A stretch of 56,094 nucleotides of DNA from Planctomycetota bacterium (lineage in GTDB: Bacteria > Planctomycetota > Planctomycetia > Pirellulales > UBA1268), in NCBI GenBank assembly GCA_016872555.1, contig VGZO01000028.1, positions 1 to 56,094 on the forward strand, read 5' to 3'. The translations under genes and the position numbers were made by a program. The notes below the pieces were generated by a model. That model saw only the letters and a list, made by a program, of their open reading frames with translations, was not told the DNA's origin and did no database searches. Of this stretch, positions 1-56,094 are shown in pieces (positions within the stretch are counted from its first letter, which is position 1; each line of letters begins with the position of its first letter).

Positions 1-473
1 GCGACCTTCTTGGCGACCTTCTTCGTGGTGCTTCCACGGGCCGGCTTCAGGGGCTTTTTGCCGGCCGGTTTCGTCGCGCCGTGTGGCCACTTCGTGTGCG
101 CCGGCGTCGCCGCCGGCTTCCGCGGGCGGCGGCTCGAGCGCGCGGCGGAGACCGCATCGAGGAACTCGTTGGCCTTCTCCTCGAGATCGGCCGCCGAGAT
201 CGGCTCGACCTCGTCGATCACGAACAGCGACAGCCCGCCACGGCGCGCCTCGTCCATCAAGGCCTGGTACTCGACCAGCGACAGGTCGTCGTGGTCGTCG
301 TCCTCGCTGCTGAGGAACTCGAATCCGACCCGTGCCTTCGGATCCCAGCCGTCGATGTCGAACTCGACGCCGTATTCGCGGAAGCGGACGTTGCGCTGGA
401 GCGTGTAGCCGCGGGCGCGGAACAGCCGGGCGAGCATGTCGCAGCCCTCGATCTCGGACAGGGGGTCTGACAT
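1..473 (-). CDS. Hypothetical protein with basic Lys/Ala/Pro-rich tail (3' end off the window)
   Basis: The frame opens at ATG 471-473 (minus strand) and runs off the left edge, giving at least 157 residues. The first ~105 residues are acidic and look globular, with alternating strand-like segments such as GVEFDIDGWD and VGFEFLSSEDDD. The rest is a low-complexity basic tail of repeated KPA, KKP and TKKVAKK units, like the nucleic-acid-binding tails common in high-GC bacteria. I do not recognise the family. The acidic residues around VEFDID and GFEF vaguely recall nuclease folds, but this is too weak for a functional call. ffh lies 100 bp upstream on the same strand, so co-transcription is possible. 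The C-terminus is unknown. Confidence 0.6.
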   Translation of the reverse strand, partial: MSDPLSEIEGCDMLARLFRARGYTLQRNVRFREYGVEFDIDGWDPKARVGFEFLSSEDDDHDDLSLVEYQALMDEARRGGLSLFVIDEVEPISAADLEEKANEFLDAVSAARSSRRPRKPAATPAHTKWPHGATKPAGKKPLKPARGSTTKKVAKKV

Positions 474-576
474 GGGGTCGGTCTCCGTGAAGTGTTCGAC
501 GGGCGGCTCGTCGCGGGGCGGCTCGCCGGCGATGTGCCGAGGGGGTTGCGGACGGGCGGAACGCCGCCACCGGGCC

Positions 577-2049
577 TCAGCTGCCGCGCTTCCGCCGCCG
601 GGCGTCTTTCTCACGCTGCTTTTTCTGACGGCGCCGCTCCTCCGCGGTGAGCCGCTTGCCGGTGTCTCCCTTGGGGCGGGCGAGCCGCGCGGCGGGGTTG
701 GCGAGCTCCCCCTGGAGTCGCTGCATCTGCCGGACACGGTCGGCCATCCCCAGGCCGGCCATCCCCTTCATCATCGCCGCCATGCCGTCGAACTGTTTGA
801 CCAGGTCGCTGACCTCGGCCGGCTCGACGCCCGCCCCGGCGGCGATCCGCCGGCGCCGGGCCTGGTCGATGAGCCGCGACGGCTGGCGACGCTCGGCCGG
901 GGTCATCGAGTCGATGATCCCGAACAGCCGGCGCATGTCCCCCTCGATGTCGGTGCCGGCGAGCATCTCCTGCATCCCGCCCATCCCCGGGATCATCCCC
1001 AGCACCCGCCCCAGCGGCCCGAGACGGCGCGTCTGCTGGAGCATCTTCTTGAAGTCCTCGAGGGTGAACTCCCCCTCGCGGAGCCGCTCCTCCTGGCGGC
1101 GCATCTCCTCCTGGTCGAACTTCCGCTGCGCCTCCTCGACGAGCGACACGACGTCGCCCATGCCGAGGATCCGGCCGGCCATGCGCTCGGCGTGGAACGG
1201 CTCGAGGGCGTCGATCTGCTCGCCGGTGCCGATGAACTTGATCGGCACGCCGGTGACGCTCTTCACCGACAGGGCGGCGCCGCCGCGGGCGTCGCCGTCG
1301 AGCTTGGTCATGATGACCGCGTCGAGCTCGAGCGCCTCGTTGAACGCCTTGGCGCTGCGCACGGCGTCCTGGCCGGTCATCGCGTCGACGACGAGATACA
1401 CCTGGTCGGGACCGACCGTGCGGTCGATCCGCGACAGCTCGGCCATCAACGCCTCGTCGATCGCGAGGCGCCCGGCGGTGTCGAGGATCACGACGGAGTG
1501 CCCCTCGCGCTTGGCACGGGCGACACCGGCCGAGCAGACGGCGACCGGATCGGCACCGCTCCCCTCGGGGACATGGACCGGCAGCTCGAGCTGGCGGCCG
1601 AGGACGGCGAGCTGCTCGATCGCCGCGGGGCGCTGGAGGTCGGCGGCGACGAGGAGCACGCCGCGCCCCTGTTCCTTGATCCGCTTGGCGAGTTTGGCGC
1701 AGGACGTCGTCTTTCCGGAGCCCTGCAGCCCGCAGAGCATCAGCACCGTCGGCCGGCCGGGGACGAACGGGATCGTATGGTCCACCGGCCCCATCAGGCC
1801 GACAAGCTCGTGGTGGACGATGCCGACGAGCTGCTGCGTCGGGTCGAGCGACTCGAGCACCCTGGCCCCGGCGGCCCCGGCGGCGACACGGTCGAGGAAC
1901 CCGTCGGCGACGTCGTAGGCGACGTCGGCCTCGAGCAGCGCCGTGCGCACGGCCTCGAGGCCCTCGCGCATGTTGGCGTCGGTGAGCCGACCGCGGCCGC
2001 GGAGGCTCGTCAGGGCCGCCGACAGCGAGGCGGATAGCGATTCGAACAT
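577..2049 (-). CDS. ffh: Signal recognition particle protein Ffh
   Basis: SRP GTPase that binds 4.5S RNA and signal sequences emerging from the ribosome and, with FtsY, targets membrane proteins to the translocon. At 490 residues it is the normal bacterial length. The N-domain helical bundle covers about residues 1-90. The G domain has the P-loop GLQGSGKTT (about 107-115), DTAGR (about 190-194) and TKLDGDARGG (about 248-257). The Met-rich M domain follows from about 320 (GRVLGMIPGMGGMQEML, then AAMMKGMAGLGM). The C-terminus is a basic K/R tail. The start ATG at 2049 gives the canonical MFESLSASL opening; no strong Shine-Dalgarno is seen, but a TATACT hexamer lies 28 nt upstream. The identification is secure from motifs and domain order. 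Confidence 0.97.
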   Translation of the reverse strand: MFESLSASLSAALTSLRGRGRLTDANMREGLEAVRTALLEADVAYDVADGFLDRVAAGAAGARVLESLDPTQQLVGIVHHELVGLMGPVDHTIPFVPGRPTVLMLCGLQGSGKTTSCAKLAKRIKEQGRGVLLVAADLQRPAAIEQLAVLGRQLELPVHVPEGSGADPVAVCSAGVARAKREGHSVVILDTAGRLAIDEALMAELSRIDRTVGPDQVYLVVDAMTGQDAVRSAKAFNEALELDAVIMTKLDGDARGGAALSVKSVTGVPIKFIGTGEQIDALEPFHAERMAGRILGMGDVVSLVEEAQRKFDQEEMRRQEERLREGEFTLEDFKKMLQQTRRLGPLGRVLGMIPGMGGMQEMLAGTDIEGDMRRLFGIIDSMTPAERRQPSRLIDQARRRRIAAGAGVEPAEVSDLVKQFDGMAAMMKGMAGLGMADRVRQMQRLQGELANPAARLARPKGDTGKRLTAEERRRQKKQREKDARRRKRGS

Positions 2050-2076
2050 GGCGGGCGCGAGCGGAGGAAAACCGGG

Positions 2077-2082
2077 AGTATA
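2077..2082 (-). promoter_or_regulatory. Candidate -10 box upstream of ffh
   Basis: On the minus strand the hexamer TATACT (5/6 to TATAAT) stands in an otherwise GC-saturated 49-bp gap, 28 nt before the ffh start. This would give a short 5' leader of about 20 nt. No convincing -35 hexamer is visible at 16-18 bp spacing, so this is only a candidate. Confidence 0.35.
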
Positions 2083-2098
2083 GTCCCGCCCGCCCCGG

Positions 2099-2386
2099 TC
2101 AGTTGAACGCGCCGGCCGGCGCCATCGGCATCGTCACCGGAACCCCCTCGTGCATCGCCCCGTCGCAGCACGGAGCGGCCGACTCGCCCGCCGGCGGGCA
2201 GCCCGTTCCGCACGCCGGGGTTCCACACGCCGGAGCCGGGCTCCCCTGGAGCATCCCCGCGCCGCACGGGGAACCGAATTCGAGGAACGACGGGCGGCGG
2301 CAATTGAAGCCACCGAAGCACCCGTTGCAGCCGGGGGCCGCCACGAGGCTCGCCAGCACGATCGACAGGCATGCGACACGGGACAT
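2099..2386 (-). CDS. Small Cys-rich putative lipoprotein
   Basis: A 95-residue exported protein of no known family. The start at ATG 2384-2386 is preceded by GGAG about 9 nt upstream and gives MSRVACLSIVLASLVAAPGC: a short n-region, a hydrophobic core and a possible lipobox (AAPGC, Cys20). The mature part has about 10 further cysteines in short repeats (CNGC, PACGTPACGTGCPP, PCC) and ends Pro/Met/Ala-rich. The same frame stays open upstream to 2608, but that extension is unlikely because it would bury the signal peptide. Small Cys/Gly/Pro lipoproteins of this type recur in planctomycetes (general knowledge); metal binding or disulfide cross-linking in the cell envelope is speculation. Confidence 0.7.
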   Translation of the reverse strand: MSRVACLSIVLASLVAAPGCNGCFGGFNCRRPSFLEFGSPCGAGMLQGSPAPACGTPACGTGCPPAGESAAPCCDGAMHEGVPVTMPMAPAGAFN

Positions 2387-2594
2387 GGAGGTTCTCCACC
2401 GCGGCTGACGGGCCGCGCCGGTCCCGCCAGGCGCCACGCGGGTGGACGGCGTCGGGACCGTCAACCATAGCCCACGGATCGCGCCCGTGCGGAGCGGCGA
2501 CCGCCGCCGCGCACCGGGACGCGTGCTAGGGTTTTCGGGCGGATTCTCAGGTCCGCCCCTGCGCACCGGTTGCCGTCCCGTTTCCGGATCGGTC

Positions 2595-3572
2595 ATGCAT
2601 TCCCCCACCCGCCGCCTCGCGCCGGTACCGAGCGGCGGTGCCCGGGGACCGTATCGGTGGCATTCGCTGGCCGCCGTCTGCCTGCTCGCGGCGGGCCAGC
2701 TTGCCGCGCCGGCAGCCGAGCGGTGCGAAGCTCCGACCGGCCCGGATGTCTGGGCGGTCAGTTCGCGCGGTGGCGGCGATCCGACCGAGCGGGTGCAGCA
2801 CTACGTCCCCGGCCAGGGATGGGAGCGGTCGGATGCCGGGGCCCTGTTCGACGGTGACGGCAGGACGCTGGTCCTCCTCGTCCACGGCAATCGCTACGAG
2901 CATGCCGACGCCCTCGACCAGGCGCTGCGCTTGGCACGGTGGCTGGGCACCTGTGCCGACGGCACCCGCCCGGCGCCGCGCGTCGTCGCCTACTCCTGGC
3001 CGAGCGACAAGCAAGGCACGCCGCTCCGCGACAGCCGGCGAAAATACGAACGCGCGAGCCTCGAGGTGCGCCGGTTCGCCGGCCTGCTCGAGCGCATCGA
3101 GCCGCAGCGACCGGTGGGCATCGTCGGCTACAGCTACGGGGCCCTGGTGGCGCTCGGGGGCCTCGCCGCACGCGTCGGCGCCGATGGCAACGCCGCCGGT
3201 GGCCCGCGTGGCTGGGCGCTGCGCGAATCGCCTGTGAACCTCGTCCTCGTCGCCGCCGCGGTCCGCTGCGATGCCCTCGCCCCCGCCGGACCCTACCGCT
3301 CGGCGGCAGCGATCGTGGATCGCGTCGTGCTGCTCAACAATTCCTCCGACATCGCCCTGCGGTTCTTTCCCTGGGTCGACCGGGGCCTCGAGACCGACGC
3401 CCTGGGACGCGTCGGGATGCCTGCCCGATGGCTCCCCGAGGGAGTCGAGTTCCGCCAGTATGACGCCGCCGACGCCGTCGGCGTGAGCCATCGGTTCCTC
3501 GGCTACCTCGAGTCGGCGGGAGTCGCCCGGCGATTGTGTGCCGGGCTCGTCGACGGTGCGGCGGCAGAGTGA
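2595..3572 (+). CDS. Secreted alpha/beta-hydrolase
   Basis: A 325-residue protein. The chosen start, ATG 2595, precedes a basic n-region and the hydrophobic stretch LAAVCLLAAGQLAAPAAE, a plausible signal peptide; the frame extends upstream to 2442 but without a sensible N-terminus. The oxyanion-side strand LVLLVHGN and the nucleophile elbow GYSYGA (GxSxG, about residue 180) mark the alpha/beta-hydrolase fold, and a C-terminal SHRF supplies a possible catalytic His. SWPSD after strand 4 recalls the DUF900 group. The substrate is unknown; an envelope esterase or lipase is a reasonable guess. It is divergent from the Cys-rich lipoprotein gene across about 210 bp. Confidence 0.78.
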   Translation: MHSPTRRLAPVPSGGARGPYRWHSLAAVCLLAAGQLAAPAAERCEAPTGPDVWAVSSRGGGDPTERVQHYVPGQGWERSDAGALFDGDGRTLVLLVHGNRYEHADALDQALRLARWLGTCADGTRPAPRVVAYSWPSDKQGTPLRDSRRKYERASLEVRRFAGLLERIEPQRPVGIVGYSYGALVALGGLAARVGADGNAAGGPRGWALRESPVNLVLVAAAVRCDALAPAGPYRSAAAIVDRVVLLNNSSDIALRFFPWVDRGLETDALGRVGMPARWLPEGVEFRQYDAADAVGVSHRFLGYLESAGVARRLCAGLVDGAAAE

Positions 3573-3585
3573 CGAGGCCGGTGGA

Positions 3586-4563
3586 TCATGCCCCGGCGCG
3601 GTCGGCGAACCAGGCGGCGGTCTCCGCCAGCCCGGAGTCGAGATCGACGGTCGGGCGCCAGCCGAGGAGGCGGCCGGCCCGCCCGGGATCGACGAGATTG
3701 CTGCGCAGGTCGCCGGCCCGGGGCGGGCCGTGGAGCGGCGTCGGCGCGGGCCGTGGCGCGGCGGCGCGGTGAGGCAGGCCCTCGAATGCGGCGCGAAGCC
3801 GCTGCTCGAGCATGACGACGTCGACACCGATCCCGGTGCCGACGTTGAACGCGGTCAGCGTGCCGGGGGCGACGACCTCGGCGCCGGCCGTCAGCGCCAG
3901 GACGTTGGCCCGGGCGACGTCGGCGACGTGGACGTAGTCACGCACGTAGCGGCCGTCGCCGTTGATCGTGGCGGGCTGCCCGGCGAGCCAGCGGTTGAGG
4001 AAGATCGCGACCACTCCCGCCTCGCCGTGTGGATTCTGCCGAGGACCGTAGACGTTGGAGTAGCGGAGTGCGACGGTCGTGAGCCCGTGCTCGCGGGCGA
4101 AGAACCCGAGGTACCGCTCGCCGACCCACTTGGTGATCCCGTAGGGGCTCACCGGATCGGCAGGAGTTTCTTCCGGTGCCGGGGCGATGACCTCGCCGTA
4201 CAGAACCCCGCCGCTGGACGCGAAGACCACGCGGCGGCAGCCGGTCGCGGCCGCGGCCGCGAGGACGTTGATCGTCCCCAGGCAGTTGACCCGCGCGTCG
4301 AACGCCGGCTCGCGCACCGAGCGGCTCACCGACATCTGTGCCGCCTGGTGGCAGACGGCGTCGGGGCGCTGGCGGCCGAAGATCTCCGCGACGGCGTCGG
4401 CGTCGGCGACGTCGGCCACGTGGAGGGGCACGTGGGGCGGCAGATTGCCGCGGCTCCCGGTCGACAGGTCGTCGAGAACGCTCACCGCGTGCCCGGAGGC
4501 GACCAAGGCGTCGACGACGTGGCTGCCGATGAACCCGGCGCCGCCGGTGACGAGGATCTTCAT
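3586..4563 (-). CDS. NAD-dependent sugar epimerase/dehydratase (extended SDR, GalE-like)
   Basis: A 325-residue extended short-chain dehydrogenase acting on a nucleotide sugar. The Rossmann GxxGxxG is at residues 7-13 (TGGAGFIG), the ribose-binding acidic pair LDD is near 30-32, and the active site is Y141-x3-K145 (YGITK) with serines at 116-117. RYSNVYGPRQNPHGEAGVV is the characteristic substrate-binding loop of UDP-glucose 4-epimerase-like enzymes, and GDGRYVRDYVHVADVA is also typical. The exact sugar (UDP-glucose, UDP-glucuronate or another) cannot be read from sequence. It heads the minus-strand side of the polysaccharide block, so supply of an activated sugar to the neighbouring glycosyltransferases is likely. 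Its stop lies 14 bp from the convergent hydrolase. Confidence 0.92.
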   Translation of the reverse strand: MKILVTGGAGFIGSHVVDALVASGHAVSVLDDLSTGSRGNLPPHVPLHVADVADADAVAEIFGRQRPDAVCHQAAQMSVSRSVREPAFDARVNCLGTINVLAAAAATGCRRVVFASSGGVLYGEVIAPAPEETPADPVSPYGITKWVGERYLGFFAREHGLTTVALRYSNVYGPRQNPHGEAGVVAIFLNRWLAGQPATINGDGRYVRDYVHVADVARANVLALTAGAEVVAPGTLTAFNVGTGIGVDVVMLEQRLRAAFEGLPHRAAAPRPAPTPLHGPPRAGDLRSNLVDPGRAGRLLGWRPTVDLDSGLAETAAWFADRAGA

Positions 4564-4716
4564 ATGACGGGAAACTGCTCGATGGTGGGGCCCCCGACGA
4601 CCGCCGCCGGGACCTGCGGTCGGCCCGTCCGGCTCGGGTCGCCATCATCATGCGGACAGATGGAGCCGGGATCCAGCGGTGGCCACCTCGTCCAAGCGTT
4701 CTGAGGCCGGCTGGCT

Positions 4717-7044
4717 TCAGGCCGCCGCCCGGGCGCCGGCCACGGCGATGCCGAGGGTCTCGAGGAGCCCGGTGGCATAGCGGTCGAAGGCGTGTTCGCG
4801 CGTGTAGGTGGCGCGCGCCGCCTCGTCGCGGCCGCCGTCCACGCCGGTGGCGATCCAGGCGTCGAGAGCCGCCGCCACGCTCTCGGGGGCGAGCTCGTCG
4901 CCGACGCGGGCCACGGTCACCGGCGCGTCGAGAGCGGCGGCCAGATCTTCGTTGGCGACCGTCGGCAGCCCGGCTGCCACGCAGTCGACCAGCGCCCCGG
5001 ACAGGCCCCCGAAGCGGTGCGTCCGCAGCTGGATCCCGTAGTCGGCGGCGAGCAGCCAGTCGCGGTATTCGGCTTCGCCGACCCACTCGTCGCTGACGTG
5101 GACCCGCCCGGCGGCGCCGTGCCGTGCGGCGCGGGCGCGGAGGGCCCGGGCCTGCCTGCCGGCACGGCCGACGAAGCGGAGCTCGACGTCCCGGCCGCGC
5201 CGCACCAGCGCCGCGATCGCGTCGATGCACGCCTCCGGCGCCTTGAGCGGCGAGACGATTCCCAGCGACACGACGACGATCCGCCCGCGCGGCACGCCGA
5301 GCCGTGCGCGGATCGCCTGCCGGGCGGCGGGGGCGACGGCAGCGGCGCTGAATGGCCGTTGCACGCAGAACGGCAAGTGGACCGGACGGGTTCCGTAGTG
5401 GCTCTCGATCGAGTCGGCCAACGCCCGGCTGTGGACCACCAGCGGTGCCGCCGCAGCGACGACCTCGCCGAGAAACAGCGTCGGCAGCGTGTGCGGATGA
5501 TCGGTCCACCCGGCGAGCTCGCGGCGCGTGATCCGGCGGCCGAGCTCCGCTTCGGCGCGGTGCCGGAGGCCGTCGGTACCATGCCACCAGCCGTACAGGT
5601 CGGTGAGCCGGGAATCGTGGAGGATGCACGGCCCGCCATGGCGCGTGTGGAGGTCGAGGATCCGCCCGTGGAATCGCGAATTGCCCAGCACGGCGACCAC
5701 CGCCGCGTAGTCGGAGCGGAGCAGCGCCGCCGGACCGAGCGCGCAGTGACGGCGGACCGCCGGCGTCGCGAGCGCCGCCGGCTGTTCGGAGTAGACGTCG
5801 ACGTCGACGTGGGGGGCGAGCGCCTCGACCATGCCGGCGGTGTAGTCGGCGACGCCGGAGCGGTCGGGGGGGAACGGCGAGAGCACGGCGATCGCCGGGC
5901 GGCGTCGGGGAGCGGGCCGGTCGCCGCGCTGCCGGCGCCAGGCGGCCTCGACGGCGCTGCGGATCCGTCGCCCGACGGCGGCGGCGGTGAAGCGGCGGGG
6001 CACTTCTGCTTGGCCGGCGACGATCCGAACGCGTTCGGCCGCCGATGCGGTGACCGTTTCGAGCCGGGCGGCGAGGCCGTCGACGTCGTCGGGATCGAAC
6101 CGTGCGGCCGGATCGGCGACCAGTTCGCGGTGGGCCGGAATGTCGGAGACGAGCACCGGTGACCCGCAGGCCATCGCCTCGATGACAGGCAGCGAGAACC
6201 CCTCCGCCCGGCTGGCGGTGACGGTCGCCAGCGCGTGGCGGTACCAGCCGGCCAGTTCGGCGTCGTTGACATGGTCGAGGAACAGCACCGCCTCCCGGCC
6301 CGGGACGCCGTGCCCTGCCGCGGCGCGGATCCGCTGGCGTTGCCGCTCCGGATACCCCCCGGCGACGACGAGCGTGGCGGGGGCGGCGTGCCGCTCGGCC
6401 ATCCGCGCCCGCGCGGCGGCAACGGTCTCGACGTTCTTCCGCCAGTCGGCACCGCCGACGAACAGCAGATACTCGCCGGGAGCGCTGGCGGGGCGGGGGA
6501 TCCCCGCCGCGTCGCCCCCGAGCAGCGCCTCGAAGGCGGGGCGGAGGGAGACGCCGGTGACGGCGATCCGCTCCCGGGGGATGCCGAGCCCGGCGGCGAG
6601 GTCGTCGGCGCACGATGCCGAGATCGGCAGGAACACGCGCATCGCCCCGAGCCACTGCCAGGCTGCCGCGTAGTGGAGCAGATCGGACCGGCGCCGAAGG
6701 TAGCGCGCGGGATGGTCGCGCGGGATGAAGTCGTAGACGACCGCGCAGGGGAGGATGTTGGGCCGGTCGAGCAGGCGCGCCGGGGCCCGGGTGTCGTGGG
6801 TCATCGGCGAGAGCTGGAGGAACAGCGCCGGCCCACCGGGCTCGGGTTCGGTGAACCCCGGGCGGATCGCGACGCACGCCCGCCTGACCCCGGCCGACGG
6901 CTGGGGAAGCGCGGGGTCGGTGAGCCCGACGATCCGGGCGCCGCCTTCGGCGAGGGCCTCGAGCACCAGCGCCGCGTGAGAGCCGATGCCGCGCCGCGCG
7001 TGGAGCGGATCCTGGAGCGCCCGGATGTCGGCGAGGATGAGCAT
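4717..7044 (-). CDS. Two-domain glycosyltransferase (tandem GT4/GT-B)
   Basis: A 775-residue protein with two GT-B glycosyltransferases in tandem. Domain 1 (about 1-370) has LLFVGGADWRKN and the EX7E motif E281-GFSLPVI-E289. Domain 2 begins near 383 with AVLSPFPPDRSGVADYT, a typical GT4 opening, and continues through HDSRLTDLYGWW and VSLGIVSPLKAPE; its acceptor-side EX7E is replaced by FGGLSGALVDCVAAG. I start it at ATG 7044 (MLILADIRALQDP), where family homology would begin; an in-frame ATG at 7125 would add 27 Pro/Gly-rich residues and overlap the next gene. It lies in the polysaccharide block and probably adds two successive sugars. Donor and acceptor are unknown. Confidence 0.9.
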   Translation of the reverse strand: MLILADIRALQDPLHARRGIGSHAALVLEALAEGGARIVGLTDPALPQPSAGVRRACVAIRPGFTEPEPGGPALFLQLSPMTHDTRAPARLLDRPNILPCAVVYDFIPRDHPARYLRRRSDLLHYAAAWQWLGAMRVFLPISASCADDLAAGLGIPRERIAVTGVSLRPAFEALLGGDAAGIPRPASAPGEYLLFVGGADWRKNVETVAAARARMAERHAAPATLVVAGGYPERQRQRIRAAAGHGVPGREAVLFLDHVNDAELAGWYRHALATVTASRAEGFSLPVIEAMACGSPVLVSDIPAHRELVADPAARFDPDDVDGLAARLETVTASAAERVRIVAGQAEVPRRFTAAAVGRRIRSAVEAAWRRQRGDRPAPRRRPAIAVLSPFPPDRSGVADYTAGMVEALAPHVDVDVYSEQPAALATPAVRRHCALGPAALLRSDYAAVVAVLGNSRFHGRILDLHTRHGGPCILHDSRLTDLYGWWHGTDGLRHRAEAELGRRITRRELAGWTDHPHTLPTLFLGEVVAAAAPLVVHSRALADSIESHYGTRPVHLPFCVQRPFSAAAVAPAARQAIRARLGVPRGRIVVVSLGIVSPLKAPEACIDAIAALVRRGRDVELRFVGRAGRQARALRARAARHGAAGRVHVSDEWVGEAEYRDWLLAADYGIQLRTHRFGGLSGALVDCVAAGLPTVANEDLAAALDAPVTVARVGDELAPESVAAALDAWIATGVDGGRDEAARATYTREHAFDRYATGLLETLGIAVAGARAAA

Positions 7045-7106
7045 GGGCCGCGGCCGCCTGGGCTGGAGTCCGGGGTCCGGCGGCTGTCCGCCGGCGATCG
7101 CCCCTG

Positions 7107-7430
7107 TCAGGCCGCGCGACGCCACCGAGTGGCGGGACCGACGCTGCCCGCTACGGGTTCGTCGGCCGTCCCCCGGCCGGCAGCCTCGATGCCGTGGGCG
7201 GGGGGCGGGCCGGCGGCGAGCAACCCTCTCACCAAACCGTCGAGGTCCCGGCCGGCCGCTTCGGGAACGGTGATCGCGGCTCCCCCGCGGCGCAGTTCGG
7301 CCCGCACGAGGGCCACGAGCAGCTCCTCGTCGGCCGATCCGGGTGCGGCTCCACGGTGGCGCGCGGGGCGCAGACGGTGGACCAGCGGGCGCAGCAGCAG
7401 CCGTTCGAGTGACTTGAGGAACCGGGGCAT
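7107..7430 (-). CDS. Small hypothetical protein in the polysaccharide block
   Basis: A 107-residue protein from ATG 7430 (MPRFLKSLERLLLRPLV); an upstream ATG at 7469 would overlap the end of gmd by 11 bp. The N-terminal half is basic and amphipathic; the middle (DEELLVALVRAELRRGGAAI) is probably helical. No family is recognised and there are no cysteines or obvious catalytic residues. It is wedged between gmd and the tandem glycosyltransferase on the same strand with short spacings, which argues that it is a real member of the operon. A role as a membrane-peripheral accessory to the glycosyltransferases is a guess only. Confidence 0.5.
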   Translation of the reverse strand: MPRFLKSLERLLLRPLVHRLRPARHRGAAPGSADEELLVALVRAELRRGGAAITVPEAAGRDLDGLVRGLLAAGPPPAHGIEAAGRGTADEPVAGSVGPATRWRRAA

Positions 7431-7458
7431 CGCGTCGGCTTCCGGACGGGTGCTGGGG

Positions 7459-8496
7459 TCAGGCGGCACACCGCTCGCGGGCGCTGATCGCCCGGGTGTT
7501 GGCCTCGCGTTCGCGACGGGCGAGTTCGAGATCGGAATCGACCATCATGTTCACGAGCCGTTCGAACGACACCTGCGGCATCCAGCCGAGGCGGCTCCGC
7601 GCCTTGCTGCTGTCGCCGAGGAGGAGATCGACCTCGGCGGGGCGGAAATAGCGCGGATCGACGACGACGTGATCGCGGTAGTCGAGGCCGAGCCGCCCGA
7701 ACGCCTTGTCACAGAACTCGCTGACCGTGTGGAGTTCGTCGGTGGCGACGACGAAGTCGTCCGGTTCGTCCTGCTGGAGCATCAGCCACATCGCCTCGAC
7801 GTAATCGCCGGCGTAGCCCCAGTCGCGCTGGGCGTCGAGGTTGCCGAGATGGAGCTTGTCCTGGAGGCCGAGCTTGATCCGTGTCGCGCCGCGGGTGATC
7901 TTCCGCGTCACGAACGTCTCGCCACGGCGCGGGCTCTCGTGGTTGAAGAGGATTCCGCAGGACGCGTGGATCCCGTAGCTCTCGCGGTAGTTGACGGTGA
8001 TCCAGTGGCCGTAGACCTTGGCGACGCCGTACGGCGAGCGCGGGTGGAACGGCGTCGTCTCGCGCTGCGGCGTCTCGACGACCTTGCCGAACATCTCCGA
8101 GCTCGAGGCCTGGTAGAAGCGGATCTGCTGGCCGCTGTCGTCCTGGACGTCGCGGATCGCCTCGAGCAGGCGCAGCGTGCCGACCGCGGTCACGTCGGCC
8201 GTGTAGGTCGGCTGATCGAAGCTCACGCGGACATGGCTCTGGGCGGCGAGATTGTAGACCTCGTGCGGGCGGATCTCGCGGATCAGACGGACCAGACCGT
8301 TGCCGTCGGCGAGGTCACCGTAGTGGAGGCGGACCACCGTCTCACCGACGTCGACGAGATGGTCGATCCGTTCGGTGCCGAACGTGCTCGACCGGCGCCG
8401 AAGGCCGTGGACCTCGTAGCCCTTGGCGAGGAGGAGCTCAGCCAGATACGAACCGTCCTGCCCCGTGACGCCGGTGATCAACGCTCGTCGCTGCAT
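7459..8496 (-). CDS. gmd: GDP-mannose 4,6-dehydratase
   Basis: Converts GDP-D-mannose to GDP-4-keto-6-deoxy-mannose, the branch point to GDP-fucose, GDP-rhamnose and GDP-perosamine. At 345 residues it has the family length, starting [20 protein letters not shown] (NADP-binding TGxTGQDG at about 8-15). It keeps the diagnostic segments [27 protein letters not shown], the active-site Tyr/Lys in [12 protein letters not shown], and [18 protein letters not shown]. The presence of gmd shows that the cluster makes a 6-deoxyhexose. No GDP-fucose synthase or reductase is adjacent, so the next step must be encoded elsewhere or performed by the neighbouring SDR enzyme. Confidence 0.97.
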
Positions 8497-8578
8497 CGCA
8501 TGCCTCCCTGGTCTTACCGGTGGAACGAGCTCGGCATCGGCGGATGACGCCCCGATGCCGGCTCGAAGGGGAGGGACG

Positions 8579-9781
8579 TTAGCAGGCGCGCCGGAGCGGC
8601 GGAATGGCAGTTCCGCCCGCGCGCCGCATGGCCGTCACGGGCGCTCGGCCGACGAGACCGGCGTACACGTCGGCGTAGCCGCGGGCGGTCGCCTCCCAGG
8701 AATACGTCGCGGCGTGCCGGCGAAGCGTGGAGCCGCGGTGGGGATCGCCGTGGAACCGGGCCATCCCGCGCCGCCAGGCGGCGGCCAGCGACGGCCCGTC
8801 GAAGACGTCGAGATACTCCCCGAGGTCACCGGCGATCTCCGGCAGGCTCGTGCGCCGGGAGATGAACACCGGCCGGCCGCACTGCATCGCCTCGAGCACG
8901 GGGAACCCGAACCCCTCGGTGAGCGACGGGAAGAAGAACGCCTCGCAGTTCTCGTACAGCCACTGGCGGTCGGCGTCGGGGACCTCGCCGGGCATGAAGA
9001 CCCTGTCGCCGAGGCCCCGAGCGGCGATCGAGCGCTCGAGGTGCTCGCCGTAGGGGGTCGCCTTCTTGCCCGCGATCACCAACCTCGTCCCGGGCTCGGC
9101 AGCGATCAGTTCGAGAAGGACGTGGAAGTTCTTGTGGGGCAGCGCGTTGCCGACGGTGAGCAGGAACGGCCCGGGGGGGAGGAACGGAGGGCGATCGGGA
9201 CGCGCCGGCACCGGCGCGGCGACCCCCAGCGGAACGACGTGCAGCGGCCGGTCGCCGATGTCGACGTGGCGGGCGACGTCGTCCGCCACCCAGCGGGAAT
9301 CGGTGACGATCGCGGTGGCGCGGTCGACACGGCGCTGGATGTCGGCCAGTTTCCGGACGCGCTCGCGCGGACGGCTCTCGGCGCCGGCCTCGTGGAGGAA
9401 GTTGAGGTCGTGGATCGTCAGCAGCACCGGCACGCGTGCGTCGAGCGGCAGGTAGCGTGACATCTGGTTGGTGGAGTGCCACAGCGCCGGTCGGGCCCCG
9501 CCCGCAGCGCGTCCGACGACCGGCCGGAGCCAGCGTTGCACGAATTCCTTCCGCCACGGGCAGACGAACAGGCTCTCGGCCGTGATCCCGGGGAAGTGCC
9601 GCCAGCCGTCGCGGGGGAGGAGGAACACCGGCTCGAAGCGGCCGGCGGCGGCGGCGTGGATCCCGCGGCCGAGGTGCAGCGAGAAGCGGCCGAGGCCGCA
9701 GTTGATGTGCCGCAGCTTCTCCAGGTCGATGACGACGCGCGGCAGGTTGCCGGCGCGGGTGGGGAGGCGGACGGTGGGCAT
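8579..9781 (-). CDS. Glycosyltransferase family 4 (mannosyltransferase-like)
   Basis: A 400-residue GT-B enzyme. The start at ATG 9781 gives [23 protein letters not shown]; the frame is open further upstream but overlaps the sulfotransferase gene in another frame. N-terminal features include [13 protein letters not shown] (donor/acceptor loop) and [11 protein letters not shown]. The C-terminal nucleotide-sugar domain has [18 protein letters not shown] and the EX7E motif E289-GFGFPVL-E297. The profile ([19 protein letters not shown]) resembles mannosyltransferases that use GDP-linked sugars, fitting the adjacent gmd, but specificity is inferred. The sulfotransferase lies 23 bp upstream on the same strand. 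Confidence 0.92.
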
Positions 9782-9804
9782 GGTGGTGCTCGGAGGGGAG
9801 CGGG

Positions 9805-10941
9805 TCAGGCGGCGTCGGGCCAACCCCGGGCGAAGCGGCCGGCGAGATCGGAGCCGCCGCGGCAGCGGTCGAGCGCCGCAAGCGCCTCCTGGATGTCGGT
9901 GGCGGTGGCCTGCCAGCTGGCCAGCCGGGTGCGGAGCGCGGCGTTGTCGGCGGTCTCGCGCTCGAGGCGGGCCGTGCACTCGGCGAGCCGGGCGGCCAGG
10001 GCATCGGCCTCCGCGGCCAGGCGGTCGCGCTGGCAGCGGGCCTCGTCGAGTTCGCACCGCGCCGTCGCCAGATGGTCCTCGGCGACCGCGGCGCGGCGCG
10101 TGGCATGGCCGACCTCGCGGGTCGCGGCGGCGGCCCGCGCCCATTCCGCCAGCGCCAGCCGTGACGGATCGGGGCTGATGACGACCGGCGGTGGATCGAT
10201 ACCCCCGGCGCGGCGGAGGTCGGCGTAGAGACCGCATGCTGTCGGGGCGACGCGGCGCACCAAACGGGCGCGGGCCGGATCGGGGTCACGGCCGAGCAAT
10301 TCGGCGCGGAACGGGTCGCCGGCAGGCAGCTCGAGGGGGACACCGTGCTCACGCAGGGCGCCGAACACGGCCGCCGGGTCGGCGACGACCTGCGACAGTT
10401 CACGGACCACGCAGCGCTCGGGATGGCGGACCGAGAACTCGAGCAGCAGCGTGTTGTAGTGCTCCCAGACGGCCAGCGCCAGCGGCGGGTTGTGGAAGAA
10501 CGTCGGATCCCCGCGACGAAACAGCGAGTCGGCCACCTCCCAGGGCGGTCGGAAGACGAGGAGAAACCGTGCCTCGGGGATCGCCTCGGCCCAGAAGTCG
10601 AGGAGGAGCACTGTGCGCGGATCCTTCCAGCCCCACGGCGCCGCCACGCCGCGCCGCGCGGCGACCAGCGCCGCCGCCTGGTCGGCGAGCCCGTCGGGCA
10701 CCTCGGGCCGGGCGGCGGTGGTGAATCCTTCGCTCCCGAGGCCGTTGGCGACGAGGATCCGTTCGTGGAGTTCGACGAAGTCAAGGTCCTCGAAATGGCC
10801 GGCGGCGTTGCCGTGGGCCGCCCCCATCAGCCGGTGGCCGAGATAGAGCCCCGCGCCATGGCACAGCGAAGCGACCAGCGACGTCCCCGAACGGTGCATG
10901 CCGCCGATGACGAGGACCGGGCTGTGGGCAGCGGATGGCAT
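9805..10941 (-). CDS. PAPS-dependent sulfotransferase with C-terminal coiled coil
   Basis: A 378-residue protein starting at ATG 10941. The 5'-phosphosulfate-binding loop GGMHRSGTS (13-21) is characteristic of the bacterial Sulfotransfer_3 group, and WGWKDPRT and LVFRPPWEVADSLFRR (about 140-165) fit the 3'-phosphate-binding region. After about residue 265 the sequence becomes a heptad-like, Ala/Arg/Glu-rich coiled coil (DHLATARCELDEARCQRDRL and following) running almost to the C-terminus, possibly for oligomerisation or docking to a glycosyltransferase. Its place among glycosyltransferase genes suggests that it sulfates the polysaccharide made by this block. Sulfated glycans are known from marine planctomycetes and algae; the substrate here is inferred. 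Confidence 0.85.
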   Translation of the reverse strand: MPSAAHSPVLVIGGMHRSGTSLVASLCHGAGLYLGHRLMGAAHGNAAGHFEDLDFVELHERILVANGLGSEGFTTAARPEVPDGLADQAAALVAARRGVAAPWGWKDPRTVLLLDFWAEAIPEARFLLVFRPPWEVADSLFRRGDPTFFHNPPLALAVWEHYNTLLLEFSVRHPERCVVRELSQVVADPAAVFGALREHGVPLELPAGDPFRAELLGRDPDPARARLVRRVAPTACGLYADLRRAGGIDPPPVVISPDPSRLALAEWARAAAATREVGHATRRAAVAEDHLATARCELDEARCQRDRLAAEADALAARLAECTARLERETADNAALRTRLASWQATATDIQEALAALDRCRGGSDLAGRFARGWPDAA

Positions 10942-11100
10942 CGCGGAGGACCGTGAGCGGCCGGAACGAAATCGGCGGGGTTGTACGAGACTTCCGCGGC
11001 TCGGCCTAGGTCGATTGGGTGATCCGTCGCTGCCCCGTCCGGACCGCGCCGCGACGGGCGCACGACCTTGATTCGTGGCGCCAGGCGCCGGTACAGACTT

Positions 11101-11240
11101 GGCGTTTTTCCGCCTCCGCGGAGATTTGCCGCCTCCGCTGACCTTCCTCCGCCTCCGCTGACCTTCCTCCGCCTCCGCTGACCTTCCTCCGCCTCCGCTG
11201 ACCTTCCTCCGCCTCCGCTGACCTTCCTCCGCCTCCGCTG
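11101..11240. repeat. 20-bp tandem repeat (5 perfect plus 2 degenerate units) in a divergent intergenic region
   Basis: The 307-bp gap between the divergent sulfotransferase (start 10941) and GT2/GT4 (start 11249) genes holds five identical 20-bp units, ACCTTCCTCCGCCTCCGCTG, at 11141-11240. They are preceded by two degenerate units (11101-11140) sharing the core CGCCTCCGC. The array ends 8 bp before the GT2/GT4 start codon, so it would form most of that gene's 5' leader, pyrimidine-rich on the sense strand. The perfect copies imply recent slippage or selection. There are no unique spacers, so it is not a CRISPR. The rest of the gap (10942-11100) shows nothing I can interpret. Confidence 0.95.
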
Positions 11241-11248
11241 GGACAGCC

Positions 11249-14200
11249 ATGAAGATCGGACGCGCCCTCGCCGACGCCGCGCTCACCGTGCCGGGGATTT
11301 CCCTGGTGATCCCCACGCTCCAGTCACGGTTTCGCGCTGCCCGCTCGCGCCGCCGGGTCCGGCGGATCGCGCGGCGGGCGGCGGCCGAGTCGGCATCTCC
11401 GGCCGGCCCGCGGGCCACACCGGCGGCAACGCCCGCGGAATTCGCGGTCTGGATCGCCCACCAGGAGTGGCCGCGCGAGGCGGCTCACCGCGCCGCTCCT
11501 CCCCGAGCCCCGGCCACACCCCCCACCGCCCCGCTGGTCAGCCTGGTGATCCCCGTGTATCGGGTGAAGACGGCGTTTCTCGAGCGGACGATCGCGTCGC
11601 TGCGCCACCAGTCGTTCACCGCGTGGGAGGCCTGCCTGGCCTGCGCCGCCCCCGACGACCTCGACAACCGCCGCCTCCTCGAGCGCGCCGCGGCCGAGGA
11701 TTCCCGGTTCCGCGTCGAGTTCCTCGCCACCAACGGCGGGATCGCCGCCAATTCCAACGCCGCCCTGGCGCTGGCCCGGGGCGAGTTCATCGGCCTCCTC
11801 GACCACGACGACGAATTGGCACCGTTCGCGCTGTCGCGGATGGCGGAGGCGATCGCCGCCACGCCCGACGTCGACTTCCTCTATTCCGACAAGGACAGCA
11901 TCGACGAGGACTCGACGCTCCGGCAGCACGCCCTGTTCAAGCCCCAGTGGAGCCCGGAGATCCTCTGGTCGGTCAACTACCTGACCCACTTCAACCTCAT
12001 CCGCCGCACGCTCGCGGTCGAGCTCGGGGGGTTCCGCAGCGAGACCGACGGGGCCCAGGACTGGGACATCTTCGTGCGCGTCTGCGAGCGGGCGCGACGG
12101 GTCGTGCGCGTTCCCGGGATCCACTACCACTGGCGGATCCACGCCGCCTCGACGTCGACCGGGATCGCCGCCAAACCCTACGCGCTCGACGGTCAGCTGC
12201 GCACGCTCGAGGACCGCGCCGCGCGCCTCCGGCTACCGGCGCGGGTCGAGCCCAACGCCGATTCCGGGTTTCAGCTGCGCTGGCGGCTCCCGGCCGATCT
12301 CGGCATCGAGGTGATCATCGACGGCACCGGGACCGGGGCGGCCGAACTGGCGGCGCTGGCCGGCCGCGTCGCCGGCGATCCGGCGGCCGGGGCCCGGGCC
12401 CGACGGGTGACGGTGATCGCCGAGCCGGCGACCGCGGCCGGCCTCTCGATCCCGGGTGTCGAGGTGATCAGCGCCGCCGACGGCCTGCCGCGCGCTGCCA
12501 ACGACGTCGTCACCAGGGCCCTGGCGGATACGCAGGTATTCGTGTTCCTCTCGGGGCGCGTCGCCGACCTGTCACCGGGTTGGTTGGCGGAACTGGCCGG
12601 TTGGCCAGGCTGCCATCCCGAGATCGCGTTCGCCAGCGGCTTGGTGCTCGATCAGGGCGGAAACGTCGTCGAGGCGGGCCTCGTCGTCGACCGGTTCGGG
12701 GCCGGATCACCGATGTTCCGCGGCAGCCCGCTGCGCCAGTGGGGTTGGTTCGGCGGCCCGCTGTGGTACCGCAACTGTTCGGCATCGACCCCCTGGGCGG
12801 TCGCGGTCGCGGCCGACTCCTGGGTGGCGGCGGGGGGCTTCGACACCCGCCTCGACTGGCAGGGGGCGTTCATCGACTGCTGCAGGGCGATGCGCCGCGC
12901 CGGCCGGCGCGGGATGGTCGATCCCCACGCGCGGATCACGCTCGCCGCCGGCGACCTCCCCACGGTGCCGGAGTTTCACGACAGCCTGCGCGACGATCCC
13001 CACTTCCACCCCGCGTTCTCGGCCGTGGTCCCGCTGACCCTCGATTCCACGGCGCTCCCCGTTGCGGCGCCGGTGGCGCCGCCGGCCGCTCGCCTCCGCC
13101 CGGCAGGCCCGGGCATCAGCGCCTTGTTCCCGCGCCGCGCGCGGCCGGCGACGGCCCCGTCGGCGGCGCCGGCACCTGGTTCCTACGCCGCCGATGCCCT
13201 GGCACTGGCCCGGATCAACGGCTGCTCCCGCGCCGATCTGGCCGCCCCGCAGCAGCACCCCGAGCGCGTCGGCCGTGGGGCCGGGGCGGGCTGGTGCAAC
13301 TGGTACCTGCCGCCGTTCGACCATCCCTACTACGGCGGCGTGATGACGATCCTCCGCTGCGCCGACTACCTGGCGCGGACGCGCGGGCTGCGCCAGCGCG
13401 TGCTGGTCTGCGGCCCGTGCGACGCCGACGCCCTCCACGCGCGGATCAGCGGTGTCTTTCCCGGGCTGGCGGCGGCGCGTGTCGTGCCGCTCGACTGCGC
13501 CGAGGCGATCGCGGCGATTCCCCCGGCCGACTATTCGTTCGCCACGCTGTGGACGACGGCGTACGTCCTCCAAAAGGTGCGCAACACCGGGCTCAAGTTC
13601 TACTTCATCCAGGATTGGGAACCGCTCTTCTACCCCGCCGGCTCGACCTCGGCGCAGGCCGAGCTGACCTACGACTTCGGCTTCTACGGGATCGCCAACA
13701 CCCGCACGCTCCGCCGGCTCTACGAGGACGAGCATCGCGGCACGGCGATCCACTTCACGCCGCAGGTCGACCCGGCGGTGTTCCACGGCCATCCGCTGCG
13801 CCCCGCCGCCGGTCCGAAGCGGTTGTTCTTCTACGGGCGTCCCGGTCATCCGCGCAACGGCTTCGAGCTGGCGGCGGTCGCGCTCGCCGAGGCCAGGGCG
13901 CGGCTCGGCGAGCGCGTGCAGATCCTCTGCGCGGGTGCGCCGTGGTCGACGCGGGACTTCGGCCTCAACGGCGTGATCGAGAACCTCGGCCTCCTCGCCT
14001 ACCGGGAGACCGCGGAGCTGTACCGCTCCTGCCACGTCGGGTTCGTGATGATGATGACCCGCCACCCCTCCTACCTGCCGTTCGAGTTCATGGCCTGCGG
14101 GGGGCTGCTCGTCTCCAACGACAATCCCGCCAACCGTTGGCTGCTCGCTGACGGGACGAATTGCCTGCTCGCCCCGCCGAGCGCCCCGGCGATCGCCGAG

Positions 14201-14371
14201 CGGCTCGTCGAGGCGGTCGAGCGGTTCGACGACCTGCTGCCGGTGAGGCGGCGCGGCTGGGAGCAGATCCGCGATCACCACTCCGACTGGGACCGGGCGT
14301 TCGCCGGCGTGTGGGAATTCATCGCCGACTTGGGTGCGCGGGGCGGGACATCATCGACGCGCGCCGCGTGA
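11249..14371 (+). CDS. Bifunctional glycosyltransferase, GT2 plus WsaF-like GT4
   Basis: A 1040-residue protein with two glycosyltransferase modules. The N-terminal GT2 (about 97-300) opens VSLVIPVYRVK, has the DHDDE box at 185-189, YSDKD at about 212-216, and the late acidic motif GAQDWDIF. A degenerate middle section (about 340-600) reads like a second GT-A fold with FVFLSGRVADLSPGWLAEL. From about 680 to the end a GT4 domain of the WsaF type (rhamnosyltransferase-like) shows WCNWYLPPFDHPYYGG, FYFIQDWEPLFYPAGS and PFEFMACGGLLVSND. Multi-domain GT2/GT4 enzymes build O-antigen or S-layer glycans. It is transcribed away from the rest of the block, behind the 20-bp repeats. Confidence 0.9.
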   Translation: MKIGRALADAALTVPGISLVIPTLQSRFRAARSRRRVRRIARRAAAESASPAGPRATPAATPAEFAVWIAHQEWPREAAHRAAPPRAPATPPTAPLVSLVIPVYRVKTAFLERTIASLRHQSFTAWEACLACAAPDDLDNRRLLERAAAEDSRFRVEFLATNGGIAANSNAALALARGEFIGLLDHDDELAPFALSRMAEAIAATPDVDFLYSDKDSIDEDSTLRQHALFKPQWSPEILWSVNYLTHFNLIRRTLAVELGGFRSETDGAQDWDIFVRVCERARRVVRVPGIHYHWRIHAASTSTGIAAKPYALDGQLRTLEDRAARLRLPARVEPNADSGFQLRWRLPADLGIEVIIDGTGTGAAELAALAGRVAGDPAAGARARRVTVIAEPATAAGLSIPGVEVISAADGLPRAANDVVTRALADTQVFVFLSGRVADLSPGWLAELAGWPGCHPEIAFASGLVLDQGGNVVEAGLVVDRFGAGSPMFRGSPLRQWGWFGGPLWYRNCSASTPWAVAVAADSWVAAGGFDTRLDWQGAFIDCCRAMRRAGRRGMVDPHARITLAAGDLPTVPEFHDSLRDDPHFHPAFSAVVPLTLDSTALPVAAPVAPPAARLRPAGPGISALFPRRARPATAPSAAPAPGSYAADALALARINGCSRADLAAPQQHPERVGRGAGAGWCNWYLPPFDHPYYGGVMTILRCADYLARTRGLRQRVLVCGPCDADALHARISGVFPGLAAARVVPLDCAEAIAAIPPADYSFATLWTTAYVLQKVRNTGLKFYFIQDWEPLFYPAGSTSAQAELTYDFGFYGIANTRTLRRLYEDEHRGTAIHFTPQVDPAVFHGHPLRPAAGPKRLFFYGRPGHPRNGFELAAVALAEARARLGERVQILCAGAPWSTRDFGLNGVIENLGLLAYRETAELYRSCHVGFVMMMTRHPSYLPFEFMACGGLLVSNDNPANRWLLADGTNCLLAPPSAPAIAERLVEAVERFDDLLPVRRRGWEQIRDHHSDWDRAFAGVWEFIADLGARGGTSSTRAA

Positions 14372-14398
14372 GGCTTCCGATGCCGGAGGCGGGGCCGC

Positions 14399-14869
14399 TC
14401 ACGAGGCGCTGTCCGACGGCGTGTCCGCCGGCAGGGCGTCGGCGGGAGCGGCCGGCGCGGCGCGGCGCGACGTGAACAGCACCACGACGCCGATCCCCAC
14501 CGCCAGCCCTGCCAGATCGGCCAGCCAATCGAATCCGTCGACCGCGCGGCCGAACCACGGCTGCGTCACCTCGTCGAGCGCCGCGAACACCGCCAGGGCC
14601 AGCGCCATGAGCGTGACGCGCGGGCCGTTCCAACCGCCGCGGGCCGAAGCCGATGTGGCGGCGAGCACCCCGAGCCCGGCGTAGGCGAGGAAGTGGAGGA
14701 TCTTGTCGGAAGGGGGATTGGGCCCGAGCAGGTCCTGTGGCCTGGGATAGTGCGTGGCGGCGACGAGGAGGGAGGCGTAGAGGCCCGCCGCGAAGTCGAT
14801 CGCGAGGGTCGCGGTCCGGGAAACCGAGCCGCCGGACGGCCCATTTGGCCTTCGCTGGCCCGCCCCCAT
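14399..14869 (-). CDS. VanZ-like family membrane protein
   Basis: A 156-residue integral membrane protein with about four hydrophobic segments (about 22-42, 56-72, 84-103 and 116-135). The motif set SDKILHFLAYAGLGVLAA and ALDEVTQPWFGRAVDGFDWLADLAG is characteristic of VanZ-like (PF04892) proteins, where D(K)xxHFxxY and DExxQxxxxxRxxxxxD are conserved. The cellular role of the family is poorly defined; the teicoplanin-resistance protein VanZ is its namesake. A C-terminal Ala/Pro tail is cytoplasmic or periplasmic low complexity. The gene is convergent with the GT2/GT4 gene 28 bp away. Confidence 0.85.
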   Translation of the reverse strand: MGAGQRRPNGPSGGSVSRTATLAIDFAAGLYASLLVAATHYPRPQDLLGPNPPSDKILHFLAYAGLGVLAATSASARGGWNGPRVTLMALALAVFAALDEVTQPWFGRAVDGFDWLADLAGLAVGIGVVVLFTSRRAAPAAPADALPADTPSDSAS

Positions 14870-14965
14870 CCGCTACCCTCCCCGCCCCGCGGTGTCGAAC
14901 CCGTCCCTCGCGCGCCGCGGCGAGTCTAGCCCAGTCGATCCACCGTTCCCAGGAGCCTGCCCGTC

Positions 14966-15232
14966 ATGGATCGCGCCCACATGGCCGCCGTCGTCCTCGA
15001 CCTGCTCGAAAAGGAGACCGGGGAACGTCCGCACGACCTCGCCGAAACGACGTCGCTGCGCGACGATCTCAACCTCGACTCCCTCGACATGGCGGGTCTC
15101 GTCCTCCACATCGAGAGCCACTTCGGCATCCAGATCGAGACCGAATTGCTCGAGTCGATCGAGTCGGTCGGCGGTCTGCTCGACGTCCTCGAAAAGAAGG
15201 TCGCCGACAAGGCCAGCCGGCGCGCGGCCTGA
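14966..15232 (+). CDS. Acyl carrier protein
   Basis: An 88-residue acyl carrier protein. Ser39 in DDLNLDSLDM is the 4'-phosphopantetheine attachment site, and the surrounding acidic helix II (DSLDMAGLVLHIESHFG) and IETELLESIESVGGLLDVL match ACPs. It departs from housekeeping AcpP in the Ser-flanking sequence and has a basic C-terminal tail (KKVADKASRRAA). Two ketosynthase-family genes follow within 21 bp and 3 bp spacings, so it is probably a dedicated ACP of a secondary or specialised acyl pathway and not the FAS II carrier. The start ATG 14966 is supported by the conserved domain beginning at once. Confidence 0.93.
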   Translation: MDRAHMAAVVLDLLEKETGERPHDLAETTSLRDDLNLDSLDMAGLVLHIESHFGIQIETELLESIESVGGLLDVLEKKVADKASRRAA

Positions 15233-15252
15233 ACCCCGTCGCGAGTCCCATC

Positions 15253-16062
15253 GTGCCCCGCTCCCCGTGCGACACCCCCGTGGCGACCACGCCGCTCCTG
15301 GTGGTCCGTGGCCAGGCGACGCTGTCCCTGCCGAGGCAGGGCGTGGACGACCTGCGCGATCAGCCGCCGCGGGGAGTCGCGTTGCCGCCGCGGTTCCTCC
15401 GCCATGCCGACGAGCAGACAGTGGTCGGCGTCCATGCCGTCGCCCTGGCGCTCGCCGGCGCGGTGGGCGGTGATGACGACCGTCAGGGTTGGGCCGTCGT
15501 CGCCGCGCCGCGCCAGGCCGGCCGTACGGCTTCGGCCCGGACACTCGCCGGATGGCACGCGGGGGGCCATGCCGCGGTCTCGCCGCACGTCGTCCCGCAG
15601 TGTTCGCTGCATGCCATGGCCAGCGCCGTGAGCGTGGCCTTGGGCTGCCATGGCACCCACCTCGGTGTCGGCGGTGGCCCCGAGGCGGTCGCCGAGGCGC
15701 TGTTGGCCATCCCCTGGCTGGCCTCCGCCCATCCGACCGTGATCCTCGTCGCCACCGGGTGGGACCGCGAACCGGAGATCGACGGGGACGGTGCCGGCGG
15801 CGCCGGCATGGTCGTGCGGGCGATCGCCGTGCTCGTCGCGCCGTCCGCCGCGGCGTGCGGACCGACACTGTCGCTCGCGCTCGATCGCCAGCCGCCCGCC
15901 CGGGAACCACGCTCCGCAGCCGAACTGGACCGCTTCGCCCGCCTCGTGGGCGCCGTTCCGGAACGGGCCGGGCGGGTCGCCACCGTGGCGTCGTTCGCCA
16001 CGCGGCGCGGCGGCAGCCTGCGCGTCACCGTCGGCCCGGTCGGGCGCCGGGAGGCCGCCTGA
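15253..16062 (+). CDS. Ketosynthase-like protein lacking the active-site Cys (chain-length-factor-like)
   Basis: A 269-residue protein, started at GTG 15253 because no ATG lies near the domain start and this leaves 20 bp from the ACP stop. The segment PQCSLHAMASAVSVALGCHG followed by HLGVGGGPEAVAEALL and VILVATGWDREPE aligns by eye with the N-terminal half of beta-ketoacyl synthases (anti, then nucleophile region, then LAGGxE). The position of the catalytic Cys is occupied by Gly in LGVGGGPEA. It is shorter than a full ketosynthase (~410 residues) and lacks the two active-site His motifs. This matches the 'ketoacyl synthase N-terminal-like' proteins that pair with an active KS. It overlaps nothing and sits 2 bp before the full KS. 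Confidence 0.7.
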   Translation: MPRSPCDTPVATTPLLVVRGQATLSLPRQGVDDLRDQPPRGVALPPRFLRHADEQTVVGVHAVALALAGAVGGDDDRQGWAVVAAPRQAGRTASARTLAGWHAGGHAAVSPHVVPQCSLHAMASAVSVALGCHGTHLGVGGGPEAVAEALLAIPWLASAHPTVILVATGWDREPEIDGDGAGGAGMVVRAIAVLVAPSAAACGPTLSLALDRQPPAREPRSAAELDRFARLVGAVPERAGRVATVASFATRRGGSLRVTVGPVGRREAA

Positions 16063-16064
16063 CC

Positions 16065-17285
16065 ATGCCCTCGTCGCGAGACACCTCCGGCGCGATCGCG
16101 ATCACCGGCGTGGGCGTGCGCAGCCCGCTGGGGGATTCGTTCGCTGCCGTCGCCGACGCGCTGCTCGCCGGTCGGCCGGCGATCCGCACGGTCGACTTCG
16201 GCACTGGCATGGAGGGAGTCCGCACGCTTGCCGCGCCGCTCGCGGACGGTGACTGCGTCGCGGCGGTCCCCGCGGCCGGGGCCGTCGGCCGATTGGAACG
16301 GATCAATCTCCAGGCCCTCGCCGCGGCGTTGGCCGACGGGGGGATCGATCCGCGGGCCACGGGCCCGCGCCTCGGTCTCGTACTCGGGCAGGGCGCCGAG
16401 CATCTCAAGGAGTGGGAGGCGGACTTCCGTGGCGGTGGGCGCGACGTCTTCACCGGTGCCGGGGCCGAGCCGCTCGTCGAGCGGCTCGCCGCCGCGACGG
16501 GGTGCGCCGGCCCGGCGTTGACCGTCGGCGCTGCCTGCGCCTCGAGTGGATTCGCCATCGCCCTGGCCCGGTCGTGGCTCGACGCGGGGTTGGTCGACAT
16601 CTGCGTCGCCGGTGGCTGTGAGGTCCTCAGCCCGATCGCCATGGCGGCATTCCACAACCTCCGCGCGTTGTCACGGTGGAGCGGTGCGCCCGATCAGGCC
16701 TCGCGTCCCTTCGACCGGCAGCGCGACGGATTCGTGATGGGGGAGGGAGGGGCGTTCCTCGTCCTCGAGCCGGCCGCCCGGGCCCGGGCCCGCGGAGCGG
16801 TGATCCGCGGGCTGCTGACCGGTGTCGGCACCAGTAGCGACGCGGCCCACATGGTCGCCCCGTGCAGCGATCCGACCCAGGCGGCGCGGGCGATCAACGC
16901 GGCGCTGGCCGATGCCGGCATCGCCCCCGGGGAGATCGACTACGTCAACGCCCATGCCGCCGGCACCCCCGTCGGCGACGTCGCCGAGGCGGCGGCGATC
17001 CGCCGCGCCCTCGGGGATGCCGCCGCGACGGTTCCGGTGAGTTCGACCAAGGGGCTCTCCGGCCATCTCGTCAGCGGGGCCGCGGCCTTCGAGGCCCTGG
17101 CCTGCCTGGTGGCCTTCGACCGCCGGGCGATCCCCGCCACCGCCAATCTCGACGCCCCCGACGAGCGCTGCGTGCTCGATCACGTCCGCGGTCAGCCGCG
17201 CGAACGCGCGGTCCGGATCGCGGCGAGCAATTCGTTCGGGTTCGGCGGCGCGAACCTGTGCCTGATCCTCGAGCGCGCCGCCTGA
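16065..17285 (+). CDS. fabF: Beta-ketoacyl-ACP synthase (KAS II-type)
   Basis: A 406-residue thiolase-fold condensing enzyme with an intact Cys-His-His triad: C158 in VGAACASSG, H297 in YVNAHAAGTP and H334 in KGLSGHLVSGA. The Gly-rich C-terminal NSFGFGGANLCLIL is the expected end. PFDRQRDGFVMGEGGAFLVLE is diagnostic for FabF. The usual NAHGTSTPxND is altered to NAHAAGTPVGD, suggesting a paralogue with its own substrate. Starting at ATG 16065, it is 2 bp after the Cys-less partner and downstream of the ACP, so the three genes probably form one operon catalysing chain extension on the dedicated ACP. Confidence 0.93.
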   Translation: MPSSRDTSGAIAITGVGVRSPLGDSFAAVADALLAGRPAIRTVDFGTGMEGVRTLAAPLADGDCVAAVPAAGAVGRLERINLQALAAALADGGIDPRATGPRLGLVLGQGAEHLKEWEADFRGGGRDVFTGAGAEPLVERLAAATGCAGPALTVGAACASSGFAIALARSWLDAGLVDICVAGGCEVLSPIAMAAFHNLRALSRWSGAPDQASRPFDRQRDGFVMGEGGAFLVLEPAARARARGAVIRGLLTGVGTSSDAAHMVAPCSDPTQAARAINAALADAGIAPGEIDYVNAHAAGTPVGDVAEAAAIRRALGDAAATVPVSSTKGLSGHLVSGAAAFEALACLVAFDRRAIPATANLDAPDERCVLDHVRGQPRERAVRIAASNSFGFGGANLCLILERAA

Positions 17286-17333
17286 CGCCACGTTCGGATC
17301 GATCCATCACGTTCGTTTCCCAGGAGATCCCCA

Positions 17334-17972
17334 ATGACCCAGCCTCACCCGGCCGTCTCCCGGCCGCCCGCGGCTGCCGCCGCGATCGTCGACAAACTCT
17401 GCCACCTCGTCGCCCTGTGGCATGAAGTGCCCCCGGCCCACGACGAGCAGGGGTTGCTGGCGCGGGTCTGCAACGTCCATCGCTTCAACTTTCTCCTCTG
17501 GCACGAGGAGGACATCGCCCGGTCGCCGGAGGTGACCGACGCCCGGATCGCCGCCGTGAAGCGCGCCATCGACCGCTATAACCAGGCCCGCAACGACGGT
17601 ATCGAGCAGGTCGACGACTGGCTGATCGCGGAACTGGCGGCACGGGGTATCCAAGCGCCGGCCGGGGCGCCGGCGGCGACCGAGACGCCAGGCAGCGCGA
17701 TCGACCGGCTCTCGATCCTCGAGCTGCGCCGCTACCATATGCGCGAGCAGATCGAACGTGCCGACGCTAGCCCCGAGCACCGGGCGAAGGCAGCGGCGCG
17801 GCTCGAGCTCCTCGACCGCCAGCGCGACCACCTCGTCGAGGCGCTCGACCGCGTGCTGGCGGAAATCTTCGCCGGCCAGCGGCCGCTGCGCGTCTTCCGG
17901 CAGATGAAGATGTACAACGACCCGACGATGAATCCCTACCTCTACGGCGGCGGCAAGCCGGCGGCCGCCTGA
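17334..17972 (+). CDS. DUF4254 domain protein
   Basis: A 212-residue, mostly helical protein. LLARVCNVHRFNFLLWHEEDIAR, IDRYNQARNDGIEQVDDWLI and SAIDRLSILELRRYHMREQI are the recurring conserved blocks of DUF4254 as I know it. The function is unknown; the family is often found near lipopolysaccharide and glycosyltransferase genes. The start at ATG 17334 has a good AGGAG 7 nt upstream. It follows the ketosynthase by 48 bp on the same strand and may be the last gene of that operon. The C-terminus NPYLYGGGKPAAA is a typical short Gly-rich tail. Confidence 0.85.
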   Translation: MTQPHPAVSRPPAAAAAIVDKLCHLVALWHEVPPAHDEQGLLARVCNVHRFNFLLWHEEDIARSPEVTDARIAAVKRAIDRYNQARNDGIEQVDDWLIAELAARGIQAPAGAPAATETPGSAIDRLSILELRRYHMREQIERADASPEHRAKAAARLELLDRQRDHLVEALDRVLAEIFAGQRPLRVFRQMKMYNDPTMNPYLYGGGKPAAA

Positions 17973-18030
17973 GCGGCCGGGATCGCCCGCAAGCGCCCCG
18001 TCGATTCCCCCCGTGGTTCGGGAAGGCCCG

Positions 18031-20040
18031 TCACGATGCGACGGGCACTTTCTCCGGTCCCCCCGGGTGGGCCGGGGCGAGGAGGGCCGCACAGGCAACG
18101 CGCTGCGCCGGGGTGCCGATGAACGACACCCCGTCGCCGGCGGCGAGGCGCTCGCCGGGCCCGGGGTTGGAACGCACGGCTCCGGCGCGGCGCACGGCCA
18201 TCACCGTCGCCCCGGTGGTCGAGCGGATCGCCAACTCGCCGATCGACCGGCCCGCCGCCGGGCTGTCGGCGGGGAGCACGACCGTCACCAGGCCGACGCC
18301 ACTCCCCGCGGCAACGCGCGACGCGCCCCTGCCGCGGAGCAGGCCGTAGTTCTCCAGCCGCATCCGCTCGACGAGGCCGTCGATCGACTCGGCGGGTACG
18401 TCGTACATCCCCAGCACCCGCTCGAACAGCGCCAGCGCAGTCTCGAACTCCGCCGGGACGACTTCGGTGGCCCCCAGCGCCACGAGATCCTCGACCTCGG
18501 CGATGTACTCGCTGCGGACGAGGATCGGCACGGCCGGGGCCAGCTGGCGGGCGACGCCGACGGCGCGCCTCGTGCTGGCCGGGTCGGAGATCGCGATCAC
18601 CAACGCCCCTGCGCGGCGGATGCCGGCGTGGTCGAGGACCGCGGCGCGCGTGCAGTCGCCGAACTGGATGTCGAGGCCGGCGGCACGCTGGAGCCGGACC
18701 GTCTGCGGATTGACCTCGAGGACCACGTGGGGGATCCCGCATTCGCCGAGCGCCGTGGCGAGCGTCCGGCCGTTGAGCCCGAAACCGGCGATGATCACGT
18801 GGTCGGCCAGGACGCTGGGGGGCGCCGCCGGAGCGGCTTCGGGCAGCCAGCGCCGCAGGGCCGGGAGGCCGGCGAGACGGTCGAGCAGCCGCGGCATCGC
18901 GGCGACCGCCAGCGGCGTGGCCGCCATGGTGAGCACGGCGGCGGCGAGGAAGGTCTGGTAGTCGCGGTCGGCCAGCAGGCCCAGTTCGAGGCCACGCGAG
19001 CCGAGCACGAACGAGAACTCCCCGACCTGCGCGATCGTCGCCCCCGCGACGAGCGCCGTCCGCAGCGGATGGCCGGCGAGCACGGCCGGCAGTGCCGTGG
19101 CCACCGTCTTGGCGACGACGATCGCCACCACGGTGACGGCGACGAGCCCGGCGTTGGCGGCGAGGAAACGGACGTCGAGAAGCATGCCCACCGACACGAA
19201 GAACAGGCTGGCGAGCGTGTCGCGGAACGGAAGCATCTCGGTGAACACCTGGTGACCGTACTCGCTCTCGGCCAGCGCCAGCCCGGCGAGGAACGCCCCC
19301 AGCGCCAGGGACAGCCCGACGCGGGCGGTGAGCGCCGCCGTCCCCAGGCAGATCAGCACGATCGTGATCAGGAACAGTTCACGGTTGCGCAGCCGGACCA
19401 CCTCATGGAGGATCCGCGGCACGGCGAGCCGGCCGGAGATGAGCACCGCGGCGACCGCGGCGCCGCCGAGCGCCACCTGCGGCAGGATCCCGCCCGTCTG
19501 GGCGGCGCCGGCGGCCGGCTCCCCGCGGCCCGCGGCCGCCGCCAGCAGCGGTACCGCCAGCATCGCCGCGACGACCAGCAGATCCTGGAAGAGGAGCACG
19601 GCGACGGCGATCCGCCCGGCCGGTGTGCCGGTCGCGCCGCGGTCGGCGAGCAGCTTGAGCACGATCGCGGTGCTCGACATCGCCACCAGCAGGCCGGCGA
19701 AGATTCCCTGGGCGACGCTCCCCAGGTACCAGGCCGTCGCCGCGGCCACGACCGCCGTCGTCACTGCCACCTGTGGGAGTCCGACCGCGACCATCACCGG
19801 CAGCATCGCCACCAGCCGCGACAGCGAGAACTCGAGCCCGACGGTGAACAGCAGTACGACGACGCCGATCTCGGCGAGCAGCTCGACGCTGTGAACGTCG
19901 GCCACCAGCGACAGCCCGTAGGGACCGATGATCACGCCCGAGACGAGCAGGCCGATCACGCTCGGCACGCGCGCCTGCCCGAAGGCGAACACGACCACCG
20001 CGGCGACGGCGAAGACGACGAGGAGGTCGGCGAGGAACAT
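18031..20040 (-). CDS. CPA2-family cation/proton antiporter (KefB/C-like) with TrkA domains
   Basis: A 669-residue inner-membrane transporter. The N-terminal ~390 residues are a Na+/H+ exchanger-type domain with about a dozen hydrophobic segments (MFLADLLVVFAVAAVVVFAF at the start, GVVVLLFTVGLEFSLS, GAFLAGLALAESEYGHQV). A TrkA-N/RCK Rossmann domain follows from about 413 (HVIIAGFGLNGRTLATAL, LEVNPQ, FGDCTR), then a TrkA-C domain at about 580-655. This architecture is that of Kef-type K+/H+ systems gated by nucleotide or glutathione. I chose ATG 20040 because hydrophobicity starts there; the frame is open much further upstream, but that part overlaps the divergent gene's promoter. The transported ion is inferred. 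Confidence 0.9.
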   Translation of the reverse strand: MFLADLLVVFAVAAVVVFAFGQARVPSVIGLLVSGVIIGPYGLSLVADVHSVELLAEIGVVVLLFTVGLEFSLSRLVAMLPVMVAVGLPQVAVTTAVVAAATAWYLGSVAQGIFAGLLVAMSSTAIVLKLLADRGATGTPAGRIAVAVLLFQDLLVVAAMLAVPLLAAAAGRGEPAAGAAQTGGILPQVALGGAAVAAVLISGRLAVPRILHEVVRLRNRELFLITIVLICLGTAALTARVGLSLALGAFLAGLALAESEYGHQVFTEMLPFRDTLASLFFVSVGMLLDVRFLAANAGLVAVTVVAIVVAKTVATALPAVLAGHPLRTALVAGATIAQVGEFSFVLGSRGLELGLLADRDYQTFLAAAVLTMAATPLAVAAMPRLLDRLAGLPALRRWLPEAAPAAPPSVLADHVIIAGFGLNGRTLATALGECGIPHVVLEVNPQTVRLQRAAGLDIQFGDCTRAAVLDHAGIRRAGALVIAISDPASTRRAVGVARQLAPAVPILVRSEYIAEVEDLVALGATEVVPAEFETALALFERVLGMYDVPAESIDGLVERMRLENYGLLRGRGASRVAAGSGVGLVTVVLPADSPAAGRSIGELAIRSTTGATVMAVRRAGAVRSNPGPGERLAAGDGVSFIGTPAQRVACAALLAPAHPGGPEKVPVAS

Positions 20041-20238
20041 CGGCGACGGCGGTCCCGGTGCAGAGGGGAGACCGGGCCGGACCGGTCGGCCCCGGCGCGG
20101 TTCTACCACCGGGGGGCCCACCGCTTCTGCTTCGACCGACGCCAAGGGCGATCGGCCGCGACCCTGCCCGCGACTCCCCTGGCGACCCCGGCTGCCGGCT
20201 GCTACCGTCCGCCACCTTTTCCTGCCGGAGGAGCCCCG

Positions 20239-21090
20239 ATGCGCCCCTGTTCGCCGTTCCCGACCGGTGCCGCCGTGTGGTTCCGGGCGACCCTCGTCGC
20301 CGGTGCGCTTGCCGGAGGTGCCGTCGGCCTGGCCGGGGACGACCCGGCTCCTGCCGGCGCGGCCGTCCTCCTCCGGGTGGAGACCGAACTGTCCGAAGGC
20401 AGCGCCCCGGAGCCGGTGGCGCGGAGCCTGACGCTGTTCCAGGACGGCGTCGCTTGGAACTTCCTCGAGCCGTCGACCGCCGCCGACGAGGCGGTGCCGG
20501 GAGGCGAGATCGTCCTCCACGATCCGGCCCGCGGACGCGTCGTGGTGATCGACCCGGCGCGGCGCGTGCGCACCGAGATCCCGGCGACGCGGCTGGCCCG
20601 CGTGCTCGCTTCGCTGCGGACGTGGGCCGAGGGCAGCGACGATCCGCTCGTGCGCTGGTCGGCGTCGGCCACCTGCCCGGCGGCCGACCCGTCCGCGGAC
20701 GACGCGATCGTGGTCGAGGGCCCGGGAGTCCGCTACGCGGTCGCCGCACTGCCGGCCCCGACGTCCGGCGCCGCCGAACAGTACCGCTCGTTCGCCGACG
20801 TCGCGCTCGGGCTACGGGCGCTGACCCACCCCGGCGGCGTGCCCCCATTCGCGCGGATCGCGATCAATCGTCAGCTCGCCGCCGCCAACCTCCTCCCGGA
20901 GACCGTCACCCTCGAACTCGACGGCCCGGGCCTGGGCCAATCACGCGTCCTGCGGAGCCGGCACCGGTTCGCTCCACGCCTCGACGCCACTGACCAGCGG
21001 CGCATCGAGTCGGCGTCGGCGCTGTTGGCCGTCGCCGAGGTGGTCGATGCCGAGACCTACGCCGGTCGGAACGCCACCGCCGAACGTTGA
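20239..21090 (+). CDS. Secreted hypothetical protein
   Basis: A 283-residue protein with a clear start: ATG 20239 behind GGAGGAG, followed by a signal peptide (WFRATLVAGALAGGAVGLAG). The mature part is beta-rich (VLLRVETELSEG, RSLTLFQDGVAWNFLE, GEIVLHDPARGRVVVIDPAR) with a repeated pattern of short strands, then a helical C-terminal half ending in an IESASALLAVAEVVDAETYAG helix. I do not recognise the family. The strands recall outer-membrane or periplasmic carrier-type domains such as LolA-like halves, but this is only an impression. It is divergent from the CPA2 transporter by about 200 bp and is followed by hairpins. Confidence 0.7.
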   Translation: MRPCSPFPTGAAVWFRATLVAGALAGGAVGLAGDDPAPAGAAVLLRVETELSEGSAPEPVARSLTLFQDGVAWNFLEPSTAADEAVPGGEIVLHDPARGRVVVIDPARRVRTEIPATRLARVLASLRTWAEGSDDPLVRWSASATCPAADPSADDAIVVEGPGVRYAVAALPAPTSGAAEQYRSFADVALGLRALTHPGGVPPFARIAINRQLAAANLLPETVTLELDGPGLGQSRVLRSRHRFAPRLDATDQRRIESASALLAVAEVVDAETYAGRNATAER

Positions 21091-21093
21091 CTG

Positions 21094-21238
21094 TCCGTGG
21101 ACAAAGCCCTCCGTGGCCTTTGTCCACTCAGGCGACCGTGGGAAACGCCAAGGGTTTCCCAGGTCGCCGTCGGCCGCATCCGGCGGCCGATCACGATGGC
21201 GGCAGCCTGCTGACAATCCGTGGACAAAGCCCTCCGTG
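21094..21238. repeat. Hairpins plus 22-bp direct repeat after the secreted-protein gene
   Basis: A 22-bp sequence (TCCGTGGACAAAGCCCTCCG plus TG) is repeated exactly at 21094-21115 and 21217-21238. The first copy forms a hairpin with a 9-bp stem, TGGACAAAG/CTTTGTCCA (21098-21126), 8 nt after the stop codon. A second, larger imperfect hairpin follows at 21131-21168: arms GGCGACC-g-TGGGAAA and TTTCCCA-GGTCGCC with a 9-nt loop. No U tract follows, so termination would be non-canonical. Part of the element (21122-21138) recurs in inverted orientation at 40677-40693. Confidence 0.85.
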
Positions 21239-21404
21239 TGCCATGGCCTCAAAACGGGCGGCGCTCCCTCGCTCCGGAATAAAGCGTTTAACCGGTGTGA
21301 GGACCGTCGGAGACAAGAATCTCCCCCTGTCCCGACGATGTTTCCTCTGCGGCACACCTTACCTAGCCCCCCGCGACGACGCGGTCACCGGCTGTCGGTA
21401 ATGG

Positions 21405-21452
21405 TTGACATCCGTACATATATCCGGTCTGATGGCGGTCGGGTCCGACCGC
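21405..21452 (+). promoter_or_regulatory. Predicted csrA promoter with a dyad at the transcription start
   Basis: TTGACA (21405-21410), a perfect -35 hexamer, is followed at 17 bp by TCTGAT (21428-21433, 4/6 to TATAAT). Immediately downstream, 21435-21452 is a perfect dyad GCGGTCGG-GT-CCGACCGC, which would overlap the start of transcription. The leader would be about 55 nt and ends in GGCAGGGAGGC, 5 nt before the csrA ATG; this contains the GGA core recognised by CsrA and overlaps the Shine-Dalgarno. The 21091-21404 part of this 406-bp gap holds the hairpin repeats and otherwise nothing identifiable. Confidence 0.55.
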
Positions 21453-21496
21453 GGGCCGGTCCATTTCAGGTCATCGAGAGGCAGGGAGGCTATTCC

Positions 21497-21769
21497 ATGC
21501 TGGTGCTGTCACGGCGGCAGAACGAGCGGATCCGCGTCGGCGACACGGTGGTCGTCACGGTCGTGCGGGTCAGCGGCGACAAGGTGCGGATCGGGATCGA
21601 GGCTCCGCCCCACGTCAAAGTGCTCCGCGACGAACTGCCCGTCGACGACGTCCCGGCCGGCACTCCGATCGGCGTTCGCGTTGTCCACGACTCCCATGTC
21701 ACCGAGATCACCACGGCTGCCACGACGCCGGCCGTGGCGTTTGGCAGGGTCCTCGGCGCGGTCGGCTGA
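21497..21769 (+). CDS. csrA: Carbon storage regulator CsrA
   Basis: A 90-residue RNA-binding protein that represses or stabilises mRNAs by binding GGA motifs in leaders, acting as a dimer. The conserved N-terminus MLVLSRRQNERIRVGDTVVV, the VRIGIEAPPHVKVLRDEL block and the R-D pair at about 42-45 match CsrA. The start ATG 21497 has a strong GGGAGG. It extends about 25 residues beyond the CsrA core (HDSHVTEITTAATTPAVAFG), a C-terminal tail also seen in some long CsrA proteins. It has its own predicted promoter and stands alone. Confidence 0.96.
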   Translation: MLVLSRRQNERIRVGDTVVVTVVRVSGDKVRIGIEAPPHVKVLRDELPVDDVPAGTPIGVRVVHDSHVTEITTAATTPAVAFGRVLGAVG

Positions 21770-21904
21770 CGGCCAGCCGGCCCCGTGCCGCTACACTTGC
21801 GCCGAAAATGACGGACGATCACCGGCGCGGTGGGCGGTCGACCGGGGGCGGGTGCGGAGGAGCCGCGGCCGGCAACCTGTCCTGACCGCCGCCACGGTGG
21901 TCCT

Positions 21905-21934
21905 GCCGGCTGTCGTGCTGTCGCGACAGCCGGC
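21905..21934. terminator. Perfect 11-bp inverted repeat downstream of csrA
   Basis: GCCGGCTGTCG (21905-21915) pairs exactly with CGACAGCCGGC (21924-21934) around an 8-nt loop, in the 258-bp gap between csrA and the next gene. It is 135 bp past the csrA stop and has no T tract, so it could be a factor-dependent terminator hairpin, an RNA structure or a protein site. No open frame I would trust exists in this gap. Confidence 0.5.
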
Positions 21935-22027
21935 GGCTGACGGCAGCGGGGCGGACGCAACCGTCGGCCGACGCGGCCCGTCGCCGGCGCGGCTGGCTTC
22001 CGTCGCGGGCTGGTGCAGGGATTACGC

Positions 22028-22804
22028 ATGGTCCGGACGGCGCCCACACAACCACGCACGACGGCTTTCGCCCCGGCCGCTTCCGCGGCGCGGCCGCAGG
22101 CGTCCCTGGGCGGCGGCGGTCCATGGCGCCGGTGGCTGTGGCTGGCCGGCGCCCTGACGGCGGCGGCGCTGGCGGCGATCGCCGTCGCGCTGTCGTACGA
22201 GCCGGCCGCGCTGCGGGCCGTCGCCCCCGGACTCTCCTCCGGGTCGTCGCCCGACGACGAGGACGCGGTGCGCCTCTCCGGGCGCCTGATCACGACCGCG
22301 TCGGCCCTCCGCGCCGCGGCCATGCGGCCGGGGACGTGGGACGCGTTGGTCACCGACGACGAGGTCAACGCGTGGCTCGGCCACGACCTCCCCCGCAATC
22401 ATCCGCGCCTCCTCCCGGCGGGCTGGTCGGCACCACGGGTGGCATTCGCCGACGACCGGTGCTGGCTCGGCGTGCGCCGCTGGATCGGGCCGGTGCCGGC
22501 GCTGGTCTGGGTCCGTGCCGAGGTCAGACCGCGAGACGGCGGGGCGATCGAACTGGCCGTCGACGGCGCCGGGCTCGGCGGACTGCCGCTGCCCGGCGAC
22601 GCGCTGATGGCGCGGATCGGCTCCGGGCTGCGCCGGGCCGGCCTTTCCGTCACGGTGGGTCGCCTCGACGGTGCCAACCGCCTCCTCGTGCATCTCACCG
22701 ACGGCCACTCTGCCGGCGCCGGGATCCGCCTCGGGGGGGTCCGGTTTCGCGACGGCGAGGCATTGGTGACGGGGCAGACCGTGGCGGCGGCACCACGGCA
22801 GTGA
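22028..22804 (+). CDS. Hypothetical protein with one N-terminal membrane segment
   Basis: A 258-residue protein. ATG 22028 is preferred over an in-frame GTG 15 bp upstream because GCAGGG lies 7 nt before it. After a Pro/Ala-rich cytoplasmic leader, residues about 38-58 (WLWLAGALTAAALAAIAVAL) form a single membrane anchor. The remainder looks like an extracytoplasmic alpha/beta domain (ALVTDDEVNAWLGHDLPRN, ALVWVRAEVRPRDGGAIEL, ANRLLVHLTDG). I do not recognise the family; similar anchored proteins are common in planctomycete genomes. The next gene begins 37 bp downstream on the same strand. Confidence 0.65.
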   Translation: MVRTAPTQPRTTAFAPAASAARPQASLGGGGPWRRWLWLAGALTAAALAAIAVALSYEPAALRAVAPGLSSGSSPDDEDAVRLSGRLITTASALRAAAMRPGTWDALVTDDEVNAWLGHDLPRNHPRLLPAGWSAPRVAFADDRCWLGVRRWIGPVPALVWVRAEVRPRDGGAIELAVDGAGLGGLPLPGDALMARIGSGLRRAGLSVTVGRLDGANRLLVHLTDGHSAGAGIRLGGVRFRDGEALVTGQTVAAAPRQ

Positions 22805-22841
22805 GTCGCGGGCTGGGCAATCGGGGGCGGAGGGTGAACAG

Positions 22842-24263
22842 ATGGCACGGCTGACGTTTCTCGGGGCGGCGGGGGTGGTGTCGGGATCGCGCCACCTGCT
22901 CGATCACGGCGGCGCGCGGATCCTCCTCGACTGTGGGCTGTTCCAGGGAGACAAGGGGCTCCGCGAGCGGAATTGGCGGCCGCTCGACCCGCCGGCCGAC
23001 TCGGTCGACGCGGTGGTCCTCACCCATGCCCACATCGACCATTCCGGATGGCTGCCGCGGCTGGTTCGCGAGGGATTCCGGGGACCGATCTTCGCCACGC
23101 CGGCCACGGCCGACCTCCTTCCGCTGCTCCTCTACGACTCGGCGAAGTGCCAGGAGGAGGATGCCATGTACGCCAACCGCAAGGGGTTCTCACGCCACCA
23201 ACCAGCGCTGCCGCTGTACGACGAGGCCGACGTCGCCCGGACGCTGCGGCGCGTGCGCCCGGTGACGCGCCAGCGCGTGTTCGAGCCTGCCCGTGGGGTT
23301 CGCTGCCGGTTCCACGACGCCGGCCACATGCTCGGTAGCGCCTTCGTCGAGATCGAGCTCGACGGCCCCGGCCGGCCGACCACGGTGCTGTTCTCCGGCG
23401 ATCTCGGGCGCTACGACGCGCCGCTCTACGCCGATCCCTGCCCGCCGCCGGCCTGCGACCACCTCGTCCTCGAGAGCACGTACGGCGATCGCGACCATCC
23501 GGCGATCCGCCCGCTCGACGACCTCGAGCGCGCGATCCGCGAGGCGCTGCCGCGCGGCGGGATGATCCTCGTGGCCTCGTTTGCCGTCGGCCGCACGCAG
23601 CAACTCGTCTACCTGCTGCGCACGCTGATGGCCACCGGGCGCCTCCCCGAGATCCCGGTGTGGATCGACTCGCCGATGGGGGTCGAGGCCACGGAGGTGT
23701 TCCGCCGCCACGCCGCCGAACACGACTTCACCGAAGCCAACGTCGCCGGCGTCGCCGAGGCGCTCGTCTCCCCGTGGGTGCGGATGGCACGGACGGCCGA
23801 GGAATCGAAGGCGATCAACGGTCATGCCGGCAGCGGCATCGTGATCGCCTCCAGCGGGATGATGACCGGTGGCCGGATCCTCCACCACCTCGCCAGGCGC
23901 CTGCCCGATCCGCGGACGACCGTCCTCGTGGCGGGCTTCCAGGCGGCCGGCACGCGCGGGCGCAGCCTCCTCGACGGTGCCGACACGCTGCGGATCCACG
24001 GCCGCGACATTCCCGTCCGGGCCGCCATCCGCCGCGTCGACGCCCTCTCCGGCCACGCCGACCGCAACGAGGTCACGCGGTGGCTCGAGCGGATGCCGGC
24101 CCCGCGCAACGTGTTTCTCGTCCATGGCGAGCCTCCCGCCGCCCGTGGCATGGCCGAGCGCCTCCACGAGCGGTTCGGATGGCAGGCGACTCTTCCCGCG
24201 CTCGGTGCCAGCCACGATCTCGACGGCCCCGTGACCCCTCCCCAGCCCCCGACGACCCGGTGA
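22842..24263 (+). CDS. Metallo-beta-lactamase/beta-CASP ribonuclease-like protein
   Basis: A 473-residue protein with the zinc motif T-H62-A-H64-I-D66-H67-SG, HDAGHMLGSAFVEIE, FSGDLGRYDAPLY, then a beta-CASP domain (VASFAVGRTQQLVYLL, GIVIASSGMMTGGRILHHLA) and a C-terminal RMMBL segment (RAAIRRVDALSGHADRNEV). This is the architecture of CPSF-73-like and RNase J-like enzymes that cleave RNA endo- or exonucleolytically; the bacterial homologues of this subgroup are mostly uncharacterised. The start ATG 22842 has GGAGGG. The LOG-family gene starts at or just past its stop, so the two are probably co-translated. Confidence 0.93.
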   Translation: MARLTFLGAAGVVSGSRHLLDHGGARILLDCGLFQGDKGLRERNWRPLDPPADSVDAVVLTHAHIDHSGWLPRLVREGFRGPIFATPATADLLPLLLYDSAKCQEEDAMYANRKGFSRHQPALPLYDEADVARTLRRVRPVTRQRVFEPARGVRCRFHDAGHMLGSAFVEIELDGPGRPTTVLFSGDLGRYDAPLYADPCPPPACDHLVLESTYGDRDHPAIRPLDDLERAIREALPRGGMILVASFAVGRTQQLVYLLRTLMATGRLPEIPVWIDSPMGVEATEVFRRHAAEHDFTEANVAGVAEALVSPWVRMARTAEESKAINGHAGSGIVIASSGMMTGGRILHHLARRLPDPRTTVLVAGFQAAGTRGRSLLDGADTLRIHGRDIPVRAAIRRVDALSGHADRNEVTRWLERMPAPRNVFLVHGEPPAARGMAERLHERFGWQATLPALGASHDLDGPVTPPQPPTTR

Positions 24264-24268
24264 AAGCG

Positions 24269-25195
24269 ATGGCGAAGAAGACCAAACCTGCCGCCCCCAA
24301 GGCCTGCGCGATCCTCCCCGACACCGTCCTCGGTGACGATGTCGCGCTGGCGGCCGACAACATGGAGGCGATCCTCCGCTCCCCCAGCTACCGGCTGGCG
24401 CAGGAGGACCACGCGCTGCTCGAGAAGACCGAGTTGCGCGGCGTGCGGATGCTGCTGGAACTGCAGAAACCGGAGCTGGCGTTCCAGCAGCACGCGATCG
24501 AGTCGACCGTGATCGTCTTCGGCGGCACGCAGATCGTCGAGAAGAACGCCGCCGAGCGCCGGTTGTCGGAGGCGCGGCGTGCGGCGACCGCGGCCCCCGG
24601 GGATGCCCGGCTGGCCCGCGACGTCAGCCGGGCGGAGCGGCTGCTCGACCGCTCGCGCTACTACGACGATGCCCGGGAATTCGCGCGGCTGGTGTCGATC
24701 GACAACCAGTGCGAGGAATTGCGGAAGTTCGTCGTCGTCACCGGTGGCGGGCCGGGGATCATGGAGGCCGCCAACCGCGGTGCCTTCGACGTCGGCTGCC
24801 AGTCGATCGGACTGAACATCAAGCTCCCCGCCGAGCAGCAGCCCAATCCGTTCATCACCCCCGACCTGTGCTTCCAGTTCAAGTACTTCGCACTGCGGAA
24901 GTTCCATTTCATCCTCCGTGCCGCGGCGGTCGTCCTCTTCCCGGGCGGCTTCGGCACGCTCGACGAGATGTTCGAGACGCTCACGCTGCGGCAGACGCAG
25001 CGGATGCAGCCGGTGCCGATCATCCTCTACGGCCGCGAATACTGGTCGAAGATCATCGATTTCCAGCGGCTCGCCGACGATGGCGTCATCGACGACCGCC
25101 ACCTCGAGCTGTTTTCCTGGGCCGAGACGCCGGCCGAGGCGTGGCGGCAGATCACCGCCTTCCATGACGGCCGGTCGCGGCGCGGCGCCGGCTGA
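24269..25195 (+). CDS. LOG-family protein (TIGR00730-type nucleotide hydrolase fold)
   Basis: A 308-residue Rossmann-fold protein with the two LOG signatures: TGGGPGIMEAANRGA (158-172) and PGGFGTLDE (225-233). The family includes cytokinin-activating phosphoribohydrolases and the nucleosidase PpnN; older annotations call it lysine decarboxylase. A long N-terminal extension (about 1-150) with a charged helical insertion (AERRLSEARRAATAAPGDARLA) is atypical for the ~190-residue LOG core and more like PpnN-sized proteins. ATG 24269 is chosen; an in-frame GTG at 24260 overlaps the upstream stop in a GTGA arrangement and would add three residues. Likely role: cleavage of AMP-type nucleotides (inference). 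Confidence 0.9.
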   Translation: MAKKTKPAAPKACAILPDTVLGDDVALAADNMEAILRSPSYRLAQEDHALLEKTELRGVRMLLELQKPELAFQQHAIESTVIVFGGTQIVEKNAAERRLSEARRAATAAPGDARLARDVSRAERLLDRSRYYDDAREFARLVSIDNQCEELRKFVVVTGGGPGIMEAANRGAFDVGCQSIGLNIKLPAEQQPNPFITPDLCFQFKYFALRKFHFILRAAAVVLFPGGFGTLDEMFETLTLRQTQRMQPVPIILYGREYWSKIIDFQRLADDGVIDDRHLELFSWAETPAEAWRQITAFHDGRSRRGAG

Positions 25196-25205
25196 GGGAG
25201 CGGGT

Positions 25206-26936
25206 TCACGCCGTGGCGCCATCGCGCGGGAGAACGATGGTGAACGTGCTGCCTACTCCCGGTGTGCTCTCCACCGCGACGGTTCCGCCGTGCGCCAGGG
25301 CGATGTGTTTGACGATCGACAACCCCAGTCCCGTGCCGCCGAGCTTGCGGCTGCGCCCCTTGTCGATCCGGTAGAAGCGCTCGAACAGGCGGGGGAGATG
25401 CTCGGCCTCGATCCCGCAGCCCTCGTCACGCACCACCAGTCGGACGTGCGTCACCGCGCCGGCGCCGCTGCCCGGGGCGACGGTGATCCAGATCCGCCGG
25501 CCGGAATCGCTGTATTTGATGGCGTTGTCGACGAGGTTGATCAGCGCCTGCTCGAGGAGCGGGGCGTTGACCGCCGCGTCGAGGTCGGGAGGACACTCCC
25601 CCGCTAGCTCGATCGCCCGCTCGCGGGCCCGGGGGAGGCAGTCGGCGACCACGTTGTCGACGACGGTGGCCAGCACCACGTGCTCCACCGGCAGGCTGCC
25701 CGCCCCCTCCTGCTGCTCGATCCGCGACAGCGAGAGGAGATCCTCGATGATCGCTCCGAGGCGGTCCGCCTGCCGGGCGATGATCCGCAGGAACCGGCGC
25801 GAGTCGTCGGGGTCGTTGGCGGCCCCGTCGAGCAGGGTCTCGACGAACCCCTTGATCGAGGCCACCGGCGTCTTCAATTCGTGGGACACGTTGGCGACGA
25901 ACTCGCGGCGCACGTTTTCGAGCCGCCGGATGTCGGTAATGTCGTTGAGGACGATCACCGCCCCCCCTTCCCCGTACACGTCGCGCAGCGCCGTGCCACG
26001 CACGCGCAGCGTCCGATCGCGCGGGCCGCGGAGGAGGAGGTCGTCCTCGACGGGCGTCCGGCAGTCGATCGCCAGCAGGGCGAAGCGCCGGAGATCGGCG
26101 TTGTCGACGGCATCCTGGAGCGGCCGGCCGACGGCGCCGGCGCCGTCGAGGCCGAGAAGCTCGGCGGCGGTGGCGTTGATGCTCACGATCCGCTGCCGCG
26201 AGTCGATCGCCAGCACGCCTTCGATCATGCTGCCGAGGACCGCTTCCTGCTGGGTGCCCTGGCGGCCGATCGTCAGCCCGCGCTCGATGAGTTGACCGTG
26301 GAGCGTGGCGATCGCGGCCGACAGCGACGCCAGCTCGCGGCTCTCCGGGCGCTCGAGCGTGACCCCCTCGGTGCCGTCGGCGAGGCGCGTCGCCGTCCGC
26401 GCCAATTCCTCGACGGGACGCGTGAGCCGCGAGATCGCCAGGTACCCCAGGGCCGCGGCCGCCAATCCCCAGACGACCTGCCAGCCCAGGAGGGTGCGCT
26501 GGTCGCGGGCCAGACGCTTGTCGTCGCTCCCGGCCTGGAGGGTGACGCGCACCTGTCCGCCGGAGGCGGGGCCGGACTCCACGGCCCGGGTGACCGACAG
26601 CACGCGCTGCCGGGTCGCGGCATCGAACCGCGTCGTGCGCCGCGGGGGACCGGCCATCGTCGGGCCCGCCCCGACGGCGCCGGCCGGGGTGTCGGCGGCG
26701 ACGAACTCCACCGCCATGCCGTCGCTCCCCGACCAGATCCGGTGGGGCATCGACGCGCCCCCCGTGTCGAGCGCGGCGATCGCCAGCGCGGCGGCATCCT
26801 CGAGCCGCCGGAAGGCCGCGGCATCGGCGAGCCGTCCGAGGGACACGCTCGCCAGCCACGCGCCGGCGACGAACAGGCCGGCGAGCACCGCCGCCAACGC
26901 CGCGAAGAACTGCCAGACGAGCCGCGTGCGGGGCAT
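25206..26936 (-). CDS. phoR: Sensor histidine kinase (PhoR-like)
   Basis: A 576-residue membrane sensor. TM1 is at about 8-30, a periplasmic loop of ~115 residues follows, then TM2 at about 150-170. HAMP (about 170-220), a PAS domain (about 228-335: LGSMIEGVLAIDSRQRIVSI), HisKA with phospho-acceptor H352 (ANVSHELKTPVASIKGF) and HATPase_c with N box (NLVDNAIKYSD), G1 (DEGCGI), F box (LFERFYRIDKGRS) and G2 (GGTGLGLSIVKHI) follow. The organisation with PAS after HAMP is that of PhoR, whose partner regulator is encoded 28 bp upstream in the same direction. A phosphate-starvation role is inferred from the class only; pst genes are absent here. Confidence 0.93.
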   Translation of the reverse strand: MPRTRLVWQFFAALAAVLAGLFVAGAWLASVSLGRLADAAAFRRLEDAAALAIAALDTGGASMPHRIWSGSDGMAVEFVAADTPAGAVGAGPTMAGPPRRTTRFDAATRQRVLSVTRAVESGPASGGQVRVTLQAGSDDKRLARDQRTLLGWQVVWGLAAAALGYLAISRLTRPVEELARTATRLADGTEGVTLERPESRELASLSAAIATLHGQLIERGLTIGRQGTQQEAVLGSMIEGVLAIDSRQRIVSINATAAELLGLDGAGAVGRPLQDAVDNADLRRFALLAIDCRTPVEDDLLLRGPRDRTLRVRGTALRDVYGEGGAVIVLNDITDIRRLENVRREFVANVSHELKTPVASIKGFVETLLDGAANDPDDSRRFLRIIARQADRLGAIIEDLLSLSRIEQQEGAGSLPVEHVVLATVVDNVVADCLPRARERAIELAGECPPDLDAAVNAPLLEQALINLVDNAIKYSDSGRRIWITVAPGSGAGAVTHVRLVVRDEGCGIEAEHLPRLFERFYRIDKGRSRKLGGTGLGLSIVKHIALAHGGTVAVESTPGVGSTFTIVLPRDGATA

Positions 26937-26964
26937 ACGAGGGGTGACCGGCGACCACGGTCGC

Positions 26965-27678
26965 TCAGGGCCGGAACCGATAGCCGACGCCGCGGACGGT
27001 CTCGATGTACCTGCCGTGAACGCCGAGCTTCTTCCGCAGACCGGCCACCTGGACGTCGACCGACCGCTCCGTGACAGGATAATCCTCTCCGCGGACGGCG
27101 TCGACGATCTGCGTCCGGGTGTAGGCCCAGCCGGGACGCTTGGCGAGGAACTGCAGCAGCGCGAATTCGGTGTAGGTCAGCTCGAGCGGCGTGCCGGCGA
27201 GGATCACCTCGTGGCGACCGGGATGGATCGACAGTTCGTGGACGCGGATCGTGGTGTCGAGCTCGGTCTCACGGCGGCGCAGCAGTGCCTTGACGCGGGC
27301 GACGAGCACGCGCGGGCTGAACGGCTTGGCGATGTAGTCGTCGGAACCGTGTTCGAGCCCGGCGACGATGTCGCTCTCCTCGCTCTTGGCGGTGAGCATC
27401 ACGATCGGGATCTCGCGCGTCTTCGATTCGCTCTTCAGCCGCCGGCAGACCTCGAGCCCGTCGATCCCCGGCAGCATGACATCGAGCACGATCAGGTCCG
27501 GTGGCTGGCGGCGGACGCTGCGCAGCGCGTCTTCGCCGGTCGCCACACAGGTCACCTGGTAGCCCTCGCGCGAGAGGTTGTAGCGGAGGAGCTCGAGGAG
27601 GTCGTCCTCGTCGTCGACGACGAGGATCCGCTGGGCCGCGGCGTCGTCGGCCTTGTTCCGGGAGGGGTTTGGTTTCAC
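26965..27678 (-). CDS. phoB: OmpR/PhoB-family response regulator
   Basis: A 237-residue regulator. The receiver domain (about 17-130) has the acidic pair VVDDEDD, phospho-acceptor D66 in LIVLDVMLPG, T in VMLTAKS and K in YIAKPFSPR. The C-terminal winged helix (about 140-235) ends in RSVDVQVAGLRKKLG and TVRGVGYRFRP, typical of the OmpR/PhoB class. It is the first gene of the pair with the PhoR-like kinase and probably controls genes elsewhere. Between its start (27678) and the SNF2 stop (27845) lie 166 bp, which should contain the operon promoter; I could not pick one with confidence. Confidence 0.93.
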   Translation of the reverse strand: MKPNPSRNKADDAAAQRILVVDDEDDLLELLRYNLSREGYQVTCVATGEDALRSVRRQPPDLIVLDVMLPGIDGLEVCRRLKSESKTREIPIVMLTAKSEESDIVAGLEHGSDDYIAKPFSPRVLVARVKALLRRRETELDTTIRVHELSIHPGRHEVILAGTPLELTYTEFALLQFLAKRPGWAYTRTQIVDAVRGEDYPVTERSVDVQVAGLRKKLGVHGRYIETVRGVGYRFRP

Positions 27679-27844
27679 CTGCCGTCGCCTCGGAACCGCC
27701 GGGGCTGTGCGCCGGACCCGCCACGCCGGATCGGCCGGCCCTGGATCGGCCCAGAGTGTACGCCGGCCCGGAACCGGGGGTGTTAGTTTTCGGTGAATCC
27801 TGGCCCCGGCGCGGGGACACCGCCCGCCACCTGGGGGGCGCGGC

Positions 27845-30800
27845 TCACGACAGCAGCAGCTCGACGTCGTCGGCCGACAGACTGGTGATCATGTTCTCGT
27901 CGGCGCGGACGATCGAGTCGGCCAGCTCGCGCTTCCGCGCCTGAAGGGCGAGGATCTTCTCCTCGACCGTGTCACGGGCGATGAGCCGGTAGGCGAACAC
28001 GCGCCGTGTCTGGCCGATGCGGTGTGCGCGGTCGACGGCCTGTGCCTCGACGGCGGGATTCCACCACGGGTCGAGGATATAGATGTAGTCGGCGGCGGTG
28101 AGGTTGAGCCCCTGCCCGCCGGCCTTGAGGCTGACGAGGAACAGCCGGCAGTCGGGGTCTTCCTGGAAGCGGGTCACGCGCGCCTGCCGGTCGGTCGTCT
28201 TGCCGTCGAGGTACTCGTAGGTCTGGCCGCGGCCGTCGAGGTGATGGCGGAGGATCGCGAGGAAACTGGTGAACTGGCTGAACACCAGGACCTTGTGCCC
28301 CTCGTCGATCACCTCGCCGAGTTGCTCGAGGAGGGTCTCCAGCTTCGCCCCCGGTTCGTCGATCCGCGACGGATCGATCAGCGCCGGGTGGCACGCCGTC
28401 TGCCGCAGCCGGAGCAGCGCCTCGAGGACCGCGAACCGCGCCTTGCCGATCCCCAGCCTGCCGATGCGGCCGGAGAGCTCGAGACGGTAGTGCTCGCGGA
28501 GCTCGTCGTAGGTCTTGCGCTGCGATTCGCCGAGCTCGCAGAAGATCGTCTGCTCGGTCTTCTCGGGAAGGTCGGAGAGCACCTGCGCCTTGGTGCGCCG
28601 CAGCAGGAACGGCTTGACCGCTCGGGCGACCACCTCGGCAGCCCCGGTTCCCTGGCCGCCGGCGAGGAACCGCTTGAGCCGCGACGCGCTGCCCAGTTGG
28701 CCGGGATTGAGGAACTCGAAGATGCTCCACAGCTCGCCGATGTGGTTCTCGACCGGCGTCCCGGTCAGCGCCAGGCGGTGCCGGGCACGCAACAGCCGGC
28801 ACGCCTTGGCAGCCTGGCTGCCGGCATTCTTGATCGACTGGGCCTCGTCGAGGACGACGTAGTCGAACTCGACCTCGCGATGGCGGACGATGTCGCGGCG
28901 GAGCGTGCCGTAGGTGGTGAGGACGACGTCGTGATCGGTCATCGACCCGGCTGCCTCGCCACGCGTGTTGCCGGTGTGGTTGAGGACGCGCAGCTGCGGC
29001 GCGAAGCGAGTCGCCTCCTCGATCCAGTTGAACACCAGGCTCTTGGGCACGATGACCAGCGACGGGCGGTGGCCGAGGCCACCGGCCTCGAGGGTCGCCC
29101 GACGGCGGACGAGCATCGCCAGGACCTGGATCGTCTTGCCAAGACCCATGTCGTCGGCCAGGCAGCCGCCCAGCCCCATCCGCTCCAGGAACGTCAGCCA
29201 GCCGAGGCCCTCGCGCTGGTAGTGGCGCAGCGTCCCCTGGAATCCGGTCGGCTCGGTTTCCGCCTCCGGCCGATCGCCGGCCGCCAGCTCGGCACGCAGG
29301 TGCGCGAACGCCTCGTCCACCTGCGACTGCGGCTGCCCGGCGAGCAGGGCGTCGAGGAGGGCGACCTGGAGCCGGCTGTAGCGCAGCCGGCCGTCGTGCC
29401 GTGTCGCCAGGGCGATCATCGGCTCGAACTGCTCGGCCATCCCCTCCGGCAGGATCCCCAGCGAGCCGTCGGACAGCTCCACCGCACGCGATCCGGAGGC
29501 AAGCGCCTCGAGAATCGCGGGGAGGTCGCCGGTCACGCCGCCGAAGTCGATGCTCCCGGCGAGTTCGAACCAGTCGATTCCGCTGGTCACGTTCCAGGCG
29601 ACGCTGCCCGCCGGACGGTAACGGCGGCCCGAGACCTCGACGTTCCAGCCGGCGGCCGCGAGCTGCGGCACCGACGCGTCGAGCCGCGCCCGGGCCATCT
29701 CGACGTGGTGATCGGGGGGCGTGCCCGCGGCGTCGGGCCGGGCCGGCGAGGCACCGAGGCGCACCAGATGACCCAGTGCCACGCGCTCGGCGGCACGGTT
29801 GCGGCGCACGAGCAACCGTCGGTCGGCATCGGCGGCGCCCCCCGCCGGATCGTCGGCGGCGACCGACAGACCGCCGTAATCGAACCACACCCGTCCCGCC
29901 AGCTGGACGCGCGGGGCGGTCCGTCGGCGCCGCGCCGGCCCGGCATCGGCCGGCTCGTCGTCGATCACCGTCCGGGAGTCGTCGAGGACGAGCCGGGGGC
30001 GCGGCGAACCCGATTCCACGGTCCAGCGGCACCACGCCGGCAGCTCCAGCCGCGGCATGTCGGCCAGCGCCGCCAAGCGCACGATCAACTGATCGACCTG
30101 GGCCCCGGCGCATTCGAGCGGCCCACGCCGCTCGAACTGCTCCATCCAGCCGGTCGCCTCCTCGACCGCCAGCCGGGCGAGCCGGTCGGCGAAGATCACC
30201 AGCCCCGCTCGGAGGATCGCGCGCGGTTCGGCCAGTTCGCGGCGCTCGCTCCCGCGGACGAGCATTCCGCGGAGTGTGGCCTTGCCCGGCCGAGGTCCGG
30301 TCGCGGGGCCGTCGCTCATCTCGCGGAGCGACTCACCGCGGAGCTCGGCGCGCTCGTCGGGGCCGAGCACCAACGCGAACGACCAGGGGCGGCCGCCGTC
30401 CCAGGTGAGCGGGATGACCGTGTCGGGGTGGCGGCGGGCGTCGGGCTGGATCACCAGCCGCCCGCTTTCGCACAGTGCGGCGAGGCGTGCCGACGCGGCC
30501 CGTGGGTTGACGGCGATCCGGGCGATCGTCCGCCGCTCCAGGGCCTCTCCGCTCCCGTCCCCCACCACCTGGGCGCCGACCAGCCCGGCGAGGATCTCCT
30601 GCTCGGCGGCATCGAGGTCGTCGAAGGGGACCTCGGTGCCGGGGCCGGAGCCGATGATCACCGCCCGTGGGCGTCCCGTCGCCTGGCCGGCGACGTCGAG
30701 CTGCATCCGGGCGGGGAGGAGGATCGCCGAGCGGCTCTCGGTGGAGGCGCCCAGATCGAGGAGAAACACCAGCCCGCCGCCCTGCCGCCGGGCCTCGGCG

Positions 30801-31333
30801 AGGGGAAAACCCCGGCCGCGGACCGCCGGCTCCACCAGCCGGCGGCGCTCCTCGAGGTCTGTCAGCCAGGCGGGCTGCCGGCCTCCGCGCCGGTCCGCCG
30901 CCACCGGCGGCGCGACGGGCACGGCGGCGGCGGGGGAATCATCGTCATCCTCCGCCGCGGGCGCGAAGGCGTCGTCCTCGATCTCGTCGGCCGCTCCCTC
31001 GTCGGGGAGCACTTCCAGGACCAGCGGCGTGTGGTCGCCGATCCGCGACAGCAGGCCGCGGCGATCGACTTCGAGGAGGACGGCGGCGAGGATCGCGCAC
31101 GGTTCGCCGAGGCGACCGCGATCGGTCGAGCAGCGGACCTCGAGCGTCATTCCACCGCGGCGTCCGGCCGACAACTCGAGGTGCACCTCGTGCACCACTC
31201 CCGCTTCCTGGCTGACCACCGCCTGCACGCGCCCGACACGCGGGCAGGAGACGCGGATCTCGTCGACGGCTCGTGCGGCGGCGACGTCGGCCGGGTCGAA
31301 GAGGTGGAAGAGGCGTTGCTGGAAGCTCGACAT
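27845..31333 (-). CDS. SNF2/Rad54-family DEAD-like helicase
   Basis: A 1162-residue ATP-dependent translocase. The N-terminal ~600 residues are a bacterial SNF2-associated region rich in beta-strand, with an acidic insert at about 110-130 and no visible CxC SWIM zinc motif. The helicase core starts near 680: Walker A LADDMGLGKTIQ (about 716-727), LVIVPKSLVFNW, DEAQSIKN (about 826), ALTGTPVENH, then the C-terminal lobe with VFSQFTSFL, SLKAGGQGLNLTAADYI and VDRAHRIGQTRRVFAYRLI. Bacterial SNF2 proteins of this type remodel nucleoprotein or displace RNA polymerase; some belong to defence systems, but nothing next to it suggests that here. It is likely monocistronic. Confidence 0.94.
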   Translation of the reverse strand: MSSFQQRLFHLFDPADVAAARAVDEIRVSCPRVGRVQAVVSQEAGVVHEVHLELSAGRRGGMTLEVRCSTDRGRLGEPCAILAAVLLEVDRRGLLSRIGDHTPLVLEVLPDEGAADEIEDDAFAPAAEDDDDSPAAAVPVAPPVAADRRGGRQPAWLTDLEERRRLVEPAVRGRGFPLAEARRQGGGLVFLLDLGASTESRSAILLPARMQLDVAGQATGRPRAVIIGSGPGTEVPFDDLDAAEQEILAGLVGAQVVGDGSGEALERRTIARIAVNPRAASARLAALCESGRLVIQPDARRHPDTVIPLTWDGGRPWSFALVLGPDERAELRGESLREMSDGPATGPRPGKATLRGMLVRGSERRELAEPRAILRAGLVIFADRLARLAVEEATGWMEQFERRGPLECAGAQVDQLIVRLAALADMPRLELPAWCRWTVESGSPRPRLVLDDSRTVIDDEPADAGPARRRRTAPRVQLAGRVWFDYGGLSVAADDPAGGAADADRRLLVRRNRAAERVALGHLVRLGASPARPDAAGTPPDHHVEMARARLDASVPQLAAAGWNVEVSGRRYRPAGSVAWNVTSGIDWFELAGSIDFGGVTGDLPAILEALASGSRAVELSDGSLGILPEGMAEQFEPMIALATRHDGRLRYSRLQVALLDALLAGQPQSQVDEAFAHLRAELAAGDRPEAETEPTGFQGTLRHYQREGLGWLTFLERMGLGGCLADDMGLGKTIQVLAMLVRRRATLEAGGLGHRPSLVIVPKSLVFNWIEEATRFAPQLRVLNHTGNTRGEAAGSMTDHDVVLTTYGTLRRDIVRHREVEFDYVVLDEAQSIKNAGSQAAKACRLLRARHRLALTGTPVENHIGELWSIFEFLNPGQLGSASRLKRFLAGGQGTGAAEVVARAVKPFLLRRTKAQVLSDLPEKTEQTIFCELGESQRKTYDELREHYRLELSGRIGRLGIGKARFAVLEALLRLRQTACHPALIDPSRIDEPGAKLETLLEQLGEVIDEGHKVLVFSQFTSFLAILRHHLDGRGQTYEYLDGKTTDRQARVTRFQEDPDCRLFLVSLKAGGQGLNLTAADYIYILDPWWNPAVEAQAVDRAHRIGQTRRVFAYRLIARDTVEEKILALQARKRELADSIVRADENMITSLSADDVELLLS

Positions 31334-31436
31334 GCAAGCGGTCCCGGCGGGCTTCGGACCGTCCCGGGGGGCCGGCGGCGCGAAGCAGGCTGTTGTACCC
31401 CGGCGGGGGGCGGCGTGGCGAACAGTGCCGCGGTCA

Positions 31437-32498
31437 TCAGCCGCCGCGGGCGGTGGCGATCAGCTCGAGGACGTTTTCCACCGGTGTCTCGGGGAGCACC
31501 CCGTGGCCGAGGTTGAGCACATGACCCGGCCGGCCGGCGACGGCGTCGAGCAGCTCCCGCGTCCGCCGGCGGACGGTCGCCCGGTCGGCGAGCAGGAGCG
31601 TGGGGTCGAGATTCCCCTGGACGGCACGGTCGGCCCCGACAGCCCGCCAGGCGTCGAGCAGGTCGATCCGCCAGTCGATCCCGATCACCGTCCCGCCGGC
31701 GGACGCCAGATGGGGCAACAGCGCCGGGTTTCCCGTGGCGAAGTGGATCACGGGCGCCCGCCGCGACGCCGCCTCGAGCGCCACGCGCGAATGGGGGAGC
31801 ACGTAGCGGACGTAGTCGGCGGGCCCGAGGCACCCGACCCAGCTGTCGAATAGCTGCACCGCCTGCGCCCCGGCATCGAGCTGCGCGCAGAGGAACCGGC
31901 TCACTGCCCGTGCCAGCCGTCCCATCAGGTCGTGCCAGGCCGATTCGTGGCGGAGCATGAAGGAGCGCGTCCGCTGCCAGGAGCGGCTGGTTCCCCCTTC
32001 GATGCAGTACCCGGCGAGCGTGAACGGCGCGCCGGCGAACCCGATCACCGGGATCGAGTCGTCGAGGCCGGCGCGCGTCGCCGCGACGCAGTCCATCACG
32101 TACCCCAGCGCGTCGACGTCGCCGAGCTCGTGGAACCGCCCGAGGTCGGCCGGATCGCGGAGGGGATTGTGGATCACCGGCCCCTCGCCGGCGGCGAACT
32201 CCAGGTCCATCCCCATCGGCTCGAGGATCGGCAGCAGGTCGCTGAAGATGATCGCGGCGTCGACCCCGAGGCACTCGACGGTGGCGATCATCACGTCGGC
32301 CGCGAGGCGCGGCGTCTTCACCAGCTCCATGAACCCGACACGATCGCGGACCTGCCGGTATTCGGGGAGATAGCGGCCGGCCTGGCGCATCAGCCACACC
32401 GGAGTCCGCTCGACCGGCTCACGGCGGCAGGCGCGGAGGAACAGCGCGTGGGAATAGCGGTCGGTGGCGGTGGGCGGGGGCGTGGCCGCGGGGATCAT
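31437..32498 (-). CDS. hemE: Uroporphyrinogen decarboxylase HemE
   Basis: Decarboxylates uroporphyrinogen III to coproporphyrinogen III in haem synthesis; a cytosolic dimer. At 353 residues it has the usual length. The signature PVWLMRQAGRYLPEYR is at 33-48, with FSDLLPILEPMG, GFAGAPFTLAGYCIEGG, DSWVGCLGPADY and the C-terminal LNLGHGVLPETPVENV (His of the active-site region). The start ATG 32498 gives a short leader before the domain; open frame continues upstream but is not homologous. It is divergent from ccsA-hemA across 104 bp, grouping three haem or cytochrome genes around one promoter region. Confidence 0.97.
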   Translation of the reverse strand: MIPAATPPPTATDRYSHALFLRACRREPVERTPVWLMRQAGRYLPEYRQVRDRVGFMELVKTPRLAADVMIATVECLGVDAAIIFSDLLPILEPMGMDLEFAAGEGPVIHNPLRDPADLGRFHELGDVDALGYVMDCVAATRAGLDDSIPVIGFAGAPFTLAGYCIEGGTSRSWQRTRSFMLRHESAWHDLMGRLARAVSRFLCAQLDAGAQAVQLFDSWVGCLGPADYVRYVLPHSRVALEAASRRAPVIHFATGNPALLPHLASAGGTVIGIDWRIDLLDAWRAVGADRAVQGNLDPTLLLADRATVRRRTRELLDAVAGRPGHVLNLGHGVLPETPVENVLELIATARGG

Positions 32499-32602
32499 CG
32501 GCGCAGTATAGGGTGGATCGAGCGGCGGTTTCGGCCGCGGGATCGGATCCGCGGGCCGACTACAATAGGTCGGTTCAGCATTCCCCCGAGGACCGGGTCG
32601 GG
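32499..32602. promoter_or_regulatory. Divergent promoter region between hemE and ccsA-hemA
   Basis: On the plus strand TACAAT (32561-32566; 5/6 to TATAAT) stands 36 nt before the ccsA start. On the minus strand TATACT (32505-32510) lies only 7 nt before the hemE ATG, which if used would give a nearly leaderless mRNA. No good -35 hexamers were found, so both are tentative. A shared regulator of haem synthesis is possible but no operator is obvious. Confidence 0.35.
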
Positions 32603-33487
32603 ATGGGTGAATTCGTGGCGGGCATCTCCGTCGTCTGCTTCGCCGCCAGCTATCTGGTGGCGCTGGCCTGCGAAGGCTCGCGGCTGCTGTTCCGCTCCGG
32701 GATCCGCGGGGCGGCGATGGTGGCGTTCGCCGCCGCGGGGCTGGTCGCCCACACCCTGTTCCTCGGGTGGCGGGCCGCCCACGAGCCGGCCGTGCCGCTG
32801 TCGAGCCCATTCGATTGGTATCTCCTGGCCGCGTGGCTGTTGGCCGGCGGCTATCTGTGGGCGACGCTCGCCAACCCGCGGACCCCGGTCGGATTGTTCC
32901 TCCTGCCGGTCGTCCTCGGGCTCATCGGCGCGGCCGAGATCTCGAGCCGCGAGCCCTTTCCCCAGAGCCCGGCGACTCAGGCCTGGGGGGCGGTCCACGG
33001 CGTGTTCAACCTTGCCGCCAGCGTCGCCGTGGCGGTCGGCGGGACTGCCGGCGTGATGTGGCTGTTGCAGGCGGGACGGCTCGCGCAGCACCGCGCCGCG
33101 ACTCCGGGCCTGCGCCTGCCGAGCCTCGAGAAACTCGCCGGCACGCTGCAGTGGACGTTCCCGGCCGCCGCCTCGACCGCGGCAGCGGGGTTCGTCTCCG
33201 GTCTGGTGCTCAACGCCGTCAACCACCGGCGCGGCCTGCTTGACACGATCCCCTGGAGCGATCCGGTGATCATTCGCCTCGGGGCGCTGGTGGCATGGCT
33301 CGTGGTCGCGGCCGCCATCGCCCAGGCCGTCCGCCATCGCCCCGGGGCGGCGCGGACCCGTGCATTCTTGGCAGTGGCGAGCCTGATCTGCCTCACGGCG
33401 AGCATCCTGTGGGGCGTTCTCGGCCACTCGCGCCACGGCGTGCCCCCCGATGCCCCGCCACCACCGCCGGCCGGGGTGCGGCCATGA
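32603..33487 (+). CDS. ccsA: CcsA/HemX-family cytochrome c assembly membrane protein
   Basis: A 294-residue protein with about eight hydrophobic segments (MGEFVAGISVVCFAASYLVA, GAAMVAFAAAGLVAHTLFL, WYLLAAWLLAGGYLW and so on), a WD-like motif in SSPFDWYLL, and histidines in the loops (AAHEPAV, AVHGVFNLA, NAVNHRRG) where the family binds haem. In many bacteria the hemA neighbour of this family is called HemX. The choice between a cytochrome c maturation factor and a HemA-modulating HemX is not settled. ATG 32603 is used. Its TGA overlaps the ATG of hemA by 4 bp (ATGA), so the two are translationally coupled. Confidence 0.85.
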   Translation: MGEFVAGISVVCFAASYLVALACEGSRLLFRSGIRGAAMVAFAAAGLVAHTLFLGWRAAHEPAVPLSSPFDWYLLAAWLLAGGYLWATLANPRTPVGLFLLPVVLGLIGAAEISSREPFPQSPATQAWGAVHGVFNLAASVAVAVGGTAGVMWLLQAGRLAQHRAATPGLRLPSLEKLAGTLQWTFPAAASTAAAGFVSGLVLNAVNHRRGLLDTIPWSDPVIIRLGALVAWLVVAAAIAQAVRHRPGAARTRAFLAVASLICLTASILWGVLGHSRHGVPPDAPPPPPAGVRP

Positions 33488-34758
33488 CGCTCGCCTTCGC
33501 CGGGGGAACGCACCGCACCGTGCCGCTCGACCTCCGCGAGCGGCTCGCCTTCTCCGCCGACCAGGCGGCCGAGGCGCTGCGACGCTTCCGCGACCGCTTC
33601 CCGGGCCGCGAGGTCGTGCTCCTTTCGACCTGCAACCGCGTCGAGCTGTACGCCGCCGGCGGCGCCGACACGGCGGCCCCGTCGCCAGGCCAGATCGTGT
33701 CGTTCCTCGCCGAGTGCCGGGGAATCGACGAACGTGTACTCGCCCCGGTGCTCGACGGGGACCGCGACGAGGCGGTCGTTCGCCACCTGTTCGGCGTCGC
33801 CTCGGGGCTCGACAGCATGGTGCTCGGCGAGCCGCAGATCCTCGCCCAGGTCAAGCAGGCCTGGGCCCTGGCGCAGGACAGCCGGACCGCCGGGCCGCTG
33901 ACCGGCGACCTGTTCCAGGCGGCGCTGCGGACCGCCAAGCGCGTCGCCAGCGAGACGGCGCTGGGCCGCGAGCGGCTCTCGATCCCGAGCGTCGCCGTCA
34001 ACGACTTCGCCCGCGGTGTCTTCGAACGCTTCGACGACAAGCGCGTGCTCTTGGTGGGCGCCGGGAAGATGGCCCGCGAGACGCTCCGCTACCTCCGCGA
34101 GGCGGGGGCCCGCGACATCGTGGTCCTCAACCGCACGGCGGCCCGGAGCGCGGAGCTCGCCGCCGAGATCGGCGGCCGGGCGGGGAGCCTCGCCGACATC
34201 GTGGCCGAGCTCGCCGCGGCCGATCTGGTAGTGAGCACGACCGGTGCCAGCCAGCCGGTCGTTTCGCTCGACGCCTTCCGCCAGGCGGAGCCGCGGCGCG
34301 GTGGCCGGGCGCTGGTGGTCCTCGACCTCGCCGTGCCGCGCGACTTCGATCCGCGGATCGGCACGCGGCCGGGGGTGTGGCTGACGGCGATCGACGACCT
34401 CGCCGCCGCCTGCGACGCCAACCGCAAGAGCCGGCAGCGCGAGGTGCCGGCGGCGCTGGCGATCGTCGACGAGGAGGCGCGGCGGTTCATGGGGGACCTC
34501 CACCATCGCTCGACGGCACCGGTGATCGAGCAGCTCCGTGCCGGCTGGAGCGAGCGCGGTGACGCGGAGCTCGAGCGGCTGTTCCGCCGCCTGCCGGACC
34601 TCGACGACGCGGCGCGGAGCGAGATCCGTCAGGCATTCGAGCGCTACGCGGCCAAGCTCCTCCACGTCCCGCTCAAGTCGCTGCGCACAGCCAGCCACGC
34701 CGGGCCGCCGCACGGCCTCCTCGACGCCCTCAAGCGGCTCTTCGACCTCAAGGACTGA
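33484..34758 (+). CDS. hemA: Glutamyl-tRNA reductase HemA
   Basis: Reduces glutamyl-tRNA(Glu) to glutamate-1-semialdehyde, the first committed step of C5-pathway tetrapyrrole synthesis. The catalytic Cys50 is in LLSTCNRVELY, and the conserved GLDSMVLGEPQILAQVKQAW, SVAVNDFARGVF and LVGAGKMARETLRYL (NADPH-binding GAGKM) follow. The C-terminal helical dimerisation domain ends in a Leu-rich HGLLDALKRLFDLKD. At 424 residues the length is normal. It overlaps ccsA/hemX by 4 bp and ends 52 bp before the convergent toxin gene. Confidence 0.97.
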   Translation: MTLAFAGGTHRTVPLDLRERLAFSADQAAEALRRFRDRFPGREVVLLSTCNRVELYAAGGADTAAPSPGQIVSFLAECRGIDERVLAPVLDGDRDEAVVRHLFGVASGLDSMVLGEPQILAQVKQAWALAQDSRTAGPLTGDLFQAALRTAKRVASETALGRERLSIPSVAVNDFARGVFERFDDKRVLLVGAGKMARETLRYLREAGARDIVVLNRTAARSAELAAEIGGRAGSLADIVAELAAADLVVSTTGASQPVVSLDAFRQAEPRRGGRALVVLDLAVPRDFDPRIGTRPGVWLTAIDDLAAACDANRKSRQREVPAALAIVDEEARRFMGDLHHRSTAPVIEQLRAGWSERGDAELERLFRRLPDLDDAARSEIRQAFERYAAKLLHVPLKSLRTASHAGPPHGLLDALKRLFDLKD

Positions 34759-34810
34759 GAGATCTCGCGAGGCTGGCGGAGGCATGACCGAGGGTAGCGG
34801 CTGGCGGCGA

Positions 34811-35242
34811 TCAACCCGCCGCAGGGCCGTTCCACGGATCGATCACGACGATCCCGCATCCGCGAAAGTCACCGGTATTTCGCGTGGCGACGGTGGCTCC
34901 ACGAGCGCGGGCGATGGCGGCGATCTGACAGTCGAACTGGCTGATCGTGCGGCCGGCGGCGCGGCGCTCGGCGGCGATCGTCGCATAGGCCTGGGCCGCC
35001 GCGCGGTCGAACGGCAGGATGCGATCGCGGAAATCCTCCTCGAGTATTCCCTCGATCGCCTGCGCGAGTCCGTGCCGGCGCTTCCCGGCGGGCAGGATCG
35101 CCAGTCCGTGGAGCAGTTCGGCCTCACCGACCGCCGTGAAGTAGACCTCGGCGCCATCCTGAGCCGCGAGCCACGCCTCGACCGCCGGAGCTGGTGACGG
35201 CCGGAGCAACTCGGAGACCACGTTCGTGTCGAGCACGATCAT
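34811..35242 (-). CDS. vapC: PIN-domain toxin, VapC family
   Basis: A 143-residue PIN ribonuclease. The acidic active site is complete: D5 (IVLDTNVVSELLRP), E40/E42 (TAVGEAELLHG), D104 (SQFDCQIAAIA) and D125 (ATRNTGDF). VapC toxins cleave tRNA or rRNA under stress when not bound by the antitoxin. The start ATG overlaps the antitoxin stop by 4 bp (ATGA), the standard coupling of these modules. This one belongs to the FitB-like branch because of its partner's type. Confidence 0.92.
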   Translation of the reverse strand: MIVLDTNVVSELLRPSPAPAVEAWLAAQDGAEVYFTAVGEAELLHGLAILPAGKRRHGLAQAIEGILEEDFRDRILPFDRAAAQAYATIAAERRAAGRTISQFDCQIAAIARARGATVATRNTGDFRGCGIVVIDPWNGPAAG

Positions 35243-35493
35243 CGGCGTTCCGGCCGGAGGCGCGGTGGCGTTCGCAGCGCCTGTCGCGGCGGAAGCGCCA
35301 CGTCGGCCCGATCCGCGGGAGAGATCCGGGCCCGGATCGCGGCCGCGAGATCGCGGGGTGGATCGGTCTGGTCAATCACACGGCGGAGGATGTCACGCGC
35401 CTCCTCCTCCATCGACCGGCCATGAAGCGCGGCGCGAACGCGGAGCCGCTGCTTGATGCCATCGTCGAGATTCCGGATCGTGATGCTCGCCAT
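35239..35493 (-). CDS. FitA-like ribbon-helix-helix antitoxin
   Basis: An 84-residue protein. The N-terminus ASITIRNLDDGIKQRLRVRAALHGRSMEEEARDILRR is a ribbon-helix-helix DNA-binding fold of the FitA/VapB type; the C-terminal ~35 residues (DLAAAIRARISPADRADVAL) would wrap the PIN toxin. It is expected to bind its own promoter as a complex with VapC. The start at ATG 35493 fits the RHH beginning at residue 3. The gene lies between vapC and the NAD-kinase-like gene with 77 bp of upstream DNA. Confidence 0.9.
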   Translation of the reverse strand: MASITIRNLDDGIKQRLRVRAALHGRSMEEEARDILRRVIDQTDPPRDLAAAIRARISPADRADVALPPRQALRTPPRLRPERR

Positions 35494-35535
35494 GAAGTCA
35501 CTCCGTAGAGAACGTCCCACGATCGTACTCGATGG

Positions 35536-35546
35536 TTGCACTGCAA
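35536..35546. promoter_or_regulatory. Candidate operator of the toxin-antitoxin operon
   Basis: In the AT-rich 77-bp gap before the antitoxin gene there is the dyad TTGCA-C-TGCAA (35536-35546), about 43-53 nt upstream of the antitoxin ATG. It lies next to an AT-rich stretch (AATCAATGAAATTATC) that may contain the promoter. RHH antitoxins bind short palindromes of this kind; the assignment is by position and symmetry only. Confidence 0.4.
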
Positions 35547-35570
35547 TCAATGAAATTATCTGCCCGGTCG

Positions 35571-36536
35571 TCAGTCGGGCCGGCCGGGGGATGCCGGCCA
35601 GACCAGCGCCAGCTGGCGGTCGGCGATGCCGATCCGGGCGCGCATTCCGGCATCGAAGCGGACGAAGTCCTGCTCCATCCCGTCGCTGAAGATCACGCCG
35701 CCGCGCGGCATCTGCGAGACGATGTCGAGCGACTCGCCGGCGGCGACGGTGCCGCAGACGATCGTCGCCTGGCTCGACCGGCTGGTAAACGGCTCGCGGA
35801 CACTGAACCGCAGCTCGCGCGCCTCGGCGTCGAACCGGTAGCGCTCGGCGATCCCGGCGGCCGCGCGCCCCGCGCCGAGCGCCGCGGCCATCCCCGCCGC
35901 CGCCGTCACCACCGAGCGGTACCAGCCCGTCGATCCGGCACCGGTGGACACGATCACGCCGCTGCTCGACTGGTCCTCGCGCCGGTTCCGCCACTCCAGC
36001 CGGTAGCGCGCCGAGGCATGCGACTGGACGCCGACGAACAGGTCGTTGACCGCGTCGACCACCTGGCCGTCGTCGAGCGTCGCCCGGGCCATCGTCACGC
36101 GCCGCACCGGCAAGGCGCCGGCCACCGCCGCCCCGAGCGTGGCTGCCGCGGTCGCCACGGCAAACGGCACCAGGACGCCGTCGATCCGCTCCGGGTCGGG
36201 GTTGAAGGCCACCAGCGGCTGGCCGGCGAGGTACTTGGCGACGTTGACCACCAGCCCGTCCTGGCCGAGCGTCACCACCAGGTCGTGCGGCCCGAAGAGG
36301 AAGTTCGGGAGGAAGCCGCGCTCGATCCGCTGCGTGCGGATCCCCGCCGGCAAGGCCGCGGTCACGTCGGCCAGCGCCCGCTCGTAAGCGGCGTGGGCGG
36401 CTTCGATGCCGGCGAACGACTCGCCGCGGTTCTCGGTGAGGAACCGGGCCTGGCCACGCGTGCCGTGGCGCTCGACGAGCTCCTCGAGCACCGTCTTGCG
36501 GGTCACGACGACGATCTTGGCAATCGAGTTCGCCAT
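35571..36536 (-). CDS. NAD kinase-like protein with altered GGDG motif
   Basis: A 321-residue protein of the NAD-kinase/diacylglycerol-kinase fold. The phosphate-binding GGDGT is changed to G91-QDGL (VVTLGQDGLVVNVAKY), while the second conserved region (VNDLFVGVQSHASARYRLEW) and GVIVSTGAGSTGWYRS keep the NAD-kinase pattern (NE/D, STPxGSTAY). It is longer than bacterial NadK (~290) with an N-terminal ~85-residue domain (KIVVVTRKTVLEELVERHG). It may phosphorylate another substrate or act as a sensor. The SPFH gene ends 53 bp upstream in the same orientation, so they probably form one operon. Confidence 0.82.
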   Translation of the reverse strand: MANSIAKIVVVTRKTVLEELVERHGTRGQARFLTENRGESFAGIEAAHAAYERALADVTAALPAGIRTQRIERGFLPNFLFGPHDLVVTLGQDGLVVNVAKYLAGQPLVAFNPDPERIDGVLVPFAVATAAATLGAAVAGALPVRRVTMARATLDDGQVVDAVNDLFVGVQSHASARYRLEWRNRREDQSSSGVIVSTGAGSTGWYRSVVTAAAGMAAALGAGRAAAGIAERYRFDAEARELRFSVREPFTSRSSQATIVCGTVAAGESLDIVSQMPRGGVIFSDGMEQDFVRFDAGMRARIGIADRQLALVWPASPGRPD

Positions 36537-36589
36537 CGGGAGTGGGTGAAGTGGCGGCGGGGGAGCGGGCGCGGCCGAGCGGCAGCGCG

Positions 36590-37531
36590 TCAGCGACCCG
36601 ACCGCTCGGCCCCACGGCCGTCGAGGAGCGAAGCGAGAATGTCGCTGGTGATCGTCAGGTTGCCGATGTTGCCGGCGTTGTCGGCCAGTTCACGCATCGC
36701 CAGCGCGAGCAGCGACCGCGGATCGACATCGCGAAACACGTCGAGCCGCTTCCGCTGGAAGTCGGCTTCGGCATCGGCGGCGACGGCGCGGGCGGAGGCG
36801 GCGTTTCGCGCCTCCTCCAGGGCGTTGGCCCCTTGCAACGCGATCATTTCCCGGCGCTGTTCCTCGAGCGTCTTCTCGCCGGCGAGCTCCTTCTCGCGGA
36901 TCGTGCGCTCCTCGTCGACGGTGGCAGCGCGCCGGGCGTAGACGGCGATGTCGGCGCGGCGGAGGAGCGACTCGCGCAGCTCCGCCTCGAGCGCCTTGGC
37001 GACCTCGGGGGTGGGCCGTACCGAGAGGAACTCCACCGTCAGCAGCTCGGCCCCCATCTCGGCAAGGCCGGGGCCCCCACGCAGTGCCGCGGTAACCGCG
37101 CCGGCGAGCCGCGGCGCCTCGGCGAGGGCCTGTTCGAGGGGGCGAGGGGTGATCTCGTCGCGGGTCGCGACCTGGACGAGGTTGGCGATCCGGCGGCCGA
37201 CCTTGTCGCGGTCTTCGGAGAGGGGGCGGTAGCTGACCGGGTCGATGCTGAAGTCGAACAGTTCGGCGGCGCGCCGCGGTTCGGCGAGCCGGAACGTCAC
37301 CTGCCCCTGGAGCGTGATCTCCTGGTGGTCCGCGGACAGCTCGTTGAACACGAAGTTGACGTCCTGGCTCTGCGTCGGCACGGCGACGACCTGGGTGTCG
37401 TACTGCCAGTAGAAGAACGCCAGCCCGGGCCCCTCGCCACGACGGCGGCCGCCGGAGTAGCGGATGATGTGGTCGGTGGGCCGACCCTTGAAGTACGGAA
37501 ACCACATCGGACGGGAGCCGGTCACGGCCAT
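36590..37531 (-). CDS. SPFH/Band 7 domain protein
   Basis: A 313-residue protein with an SPFH core (about 40-190: VVAVPTQSQDVNFVFNELSADHQEITL, QGQVTFRLAEP, RDEITPRPLEQAL) followed by a charged coiled coil (about 195-275) that ends in a short tail. It lacks the usual N-terminal membrane hairpin, opening instead with MAVTGSRPMWFPYFKGRPTD, so membrane contact may depend on partners. The first residues resemble the GRPTDHIIRYSGGRRR phosphate-rich loop of scaffold-type SPFH proteins. Its neighbour is the NAD-kinase-like protein; a joint membrane-associated complex is plausible but untested. Confidence 0.85.
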   Translation of the reverse strand: MAVTGSRPMWFPYFKGRPTDHIIRYSGGRRRGEGPGLAFFYWQYDTQVVAVPTQSQDVNFVFNELSADHQEITLQGQVTFRLAEPRRAAELFDFSIDPVSYRPLSEDRDKVGRRIANLVQVATRDEITPRPLEQALAEAPRLAGAVTAALRGGPGLAEMGAELLTVEFLSVRPTPEVAKALEAELRESLLRRADIAVYARRAATVDEERTIREKELAGEKTLEEQRREMIALQGANALEEARNAASARAVAADAEADFQRKRLDVFRDVDPRSLLALAMRELADNAGNIGNLTITSDILASLLDGRGAERSGR

Positions 37532-37614
37532 CGGATCACCTGATGGTGGAAGATTCCCATCATGATCCGGCGACGGCGCCAGTCAAAACCAGCGCGGTGT
37601 TTCCCGCGCCGCCG

Positions 37615-39423
37615 TCACCCGCCCGCGCCGGCCGTCGCGCCGGTGCCGCCGGCCGCGGCAGCCCGCGGTGGCCGCACGCGGCCGTTGGCGGGATCGATCT
37701 CGAGGCCGAGGGGCGGCTCGTCGGGGACGTAGAAGAAGAACCCGAACATCATCTCGTGGATCGTCTGCGGGCCGTAGGGGACCGCGACGGTGGGATCGGG
37801 GTTGAAGGGATTGAACGGCGAGTTGTCGAAGTGGGCCGTGACCTCGACCCGCGTGCCCTTCGGGAATCGCTTGGCGCCGGGCGTGAGGCGGTAGTTCTGC
37901 TGCCAGGCGTAGTGGTAGTTGGGGATCACCAGCAGCGTCTCGGGATCGGCGTCGGGCCGCAGCGCCGTGAACGTCATGTCGCGCCCGCGGAGGTGCATGT
38001 GGGCGAACATCCCCACGCCGAAGGCATCGCAGGGGAGCGTGCGGACGGCGGTCACCGGATGGAACGGGGCCCCCGGTGGGATCTCGAACTTCGACGTCGT
38101 CACCTGGAGGTGCTTGAGCTCGCGGTCGATCCGCGCCCGTGGGTAGCGGAGGCCGACGCTCATCCGGTTGGTCTCCGGCTTGCCCGTGGTGGTGTAGTGG
38201 ATCTGGAGGACGAGGACCGAGTTGGCCGGGATCCGGAACCCCATCCCTTCGTCGAGGATCATCGCCGTGCCACCGGGGACGCGGCCGGTGATGAAGTTGC
38301 TGTCGTCGACCGGATCGCCGACTGCCATGTAGGCGAGGTTGCAGTGGTGGACCGTGCCGGGATTCGACGGCTTGATCTCGATCCCCGAGATCCACGTCTC
38401 GGCGAGGAACACGTGCGGAAGGATGACGTAGCGGTAGTCGACAAAGCCGTCGGCCGGGAGCGAGTCGGACCCCAGCGCCGTGACGACGAGGTCCGGCGTG
38501 CCGATCTCCCATGCCGGCGCCGGCGACGGGGCGGGGGGAGTCTTGGCGGGGTCCCCGGCCGGGCTGCCCGCGCCCACCCAGGCGGCGACCAGCCGGCGCT
38601 CCTCGGCGGACAGGCCGCGCTCGTTGGAGAAGTGCTCGTGGCGGCTGGCGTACCACGGCGGCATGCGCCGCTCGGCGACGGCGTCGGCGACCGCCGCCGC
38701 CTGCCCGGCGACGTCGTCGTAGGTCACCAGCGGAAACGGCGCGCCGCCGTTGGCGCGGTGGCACTCCTGGCAGTGGGCGGCCAGGAGCGGGGCGACATGC
38801 TCGTGGAACGTGACCGTGCGGTCGGGCTCGGCCGGGGCGGGGCGTGTGATCCGGCAGCCGTCGACGGGGGTCTCGGCGACCGCCACCGGCCGGCCGGCGA
38901 GGACGTCTTCGAGCGCCTCGCGGAGATCCTCGCGCGTCGCCGCGGGGCGCTCGCCGCCGAGGCGGAGTTGGTCGTCGATCCGCCCGCGGTAGACGATGCG
39001 GCGATCCGCGTCGAGGACCACCGCCTGCGGCGTGAATTCGGCGCCGACCGCGGCGGCGAGGGCGCCCGTCGTGTCTTTCACCAGCGGGAAGGGAACGCCG
39101 TGGTCGAGCCCGACGCGGGCCAGCTCGGCGATCTCGTCGCCGGCGGCCGCGTCGACGGCGACGATCCTCACCCCGCGCGGCGCGAACGCCTCGTCGAGCC
39201 GGACCAGCTTCGGCCAGCTGCGCCGTACCAACGGGCAGGTGAGATTGACGAACACCAGCACCGTCGCCGGCGGCTTCCCCAGATCGGCCAGCGAGCGCTG
39301 CTGGTACCAGATGTCGGTGAAGTGGAGGTCGGCGACGGGTTCGCCCAGCGGCGCGGCCGTGGCCAGCGCCGCCAGGCCCGACACGATCCATCCGGTGACG
39401 ACCGACCGGCCGAGGCGGCTCAT
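37615..39423 (-). CDS. Redoxin / cytochrome c / PHM-like copper monooxygenase fusion
   Basis: A 602-residue secreted protein with three parts. An N-terminal thioredoxin-like redoxin (about 27-175) has a lone Cys63 (NLTCPLVRRSW) where CxxC is normal. A cytochrome c box C218-QEC-H222 follows. The C-terminal part resembles type II copper ascorbate-dependent monooxygenases: H359-H360 (VHHCNLAYM), H409 (LQIHYTTTG), H475-x-H477 (FAHMHLRGRDM) and a candidate Met ligand M558/M559 (HEMMFGFFFY), the same order as the CuH and CuM ligands of PHM. A signal peptide (VVTGWIVSGLAALATAAPL) exports it. Oxidation of an extracytoplasmic C-H substrate is likely; the substrate is unknown. The start is ATG 39423. 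Confidence 0.88.
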   Translation of the reverse strand: MSRLGRSVVTGWIVSGLAALATAAPLGEPVADLHFTDIWYQQRSLADLGKPPATVLVFVNLTCPLVRRSWPKLVRLDEAFAPRGVRIVAVDAAAGDEIAELARVGLDHGVPFPLVKDTTGALAAAVGAEFTPQAVVLDADRRIVYRGRIDDQLRLGGERPAATREDLREALEDVLAGRPVAVAETPVDGCRITRPAPAEPDRTVTFHEHVAPLLAAHCQECHRANGGAPFPLVTYDDVAGQAAAVADAVAERRMPPWYASRHEHFSNERGLSAEERRLVAAWVGAGSPAGDPAKTPPAPSPAPAWEIGTPDLVVTALGSDSLPADGFVDYRYVILPHVFLAETWISGIEIKPSNPGTVHHCNLAYMAVGDPVDDSNFITGRVPGGTAMILDEGMGFRIPANSVLVLQIHYTTTGKPETNRMSVGLRYPRARIDRELKHLQVTTSKFEIPPGAPFHPVTAVRTLPCDAFGVGMFAHMHLRGRDMTFTALRPDADPETLLVIPNYHYAWQQNYRLTPGAKRFPKGTRVEVTAHFDNSPFNPFNPDPTVAVPYGPQTIHEMMFGFFFYVPDEPPLGLEIDPANGRVRPPRAAAAGGTGATAGAGG

Positions 39424-39472
39424 GGACGATTCTCCAGGGAGCGGGCCTGACCCGCGCTGAACGGCGGTCCGG

Positions 39473-40564
39473 TCAGGGCAGGCAGTAGGACAGGGCGAGG
39501 AGTGAATAGGCGGTGACGAGGTTGGCGTCGCCCTCCATCCACCGCGCGTTGGCGTTGGTCCACGAGCCGTCGTCGCGCTGGCGGGCGAGGAGCACCGTGG
39601 AGAGTTCGTCGCGCCAGGCGTGATCGGCCCCGGCAGCGTCGCGGAACTCCTTCCCGCCGAACGCGTCGAGCGACTTGGCTGCGGTGTGGAAGTAATAGAA
39701 CAGTCCGTTGTCGGCCATCCCCGGGTTCTCGGCGAACGTGTAGTGCTTCGCCAGCCAGGCCAGCGCCGCCTTGACGCGCGGGTCGTCGCGATCGACACCG
39801 GCGTAGATCATGCTCTTGAGCCCGGCGTAGGTCATCGAGCCGTAGCTGCGCAGGCCGCCGTCGGGCGTCTTCCCCGCCTGGCTCTCGCCGCCGGCGGCCG
39901 GGGTGTAGTAGAAGCCGCCGTCGGGGTTCTTGGCCGGATGGGGCTGGTCGTTGTGCGGCCCGGGAAGGTTCTGCGTGCGCGACACGAACGCCAGCGCCCG
40001 CTGGATCGCCGGATCGTCCTCGGCGGCGCCGGCGGCGCGGAGGGCGTCGATGAAGAACTGCGTGTTCGACAGGTCGGGGCGCTGCTGGCGGCCGTAGCCG
40101 GCACCGCCGTAGGCCGGGTCGTCGGGCCCGCGCCCCTCCCCCTCGTCCCACTGCAGGGCCCGGAGGAACGCGGTGGCCGTGGCGATCTCCCGGTCGTGGC
40201 GGCCGTCGGCGTTGCACGCGACCAGCGCCATCACGGCGATCGCCGTCTCGTAATTGGCCACCGGCGCGCCGGGGGTGTGGATGCCGCCGTCGGCCTGGCG
40301 GAACGTGAGCAGGTGGGCGACGGCCTTGGCGACCGCGGGATCGTCGGCGGCGACGCCGCTGCGGACCAGTGCGGTCACCGCCAGTGCCGTCACCGCCGGG
40401 CCGGCTTTCGGTGAGAAGCTGCCGTCGGCATCCTGGCCGGTCGCCTTGAGGTAGGCGACACCGCGGTCGATCGCGGCACGGATCGCGACCGCGTCGGCCC
40501 CGCGCCCCGGAGTGGCGAGGGAGACGACCGTCAGGCAGGCGATGGCAAGCGCGCGGGAGGGCAT
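39473..40564 (-). CDS. Secreted prenyltransferase/squalene-oxidase repeat protein
   Basis: A 363-residue exported protein (signal peptide SRALAIACLTVVSLATPGRG). It is built of repeated helix pairs with QW-like motifs: IDRGVAYLKATGQDADGSFS, VAHLLTFRQADGGIHTPG, AFVSRTQNLPGPHNDQ, LRSYGSMTYAGLKSMIYAG and VLLARQRDDGSWTNANARWM. This is the alpha/alpha-barrel of squalene-hopene cyclases and prenyltransferases, but at half the size and without the DxDD or DxD catalytic motifs I would look for, so it is probably a non-catalytic or unknown-substrate member. Such proteins are common in planctomycetes next to cytochrome-containing proteins. It lies 49 bp from the fusion gene on the same strand. Confidence 0.85.
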   Translation of the reverse strand: MPSRALAIACLTVVSLATPGRGADAVAIRAAIDRGVAYLKATGQDADGSFSPKAGPAVTALAVTALVRSGVAADDPAVAKAVAHLLTFRQADGGIHTPGAPVANYETAIAVMALVACNADGRHDREIATATAFLRALQWDEGEGRGPDDPAYGGAGYGRQQRPDLSNTQFFIDALRAAGAAEDDPAIQRALAFVSRTQNLPGPHNDQPHPAKNPDGGFYYTPAAGGESQAGKTPDGGLRSYGSMTYAGLKSMIYAGVDRDDPRVKAALAWLAKHYTFAENPGMADNGLFYYFHTAAKSLDAFGGKEFRDAAGADHAWRDELSTVLLARQRDDGSWTNANARWMEGDANLVTAYSLLALSYCLP

Positions 40565-40661
40565 CGAATCGGCTCCGGGGAGTCACGGGGCGCTTCTCCG
40601 CGCCGCCCCCAAGAATACGCGGCGGGTGGCTCCGGGGCAGCAGCGCTCCCGGTGGCGTCAC

Positions 40662-40693
40662 CCCCGGCGCTTCTCGCGGTCGCCTGAGTGGAC
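40662..40693 (+). repeat. Second copy of the intergenic repeat found near 21122
   Basis: The 17 bases CGGTCGCCTGAGTGGAC at 40677-40693 match exactly the reverse complement of 21122-21138, and the preceding 15 bases match at about 10 positions. Both copies are in non-coding DNA. Here the gap (40565-40752) separates two minus-strand genes. Confidence 0.7.
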
Positions 40694-40752
40694 TGAATGA
40701 GCCGGCCGTCCCGCGGCCGGTCGGGGCCATGGAGGGCATTGACCGCCGACGG

Positions 40753-41325
40753 TCAGACGGGGGCGACCGGCAGGGCCCGCGGGTGGGCCGGCACCCGCCG
40801 GGGCGGGGGTTCGTGCCCGCTCTCCAGGCTCCACGCCTCGCGCTCCTCGTCGCTGGCGTAGTAGGTCAGCCAGGTGGCCAGATCGCCGTCGTCGCTGGCG
40901 CTGCAGTCGAAGTGGACGTAGTTGTCGGGCAGGTCGACGCGCTTGATCGGCGCGGTGAGGATGTCGCGGCGGATCAGCGTGTAGAGCTCGCGGTCGGAGA
41001 GGTGGTCGGTGAAGTCGAGCACGATCCGCTTCTCGAACAGCCGCTCGATCGTCTCCCAGAGGCGGTCGTGGAGCTGCTCGGCGTCGAGCGTGCAGGCCGG
41101 CTGCATCGCCAGCACCGGCTGGAACCAGCGCGCCACCGTCTCCACCGGGGCCTGCTCCCAGGCGAGCATCGACTCGAGAAACCGGTTCTCGACGGCCGTC
41201 GGCAGGCGGTCGAGATCGAGATCGGCAATCGATTCGTCGAGGTAGGGCTCGATCGCGTCGCGCAGTTCGGCGTTGCGGAGCAGGCAGTCGACCTCGTCCG
41301 AATCAGGACGCTGGGCGCGCGGCAT
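40753..41325 (-). CDS. Conserved-looking hypothetical protein
   Basis: A 190-residue soluble protein starting at ATG 41325 (MPRAQRPDSDEVDCLLRNAEL). It is mainly alpha-helical (DAIEPYLDESIADLDLDRLP, VENRFLESMLAWEQAPV, HDRLWETIERLFEKRIV) with a compact acidic/hydrophobic middle (LDFTDHLSDRELYTLI) and a C-terminal NYVHFDCSASDDGDLATWLTYYA segment. No signal peptide, Cys pairs or known catalytic motifs. I do not recognise the family; good codon periodicity and the clean start support it as real. The open frame extends upstream to 41544, but that part is basic and low-complexity. Confidence 0.7.
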   Translation of the reverse strand: MPRAQRPDSDEVDCLLRNAELRDAIEPYLDESIADLDLDRLPTAVENRFLESMLAWEQAPVETVARWFQPVLAMQPACTLDAEQLHDRLWETIERLFEKRIVLDFTDHLSDRELYTLIRRDILTAPIKRVDLPDNYVHFDCSASDDGDLATWLTYYASDEEREAWSLESGHEPPPRRVPAHPRALPVAPV

Positions 41326-41547
41326 GCCGGGACCCCGAGAGGTTCGCGTCGCACCCGCCGACACCCGCCGGCACCGCGCCACGCACGATCCGACGATACC
41401 AACGGGGTTCGCCGGTTCAACGCTTCGGAAGGCCGTTTTCCCGCGGTTTGTCCCCGCTCGGTCCGCACGATCGGTACGAACCGACGAGTTTCCGCCGCCC
41501 CCCGAGGCCCCCCGCTCTTGCCCCGTTTCCGCCCCTTCCGCCACCGC

Positions 41548-42990
41548 TCAGGCGAGGATCCCGGAGACGACATGGCCGTGGACGTCGGTGAGGCGGAACT
41601 GGCGCCCCTGGTAGCGGAAGGTGAGGCGGGTGTGGTCGATTCCCGCCAGGTGGAGCAGCGTCGCCTGCATGTCGTGGACATGGACCGGGTCGGCGGTGAT
41701 GTTCCAGGCGAAGTCGTCGGTGGCCCCGTGGACGTGCCCCTTCCGCACGCCGCCACCCGCCAGCCACCAGGAGAACGCCCGCCCGAAGTGGTCGCGCCCC
41801 TTGGGGTTGGCCGGATCCCCTTGGCCGAACGGCGTCCGCCCGAACTCCCCGGCCCAGACCACCAGCGTGTCGTCGAGCAGGCCGCGCTCGCGGAGGTCTG
41901 TGACCAGCGCCGCGGCGGGGCCGTCGGTGTCGAGGCACTGCTCGGCCAGCTGGGTGTGGAGGTTGTTGTGCTGGTCCCAGCCGGCGTGCATCAGCTGCAC
42001 GAACCGCGTGCCGCGCTCGAGGAGCCGTCGGGCGACGAGGCAATTGAAGGCAAACGACCCCTGGGTGCGGACCAGCGGCCCGTAGCGGTCGAGGACGCGC
42101 GGCGACTCGTCGGCGAAGTCGACCAGCCCCGGCACGCTCTCCTGCATCCGGTAGGCCATCTCGTACTGGGCGATCCGCGTGTCGATCTCGGGGTCGCCGT
42201 AGTCGGCGAGGTGAGCCGCGTTGAGCGCGGCGAGGTCGTCGAGCAGCGCCCGGCGCGCCTGCCGGCTGACGCCCGGCGGATCGGCGAGGTACGGCACCGG
42301 CTCGCCGGTGTTGCGGAAGCGCACCCCCTGGTAGCGGCCGGGGAGAAACCCACTCCCCCAGTAGTAGTCGAAGAACAACTGCCCGCAGGTCTTGCCGCGG
42401 TCGCTCGACGTCATCACCACGAACGCCGGCAGGTCGTCGGTGTCGCTTCCCAGCGCGTAGGTCAGCCAGGCGCCGAGGCTCGGCCGCCCGGGAACCTGGG
42501 CGCCGGTGAGGAAGAAGGTCACGCCGGGAGCGTGGTTGACCGCCTCGGTGTGCATGCTGCGCACCAGGCACAGCTCGTCGGCGAGGCTGCCGGTGCCCGG
42601 CAGCAGTTCCGAGAGCTCGATGCCGGCGGCGCCGTGGCGGCGAAACGGCTTGATCGCCGGGACGGTCGGCCACTTGGCGTAGCCGCTGCTCATCGTCGAG
42701 AGGCGCGTCGTGCCGCGGACGCTCGCGGGGATGTCCTCCCCGGCGCGGCGGATCATCTCCGGCTTCGGGTCGTAGAGGTCGACGTGCGACGGCCCCCCCC
42801 CCTGCCAGAGCATCACGATCCGCCGGGCCCGCGGCGGATGGTGGGGGAGGCCGGCGAGGGGGCGACCGGCGGCGCTTCCCTGCCGCGCCAGGAGCGAGGC
42901 GAGGGCCGCGGTGCCGAGCCCGGCGCCCGACGAGCCGAACAGCCGGCGGCGGGTGACCCGGGCGGCGTTCTCGGCGAGGAGCGGATGCAT
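41548..42990 (-). CDS. DUF1501 protein (Tat-exported, sulfatase-superfamily fold)
   Basis: A 480-residue protein with a Tat-type signal (VTRRRLFGSSGAGLGTAALASLL). The conserved DUF1501 blocks are present: RIVMLWQGGGPSHVDLYDPKP, LVRSMHTEAVNHAPGVTFFLTG, FVQLMHAGWDQHNN and TLVVWAGEFGRTPFGQG, with the histidines and Asp/Glu that form a metal site in the alkaline-phosphatase superfamily. The function in planctomycetes is unknown. It is encoded directly upstream of its usual partner in the opposite order (partner stop 43011, this start 42990), with 20 bp between them on the same strand, as expected for the widespread DUF1501-DUF1549/1553 pairs. Confidence 0.95.
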   Translation of the reverse strand: MHPLLAENAARVTRRRLFGSSGAGLGTAALASLLARQGSAAGRPLAGLPHHPPRARRIVMLWQGGGPSHVDLYDPKPEMIRRAGEDIPASVRGTTRLSTMSSGYAKWPTVPAIKPFRRHGAAGIELSELLPGTGSLADELCLVRSMHTEAVNHAPGVTFFLTGAQVPGRPSLGAWLTYALGSDTDDLPAFVVMTSSDRGKTCGQLFFDYYWGSGFLPGRYQGVRFRNTGEPVPYLADPPGVSRQARRALLDDLAALNAAHLADYGDPEIDTRIAQYEMAYRMQESVPGLVDFADESPRVLDRYGPLVRTQGSFAFNCLVARRLLERGTRFVQLMHAGWDQHNNLHTQLAEQCLDTDGPAAALVTDLRERGLLDDTLVVWAGEFGRTPFGQGDPANPKGRDHFGRAFSWWLAGGGVRKGHVHGATDDFAWNITADPVHVHDMQATLLHLAGIDHTRLTFRYQGRQFRLTDVHGHVVSGILA

Positions 42991-43010
42991 CGGGGATCTC
43001 CTCTCGGGCG

Positions 43011-45611
43011 TCACTGGCGCGACAGCGCCTCGTCGAGGTTGAGGATCGCCAGGCAGACGGCGGCCAGCGCCGCATGCTCGACGGAGTCGAGCGCCGGATC
43101 GCGCGGGCTCGCCCCGACGCTCACCAGCGCCGCCGCTGCCGCCGGGTCGGCGGCATACAGCTCGCGCTGGCGGCGGTGCATCCGCGACAGGACCGCGAGG
43201 TCGGTGGCCGTCGCCGGCCGGCCGACGACCAGCGCCACGGCGCGGCCGATCCGCCCTTCGGCGTCGCCCGCCGCACCCCACGCGCGGGCCGCCAGCGCCC
43301 GGGCCGCCTCGACCCAGGTGGGATCGTTGAGCGTCGTCAGCGCGTGCAGCGGCGTCGAGGTGACGGCGCCGCGGACCCGGCAGGTCTGGCGGTTGGCGGC
43401 GTCGAACATGTTGGCCGGGCTCACCGTCCTCCGCCAAAACGTGTACAGGCTGCGGCGGTAGAGGTCGGCGCCCTGCGACAGCGGGTAGGTGAAGTCGCGT
43501 TCCTTGGTGATCGCCAGCGACTCCCAGATGCCGTCGGGCTGGTAGGGATACACCGGCGCACCGCCGACGCGCCGGTCGAGGAGCCCCGCCGCCGCCAGCG
43601 CCTGGTCGCGGAGGACCGGCGCCGGCATCCGGAACCGGCCGGCGCGGGCCAGGAGCCGGTTCTCCGGGTCGAGCGCCAGGTGCGCGGGCGTCACCCGGCT
43701 GGATTGCCGGTAGGTGGCGCTGGTGACGATCAGCCGGTGGATCCGCTTCTGGCTCCAGCCGCCGTCGCGGAACTCGACGGCGAGCCAATCGAGCAGGTCC
43801 CGATGGCGCGGGAACTCCCCCTGGACGCCGAAGTCCTCGGCGGTCTTCACCAGCCCGATCCCGAAGAAGTGCTGCCAGATCCGGTTGACGTGGACCCGGG
43901 CGGTGAGCGGCTGCTCGGGCAGGAACAGCCACGTCGCCAACCCGAGGCGATTGGCCGGCACCCCCGCCGGCAGCGGCGGCAGGAACGCCGGTGGCGCGAA
44001 GGACAGCGCCTCGCCTTCCGGGGAGAGATAGTCGCCGCGGCCGAGGAGCCGCGTCTGGCGCGGCCGCTCGTCGCTCATCACCATCACGCGCGGGATCCGG
44101 TCGGCGCGGTACGCGGCCAGCTCGCCGCGGAGATCGTCGGCCTGCTTGACGGCCGGCTGCGCGCCGACCACGGAGCGCTTCACCGTGTCGTCGAACTGCC
44201 GGCGCAGGTCGGACTCGATCGCCTGCTTGTCCTCCGCGGAGCGCTCGCCGTCAGGTTTGGTCAGCTTGGCCACGAGCGCCTCGGGCAGCCCGCGGCCCTC
44301 CGCGCCCCCTGCCAGGACCCCGGCCTTCCAGCCGGCGAAGGCCGCCTCGACGATCGGCCGGGCGGCCTCGTCGGCGGCGGCGATCCGCTTCTCGTAGTCG
44401 GCGATCGCGGCCGTGTTCTCGGCCGATGGCACCTCGACCACGGGGGGGGCGACGCGGATCCGCGCCGAGAAATACTGCGGCGCGCCAGATTCGGGCACGC
44501 GGTTGAAGGCGTCGAGGAGCCGATAGTAGTCGGTCTGTGTGAGCGGGTCGTATTTGTGGTCGTGGCACTGGGCGCAGGCCATCGTCAACCCCAGCCAGGT
44601 CGTGGCCGTGGTGTCGACGCGGTCGAAGAGGTTGTTGAAGCGCTGCTCCTCGGCGATCGCGCCCCCCTCGCCGTTGAGGAGATGGTTGCGGTTGAAGCCG
44701 CTGGCGATCCGCTGGTCGACCGTCGCCGAGTCGAGGAGGTCGCCGGCGAGCTGCTCGATCGTGAACCGGTCGAAGGGCAGGTCGTCGTTGAGCGCCTTGA
44801 CGACCCAGTCGCGCCACAGCCATTGCCAGGTGTCGCCGTCCTGCTGGAACCCGTTGCTGTCGGCGTAGCGCGCCGCGTCGAGCCACGGCAGCGCCATCCG
44901 CTCACCGTAGTGGGGGCTGGCAAGGAGCCGGTCGACGAGGTGCTCGTAGGCGGACGGATCGGGATCGGCGACGAAGGCGGCGACTTCCTCGGGCGTGGGG
45001 GGGAGGCCGATCATGTCGGCGTGGAGCCGGCGGATGAGCGTGGGCCGGTCGGCCGCGGGGGACGGCGCGAGCCCCGTGCCGCCGAGGCCGTCGAGGACGA
45101 ACGCGTCGATCGGGTTGGCCGGCCAGCCGGCCGGCGGGGCGGAGGGCTGCGGCACCGCCGGGCGCCGCGGCGCCACGAACGCCCAGTGCTCGGCGTAGGG
45201 CGCGCCGGCGGCGATCCAGCGGCCGAGGATCTCCTTCTGTTCGGCCGATAGCCGGCGGTTCGAGGCCGGCGTCGGCATCACCACCTCGGGGTCGGTCGAG
45301 TGGATCCGCTCGAGGAGGCCGCTCGCCCCCGGCTCCCCGGGGACGATCGCCCGCGCGGCGAAGGCGGCGTCGCGAGCGTCGAGCCGCAGGTCGGCCTGCC
45401 GCTTGGCGGCGTCCTGGCCATGGCAGGCGAAGCAGTTCTCGGCCAGGATGGGGCGGATATCGCGGTTGAAGTCGGGCGCCGCAGGCTCGGCGGCGACGGC
45501 GATGGCGCTCGCCGCCAGGGCCGCCGCCAGCGCGGCAGGCCACGGCACCGCGGAGCACCGCGGCGTCCGGTGGTGACCACGCCGAATCGAGCCTGCTCCG
45601 GTCGCGCGCAT
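43011..45611 (-). CDS. PSD1/DUF1549/DUF1553 protein with cytochrome c domain
   Basis: An 866-residue secreted protein. The signal region (PWPAALAAALAASAIAVA) is followed by a cytochrome-c-like PSC1 domain (haem motif C60-FAC-H64), DUF1549 (about 150-350, NPIDAFVLDGLG, PWLDAARYADSNGFQQDGD) containing a second CxxCH, CAQCHDHKYDPL at about 345, and DUF1553 (about 600-860, ANRLGLATWLFLPEQPLTAR and RVHVNRIWQHFFGIGLV). These are the most expanded protein families of planctomycetes; their role is unknown. The start ATG shares its CATG with the ATG of the divergent flavoprotein, so either start could be internal; GTG codon 22 (45548) is an alternative. Confidence 0.93.
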   Translation of the reverse strand: MRATGAGSIRRGHHRTPRCSAVPWPAALAAALAASAIAVAAEPAAPDFNRDIRPILAENCFACHGQDAAKRQADLRLDARDAAFAARAIVPGEPGASGLLERIHSTDPEVVMPTPASNRRLSAEQKEILGRWIAAGAPYAEHWAFVAPRRPAVPQPSAPPAGWPANPIDAFVLDGLGGTGLAPSPAADRPTLIRRLHADMIGLPPTPEEVAAFVADPDPSAYEHLVDRLLASPHYGERMALPWLDAARYADSNGFQQDGDTWQWLWRDWVVKALNDDLPFDRFTIEQLAGDLLDSATVDQRIASGFNRNHLLNGEGGAIAEEQRFNNLFDRVDTTATTWLGLTMACAQCHDHKYDPLTQTDYYRLLDAFNRVPESGAPQYFSARIRVAPPVVEVPSAENTAAIADYEKRIAAADEAARPIVEAAFAGWKAGVLAGGAEGRGLPEALVAKLTKPDGERSAEDKQAIESDLRRQFDDTVKRSVVGAQPAVKQADDLRGELAAYRADRIPRVMVMSDERPRQTRLLGRGDYLSPEGEALSFAPPAFLPPLPAGVPANRLGLATWLFLPEQPLTARVHVNRIWQHFFGIGLVKTAEDFGVQGEFPRHRDLLDWLAVEFRDGGWSQKRIHRLIVTSATYRQSSRVTPAHLALDPENRLLARAGRFRMPAPVLRDQALAAAGLLDRRVGGAPVYPYQPDGIWESLAITKERDFTYPLSQGADLYRRSLYTFWRRTVSPANMFDAANRQTCRVRGAVTSTPLHALTTLNDPTWVEAARALAARAWGAAGDAEGRIGRAVALVVGRPATATDLAVLSRMHRRQRELYAADPAAAAALVSVGASPRDPALDSVEHAALAAVCLAILNLDEALSRQ

Positions 45612-46899
45612 GACACTTTCAGAATACCACCCGCCGGACGGGGGTGGAGCGGCATTGCCCGGGGCCGACGTGATCGTCGTCGGGGCGGGCGCGGCCGGCC
45701 TGTTCGCCGCGACCTGGGCGGCGCGGACGCAGCGTGCCCTGGGGAGGGGCGTGTCGGTGGTCGCCCTCGACGGTGCCCGGCGCCTCGGGGCGAAGATCCT
45801 CGTCTCCGGCGGCGGGCGCTGCAACGTCACCCACCGGCAGGTCAGCGAACGCGACTTCGCCGGCAGCACGCCGCCGGCGATCCGCAAGGTGCTCGGCCGG
45901 TTCGGCGTCGAAGAGACGACCACCTTCTTCCGCGAGCTGGGGGTCGGGTTCGCGCTCGAGGCCGAGACCGGCAAGCTCTTCCCCGCGACCGACTCGGCGC
46001 GGACGATCCTCGACGCGCTGCTGTCGGCGGCGCGGATCGCGGGGGTGCGGCTCGTCCACCCGGCGCCGGTCACGGCGCTGTCCCACGGCGACGACGGCTT
46101 TCGCGTCGTCTCCGCTGCCGGGGTGTTCGTCGCCCCGCGCGTGATCCTCTGCACCGGTGGAAAGTCGCTCCCCAAGAGCGGCTCCGACGGCTCGGGGTTC
46201 GCGCTTGCCGAATCCCTCGGCCACTCACTCGCCCGCCCGCTCGTGCCGGCGCTGGTCCCCTTGGTGCTCCCCGGGGACCACTGGATCCGGACCCTCTCCG
46301 GCCTCGCGCTCCCCTGCCGGTTCCGGCTGGTGTCGGAGGCCGGCAAGACGCTCGCCGAGAGCGCCGGCGCCACGCTCTGCACCCACACCGGCCTGTCGGG
46401 GCCGGCGACGCTCGACATCAGCCGTCACTGGCTCGTGTCGCGCGTCCACCTGCCCGCCGCGCGCCTCCTCCTCGACTGGCTCCCCGACGTCGACGGCGCG
46501 GCGCTCGAGACGCTGCTCGTCGGCGCCGGCGCGCGGGGGGTGCTCGCCGCACTCAAGCCCTGGTTGTCCGAGCGGCTCGTGCGCGGGCTGTGCTCCGAGG
46601 CGGCCGCGCCGCCGACGGGCGACCTGCCGCGCGACGCGCGGAAGCGACTCGTCGCCGTGATCAAAGGGACGGTCCTGCCGGTCACGGGAGACCGCGGCTG
46701 GAACGTCGCCGAGGCGACGGCCGGCGGCGTGCCGCTGGCGGAGGTGCGCCTCGACTCGATGGAGAGCCGGTGCTGCCCGGGGCTCCATCTCGCCGGCGAG
46801 GTCCTCGACGTCGACGGCCGGATCGGCGGCTTCAATTTCCAGTGGGCCTGGGCGAGCGCCTTCGTCGCCGGCTGCGCCGCGGGAGGGGTCGGCGCGTGA
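45610..46899 (+). CDS. FAD-dependent oxidoreductase, BaiN/HI0933 family
   Basis: A 429-residue flavoprotein. The FAD Rossmann motif VIVVGAGAAGLFAATWAAR (about 20-38) and the family hallmark GAKILVSGGGRCNVTHRQ identify the HI0933/BaiN group; the second domain contains TGLSGPATLDIS, and the C-terminal AGEVLDVDGRIGGFNFQWAW closes the FAD site. Members include bile-acid 7-dehydroxylation enzymes, but most are uncharacterised. The start at ATG 45610 overlaps by one CATG with the start of the divergent DUF1549 gene; a GTG at 45670 sits exactly before the Rossmann motif and is an alternative, so the first 20 residues are uncertain. Confidence 0.88.
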   Translation: MTLSEYHPPDGGGAALPGADVIVVGAGAAGLFAATWAARTQRALGRGVSVVALDGARRLGAKILVSGGGRCNVTHRQVSERDFAGSTPPAIRKVLGRFGVEETTTFFRELGVGFALEAETGKLFPATDSARTILDALLSAARIAGVRLVHPAPVTALSHGDDGFRVVSAAGVFVAPRVILCTGGKSLPKSGSDGSGFALAESLGHSLARPLVPALVPLVLPGDHWIRTLSGLALPCRFRLVSEAGKTLAESAGATLCTHTGLSGPATLDISRHWLVSRVHLPAARLLLDWLPDVDGAALETLLVGAGARGVLAALKPWLSERLVRGLCSEAAAPPTGDLPRDARKRLVAVIKGTVLPVTGDRGWNVAEATAGGVPLAEVRLDSMESRCCPGLHLAGEVLDVDGRIGGFNFQWAWASAFVAGCAAGGVGA

Positions 46900-46935
46900 G
46901 CCCGGCGGAGTGCCGACGGCCGTGTGGACGATCCG

Positions 46936-48048
46936 CTACCCCGCCGCGCGGAGGCGCGGGCGCTCGGTGGCCGGCGCCGTGAGGAGGCCGAGGGCCGCAT
47001 CCCACACCGCCGCGACGGGGATCGACTCCATCGTCGCCTCCCCCGGCTCCCAGCGGAGGGCGCTGGTCGCCGGCTTGGGCCGGCGGCGTGGCTGTTGTAG
47101 CGCGCCGCGGACGACGACCGCCGGGGCGTCCCACGGGCACCAGTGGTTGGGATCGGTGGGGCCGACGAGGACCACCACCGGCGTGCCGTGGCTGGCGGCG
47201 ACGTGCACCGGCCCGCTGTCGACGCCGATGCACAGGTCCATCCGCGCAAGCAACGCGCCGAGGTGGGCGAGCGAGACGCGCTGCGACCAGTCGTGGGAAT
47301 GCCGGGCGGCGAGGGGCCCCGCGCGCTCGACGATCTGCCGGTGGAACGGCATCTGCGCGGGGGACCCGCAGAACACCACGTCGCAGTCGCGCTCGCGCAC
47401 CAGCCGCGCCACCAGCGCCCCCCAGCGCGCCTCGGGCCACTCGCGCTGCCAAGAGGTCGATTTCGGGCTCAGGAACACGCGCTTCCGGCCGGCGGGAACG
47501 AGGCTCTCGAGCGCCGCCACCGTCTCCCGGGCCGCCTCCGACACCCAGTTCTCATTGCGGCCGTCGTCGATCGCGATCCCGTCGGCCCGCAGCAGGTCGA
47601 GGAACAACTCCACCTCGTGGCGGTGCGGGGGAATGGCGACGGAGCGCGAGAGGAACGCCGCCCGGCCGCCGCCGGCGAAGCCGACGCGGTGGGGAATCCC
47701 CGCCAGCCACACCGGGAGGATGCTCGACAGGGCGCGCTTGAGGACGTAGGCCCGGGTGTAACGGCGCTCGCGGAGGCAGGCGGCGAGGCGGAACTGGTTG
47801 GTCAGCAGCACCGGCGCGAGGCGATGCCCGGGCCGGGGCAGATCCCAGGAGACGAGCCCGTCGTGGTACGGGCAGTCGGCGAGCACCGCCCCGGAGACCT
47901 TCTCGACGAGGACCTCGATCCGCGCCTCCGGATAGCGCGTCCGCAGGTTGCGCAGGAACGGGATCGCCATCACCGTGTCGCCGACGTAGCGCGTCCGGAC
48001 CACGAGGATCCGCTCGTCACGACCGCCGGACAGCAAGGGACGGGTCAT
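46936..48048 (-). CDS. Heptosyltransferase/GT9-family glycosyltransferase
   Basis: A 370-residue GT9 enzyme. RILVVRTRYVGDTVMAIPFLR (about 13-33) is the acceptor-side start of ADP-heptose:LPS heptosyltransferases, and the donor site shows DLCIGVDSGPVHVAASHGTPVVVLVGPTDPNHWCP. FLSPKSTSWQREWP replaces the common PGS...KxWP motif. It probably adds a heptose or related sugar to the LPS core. It lies away from the main polysaccharide block and 21 bp from bamA on the same strand; both are outer-membrane biogenesis genes, so co-expression is plausible. C-terminal 30 residues are low complexity. Confidence 0.9.
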   Translation of the reverse strand: MTRPLLSGGRDERILVVRTRYVGDTVMAIPFLRNLRTRYPEARIEVLVEKVSGAVLADCPYHDGLVSWDLPRPGHRLAPVLLTNQFRLAACLRERRYTRAYVLKRALSSILPVWLAGIPHRVGFAGGGRAAFLSRSVAIPPHRHEVELFLDLLRADGIAIDDGRNENWVSEAARETVAALESLVPAGRKRVFLSPKSTSWQREWPEARWGALVARLVRERDCDVVFCGSPAQMPFHRQIVERAGPLAARHSHDWSQRVSLAHLGALLARMDLCIGVDSGPVHVAASHGTPVVVLVGPTDPNHWCPWDAPAVVVRGALQQPRRRPKPATSALRWEPGEATMESIPVAAVWDAALGLLTAPATERPRLRAAG

Positions 48049-48069
48049 GGCGACGCGGCACGGAGGCGG

Positions 48070-51000
48070 TCAGCGGGCGAAGCCGACGAAGAAGCTGAAC
48101 AGCTGCTGGCTGTCTTCCGGGGCGTAGGCCACCGGGACGGCGAAGTCGAGCGCGATCGGCGCCGGGCCCATCGCCGGCAGCGTGATCCGCAGGCCGAACC
48201 CCGGGGCGACGCGGAAGTTGTTGATCGAGACGTTGCTCTCGACGGTACCGAAGTCGGTGAACACCACACCGCGGAGCGTGTCGTCGGCGGTGATCGGGAA
48301 CATGTACTCGACGGTGTTGAGCCACTGGAACGGACCGCCGACGATGGCCCCGTTTTGCCGCGGGCTCGCGCCGCGGAACACGAAGCCGCGGAGCGTGTTG
48401 TAGCCACCGGCAAAGAAGTTGTCGTAGGCCGGTGTGTCGGGGCCCGACATGCCGAGCACCGAGCCCACCGAGAGGACGTGGCGCCCCGAGCCGTCGGGGC
48501 GCTCGGCGAGGAGGAAGTACTGCCGCCCCTCGAGGATCCCGCGCGGGTAGACGAACGTCCCGATCACCTGCTCGAACTCGAACGTCACCAGGTGCCCCTG
48601 GGTGGGGAGGAACGGGCTGTCGCGCGTGTCGTGGATGATGCCGCCGCTGAAGCCGTACACCGAGTTGGTGCCGACCATGTTGACGATGTCGGGGGCGAGG
48701 ACGCGCGGGTTGAAGATGTCGACGCTCTCGCCGCGGAAACCGGCGTTGACCGACAGGTCGGGGGCGAAGGCGAACTGGTAGCCGAGGCCGACGCGGCCGC
48801 CGACGCGCGCCTCGGCCCAGTCGTAGAAGTAGCGTGTGTAGTAGCTGGCGCTGGTCGACAGGCCGATCCGCGTGTCGAACAGGTATGGCTCCTGGAACGT
48901 CGCCGTGTAGCGCTGCAGCTGCGTGCCGGGGGCGGCCTCGAGGCGGAAGCGCTGCCCCGCGCCGCGGAAGGCGACGCCGTTGCGGATGTCGTCCCAGCTG
49001 CGCGGCAGCCGGAAGAGGTCGAAGTTCTGCTCGTCGACGACGATGTTGCCGACGAGGCCGGCGTTGGAGTTGACGCCGGCGCCGATCATCAGACGGCCGG
49101 TCTGCGTCTCCTCGGCGTCGACGTCGACGATCACGTAGGGCTCGGTGCCGGGAAACACCTGCAGCGGCGGCGGTCCGCCGAAGTCGGGCACGGCCGGCGC
49201 GCCCGGGAACGGCGCCATCCCGGGAGCGACCGGGGGGAGCATTCCCGGCTGCACGGCCTGGGCGGGAACGACCGGCGCGAACGGCTGGAACGGCCCGCCG
49301 GCCTGCTGCACGCCGGGAGCCTGCTGCGGAGCGACGGTCCGACCGTAGTCGACCGCCTCGGGGCCGGTCGGCGCCAGGGCCGTGCCCCCCCACGGTCCGG
49401 CGGGGACGGGAGCGGGGCCCGGCGCGGGCACGACCGGCACGCCGAACGACGACGGGCCGGGAGCCTGGGCATAGCGCGGGGCGGGCTGACCGGCGTAGCT
49501 CGCCGGCGGCACCTGCTGGTAGCGCGGGGCGGCGGGCGGAGGGGAGGCGCCGGGGCTCTGGCCACGCCACACCTGCCGCGGCGGCGCCACGGGCGCGGTG
49601 GGCGGCGCCGAGCGCTCGGCGGGATTGCCGGGCGCGGCGGCCTGCCCGGCGGTCGCCTCGGGGACGAGGTCCCCTTCGAGCACCAGGTCGATCACCTCGT
49701 CGGCCGGCTCGCCGTCGGGGCTCTGGCCGCGGAAGCCGGGGCGGGCAGGATCGCGGGCGATCTGCTCGCGCTCCAGTTCGCCCGGGTCGGGCTTGCTGAA
49801 GGCGATCCGCGGCCCCTCCCCCTTGGAGGCATCGGTGAGGAACAGGCTGCTCGACTTGAGGCGGCGCTCGTCCTCGCGGAGCTTGCGGATGTCGAGGATG
49901 TCGCCGGGGCGGAGCGACAGCCGGTTGAGGATCGTGGCGTGGCGCGTGTGGGGATGCTCGCCGCGGATCCGGACGTTGATCTTCCCGACGCGGTAGCGCT
50001 GCCCCTCGGCGACGCTGTACACCAAGTCGAGCTGACCCGGTTCCTCGAGAAACCGCGGATCGGCGCGGATGTCGGCGAAGACGAAGCCGCGGCCGCCGTA
50101 GATGTCGCGGATCAGCCCCAGGTCGGCGTCCATCTTCGCCTGGTTGAACGGCTCGCCGCTCGTGAGCTTGAGGTCGCGGGAGAGGAACTCGCTCTTGAAC
50201 CGGCTGTTGCCGATGAACGAGACGTTGCGCACCGAGTAGCGCGGCCCTTCGTTGATCACGAAGGTCAGCAGGGTCCAGTCGCGGCCGGCGCCGTGGACGA
50301 CCTGCAATTCGCGGCCGACGCGCGCCTGGAAGAAACCGAGGCTGCGGTAGTAGGCGGTGAGGACGTCGACGTCTTCGTCGATCTTCTGCCGGTCGACGTC
50401 GCCGCCGAGCAGCCAGAACACGCCGGGCTTCGACTTGATCTGCGTGAGCAGACGGGCGTCGCTGACGATCGTGTTGCCGACGAAGTCGGTCCACAGCGTC
50501 TTGCGGGAGCGCCCCTCGTCGATGAGGAACACCGCCCCCTTGTCGCCCGGCTTGTTGCCCTCGATCGTCGCGACACGGGCCGCGTCGTAGCCCTTCTCGT
50601 GGTAGAAGGCCTCGAGCCGGCGCCGCGCCTCCTCGACGACGTAGGGATCCAGCGAGTCGCCGACGTCGATCTCGGCCTTCTTGCGCAGCGTGCGCGTCAT
50701 CACCGACTCGTTGCCCACGTAGCGGACGTAGCGGAGCATCGGCCGCTCGACCACCTGGAACACGACGACCGCCCCCTCGGCGCCGCGGATCACCTTCGGG
50801 TGGACGTCGACGAACTTCCGCGTGCGGTGGAGCGTGCGGACGTCCTCGGCGATCGCCTGCGGGTCGAAGGTCTGGCCGGCGCGGGTGGAGAGCTTGGGGA
50901 GCTTCGAGACCTCGGTGGCGTGGTTCCCCTCGATCCGGACCTCGATGATCCGCTCCCCCGCGGCGGGCTGGGCCGCGGTGTCGCCCGGCGGCGCGACGGC

Positions 51001-51219
51001 CGGTGCTCCCGGGGCGACCGGCGGCAGGGTTGCCACCGGCGCCGAGGGGGATCCGGGGGCGGCAGGCGCCGGCAGCGGCACGGGTGCCTGGGCGGCCGCG
51101 AACTGTCCTCCTGGCGGGAGGCCCAAGGCGGCGACGGTCGCCAGCACGGCCACGGTGATCCGGCCGACCGCGGAGCCGGCGGTCGGGCTGTTCGGCAGGT
51201 GGCGGTGGGACGACGGCAT
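48070..51219 (-). CDS. bamA: BamA/Omp85-family outer-membrane assembly protein with Pro/Ala/Gly-rich insertion
   Basis: A 1049-residue outer-membrane protein that inserts beta-barrels. After a signal peptide (ITVAVLATVAALGLPPGGQF) and a Pro/Ala linker, POTRA domains run from about 88 to 460 (ERIIEVRIEGNHATEVSKL, KLWTDFVGNTIVSDARLL-type units, RNVSFIGNSRFKSEFLSR, FVFADIRADPRFLEEPGQLDL). A linker of roughly 510-690 is a Pro/Ala/Gly/Gln-rich stretch without structure. The C-terminal half (about 700-1049) is an Omp85 barrel with LRGFVFRGASPRQ (VRGF motif) and ends FFVGFAR. A discernible surface sensor or spacer role of the insertion is unknown. The start is at ATG 51219, the first before the signal peptide. 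Confidence 0.95.
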   Translation of the reverse strand: MPSSHRHLPNSPTAGSAVGRITVAVLATVAALGLPPGGQFAAAQAPVPLPAPAAPGSPSAPVATLPPVAPGAPAVAPPGDTAAQPAAGERIIEVRIEGNHATEVSKLPKLSTRAGQTFDPQAIAEDVRTLHRTRKFVDVHPKVIRGAEGAVVVFQVVERPMLRYVRYVGNESVMTRTLRKKAEIDVGDSLDPYVVEEARRRLEAFYHEKGYDAARVATIEGNKPGDKGAVFLIDEGRSRKTLWTDFVGNTIVSDARLLTQIKSKPGVFWLLGGDVDRQKIDEDVDVLTAYYRSLGFFQARVGRELQVVHGAGRDWTLLTFVINEGPRYSVRNVSFIGNSRFKSEFLSRDLKLTSGEPFNQAKMDADLGLIRDIYGGRGFVFADIRADPRFLEEPGQLDLVYSVAEGQRYRVGKINVRIRGEHPHTRHATILNRLSLRPGDILDIRKLREDERRLKSSSLFLTDASKGEGPRIAFSKPDPGELEREQIARDPARPGFRGQSPDGEPADEVIDLVLEGDLVPEATAGQAAAPGNPAERSAPPTAPVAPPRQVWRGQSPGASPPPAAPRYQQVPPASYAGQPAPRYAQAPGPSSFGVPVVPAPGPAPVPAGPWGGTALAPTGPEAVDYGRTVAPQQAPGVQQAGGPFQPFAPVVPAQAVQPGMLPPVAPGMAPFPGAPAVPDFGGPPPLQVFPGTEPYVIVDVDAEETQTGRLMIGAGVNSNAGLVGNIVVDEQNFDLFRLPRSWDDIRNGVAFRGAGQRFRLEAAPGTQLQRYTATFQEPYLFDTRIGLSTSASYYTRYFYDWAEARVGGRVGLGYQFAFAPDLSVNAGFRGESVDIFNPRVLAPDIVNMVGTNSVYGFSGGIIHDTRDSPFLPTQGHLVTFEFEQVIGTFVYPRGILEGRQYFLLAERPDGSGRHVLSVGSVLGMSGPDTPAYDNFFAGGYNTLRGFVFRGASPRQNGAIVGGPFQWLNTVEYMFPITADDTLRGVVFTDFGTVESNVSINNFRVAPGFGLRITLPAMGPAPIALDFAVPVAYAPEDSQQLFSFFVGFAR

Positions 51220-51409
51220 GAGCTTGAGCGAGAGGCGGATCGGCCACGGGAGGAAGCGTCGGAGAGATAGCGGGGGCCCCGCGCCGCCACAAGGCGAACT
51301 CGCCGTCGATCGCCGTCAGCCCGGGAGCGGGTCGCTTGACGGTCGCCGTCGTCGAGCGGTACCGTTCCGTGCGTGCTCCCCCCGGGGGCCCGGTTCCCCG
51401 GTCTTGCCC

Positions 51410-52570
51410 ATGCCGCCAACGGTCATCGACCTGCGCCGTGCGGACGACCCTCGCGATGTCGTGCACCGTGCGGTGCAGATGCTCGCCGAGGGGCGCTGCG
51501 TCGGTTTTCCCACCGAGACCGACTACGTCGTCGCCGCAAATGTCCGCGATCCGGCGGCCGTGGGGAGGCTCACGGCACTCGTCGAGCCGCGCCGTGGCGA
51601 GCCGGAATTGTCGCTGGCGCTGAAGAGCGCCGACGAGGCGCTCGACTGGGCGCCGCACCTTCCCGCGCCCGTGCGTCGGCTGGCGCGGCGCTGCTGGCCG
51701 GGGCCGGTGGTCACGCTCGTCCGCGGTGACGCCCCTTTAGCCCTCGTCCACCGGCTCCCGGAGGCCGTTCGCCCGGCGCTGCTCGCCGATGGTCGGCTGC
51801 GCCTGCGCGTGCCGGGCCATCCGATGCTCGCCGAAAGCCTGCGGATGCTCGCCGGCCCGCTGGCACTGGCCGAGCCGCTCGTCGACGGCCGGAGCGCCAC
51901 CAGCGCCGCCGAGTTGCTGTCGCGCGTCGGCGACGGCGTCGGCCTGGTGATCGACGACGGCGGCGTCCGCTACCCGCAGGAGGCGACGACGATCACCGTC
52001 GCCGACGGGACGATGGAGGTCGTGCGGCCGGGGATCGTCGCCGCCGACACCCTCTGGCGCTTGTCGAGCCTGATGGTCCTGTTCGTGTGCACCGGCAACA
52101 CCTGCCGCAGCCCGATGGCGGAGGCCCAGTTCCGCCAGCTCGTCGCCGAGCGCCTCGGCTGCCGCGCCGACGAAATCGAGCAGCACGGCATCGTCGCCAT
52201 CAGCGCCGGCCTCGCCGCCTGGGCCGGGGCGCCGGCCAGCGCCGGCGCGCTCGAGGCGATGGCCGAGCTCGGTGCCGACCTGGCCGGCCACGAGAGCCAG
52301 CCGATCACCGACGCGCTCGTCCGCCAGGCCGACGTCATCCTGACGATGACCGCGTCGCACCGCACGGCCCTCCTCGCCCAGTTTCCCGAGGCGGGGGGGC
52401 GCGTGGAGATGCTGTCCCCCGACCGGCAGGACGTGAGCGACCCGATAGGCGGCCCGCTTCCCACTTACCGCGCCTGTGCGGCGCAGATCCGCGGGCATTT
52501 GCTCGCCCGGCTCGCTACACTACTCGACGCTCCATCCGGCCGGGATTCGGGTGGGAAGACACGGGAATGA
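51410..52570 (+). CDS. YrdC/Sua5-like domain fused to low-molecular-weight protein tyrosine phosphatase
   Basis: A 386-residue fusion. Residues ~1-220 are a Sua5/YrdC-type fold (RCVGFPTETDYVV, CWPGPVVTLVRGD, DDGGVRYPQEATTITVADG), but the key KxR and SxN motifs of threonylcarbamoyl-AMP synthase appear lost (EPRRGEPEL and LALAEPLVDG stand in their place), so tRNA-modifying activity is doubtful. Residues ~222-386 are an LMW-PTP with the P-loop C227-TGNTC-R233 and a general-acid Asp in SDPIGGPLPTY. An in-frame Met at 222 could start a free phosphatase. rpiB follows after 3 bp. A regulatory N-terminal domain for the phosphatase is inferred. Confidence 0.88.
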   Translation: MPPTVIDLRRADDPRDVVHRAVQMLAEGRCVGFPTETDYVVAANVRDPAAVGRLTALVEPRRGEPELSLALKSADEALDWAPHLPAPVRRLARRCWPGPVVTLVRGDAPLALVHRLPEAVRPALLADGRLRLRVPGHPMLAESLRMLAGPLALAEPLVDGRSATSAAELLSRVGDGVGLVIDDGGVRYPQEATTITVADGTMEVVRPGIVAADTLWRLSSLMVLFVCTGNTCRSPMAEAQFRQLVAERLGCRADEIEQHGIVAISAGLAAWAGAPASAGALEAMAELGADLAGHESQPITDALVRQADVILTMTASHRTALLAQFPEAGGRVEMLSPDRQDVSDPIGGPLPTYRACAAQIRGHLLARLATLLDAPSGRDSGGKTRE

Positions 52571-52573
52571 GCC

Positions 52574-53029
52574 ATGCGGATCGCCGTCGGCAGTGACCAC
52601 CGGGGGGTTTCCGCCCGGCTGCGCTTGATCGGTCTGCTCGAGCGCCTCGGCAACACGGTCGTCGACTGCGGCTGCCCGACGACCGATCCGGTCGACTATC
52701 CCGACATCGCCGCCGACGTGGCCGGCCGGGTGAGCCACGGCACGGTCGACCGCGGCATCCTCCTCTGCTGCACCGGCGTGGGGATGGCGATCGCTGCCAA
52801 CAAGCTCCCCGGCGTCCGCGCCGTGACCTGCGGCGACGAGGTGACGGCCGAGCTGAGCCGGCGGCACAACGACCTCAACGTCCTCTGCCTGTCGGCGGAG
52901 ATGGTGGGGCCGGAGCTGCAGGAAAAGATCATCCGCACCTGGCTCGACACGCCGTTCGAGGGGGGCCGCCACGCCCGCCGGGTGGCGAAGATCAAGGCCC
53001 TCGAGCCCCACTGCGGTGACGGCGGCTGA
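52574..53029 (+). CDS. rpiB: RpiB-type ribose-5-phosphate isomerase (RpiB/LacA/LacB family)
   Basis: A 151-residue sugar-phosphate isomerase. Family motifs: AVGSDHRGV (usually SDHAG), the DYPDIAADVA block, LLCCTGVGMAIAANKLPGVRA (Cys65 as the candidate catalytic Cys, normally CGTGIGM) and SRRHNDLNVLCLSA. It catalyses ribose-5-P/ribulose-5-P exchange, or the allose or galactose equivalents in paralogues. It is translated 3 bp after the YrdC/LMW-PTP fusion, so they share an operon. The basic C-terminal tail (EGGRHARRVAKIKALE) is normal. RpiB versus LacB is not resolved. Confidence 0.92.
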   Translation: MRIAVGSDHRGVSARLRLIGLLERLGNTVVDCGCPTTDPVDYPDIAADVAGRVSHGTVDRGILLCCTGVGMAIAANKLPGVRAVTCGDEVTAELSRRHNDLNVLCLSAEMVGPELQEKIIRTWLDTPFEGGRHARRVAKIKALEPHCGDGG

Positions 53030-53062
53030 TAGCTCCGTCCTTCGCGCAGCCGTAAGAGTCGT

Positions 53063-53800
53063 TCAATCGGCTGTTCGTTTCTCACTCAGAACCTCGTTGA
53101 GCACGATGCGGCATCCAGTCTTATCGAGCACAAGCAACAACTCCTTCTCGGTCTGGGCGTAAATCTGAATCGTGGGCTCCACGTGGAGGATGTGTTGCAC
53201 GTCCGCAGGGCACTGCACCTTTTGTGCTGCCCTTTCCATGTGCCCGCACTCGCCAAGTACGAATCGGTACTCCCTCTGGTAGGCATAACCAGCCGGCTTG
53301 CAGAAAACTCCCCACTCGCTCTGCCTCGCCGAGTACTCGACTAGGCCATGATCGAGCGCGTTGGCCGACTCTGAGGGAGCGTTTGCGCGCACGTGACTGG
53401 CAAAGACCTCGATATGGTCCCGATGGAGAAACACGTACCGGGAACCAAATGTGGCTCGCATCTGATTGACGTCGTTGACGAGCCTCTCAAGTTCTTCGAA
53501 ATCAGTCGGTAATCCGATCGCGAACCAGCAATTTAGGCGCCCTGGCTTCCGACCAGGGTTGTGCGCTGTGAGCGCGGTTACCTGGAGTTCCTGGTCGCCA
53601 AACTTCATTTGCAGGGGGAATCCGCCATCCTGCATGCGAAATGTAGCCGAGCAGGATTCCTGGGGGTCGCCACGCCCCTCATGCCCATCGATGCGATAGG
53701 ACTCGGGCGGCGTGAAGTACACGAGTCCACGGGCTAACGAGGCAAGGTACTCGTCCTTCCCGAAAAACTTCAGCAGCCCGACAACCGCCTGGCTTTCCAC
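53063..53800 (-). CDS. Hypothetical protein in a low-GC region next to hsdM
   Basis: A 245-residue soluble protein started at GTG 53798-53800, chosen because a perfect AAGGAGG lies 8 nt before it. Base composition is visibly less GC-rich than the rest of the window, suggesting recent transfer. Features: [62 protein letters not shown] and a terminal [18 protein letters not shown]. The KPxxYxYQREYR stretch recalls uncharacterised proteins near restriction genes, but I cannot name the family. It is divergent from hsdM across 230 bp. A defence-related accessory is possible, unproven. Confidence 0.7.
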
Positions 53801-54030
53801 CTCAAAGCCTCCTTCTCATCGCTAGTTTTGTTTTGGTTCTCGCGCATCCCTCCCGTCTTGGGGGTCGCTACAGGGCACGAGGGCCTGGCCGCCCATGGCG
53901 ATCAATTCGATCGGACCCCGCTCGAGCGATCGTCGGACAGGAATCCGGCGGCGAACATCGTTCCGTGCCGGTGCGTGCCGATCCGGACAACCCCCTTGAC
54001 TTCGCGTGTCATATCGCAAACATAGCAGAC
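53801..54030. promoter_or_regulatory. Divergent promoter region upstream of hsdM
   Basis: The gap between the hypothetical gene and hsdM has TTGACT (53996-54001) as a candidate -35 box, with the AT-richer stretch CATATCGCAAACATAG 9 nt downstream; a -10 hexamer is not clear. The arms TGTCAT (54007-54012) and ATGACA (54031-54036, including the hsdM start) form a 6-bp inverted repeat 18 bp apart. Given the helix-turn-helix at the start of HsdM, such a dyad could be an autoregulatory site; this is speculative. Confidence 0.4.
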
Positions 54031-55860
54031 ATGACATCTTCATTCAACGTCCCCGTCGTCCTGCGAGCGATCCGCACGAATCTGTCCCTGACCCAAGAAC
54101 AGCTCGCCGAGCGGCTCGGCGTCTCGTTCGCCACGGTGAATCGGTGGGAGGGCGGCACCACGAAGCCGCAGAAGGCGGCGTTGGCCGCGATCGAGGCACT
54201 CGCCTCCGAGGCGGGCGTCGGTGATGAGCCAGAGGCTGCGGTGCCGACGGCGGCGCGACCACGGCGGAAGCGTGCGTCGGCGGCCGTGCCGACGACGAAG
54301 CCGATGGAGCAAATGCTGTGGGATGCCGCCTGCTCGATCCGTGGCGAGAAGGATGCGGCGAAGTTCAAGGACTATCTGCTGCCGCTCCTGTTCCTCAAGC
54401 GGCTCTCGGACGTGTTCGACGACGAGGTGGCCCGCCTCGCCGATGAATACGGCGATCGCACCACCGCGCTCGAGATCGCGGAGTCGGACCATTCGCTCCT
54501 CCGCTTCTACCTGCCGCCCGAGGCCCGATGGGCGGTGATCAGTGGCCGCGAGCAATATGAATGGCCTGTCGATGAGCGTGGTCGATCGACTGCCCCGCGC
54601 GGGTTTGGTGAGCACCTCACGAAGGCAGTGCGGGCCGTCGTCAAGCACAACCCGTCGCTCTCCGGCGTGATCGACATTGTTGATTTCGCGGCTGAACGGA
54701 ACGGTGAGCCGGACATCAACCCGGCGAAACTGCGAGGAGTCGTCGAGACGTTCTCCGACCCCCGTTATCGTCTCGGCCTCGCGGATGTGCAGCCTGATTT
54801 CCTCGGCCGGGCGTACGAGTTCCTGCTCCGCAAGTTCGCCGAAGGAGCAGGGCAGAGCGCCGGCGAGTTTTTCACGCCGACGGAGGTGGGCTTCCTCATG
54901 GCCCATATCCTACGGCCGCGGCCGGGCGAGACATGCCACGACTATGCGTGCGGTTCAGCCGGCCTGCTGATCAAGCTCCAGCTCGTCGCCCGGGAGCTGG
55001 ACCCCACTAGCAAGGTGCCGCTCAAGCTGTCGGGGCAGGAGCTCGGGGCCGAGAGCTTCGCCGTGGCCCGGATGAACGCGATCATCCACGACATGGACGT
55101 CGACCTCGCCCGGGGCGACACCATGATCAACCCGAAGTTTCTGGATGCGGCCAGCCGGATTCGCGGTCACGACATCGTCGTGGCCAATCCGATGTGGAAC
55201 CAGCCGTTTTCGCCCGAGTTGTTCGGCAACGATCCGTTCGACCGATTTCAGCCTGCGGGCGGGATCACCAGCGGCAAGGGTGACTGGGCTTGGCTCCAGC
55301 ACACGCTCGCCTGCCTCGATGACGACGGTCGTGCAGCCGTTGTGCTCGACACCGGCGCCGTGACGCGAGGCTCTGGATCGCAGAATGAAGACAAAGAGCG
55401 GAACATCCGCAAATGGTTTGTGGACAATGACCTTATCGACGGCGTCATCCTCTTGCCCGAAAATCTCTTCTACAACACGAACGCGGCCGGTGTGATCGTG
55501 ATTATCGCAAGGCGCAAGGCCACCTCCCGCAAAGGGCGCATTGCGCTGCTGAACGCTAGCCGCCGGTTCATCAAAGGCAAGCCGAAGAACTACCTGCCAG
55601 AAAAGGACATTCGGCTTCTTGCCGGAATCTATGCGAAGGGCGAGCCTGTAGTCGGCGAACTCACGATCATCACGAACGAGCAAGCCAAAGAAGCTGACTA
55701 CAACCTGAGTCCAAGTCGCTGGGTGAGTACAGCGGCGCCGGAAGAAGGGGATGCCCTTGCCGTAGTGCTTGATCAGTTTGAGACCGCGCTGGCCGCAGAA
55801 GCCGAGGCATCGCGAGACCTCGTGCCCTTGCTCGCGAAACTGCGGGAGTTGGCGCGATGA
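54031..55860 (+). CDS. hsdM: Type I restriction-modification methyltransferase subunit HsdM with N-terminal XRE HTH
   Basis: A 609-residue protein. Residues ~8-55 ([20 protein letters not shown] then [20 protein letters not shown]) are a complete XRE-type helix-turn-helix. A basic linker ([14 protein letters not shown]) leads to the N-6 adenine methyltransferase: helical N-domain with [20 protein letters not shown], AdoMet motif [11 protein letters not shown] (about 304-313) and catalytic motif [10 protein letters not shown] (about 386-393, the NPMW subtype in place of NPPF). Motif I has Ala-Gly where GSGG is usual. It modifies the recognition site with HsdS. The stop overlaps the next ATG (ATGA) at 55857. 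Fusion to an HTH suggests self-regulation. Confidence 0.93.
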
Positions 55861-55994
55861 GTGACGGAACGGTGTGCTTAGCAGACCTTTGCGACTGTGT
55901 TGGTGTTCACGTCGATCCGTGCGATGGCAAGGACGGCGTGTATGTAGGGCTCGAGCATGTCGCCTCCGGAGCTATTGTCAAGAGTTGTGTTTAG
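55857..55994 (+). pseudogene. hsdS: Truncated hsdS (specificity subunit), first 45 codons only
   Basis: Translation starts at ATG 55857, overlapping the hsdM stop by 4 bp as expected for HsdM-HsdS operons, and stops at TAG 55992-55994. The 45 residues, including VCLADLCDCVG and DGVYVGLEHVASGAIVKS, resemble the start of an HsdS target-recognition domain (LGDLC..., YVGLEHI...SG), which would normally be 400 residues or more. A transposase 3' end follows at once on the opposite strand, so the gene appears interrupted by an insertion sequence. Whether the remainder exists beyond the window cannot be seen. Confidence 0.75.
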
Positions 55995-56094
55995 AGGTCC
56001 TGGATCAGGCGGCGTTCTGCAGGACTCCGTCGGTGAACACTTTTCCTTCGAGAACAAGAACGATCTGGTGATGGCCGTTGAGTCGTCGCCAGCG
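55981..56094. mobile_element. End of an insertion sequence, continuing past the window
   Basis: The left boundary is uncertain: hsdS similarity fades at about 55980-55990 and the transposase stop is at 56005-56007. Neither the terminal inverted repeat nor the target duplication can be confirmed without the other end. IS256-type elements are one possibility from the transposase C-terminus. Confidence 0.5.
56005..56094 (-). CDS. Transposase C-terminus, IS256-like (5' part outside the window)
   Basis: On the minus strand a frame open to the right edge ends at TGA 56005-56007 and encodes 29 C-terminal residues, RWRRLNGHHQIVLVLEGKV then FTDGVLQNAA. The pattern W-R-[RK]-L-[NG]...V...G-x-F-x-DG followed by a terminal AA is what I recall for the C-terminus of mutator/IS256-family transposases. 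With so few residues the family call is tentative, but a real gene end is likely because of its position immediately past the broken hsdS and the strict open frame. Confidence 0.6.
   Translation of the reverse strand, partial: RWRRLNGHHQIVLVLEGKVFTDGVLQNAA

Follow-up and report, generated by a model that had tools for sequence, protein, structure and literature searches.

The locus at the right end of the window, the 56,094-nucleotide stretch of DNA analysed here, is very likely a horizontally acquired type I restriction-modification system whose hsdS gene was cut by an IS256-family element and which is decayed rather than switching. An IS-broken hsdS is best read as an ordinary kind of restriction-system decay, with loss of function. 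The window is the contig VGZO01000028.1 (C28) of a 162-contig, 4.47-Mb assembly (G000) that is 97.9% complete. Its last base, 56094, is the last base of the contig and no base is available beyond it.

The hsdM gene (54031..55860, forward strand) starts with the ATG at 54031 and ends with the stop codon 55858-55860. Its product (P0001) has the HsdM_N and N6_Mtase Pfam domains of type I methyltransferase subunits (3.1e-23 and 9.4e-69, respectively) and matches the PADLOC model MTase_I (2e-147). Fused to this methyltransferase is an amino-terminal helix-turn-helix (HTH) domain of the XRE type, residues 14-58 matching HTH_3 above the Pfam gathering score (1.2e-9). The closest HsdM relatives are ~80% identical and are found mostly in Proteobacteria, while none of the three congeners searched has a relative at E 1e-30 or better. 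Carriage of this HsdM by plasmids gave no match at E 1e-100. A search of open-access literature, which leaves aside most subscription papers, gave no description of an HsdM with a fused HTH.

The initial annotation described hsdM as followed, in an ATGA overlap, by an hsdS frame with its stop at codon 46, with a convergent transposase gene ending 10 bp further on. All these elements are found in the sequence: the hsdS ATG at 55857 lies inside the hsdM stop, the TAG of codon 46 is at 55992-55994 and the stop codon of the transposase gene is at 56005-56007. The frame of 45 amino acids matches 17 related loci in a tblastn search, after hsdM or further downstream and in most cases directly after hsdM (best match 62% identity over 42 amino acids, E 3e-14), so the stub is a genuine hsdS start. 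Interruption of hsdS by an IS is therefore maintained, but the position of the break at codon 46 is not. In a search with the last 130 bases of the window the best IS copies in relatives start at query bases 3-5 (window 55967-55969), and the aligned copies share GAGCTATTGTC after unrelated left flanks. The element thus begins at 55969. Native hsdS amounts to 37 codons plus one base (codons 1-37, 55857..55967, forward strand, delimited by homology to HsdS amino termini and by the IS boundary), codons 38-45 and the stop being IS sequence. The closest match to the stub, from Frigidibacter, reads VYIGLEHVASGRFVRF where the window has VYVGLEHVASG followed by IS sequence, and the match to hsdS is lost at roughly the point where the match to the IS copies sets in. 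The break falls well ahead of any place at which a target-recognition domain of HsdS could be complete, and the full-length subunit with two such domains that is proper to a type I system is reduced to 37 native codons.

The window holds the first 126 bp of the element (55969..56094, reverse strand), which include the 3' end of the transposase gene and are identical at 111 of 126 positions to a complete copy in a relative (genome G017, L134:4556-5919). The transposase carboxyl terminus reads ...GKVFTDGVLQNAA and its gene points against hsdS. The complete copy is 1364 bp long and encodes a transposase of 422 amino acids that matches NF033543 (transpos_IS256, 275.6 bits for a cut-off of 150, 4.9e-82) and PF00872 (Transposase_mut, 2e-51). 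It ends in imperfect terminal inverted repeats, GAGCTAT...AGTTGTGTT, and is flanked on both sides by the 9-bp target duplication TTGAGAATG, within the 8-9 bp of the IS256 family. The transposase family, the length, the imperfect repeats and the duplication of this copy align the window element with IS256-type elements, from which its 126 bp present in the window show no remarkable difference. The inverted repeats and target duplication that the initial annotation proposed to look for are thus present on the copy in the relative, while at the window there is only the left copy of a putative duplication, TCGCCTCCG (55960..55968, forward strand), delimited by analogy with the 9 bp that are duplicated around the complete copy. 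A related IS256-type transposase sequence, 72-73% identical, is found elsewhere in the same assembly (contig C6:83962-84601, L154); it is probably degraded because it is matched in two pieces that lie in different frames.

Contig C28 ends 126 bp inside this IS256-family repeat, and in relatives, too, several contigs that carry the IS break off about 126 bp into it. Such ends fit an assembly graph of k = 127 broken at a repeat, and the window presumably stops where it does because the IS is repeated in the assembly. One end of another contig of the same genome (C74, L153:12541-12666) carries the right end of a similar IS256-type element, likewise 126 bp into the IS. It was considered as the other side of the window insertion and rejected: its flank is the unrelated CACGACGGC instead of TCGCCTCCG and it lies next to cytochrome c-like genes. 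This end is another copy of the element or a rearranged junction.

Because the junction lies at the extreme end of a contig of metagenome type, an assembly chimera has to be considered. The same junction is found in a contig of another metagenome-assembled genome (VGYP01000374.1, contig C374 of G296, L031), which is 100% identical to window positions 52935-55988 over 3054 bp and ends 20 bp inside the IS. Its source is the Planctomycetota MAG K_DeepCast_35m, which is linked by its sample name to the Lake Tanganyika study, whose metaSPAdes assemblies were made sample by sample (PMC8245535). G296 has its own version of the rpiB region, 74-78% identical, and contig C374 is therefore probably misbinned from the species of the window. 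The recurrence of the junction in two assemblies makes a chimera extremely unlikely. Against it stand also the coincidence between the end of hsdS homology and the beginning of IS homology, and the 126-base repeat overlap at C28, at C74 and approximately so in relatives, which is what a true repeat edge in a k = 127 graph is expected to give.

The hsd genes lie in an island of low GC content (58-64%, with 63.5% for hsdM, against 72% for the window). Its left border is an rpiB-like sugar-phosphate isomerase gene (52574..53029, forward strand; named by eye), whose synteny is conserved in congeners. Between rpiB and hsdM a gene on the reverse strand (53063..53800, GC 57.7%) codes for a protein of 245 amino acids that has no Pfam, NCBIfam or PADLOC match and shows 26-27% identity to products encoded on three plasmids (Yersinia, Pseudoalteromonas), two of them annotated as hypothetical proteins. 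The comparison with relatives that had been suggested does provide an empty site: in the congener G001, 95.7% identical in DNA through rpiB, a Gfo/Idh-type gene comes immediately after rpiB (names by eye), which places the hsd locus in an island inserted between the two. In the genome of the window the Gfo/Idh-type gene is located on contig C42, behind 1.6 kb of DNA that hold a pair of PIN-like and DUF433 genes (C42:1-1612). As a candidate for the other end of the island this contig supplies the right border, but it starts with neither the IS nor hsd genes. A further congener, G002, has extra DNA after rpiB (L168; L180:388-1495) with a MazG-like frame (by eye) and a gene for a protein resembling the DUF433 protein of C42; the site after rpiB is a possible integration hotspot. 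Horizontal acquisition of the hsd locus follows from the low GC content, the empty site, the lack of an HsdM relative in the congeners searched and the mostly proteobacterial nearest relatives. On this reading a type I locus coding for the HTH-HsdM, HsdS and, by analogy, HsdR inserted downstream of rpiB, and an IS256-family element landed after codon 37 of hsdS with its transposase gene directed against hsdS.

In related loci the gene order is hsdM, hsdS and hsdR, sometimes with extra genes in between. An uninterrupted open reading frame of at least 330 codons directly follows hsdM in 69 of the 75 relatives with enough downstream sequence, and hsdR is present within the fetched flank of 66 of 79 loci. 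The remainder of the window hsdS and hsdR, which the initial annotation expected beyond the contig end, were not found in assembly G000: Pfam and protein searches gave no HsdR, PF01420 had no match at E<=1 and an HsdS query retrieved no HsdS besides the stub. No full-length hsdS was thus found elsewhere in the assembly, and the loss of target recognition, predicted earlier unless another HsdS substitutes, is supported for the assembled genome. HsdM is probably without a specificity subunit because hsdS is interrupted and no substitute was found in the assembly.

On one contig of G296 (C341, L146; GC 62%) the final 70 codons of an hsdS are followed by an intact hsdR that belongs to the same subfamily, and then by the beginning of a frame that looks, by eye, metallopeptidase-like. 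This contig could represent what is lacking from the window locus and, like C374, may be misbinned into G296. GC content and subfamily make it a plausible candidate for the missing half of hsdS, but it is unlinked to the locus, breaks off within hsdS, and has as its nearest relatives a set that is not specific to the window HsdM.

Decay of the system would be contradicted by a full-length hsdS in unassembled DNA or by an intact allele carried by some members of the population, for which there is room as the rest of the element, the second copy of the target duplication and the remainder of hsdS are all absent from the assembly. The initial annotation also envisaged a phase-variable state, which an element of the IS256 type could create if it excised precisely and restored hsdS in some cells. 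In staphylococci, phenotypic variation has been linked to IS256 transposition (PMC7911514), and the hsdS end and intact hsdR of C341 imply that an uninterrupted allele could exist somewhere. That contig has no link to the locus and its hsdS is itself truncated where the contig stops; the insertion is the same in two assemblies, neither of which gave an intact allele linked to the window hsdM, and no second hsdS copy that could serve for inversion was found in G000. Phase variation finds no support here and is held to be very improbable.

Decay may have gone beyond the insertion. Deletion of the rest of hsdS and of hsdR, with or after the arrival of the element, is a form of the decay reading that we hold as a tentative possibility: neither HsdR nor further HsdS is encoded in a 97.9% complete assembly, and the other island end (C42:1-1612) has the unrelated PIN/DUF433 pair and no hsd gene. 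However, C42 starts at an unrelated break and not at the IS, hence DNA is missing between C28 and C42, and short contigs left out of the bin, such as C341, may hold the absent genes. Systems of one type I family can exchange subunits, and HsdM might be served in trans by an HsdS from another locus; the genome has a second hsdM locus (contig C15). The lack of any HsdS in the assembly makes this highly doubtful; moreover, the HsdM of C15 is 37% identical, so that its HsdS would likely belong to another family, and the C15 locus is itself interrupted. The insertion into hsdS with loss of function remains the preferred reading. An HsdM deprived of its specificity subunit would mean neither methylation nor restriction by this locus, while the remaining protein may still bind its own promoter through the HTH domain.

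The C15 gene (C15:83816-85276; contig end at L135:3616-5461) is the only other hsdM of G000 at E 1e-30, and it is also near a contig end; both hsdM loci of the genome thus sit at contig ends in this 162-contig assembly. The gene after it starts with MTAPLSQQELESY, which resembles the start of the second HsdM in a tandem pair of genome G080 (MNASLSQSQLESY), and is replaced after ~13 codons by a sequence repeated on contig C1. The cut gene is probably a tandem hsdM, judging from this start, and the repeated sequence is the edge of an element that resembles IS630 (by eye, not by a family model). Interruption of both hsdM loci, by different elements, is suggestive of relaxed selection on type I restriction in this lineage, or of selection against it, though there are two cases only. 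Neither this second disrupted locus, nor the exact IS boundary, nor the HTH domain of HsdM with the operator-like repeats described below had been noticed in the initial annotation.

The upstream DNA of genes coding for HTH-HsdM proteins, from the window and from the loci of its HsdM relatives, was aligned at the start codon (62 unique sequences). The anchor of each row was ATGAC or ATGGC, so that bases 0-4 are fixed and those upstream are not; 9 loci that lack a start of this kind were excluded. Mean information is 0.91 bits per base at -25 to -1 compared to 0.07 at -90 to -46. The consensus ATAGCAAAC ATAGCAAAC ATGACA is a 9-bp direct repeat that overlaps the predicted promoter and the start codon, with a self-match at period 9 of 0.62, against 0.31 when shuffled and 0.27 further upstream. 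In the window the three repeats are ATCGCAAAC ATAGCAGAC ATGACATCT (54013..54039, forward strand); positions 54013-54036 are the sole match to the repeat in the window at up to 3 mismatches, with none in 100 shuffles. The predicted hsdM promoter (53996..54023, forward strand) is composed of TTGACT, a 16-base spacer and AAACAT. In 38 of the 62 sequences TTGAC precedes the ATG by 35 or 36 bases, so that transcription is expected to start at the ATG or next to it. In-frame stop codons occur within the 87 nucleotides upstream in 35 of the 62 sequences, and the repeat block therefore does not, as a rule, belong to a longer coding frame. Nothing comparable is found at the loci of 18 HsdM proteins that are more distant (best 7-9 mismatches, versus 0-4 in 11 close relatives), while the repeats are kept in HTH-HsdM relatives from many phyla. 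These genes thus have at their own promoter the conserved operator-like site expected of a self-regulating methyltransferase. The simplest reading would make the repeats a candidate operator for the HTH domain of HsdM itself.

The window locus resembles known type I systems in its HsdM domains, its ATGA-coupled hsdS and the HSDR_N/SWI2-SNF2 type hsdR of its relatives. It differs from them by the cut of hsdS after 37 codons, by the hsdR not found in G000 and by the extra amino-terminal HTH domain of HsdM. Fusion of an amino-terminal HTH to a methyltransferase that represses its own synthesis is described for type II regulatory methyltransferases (PMC12707154). The window protein shares with them this fusion and a conserved repeat over its own predicted promoter, but it is a type I HsdM whose binding and repression are predictions. 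In an E. coli type I defence island the target of RptR, a separate repressor of 79 amino acids, consists of three 9-bp direct repeats that lie across the -10 box (PMC12255303), an arrangement like that of the window, where three 9-bp direct repeats overlap the predicted -10 box of a type I operon. The RptR repeats are TTTAGCTAA, with a TAGCTA palindrome (PMC12255303), whereas the HTH of the window is part of HsdM and its ATAGCAAAC repeats reach into the start codon. The RptR island also has an M48 metallopeptidase gene (PMC12255303), to be compared with the metallopeptidase-like frame after hsdR on C341.

The HTH-HsdM group is little noted. We lean, with some reserve, to the view that it is a widespread self-regulating type I group in which HsdM would repress its own, probably leaderless, operon through the three 9-bp repeats over the predicted -10 box and the start codon; loss of hsdS would then leave HsdM as a transcriptional repressor only. 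An HTH-fused HsdM with its promoter element across many phyla matters more than one broken hsdS. Little is known about the regulation and transcriptional control of type I systems (PMC12707154), for which the HTH-HsdM genes offer a specific, testable candidate operator and its putative regulator in one gene.
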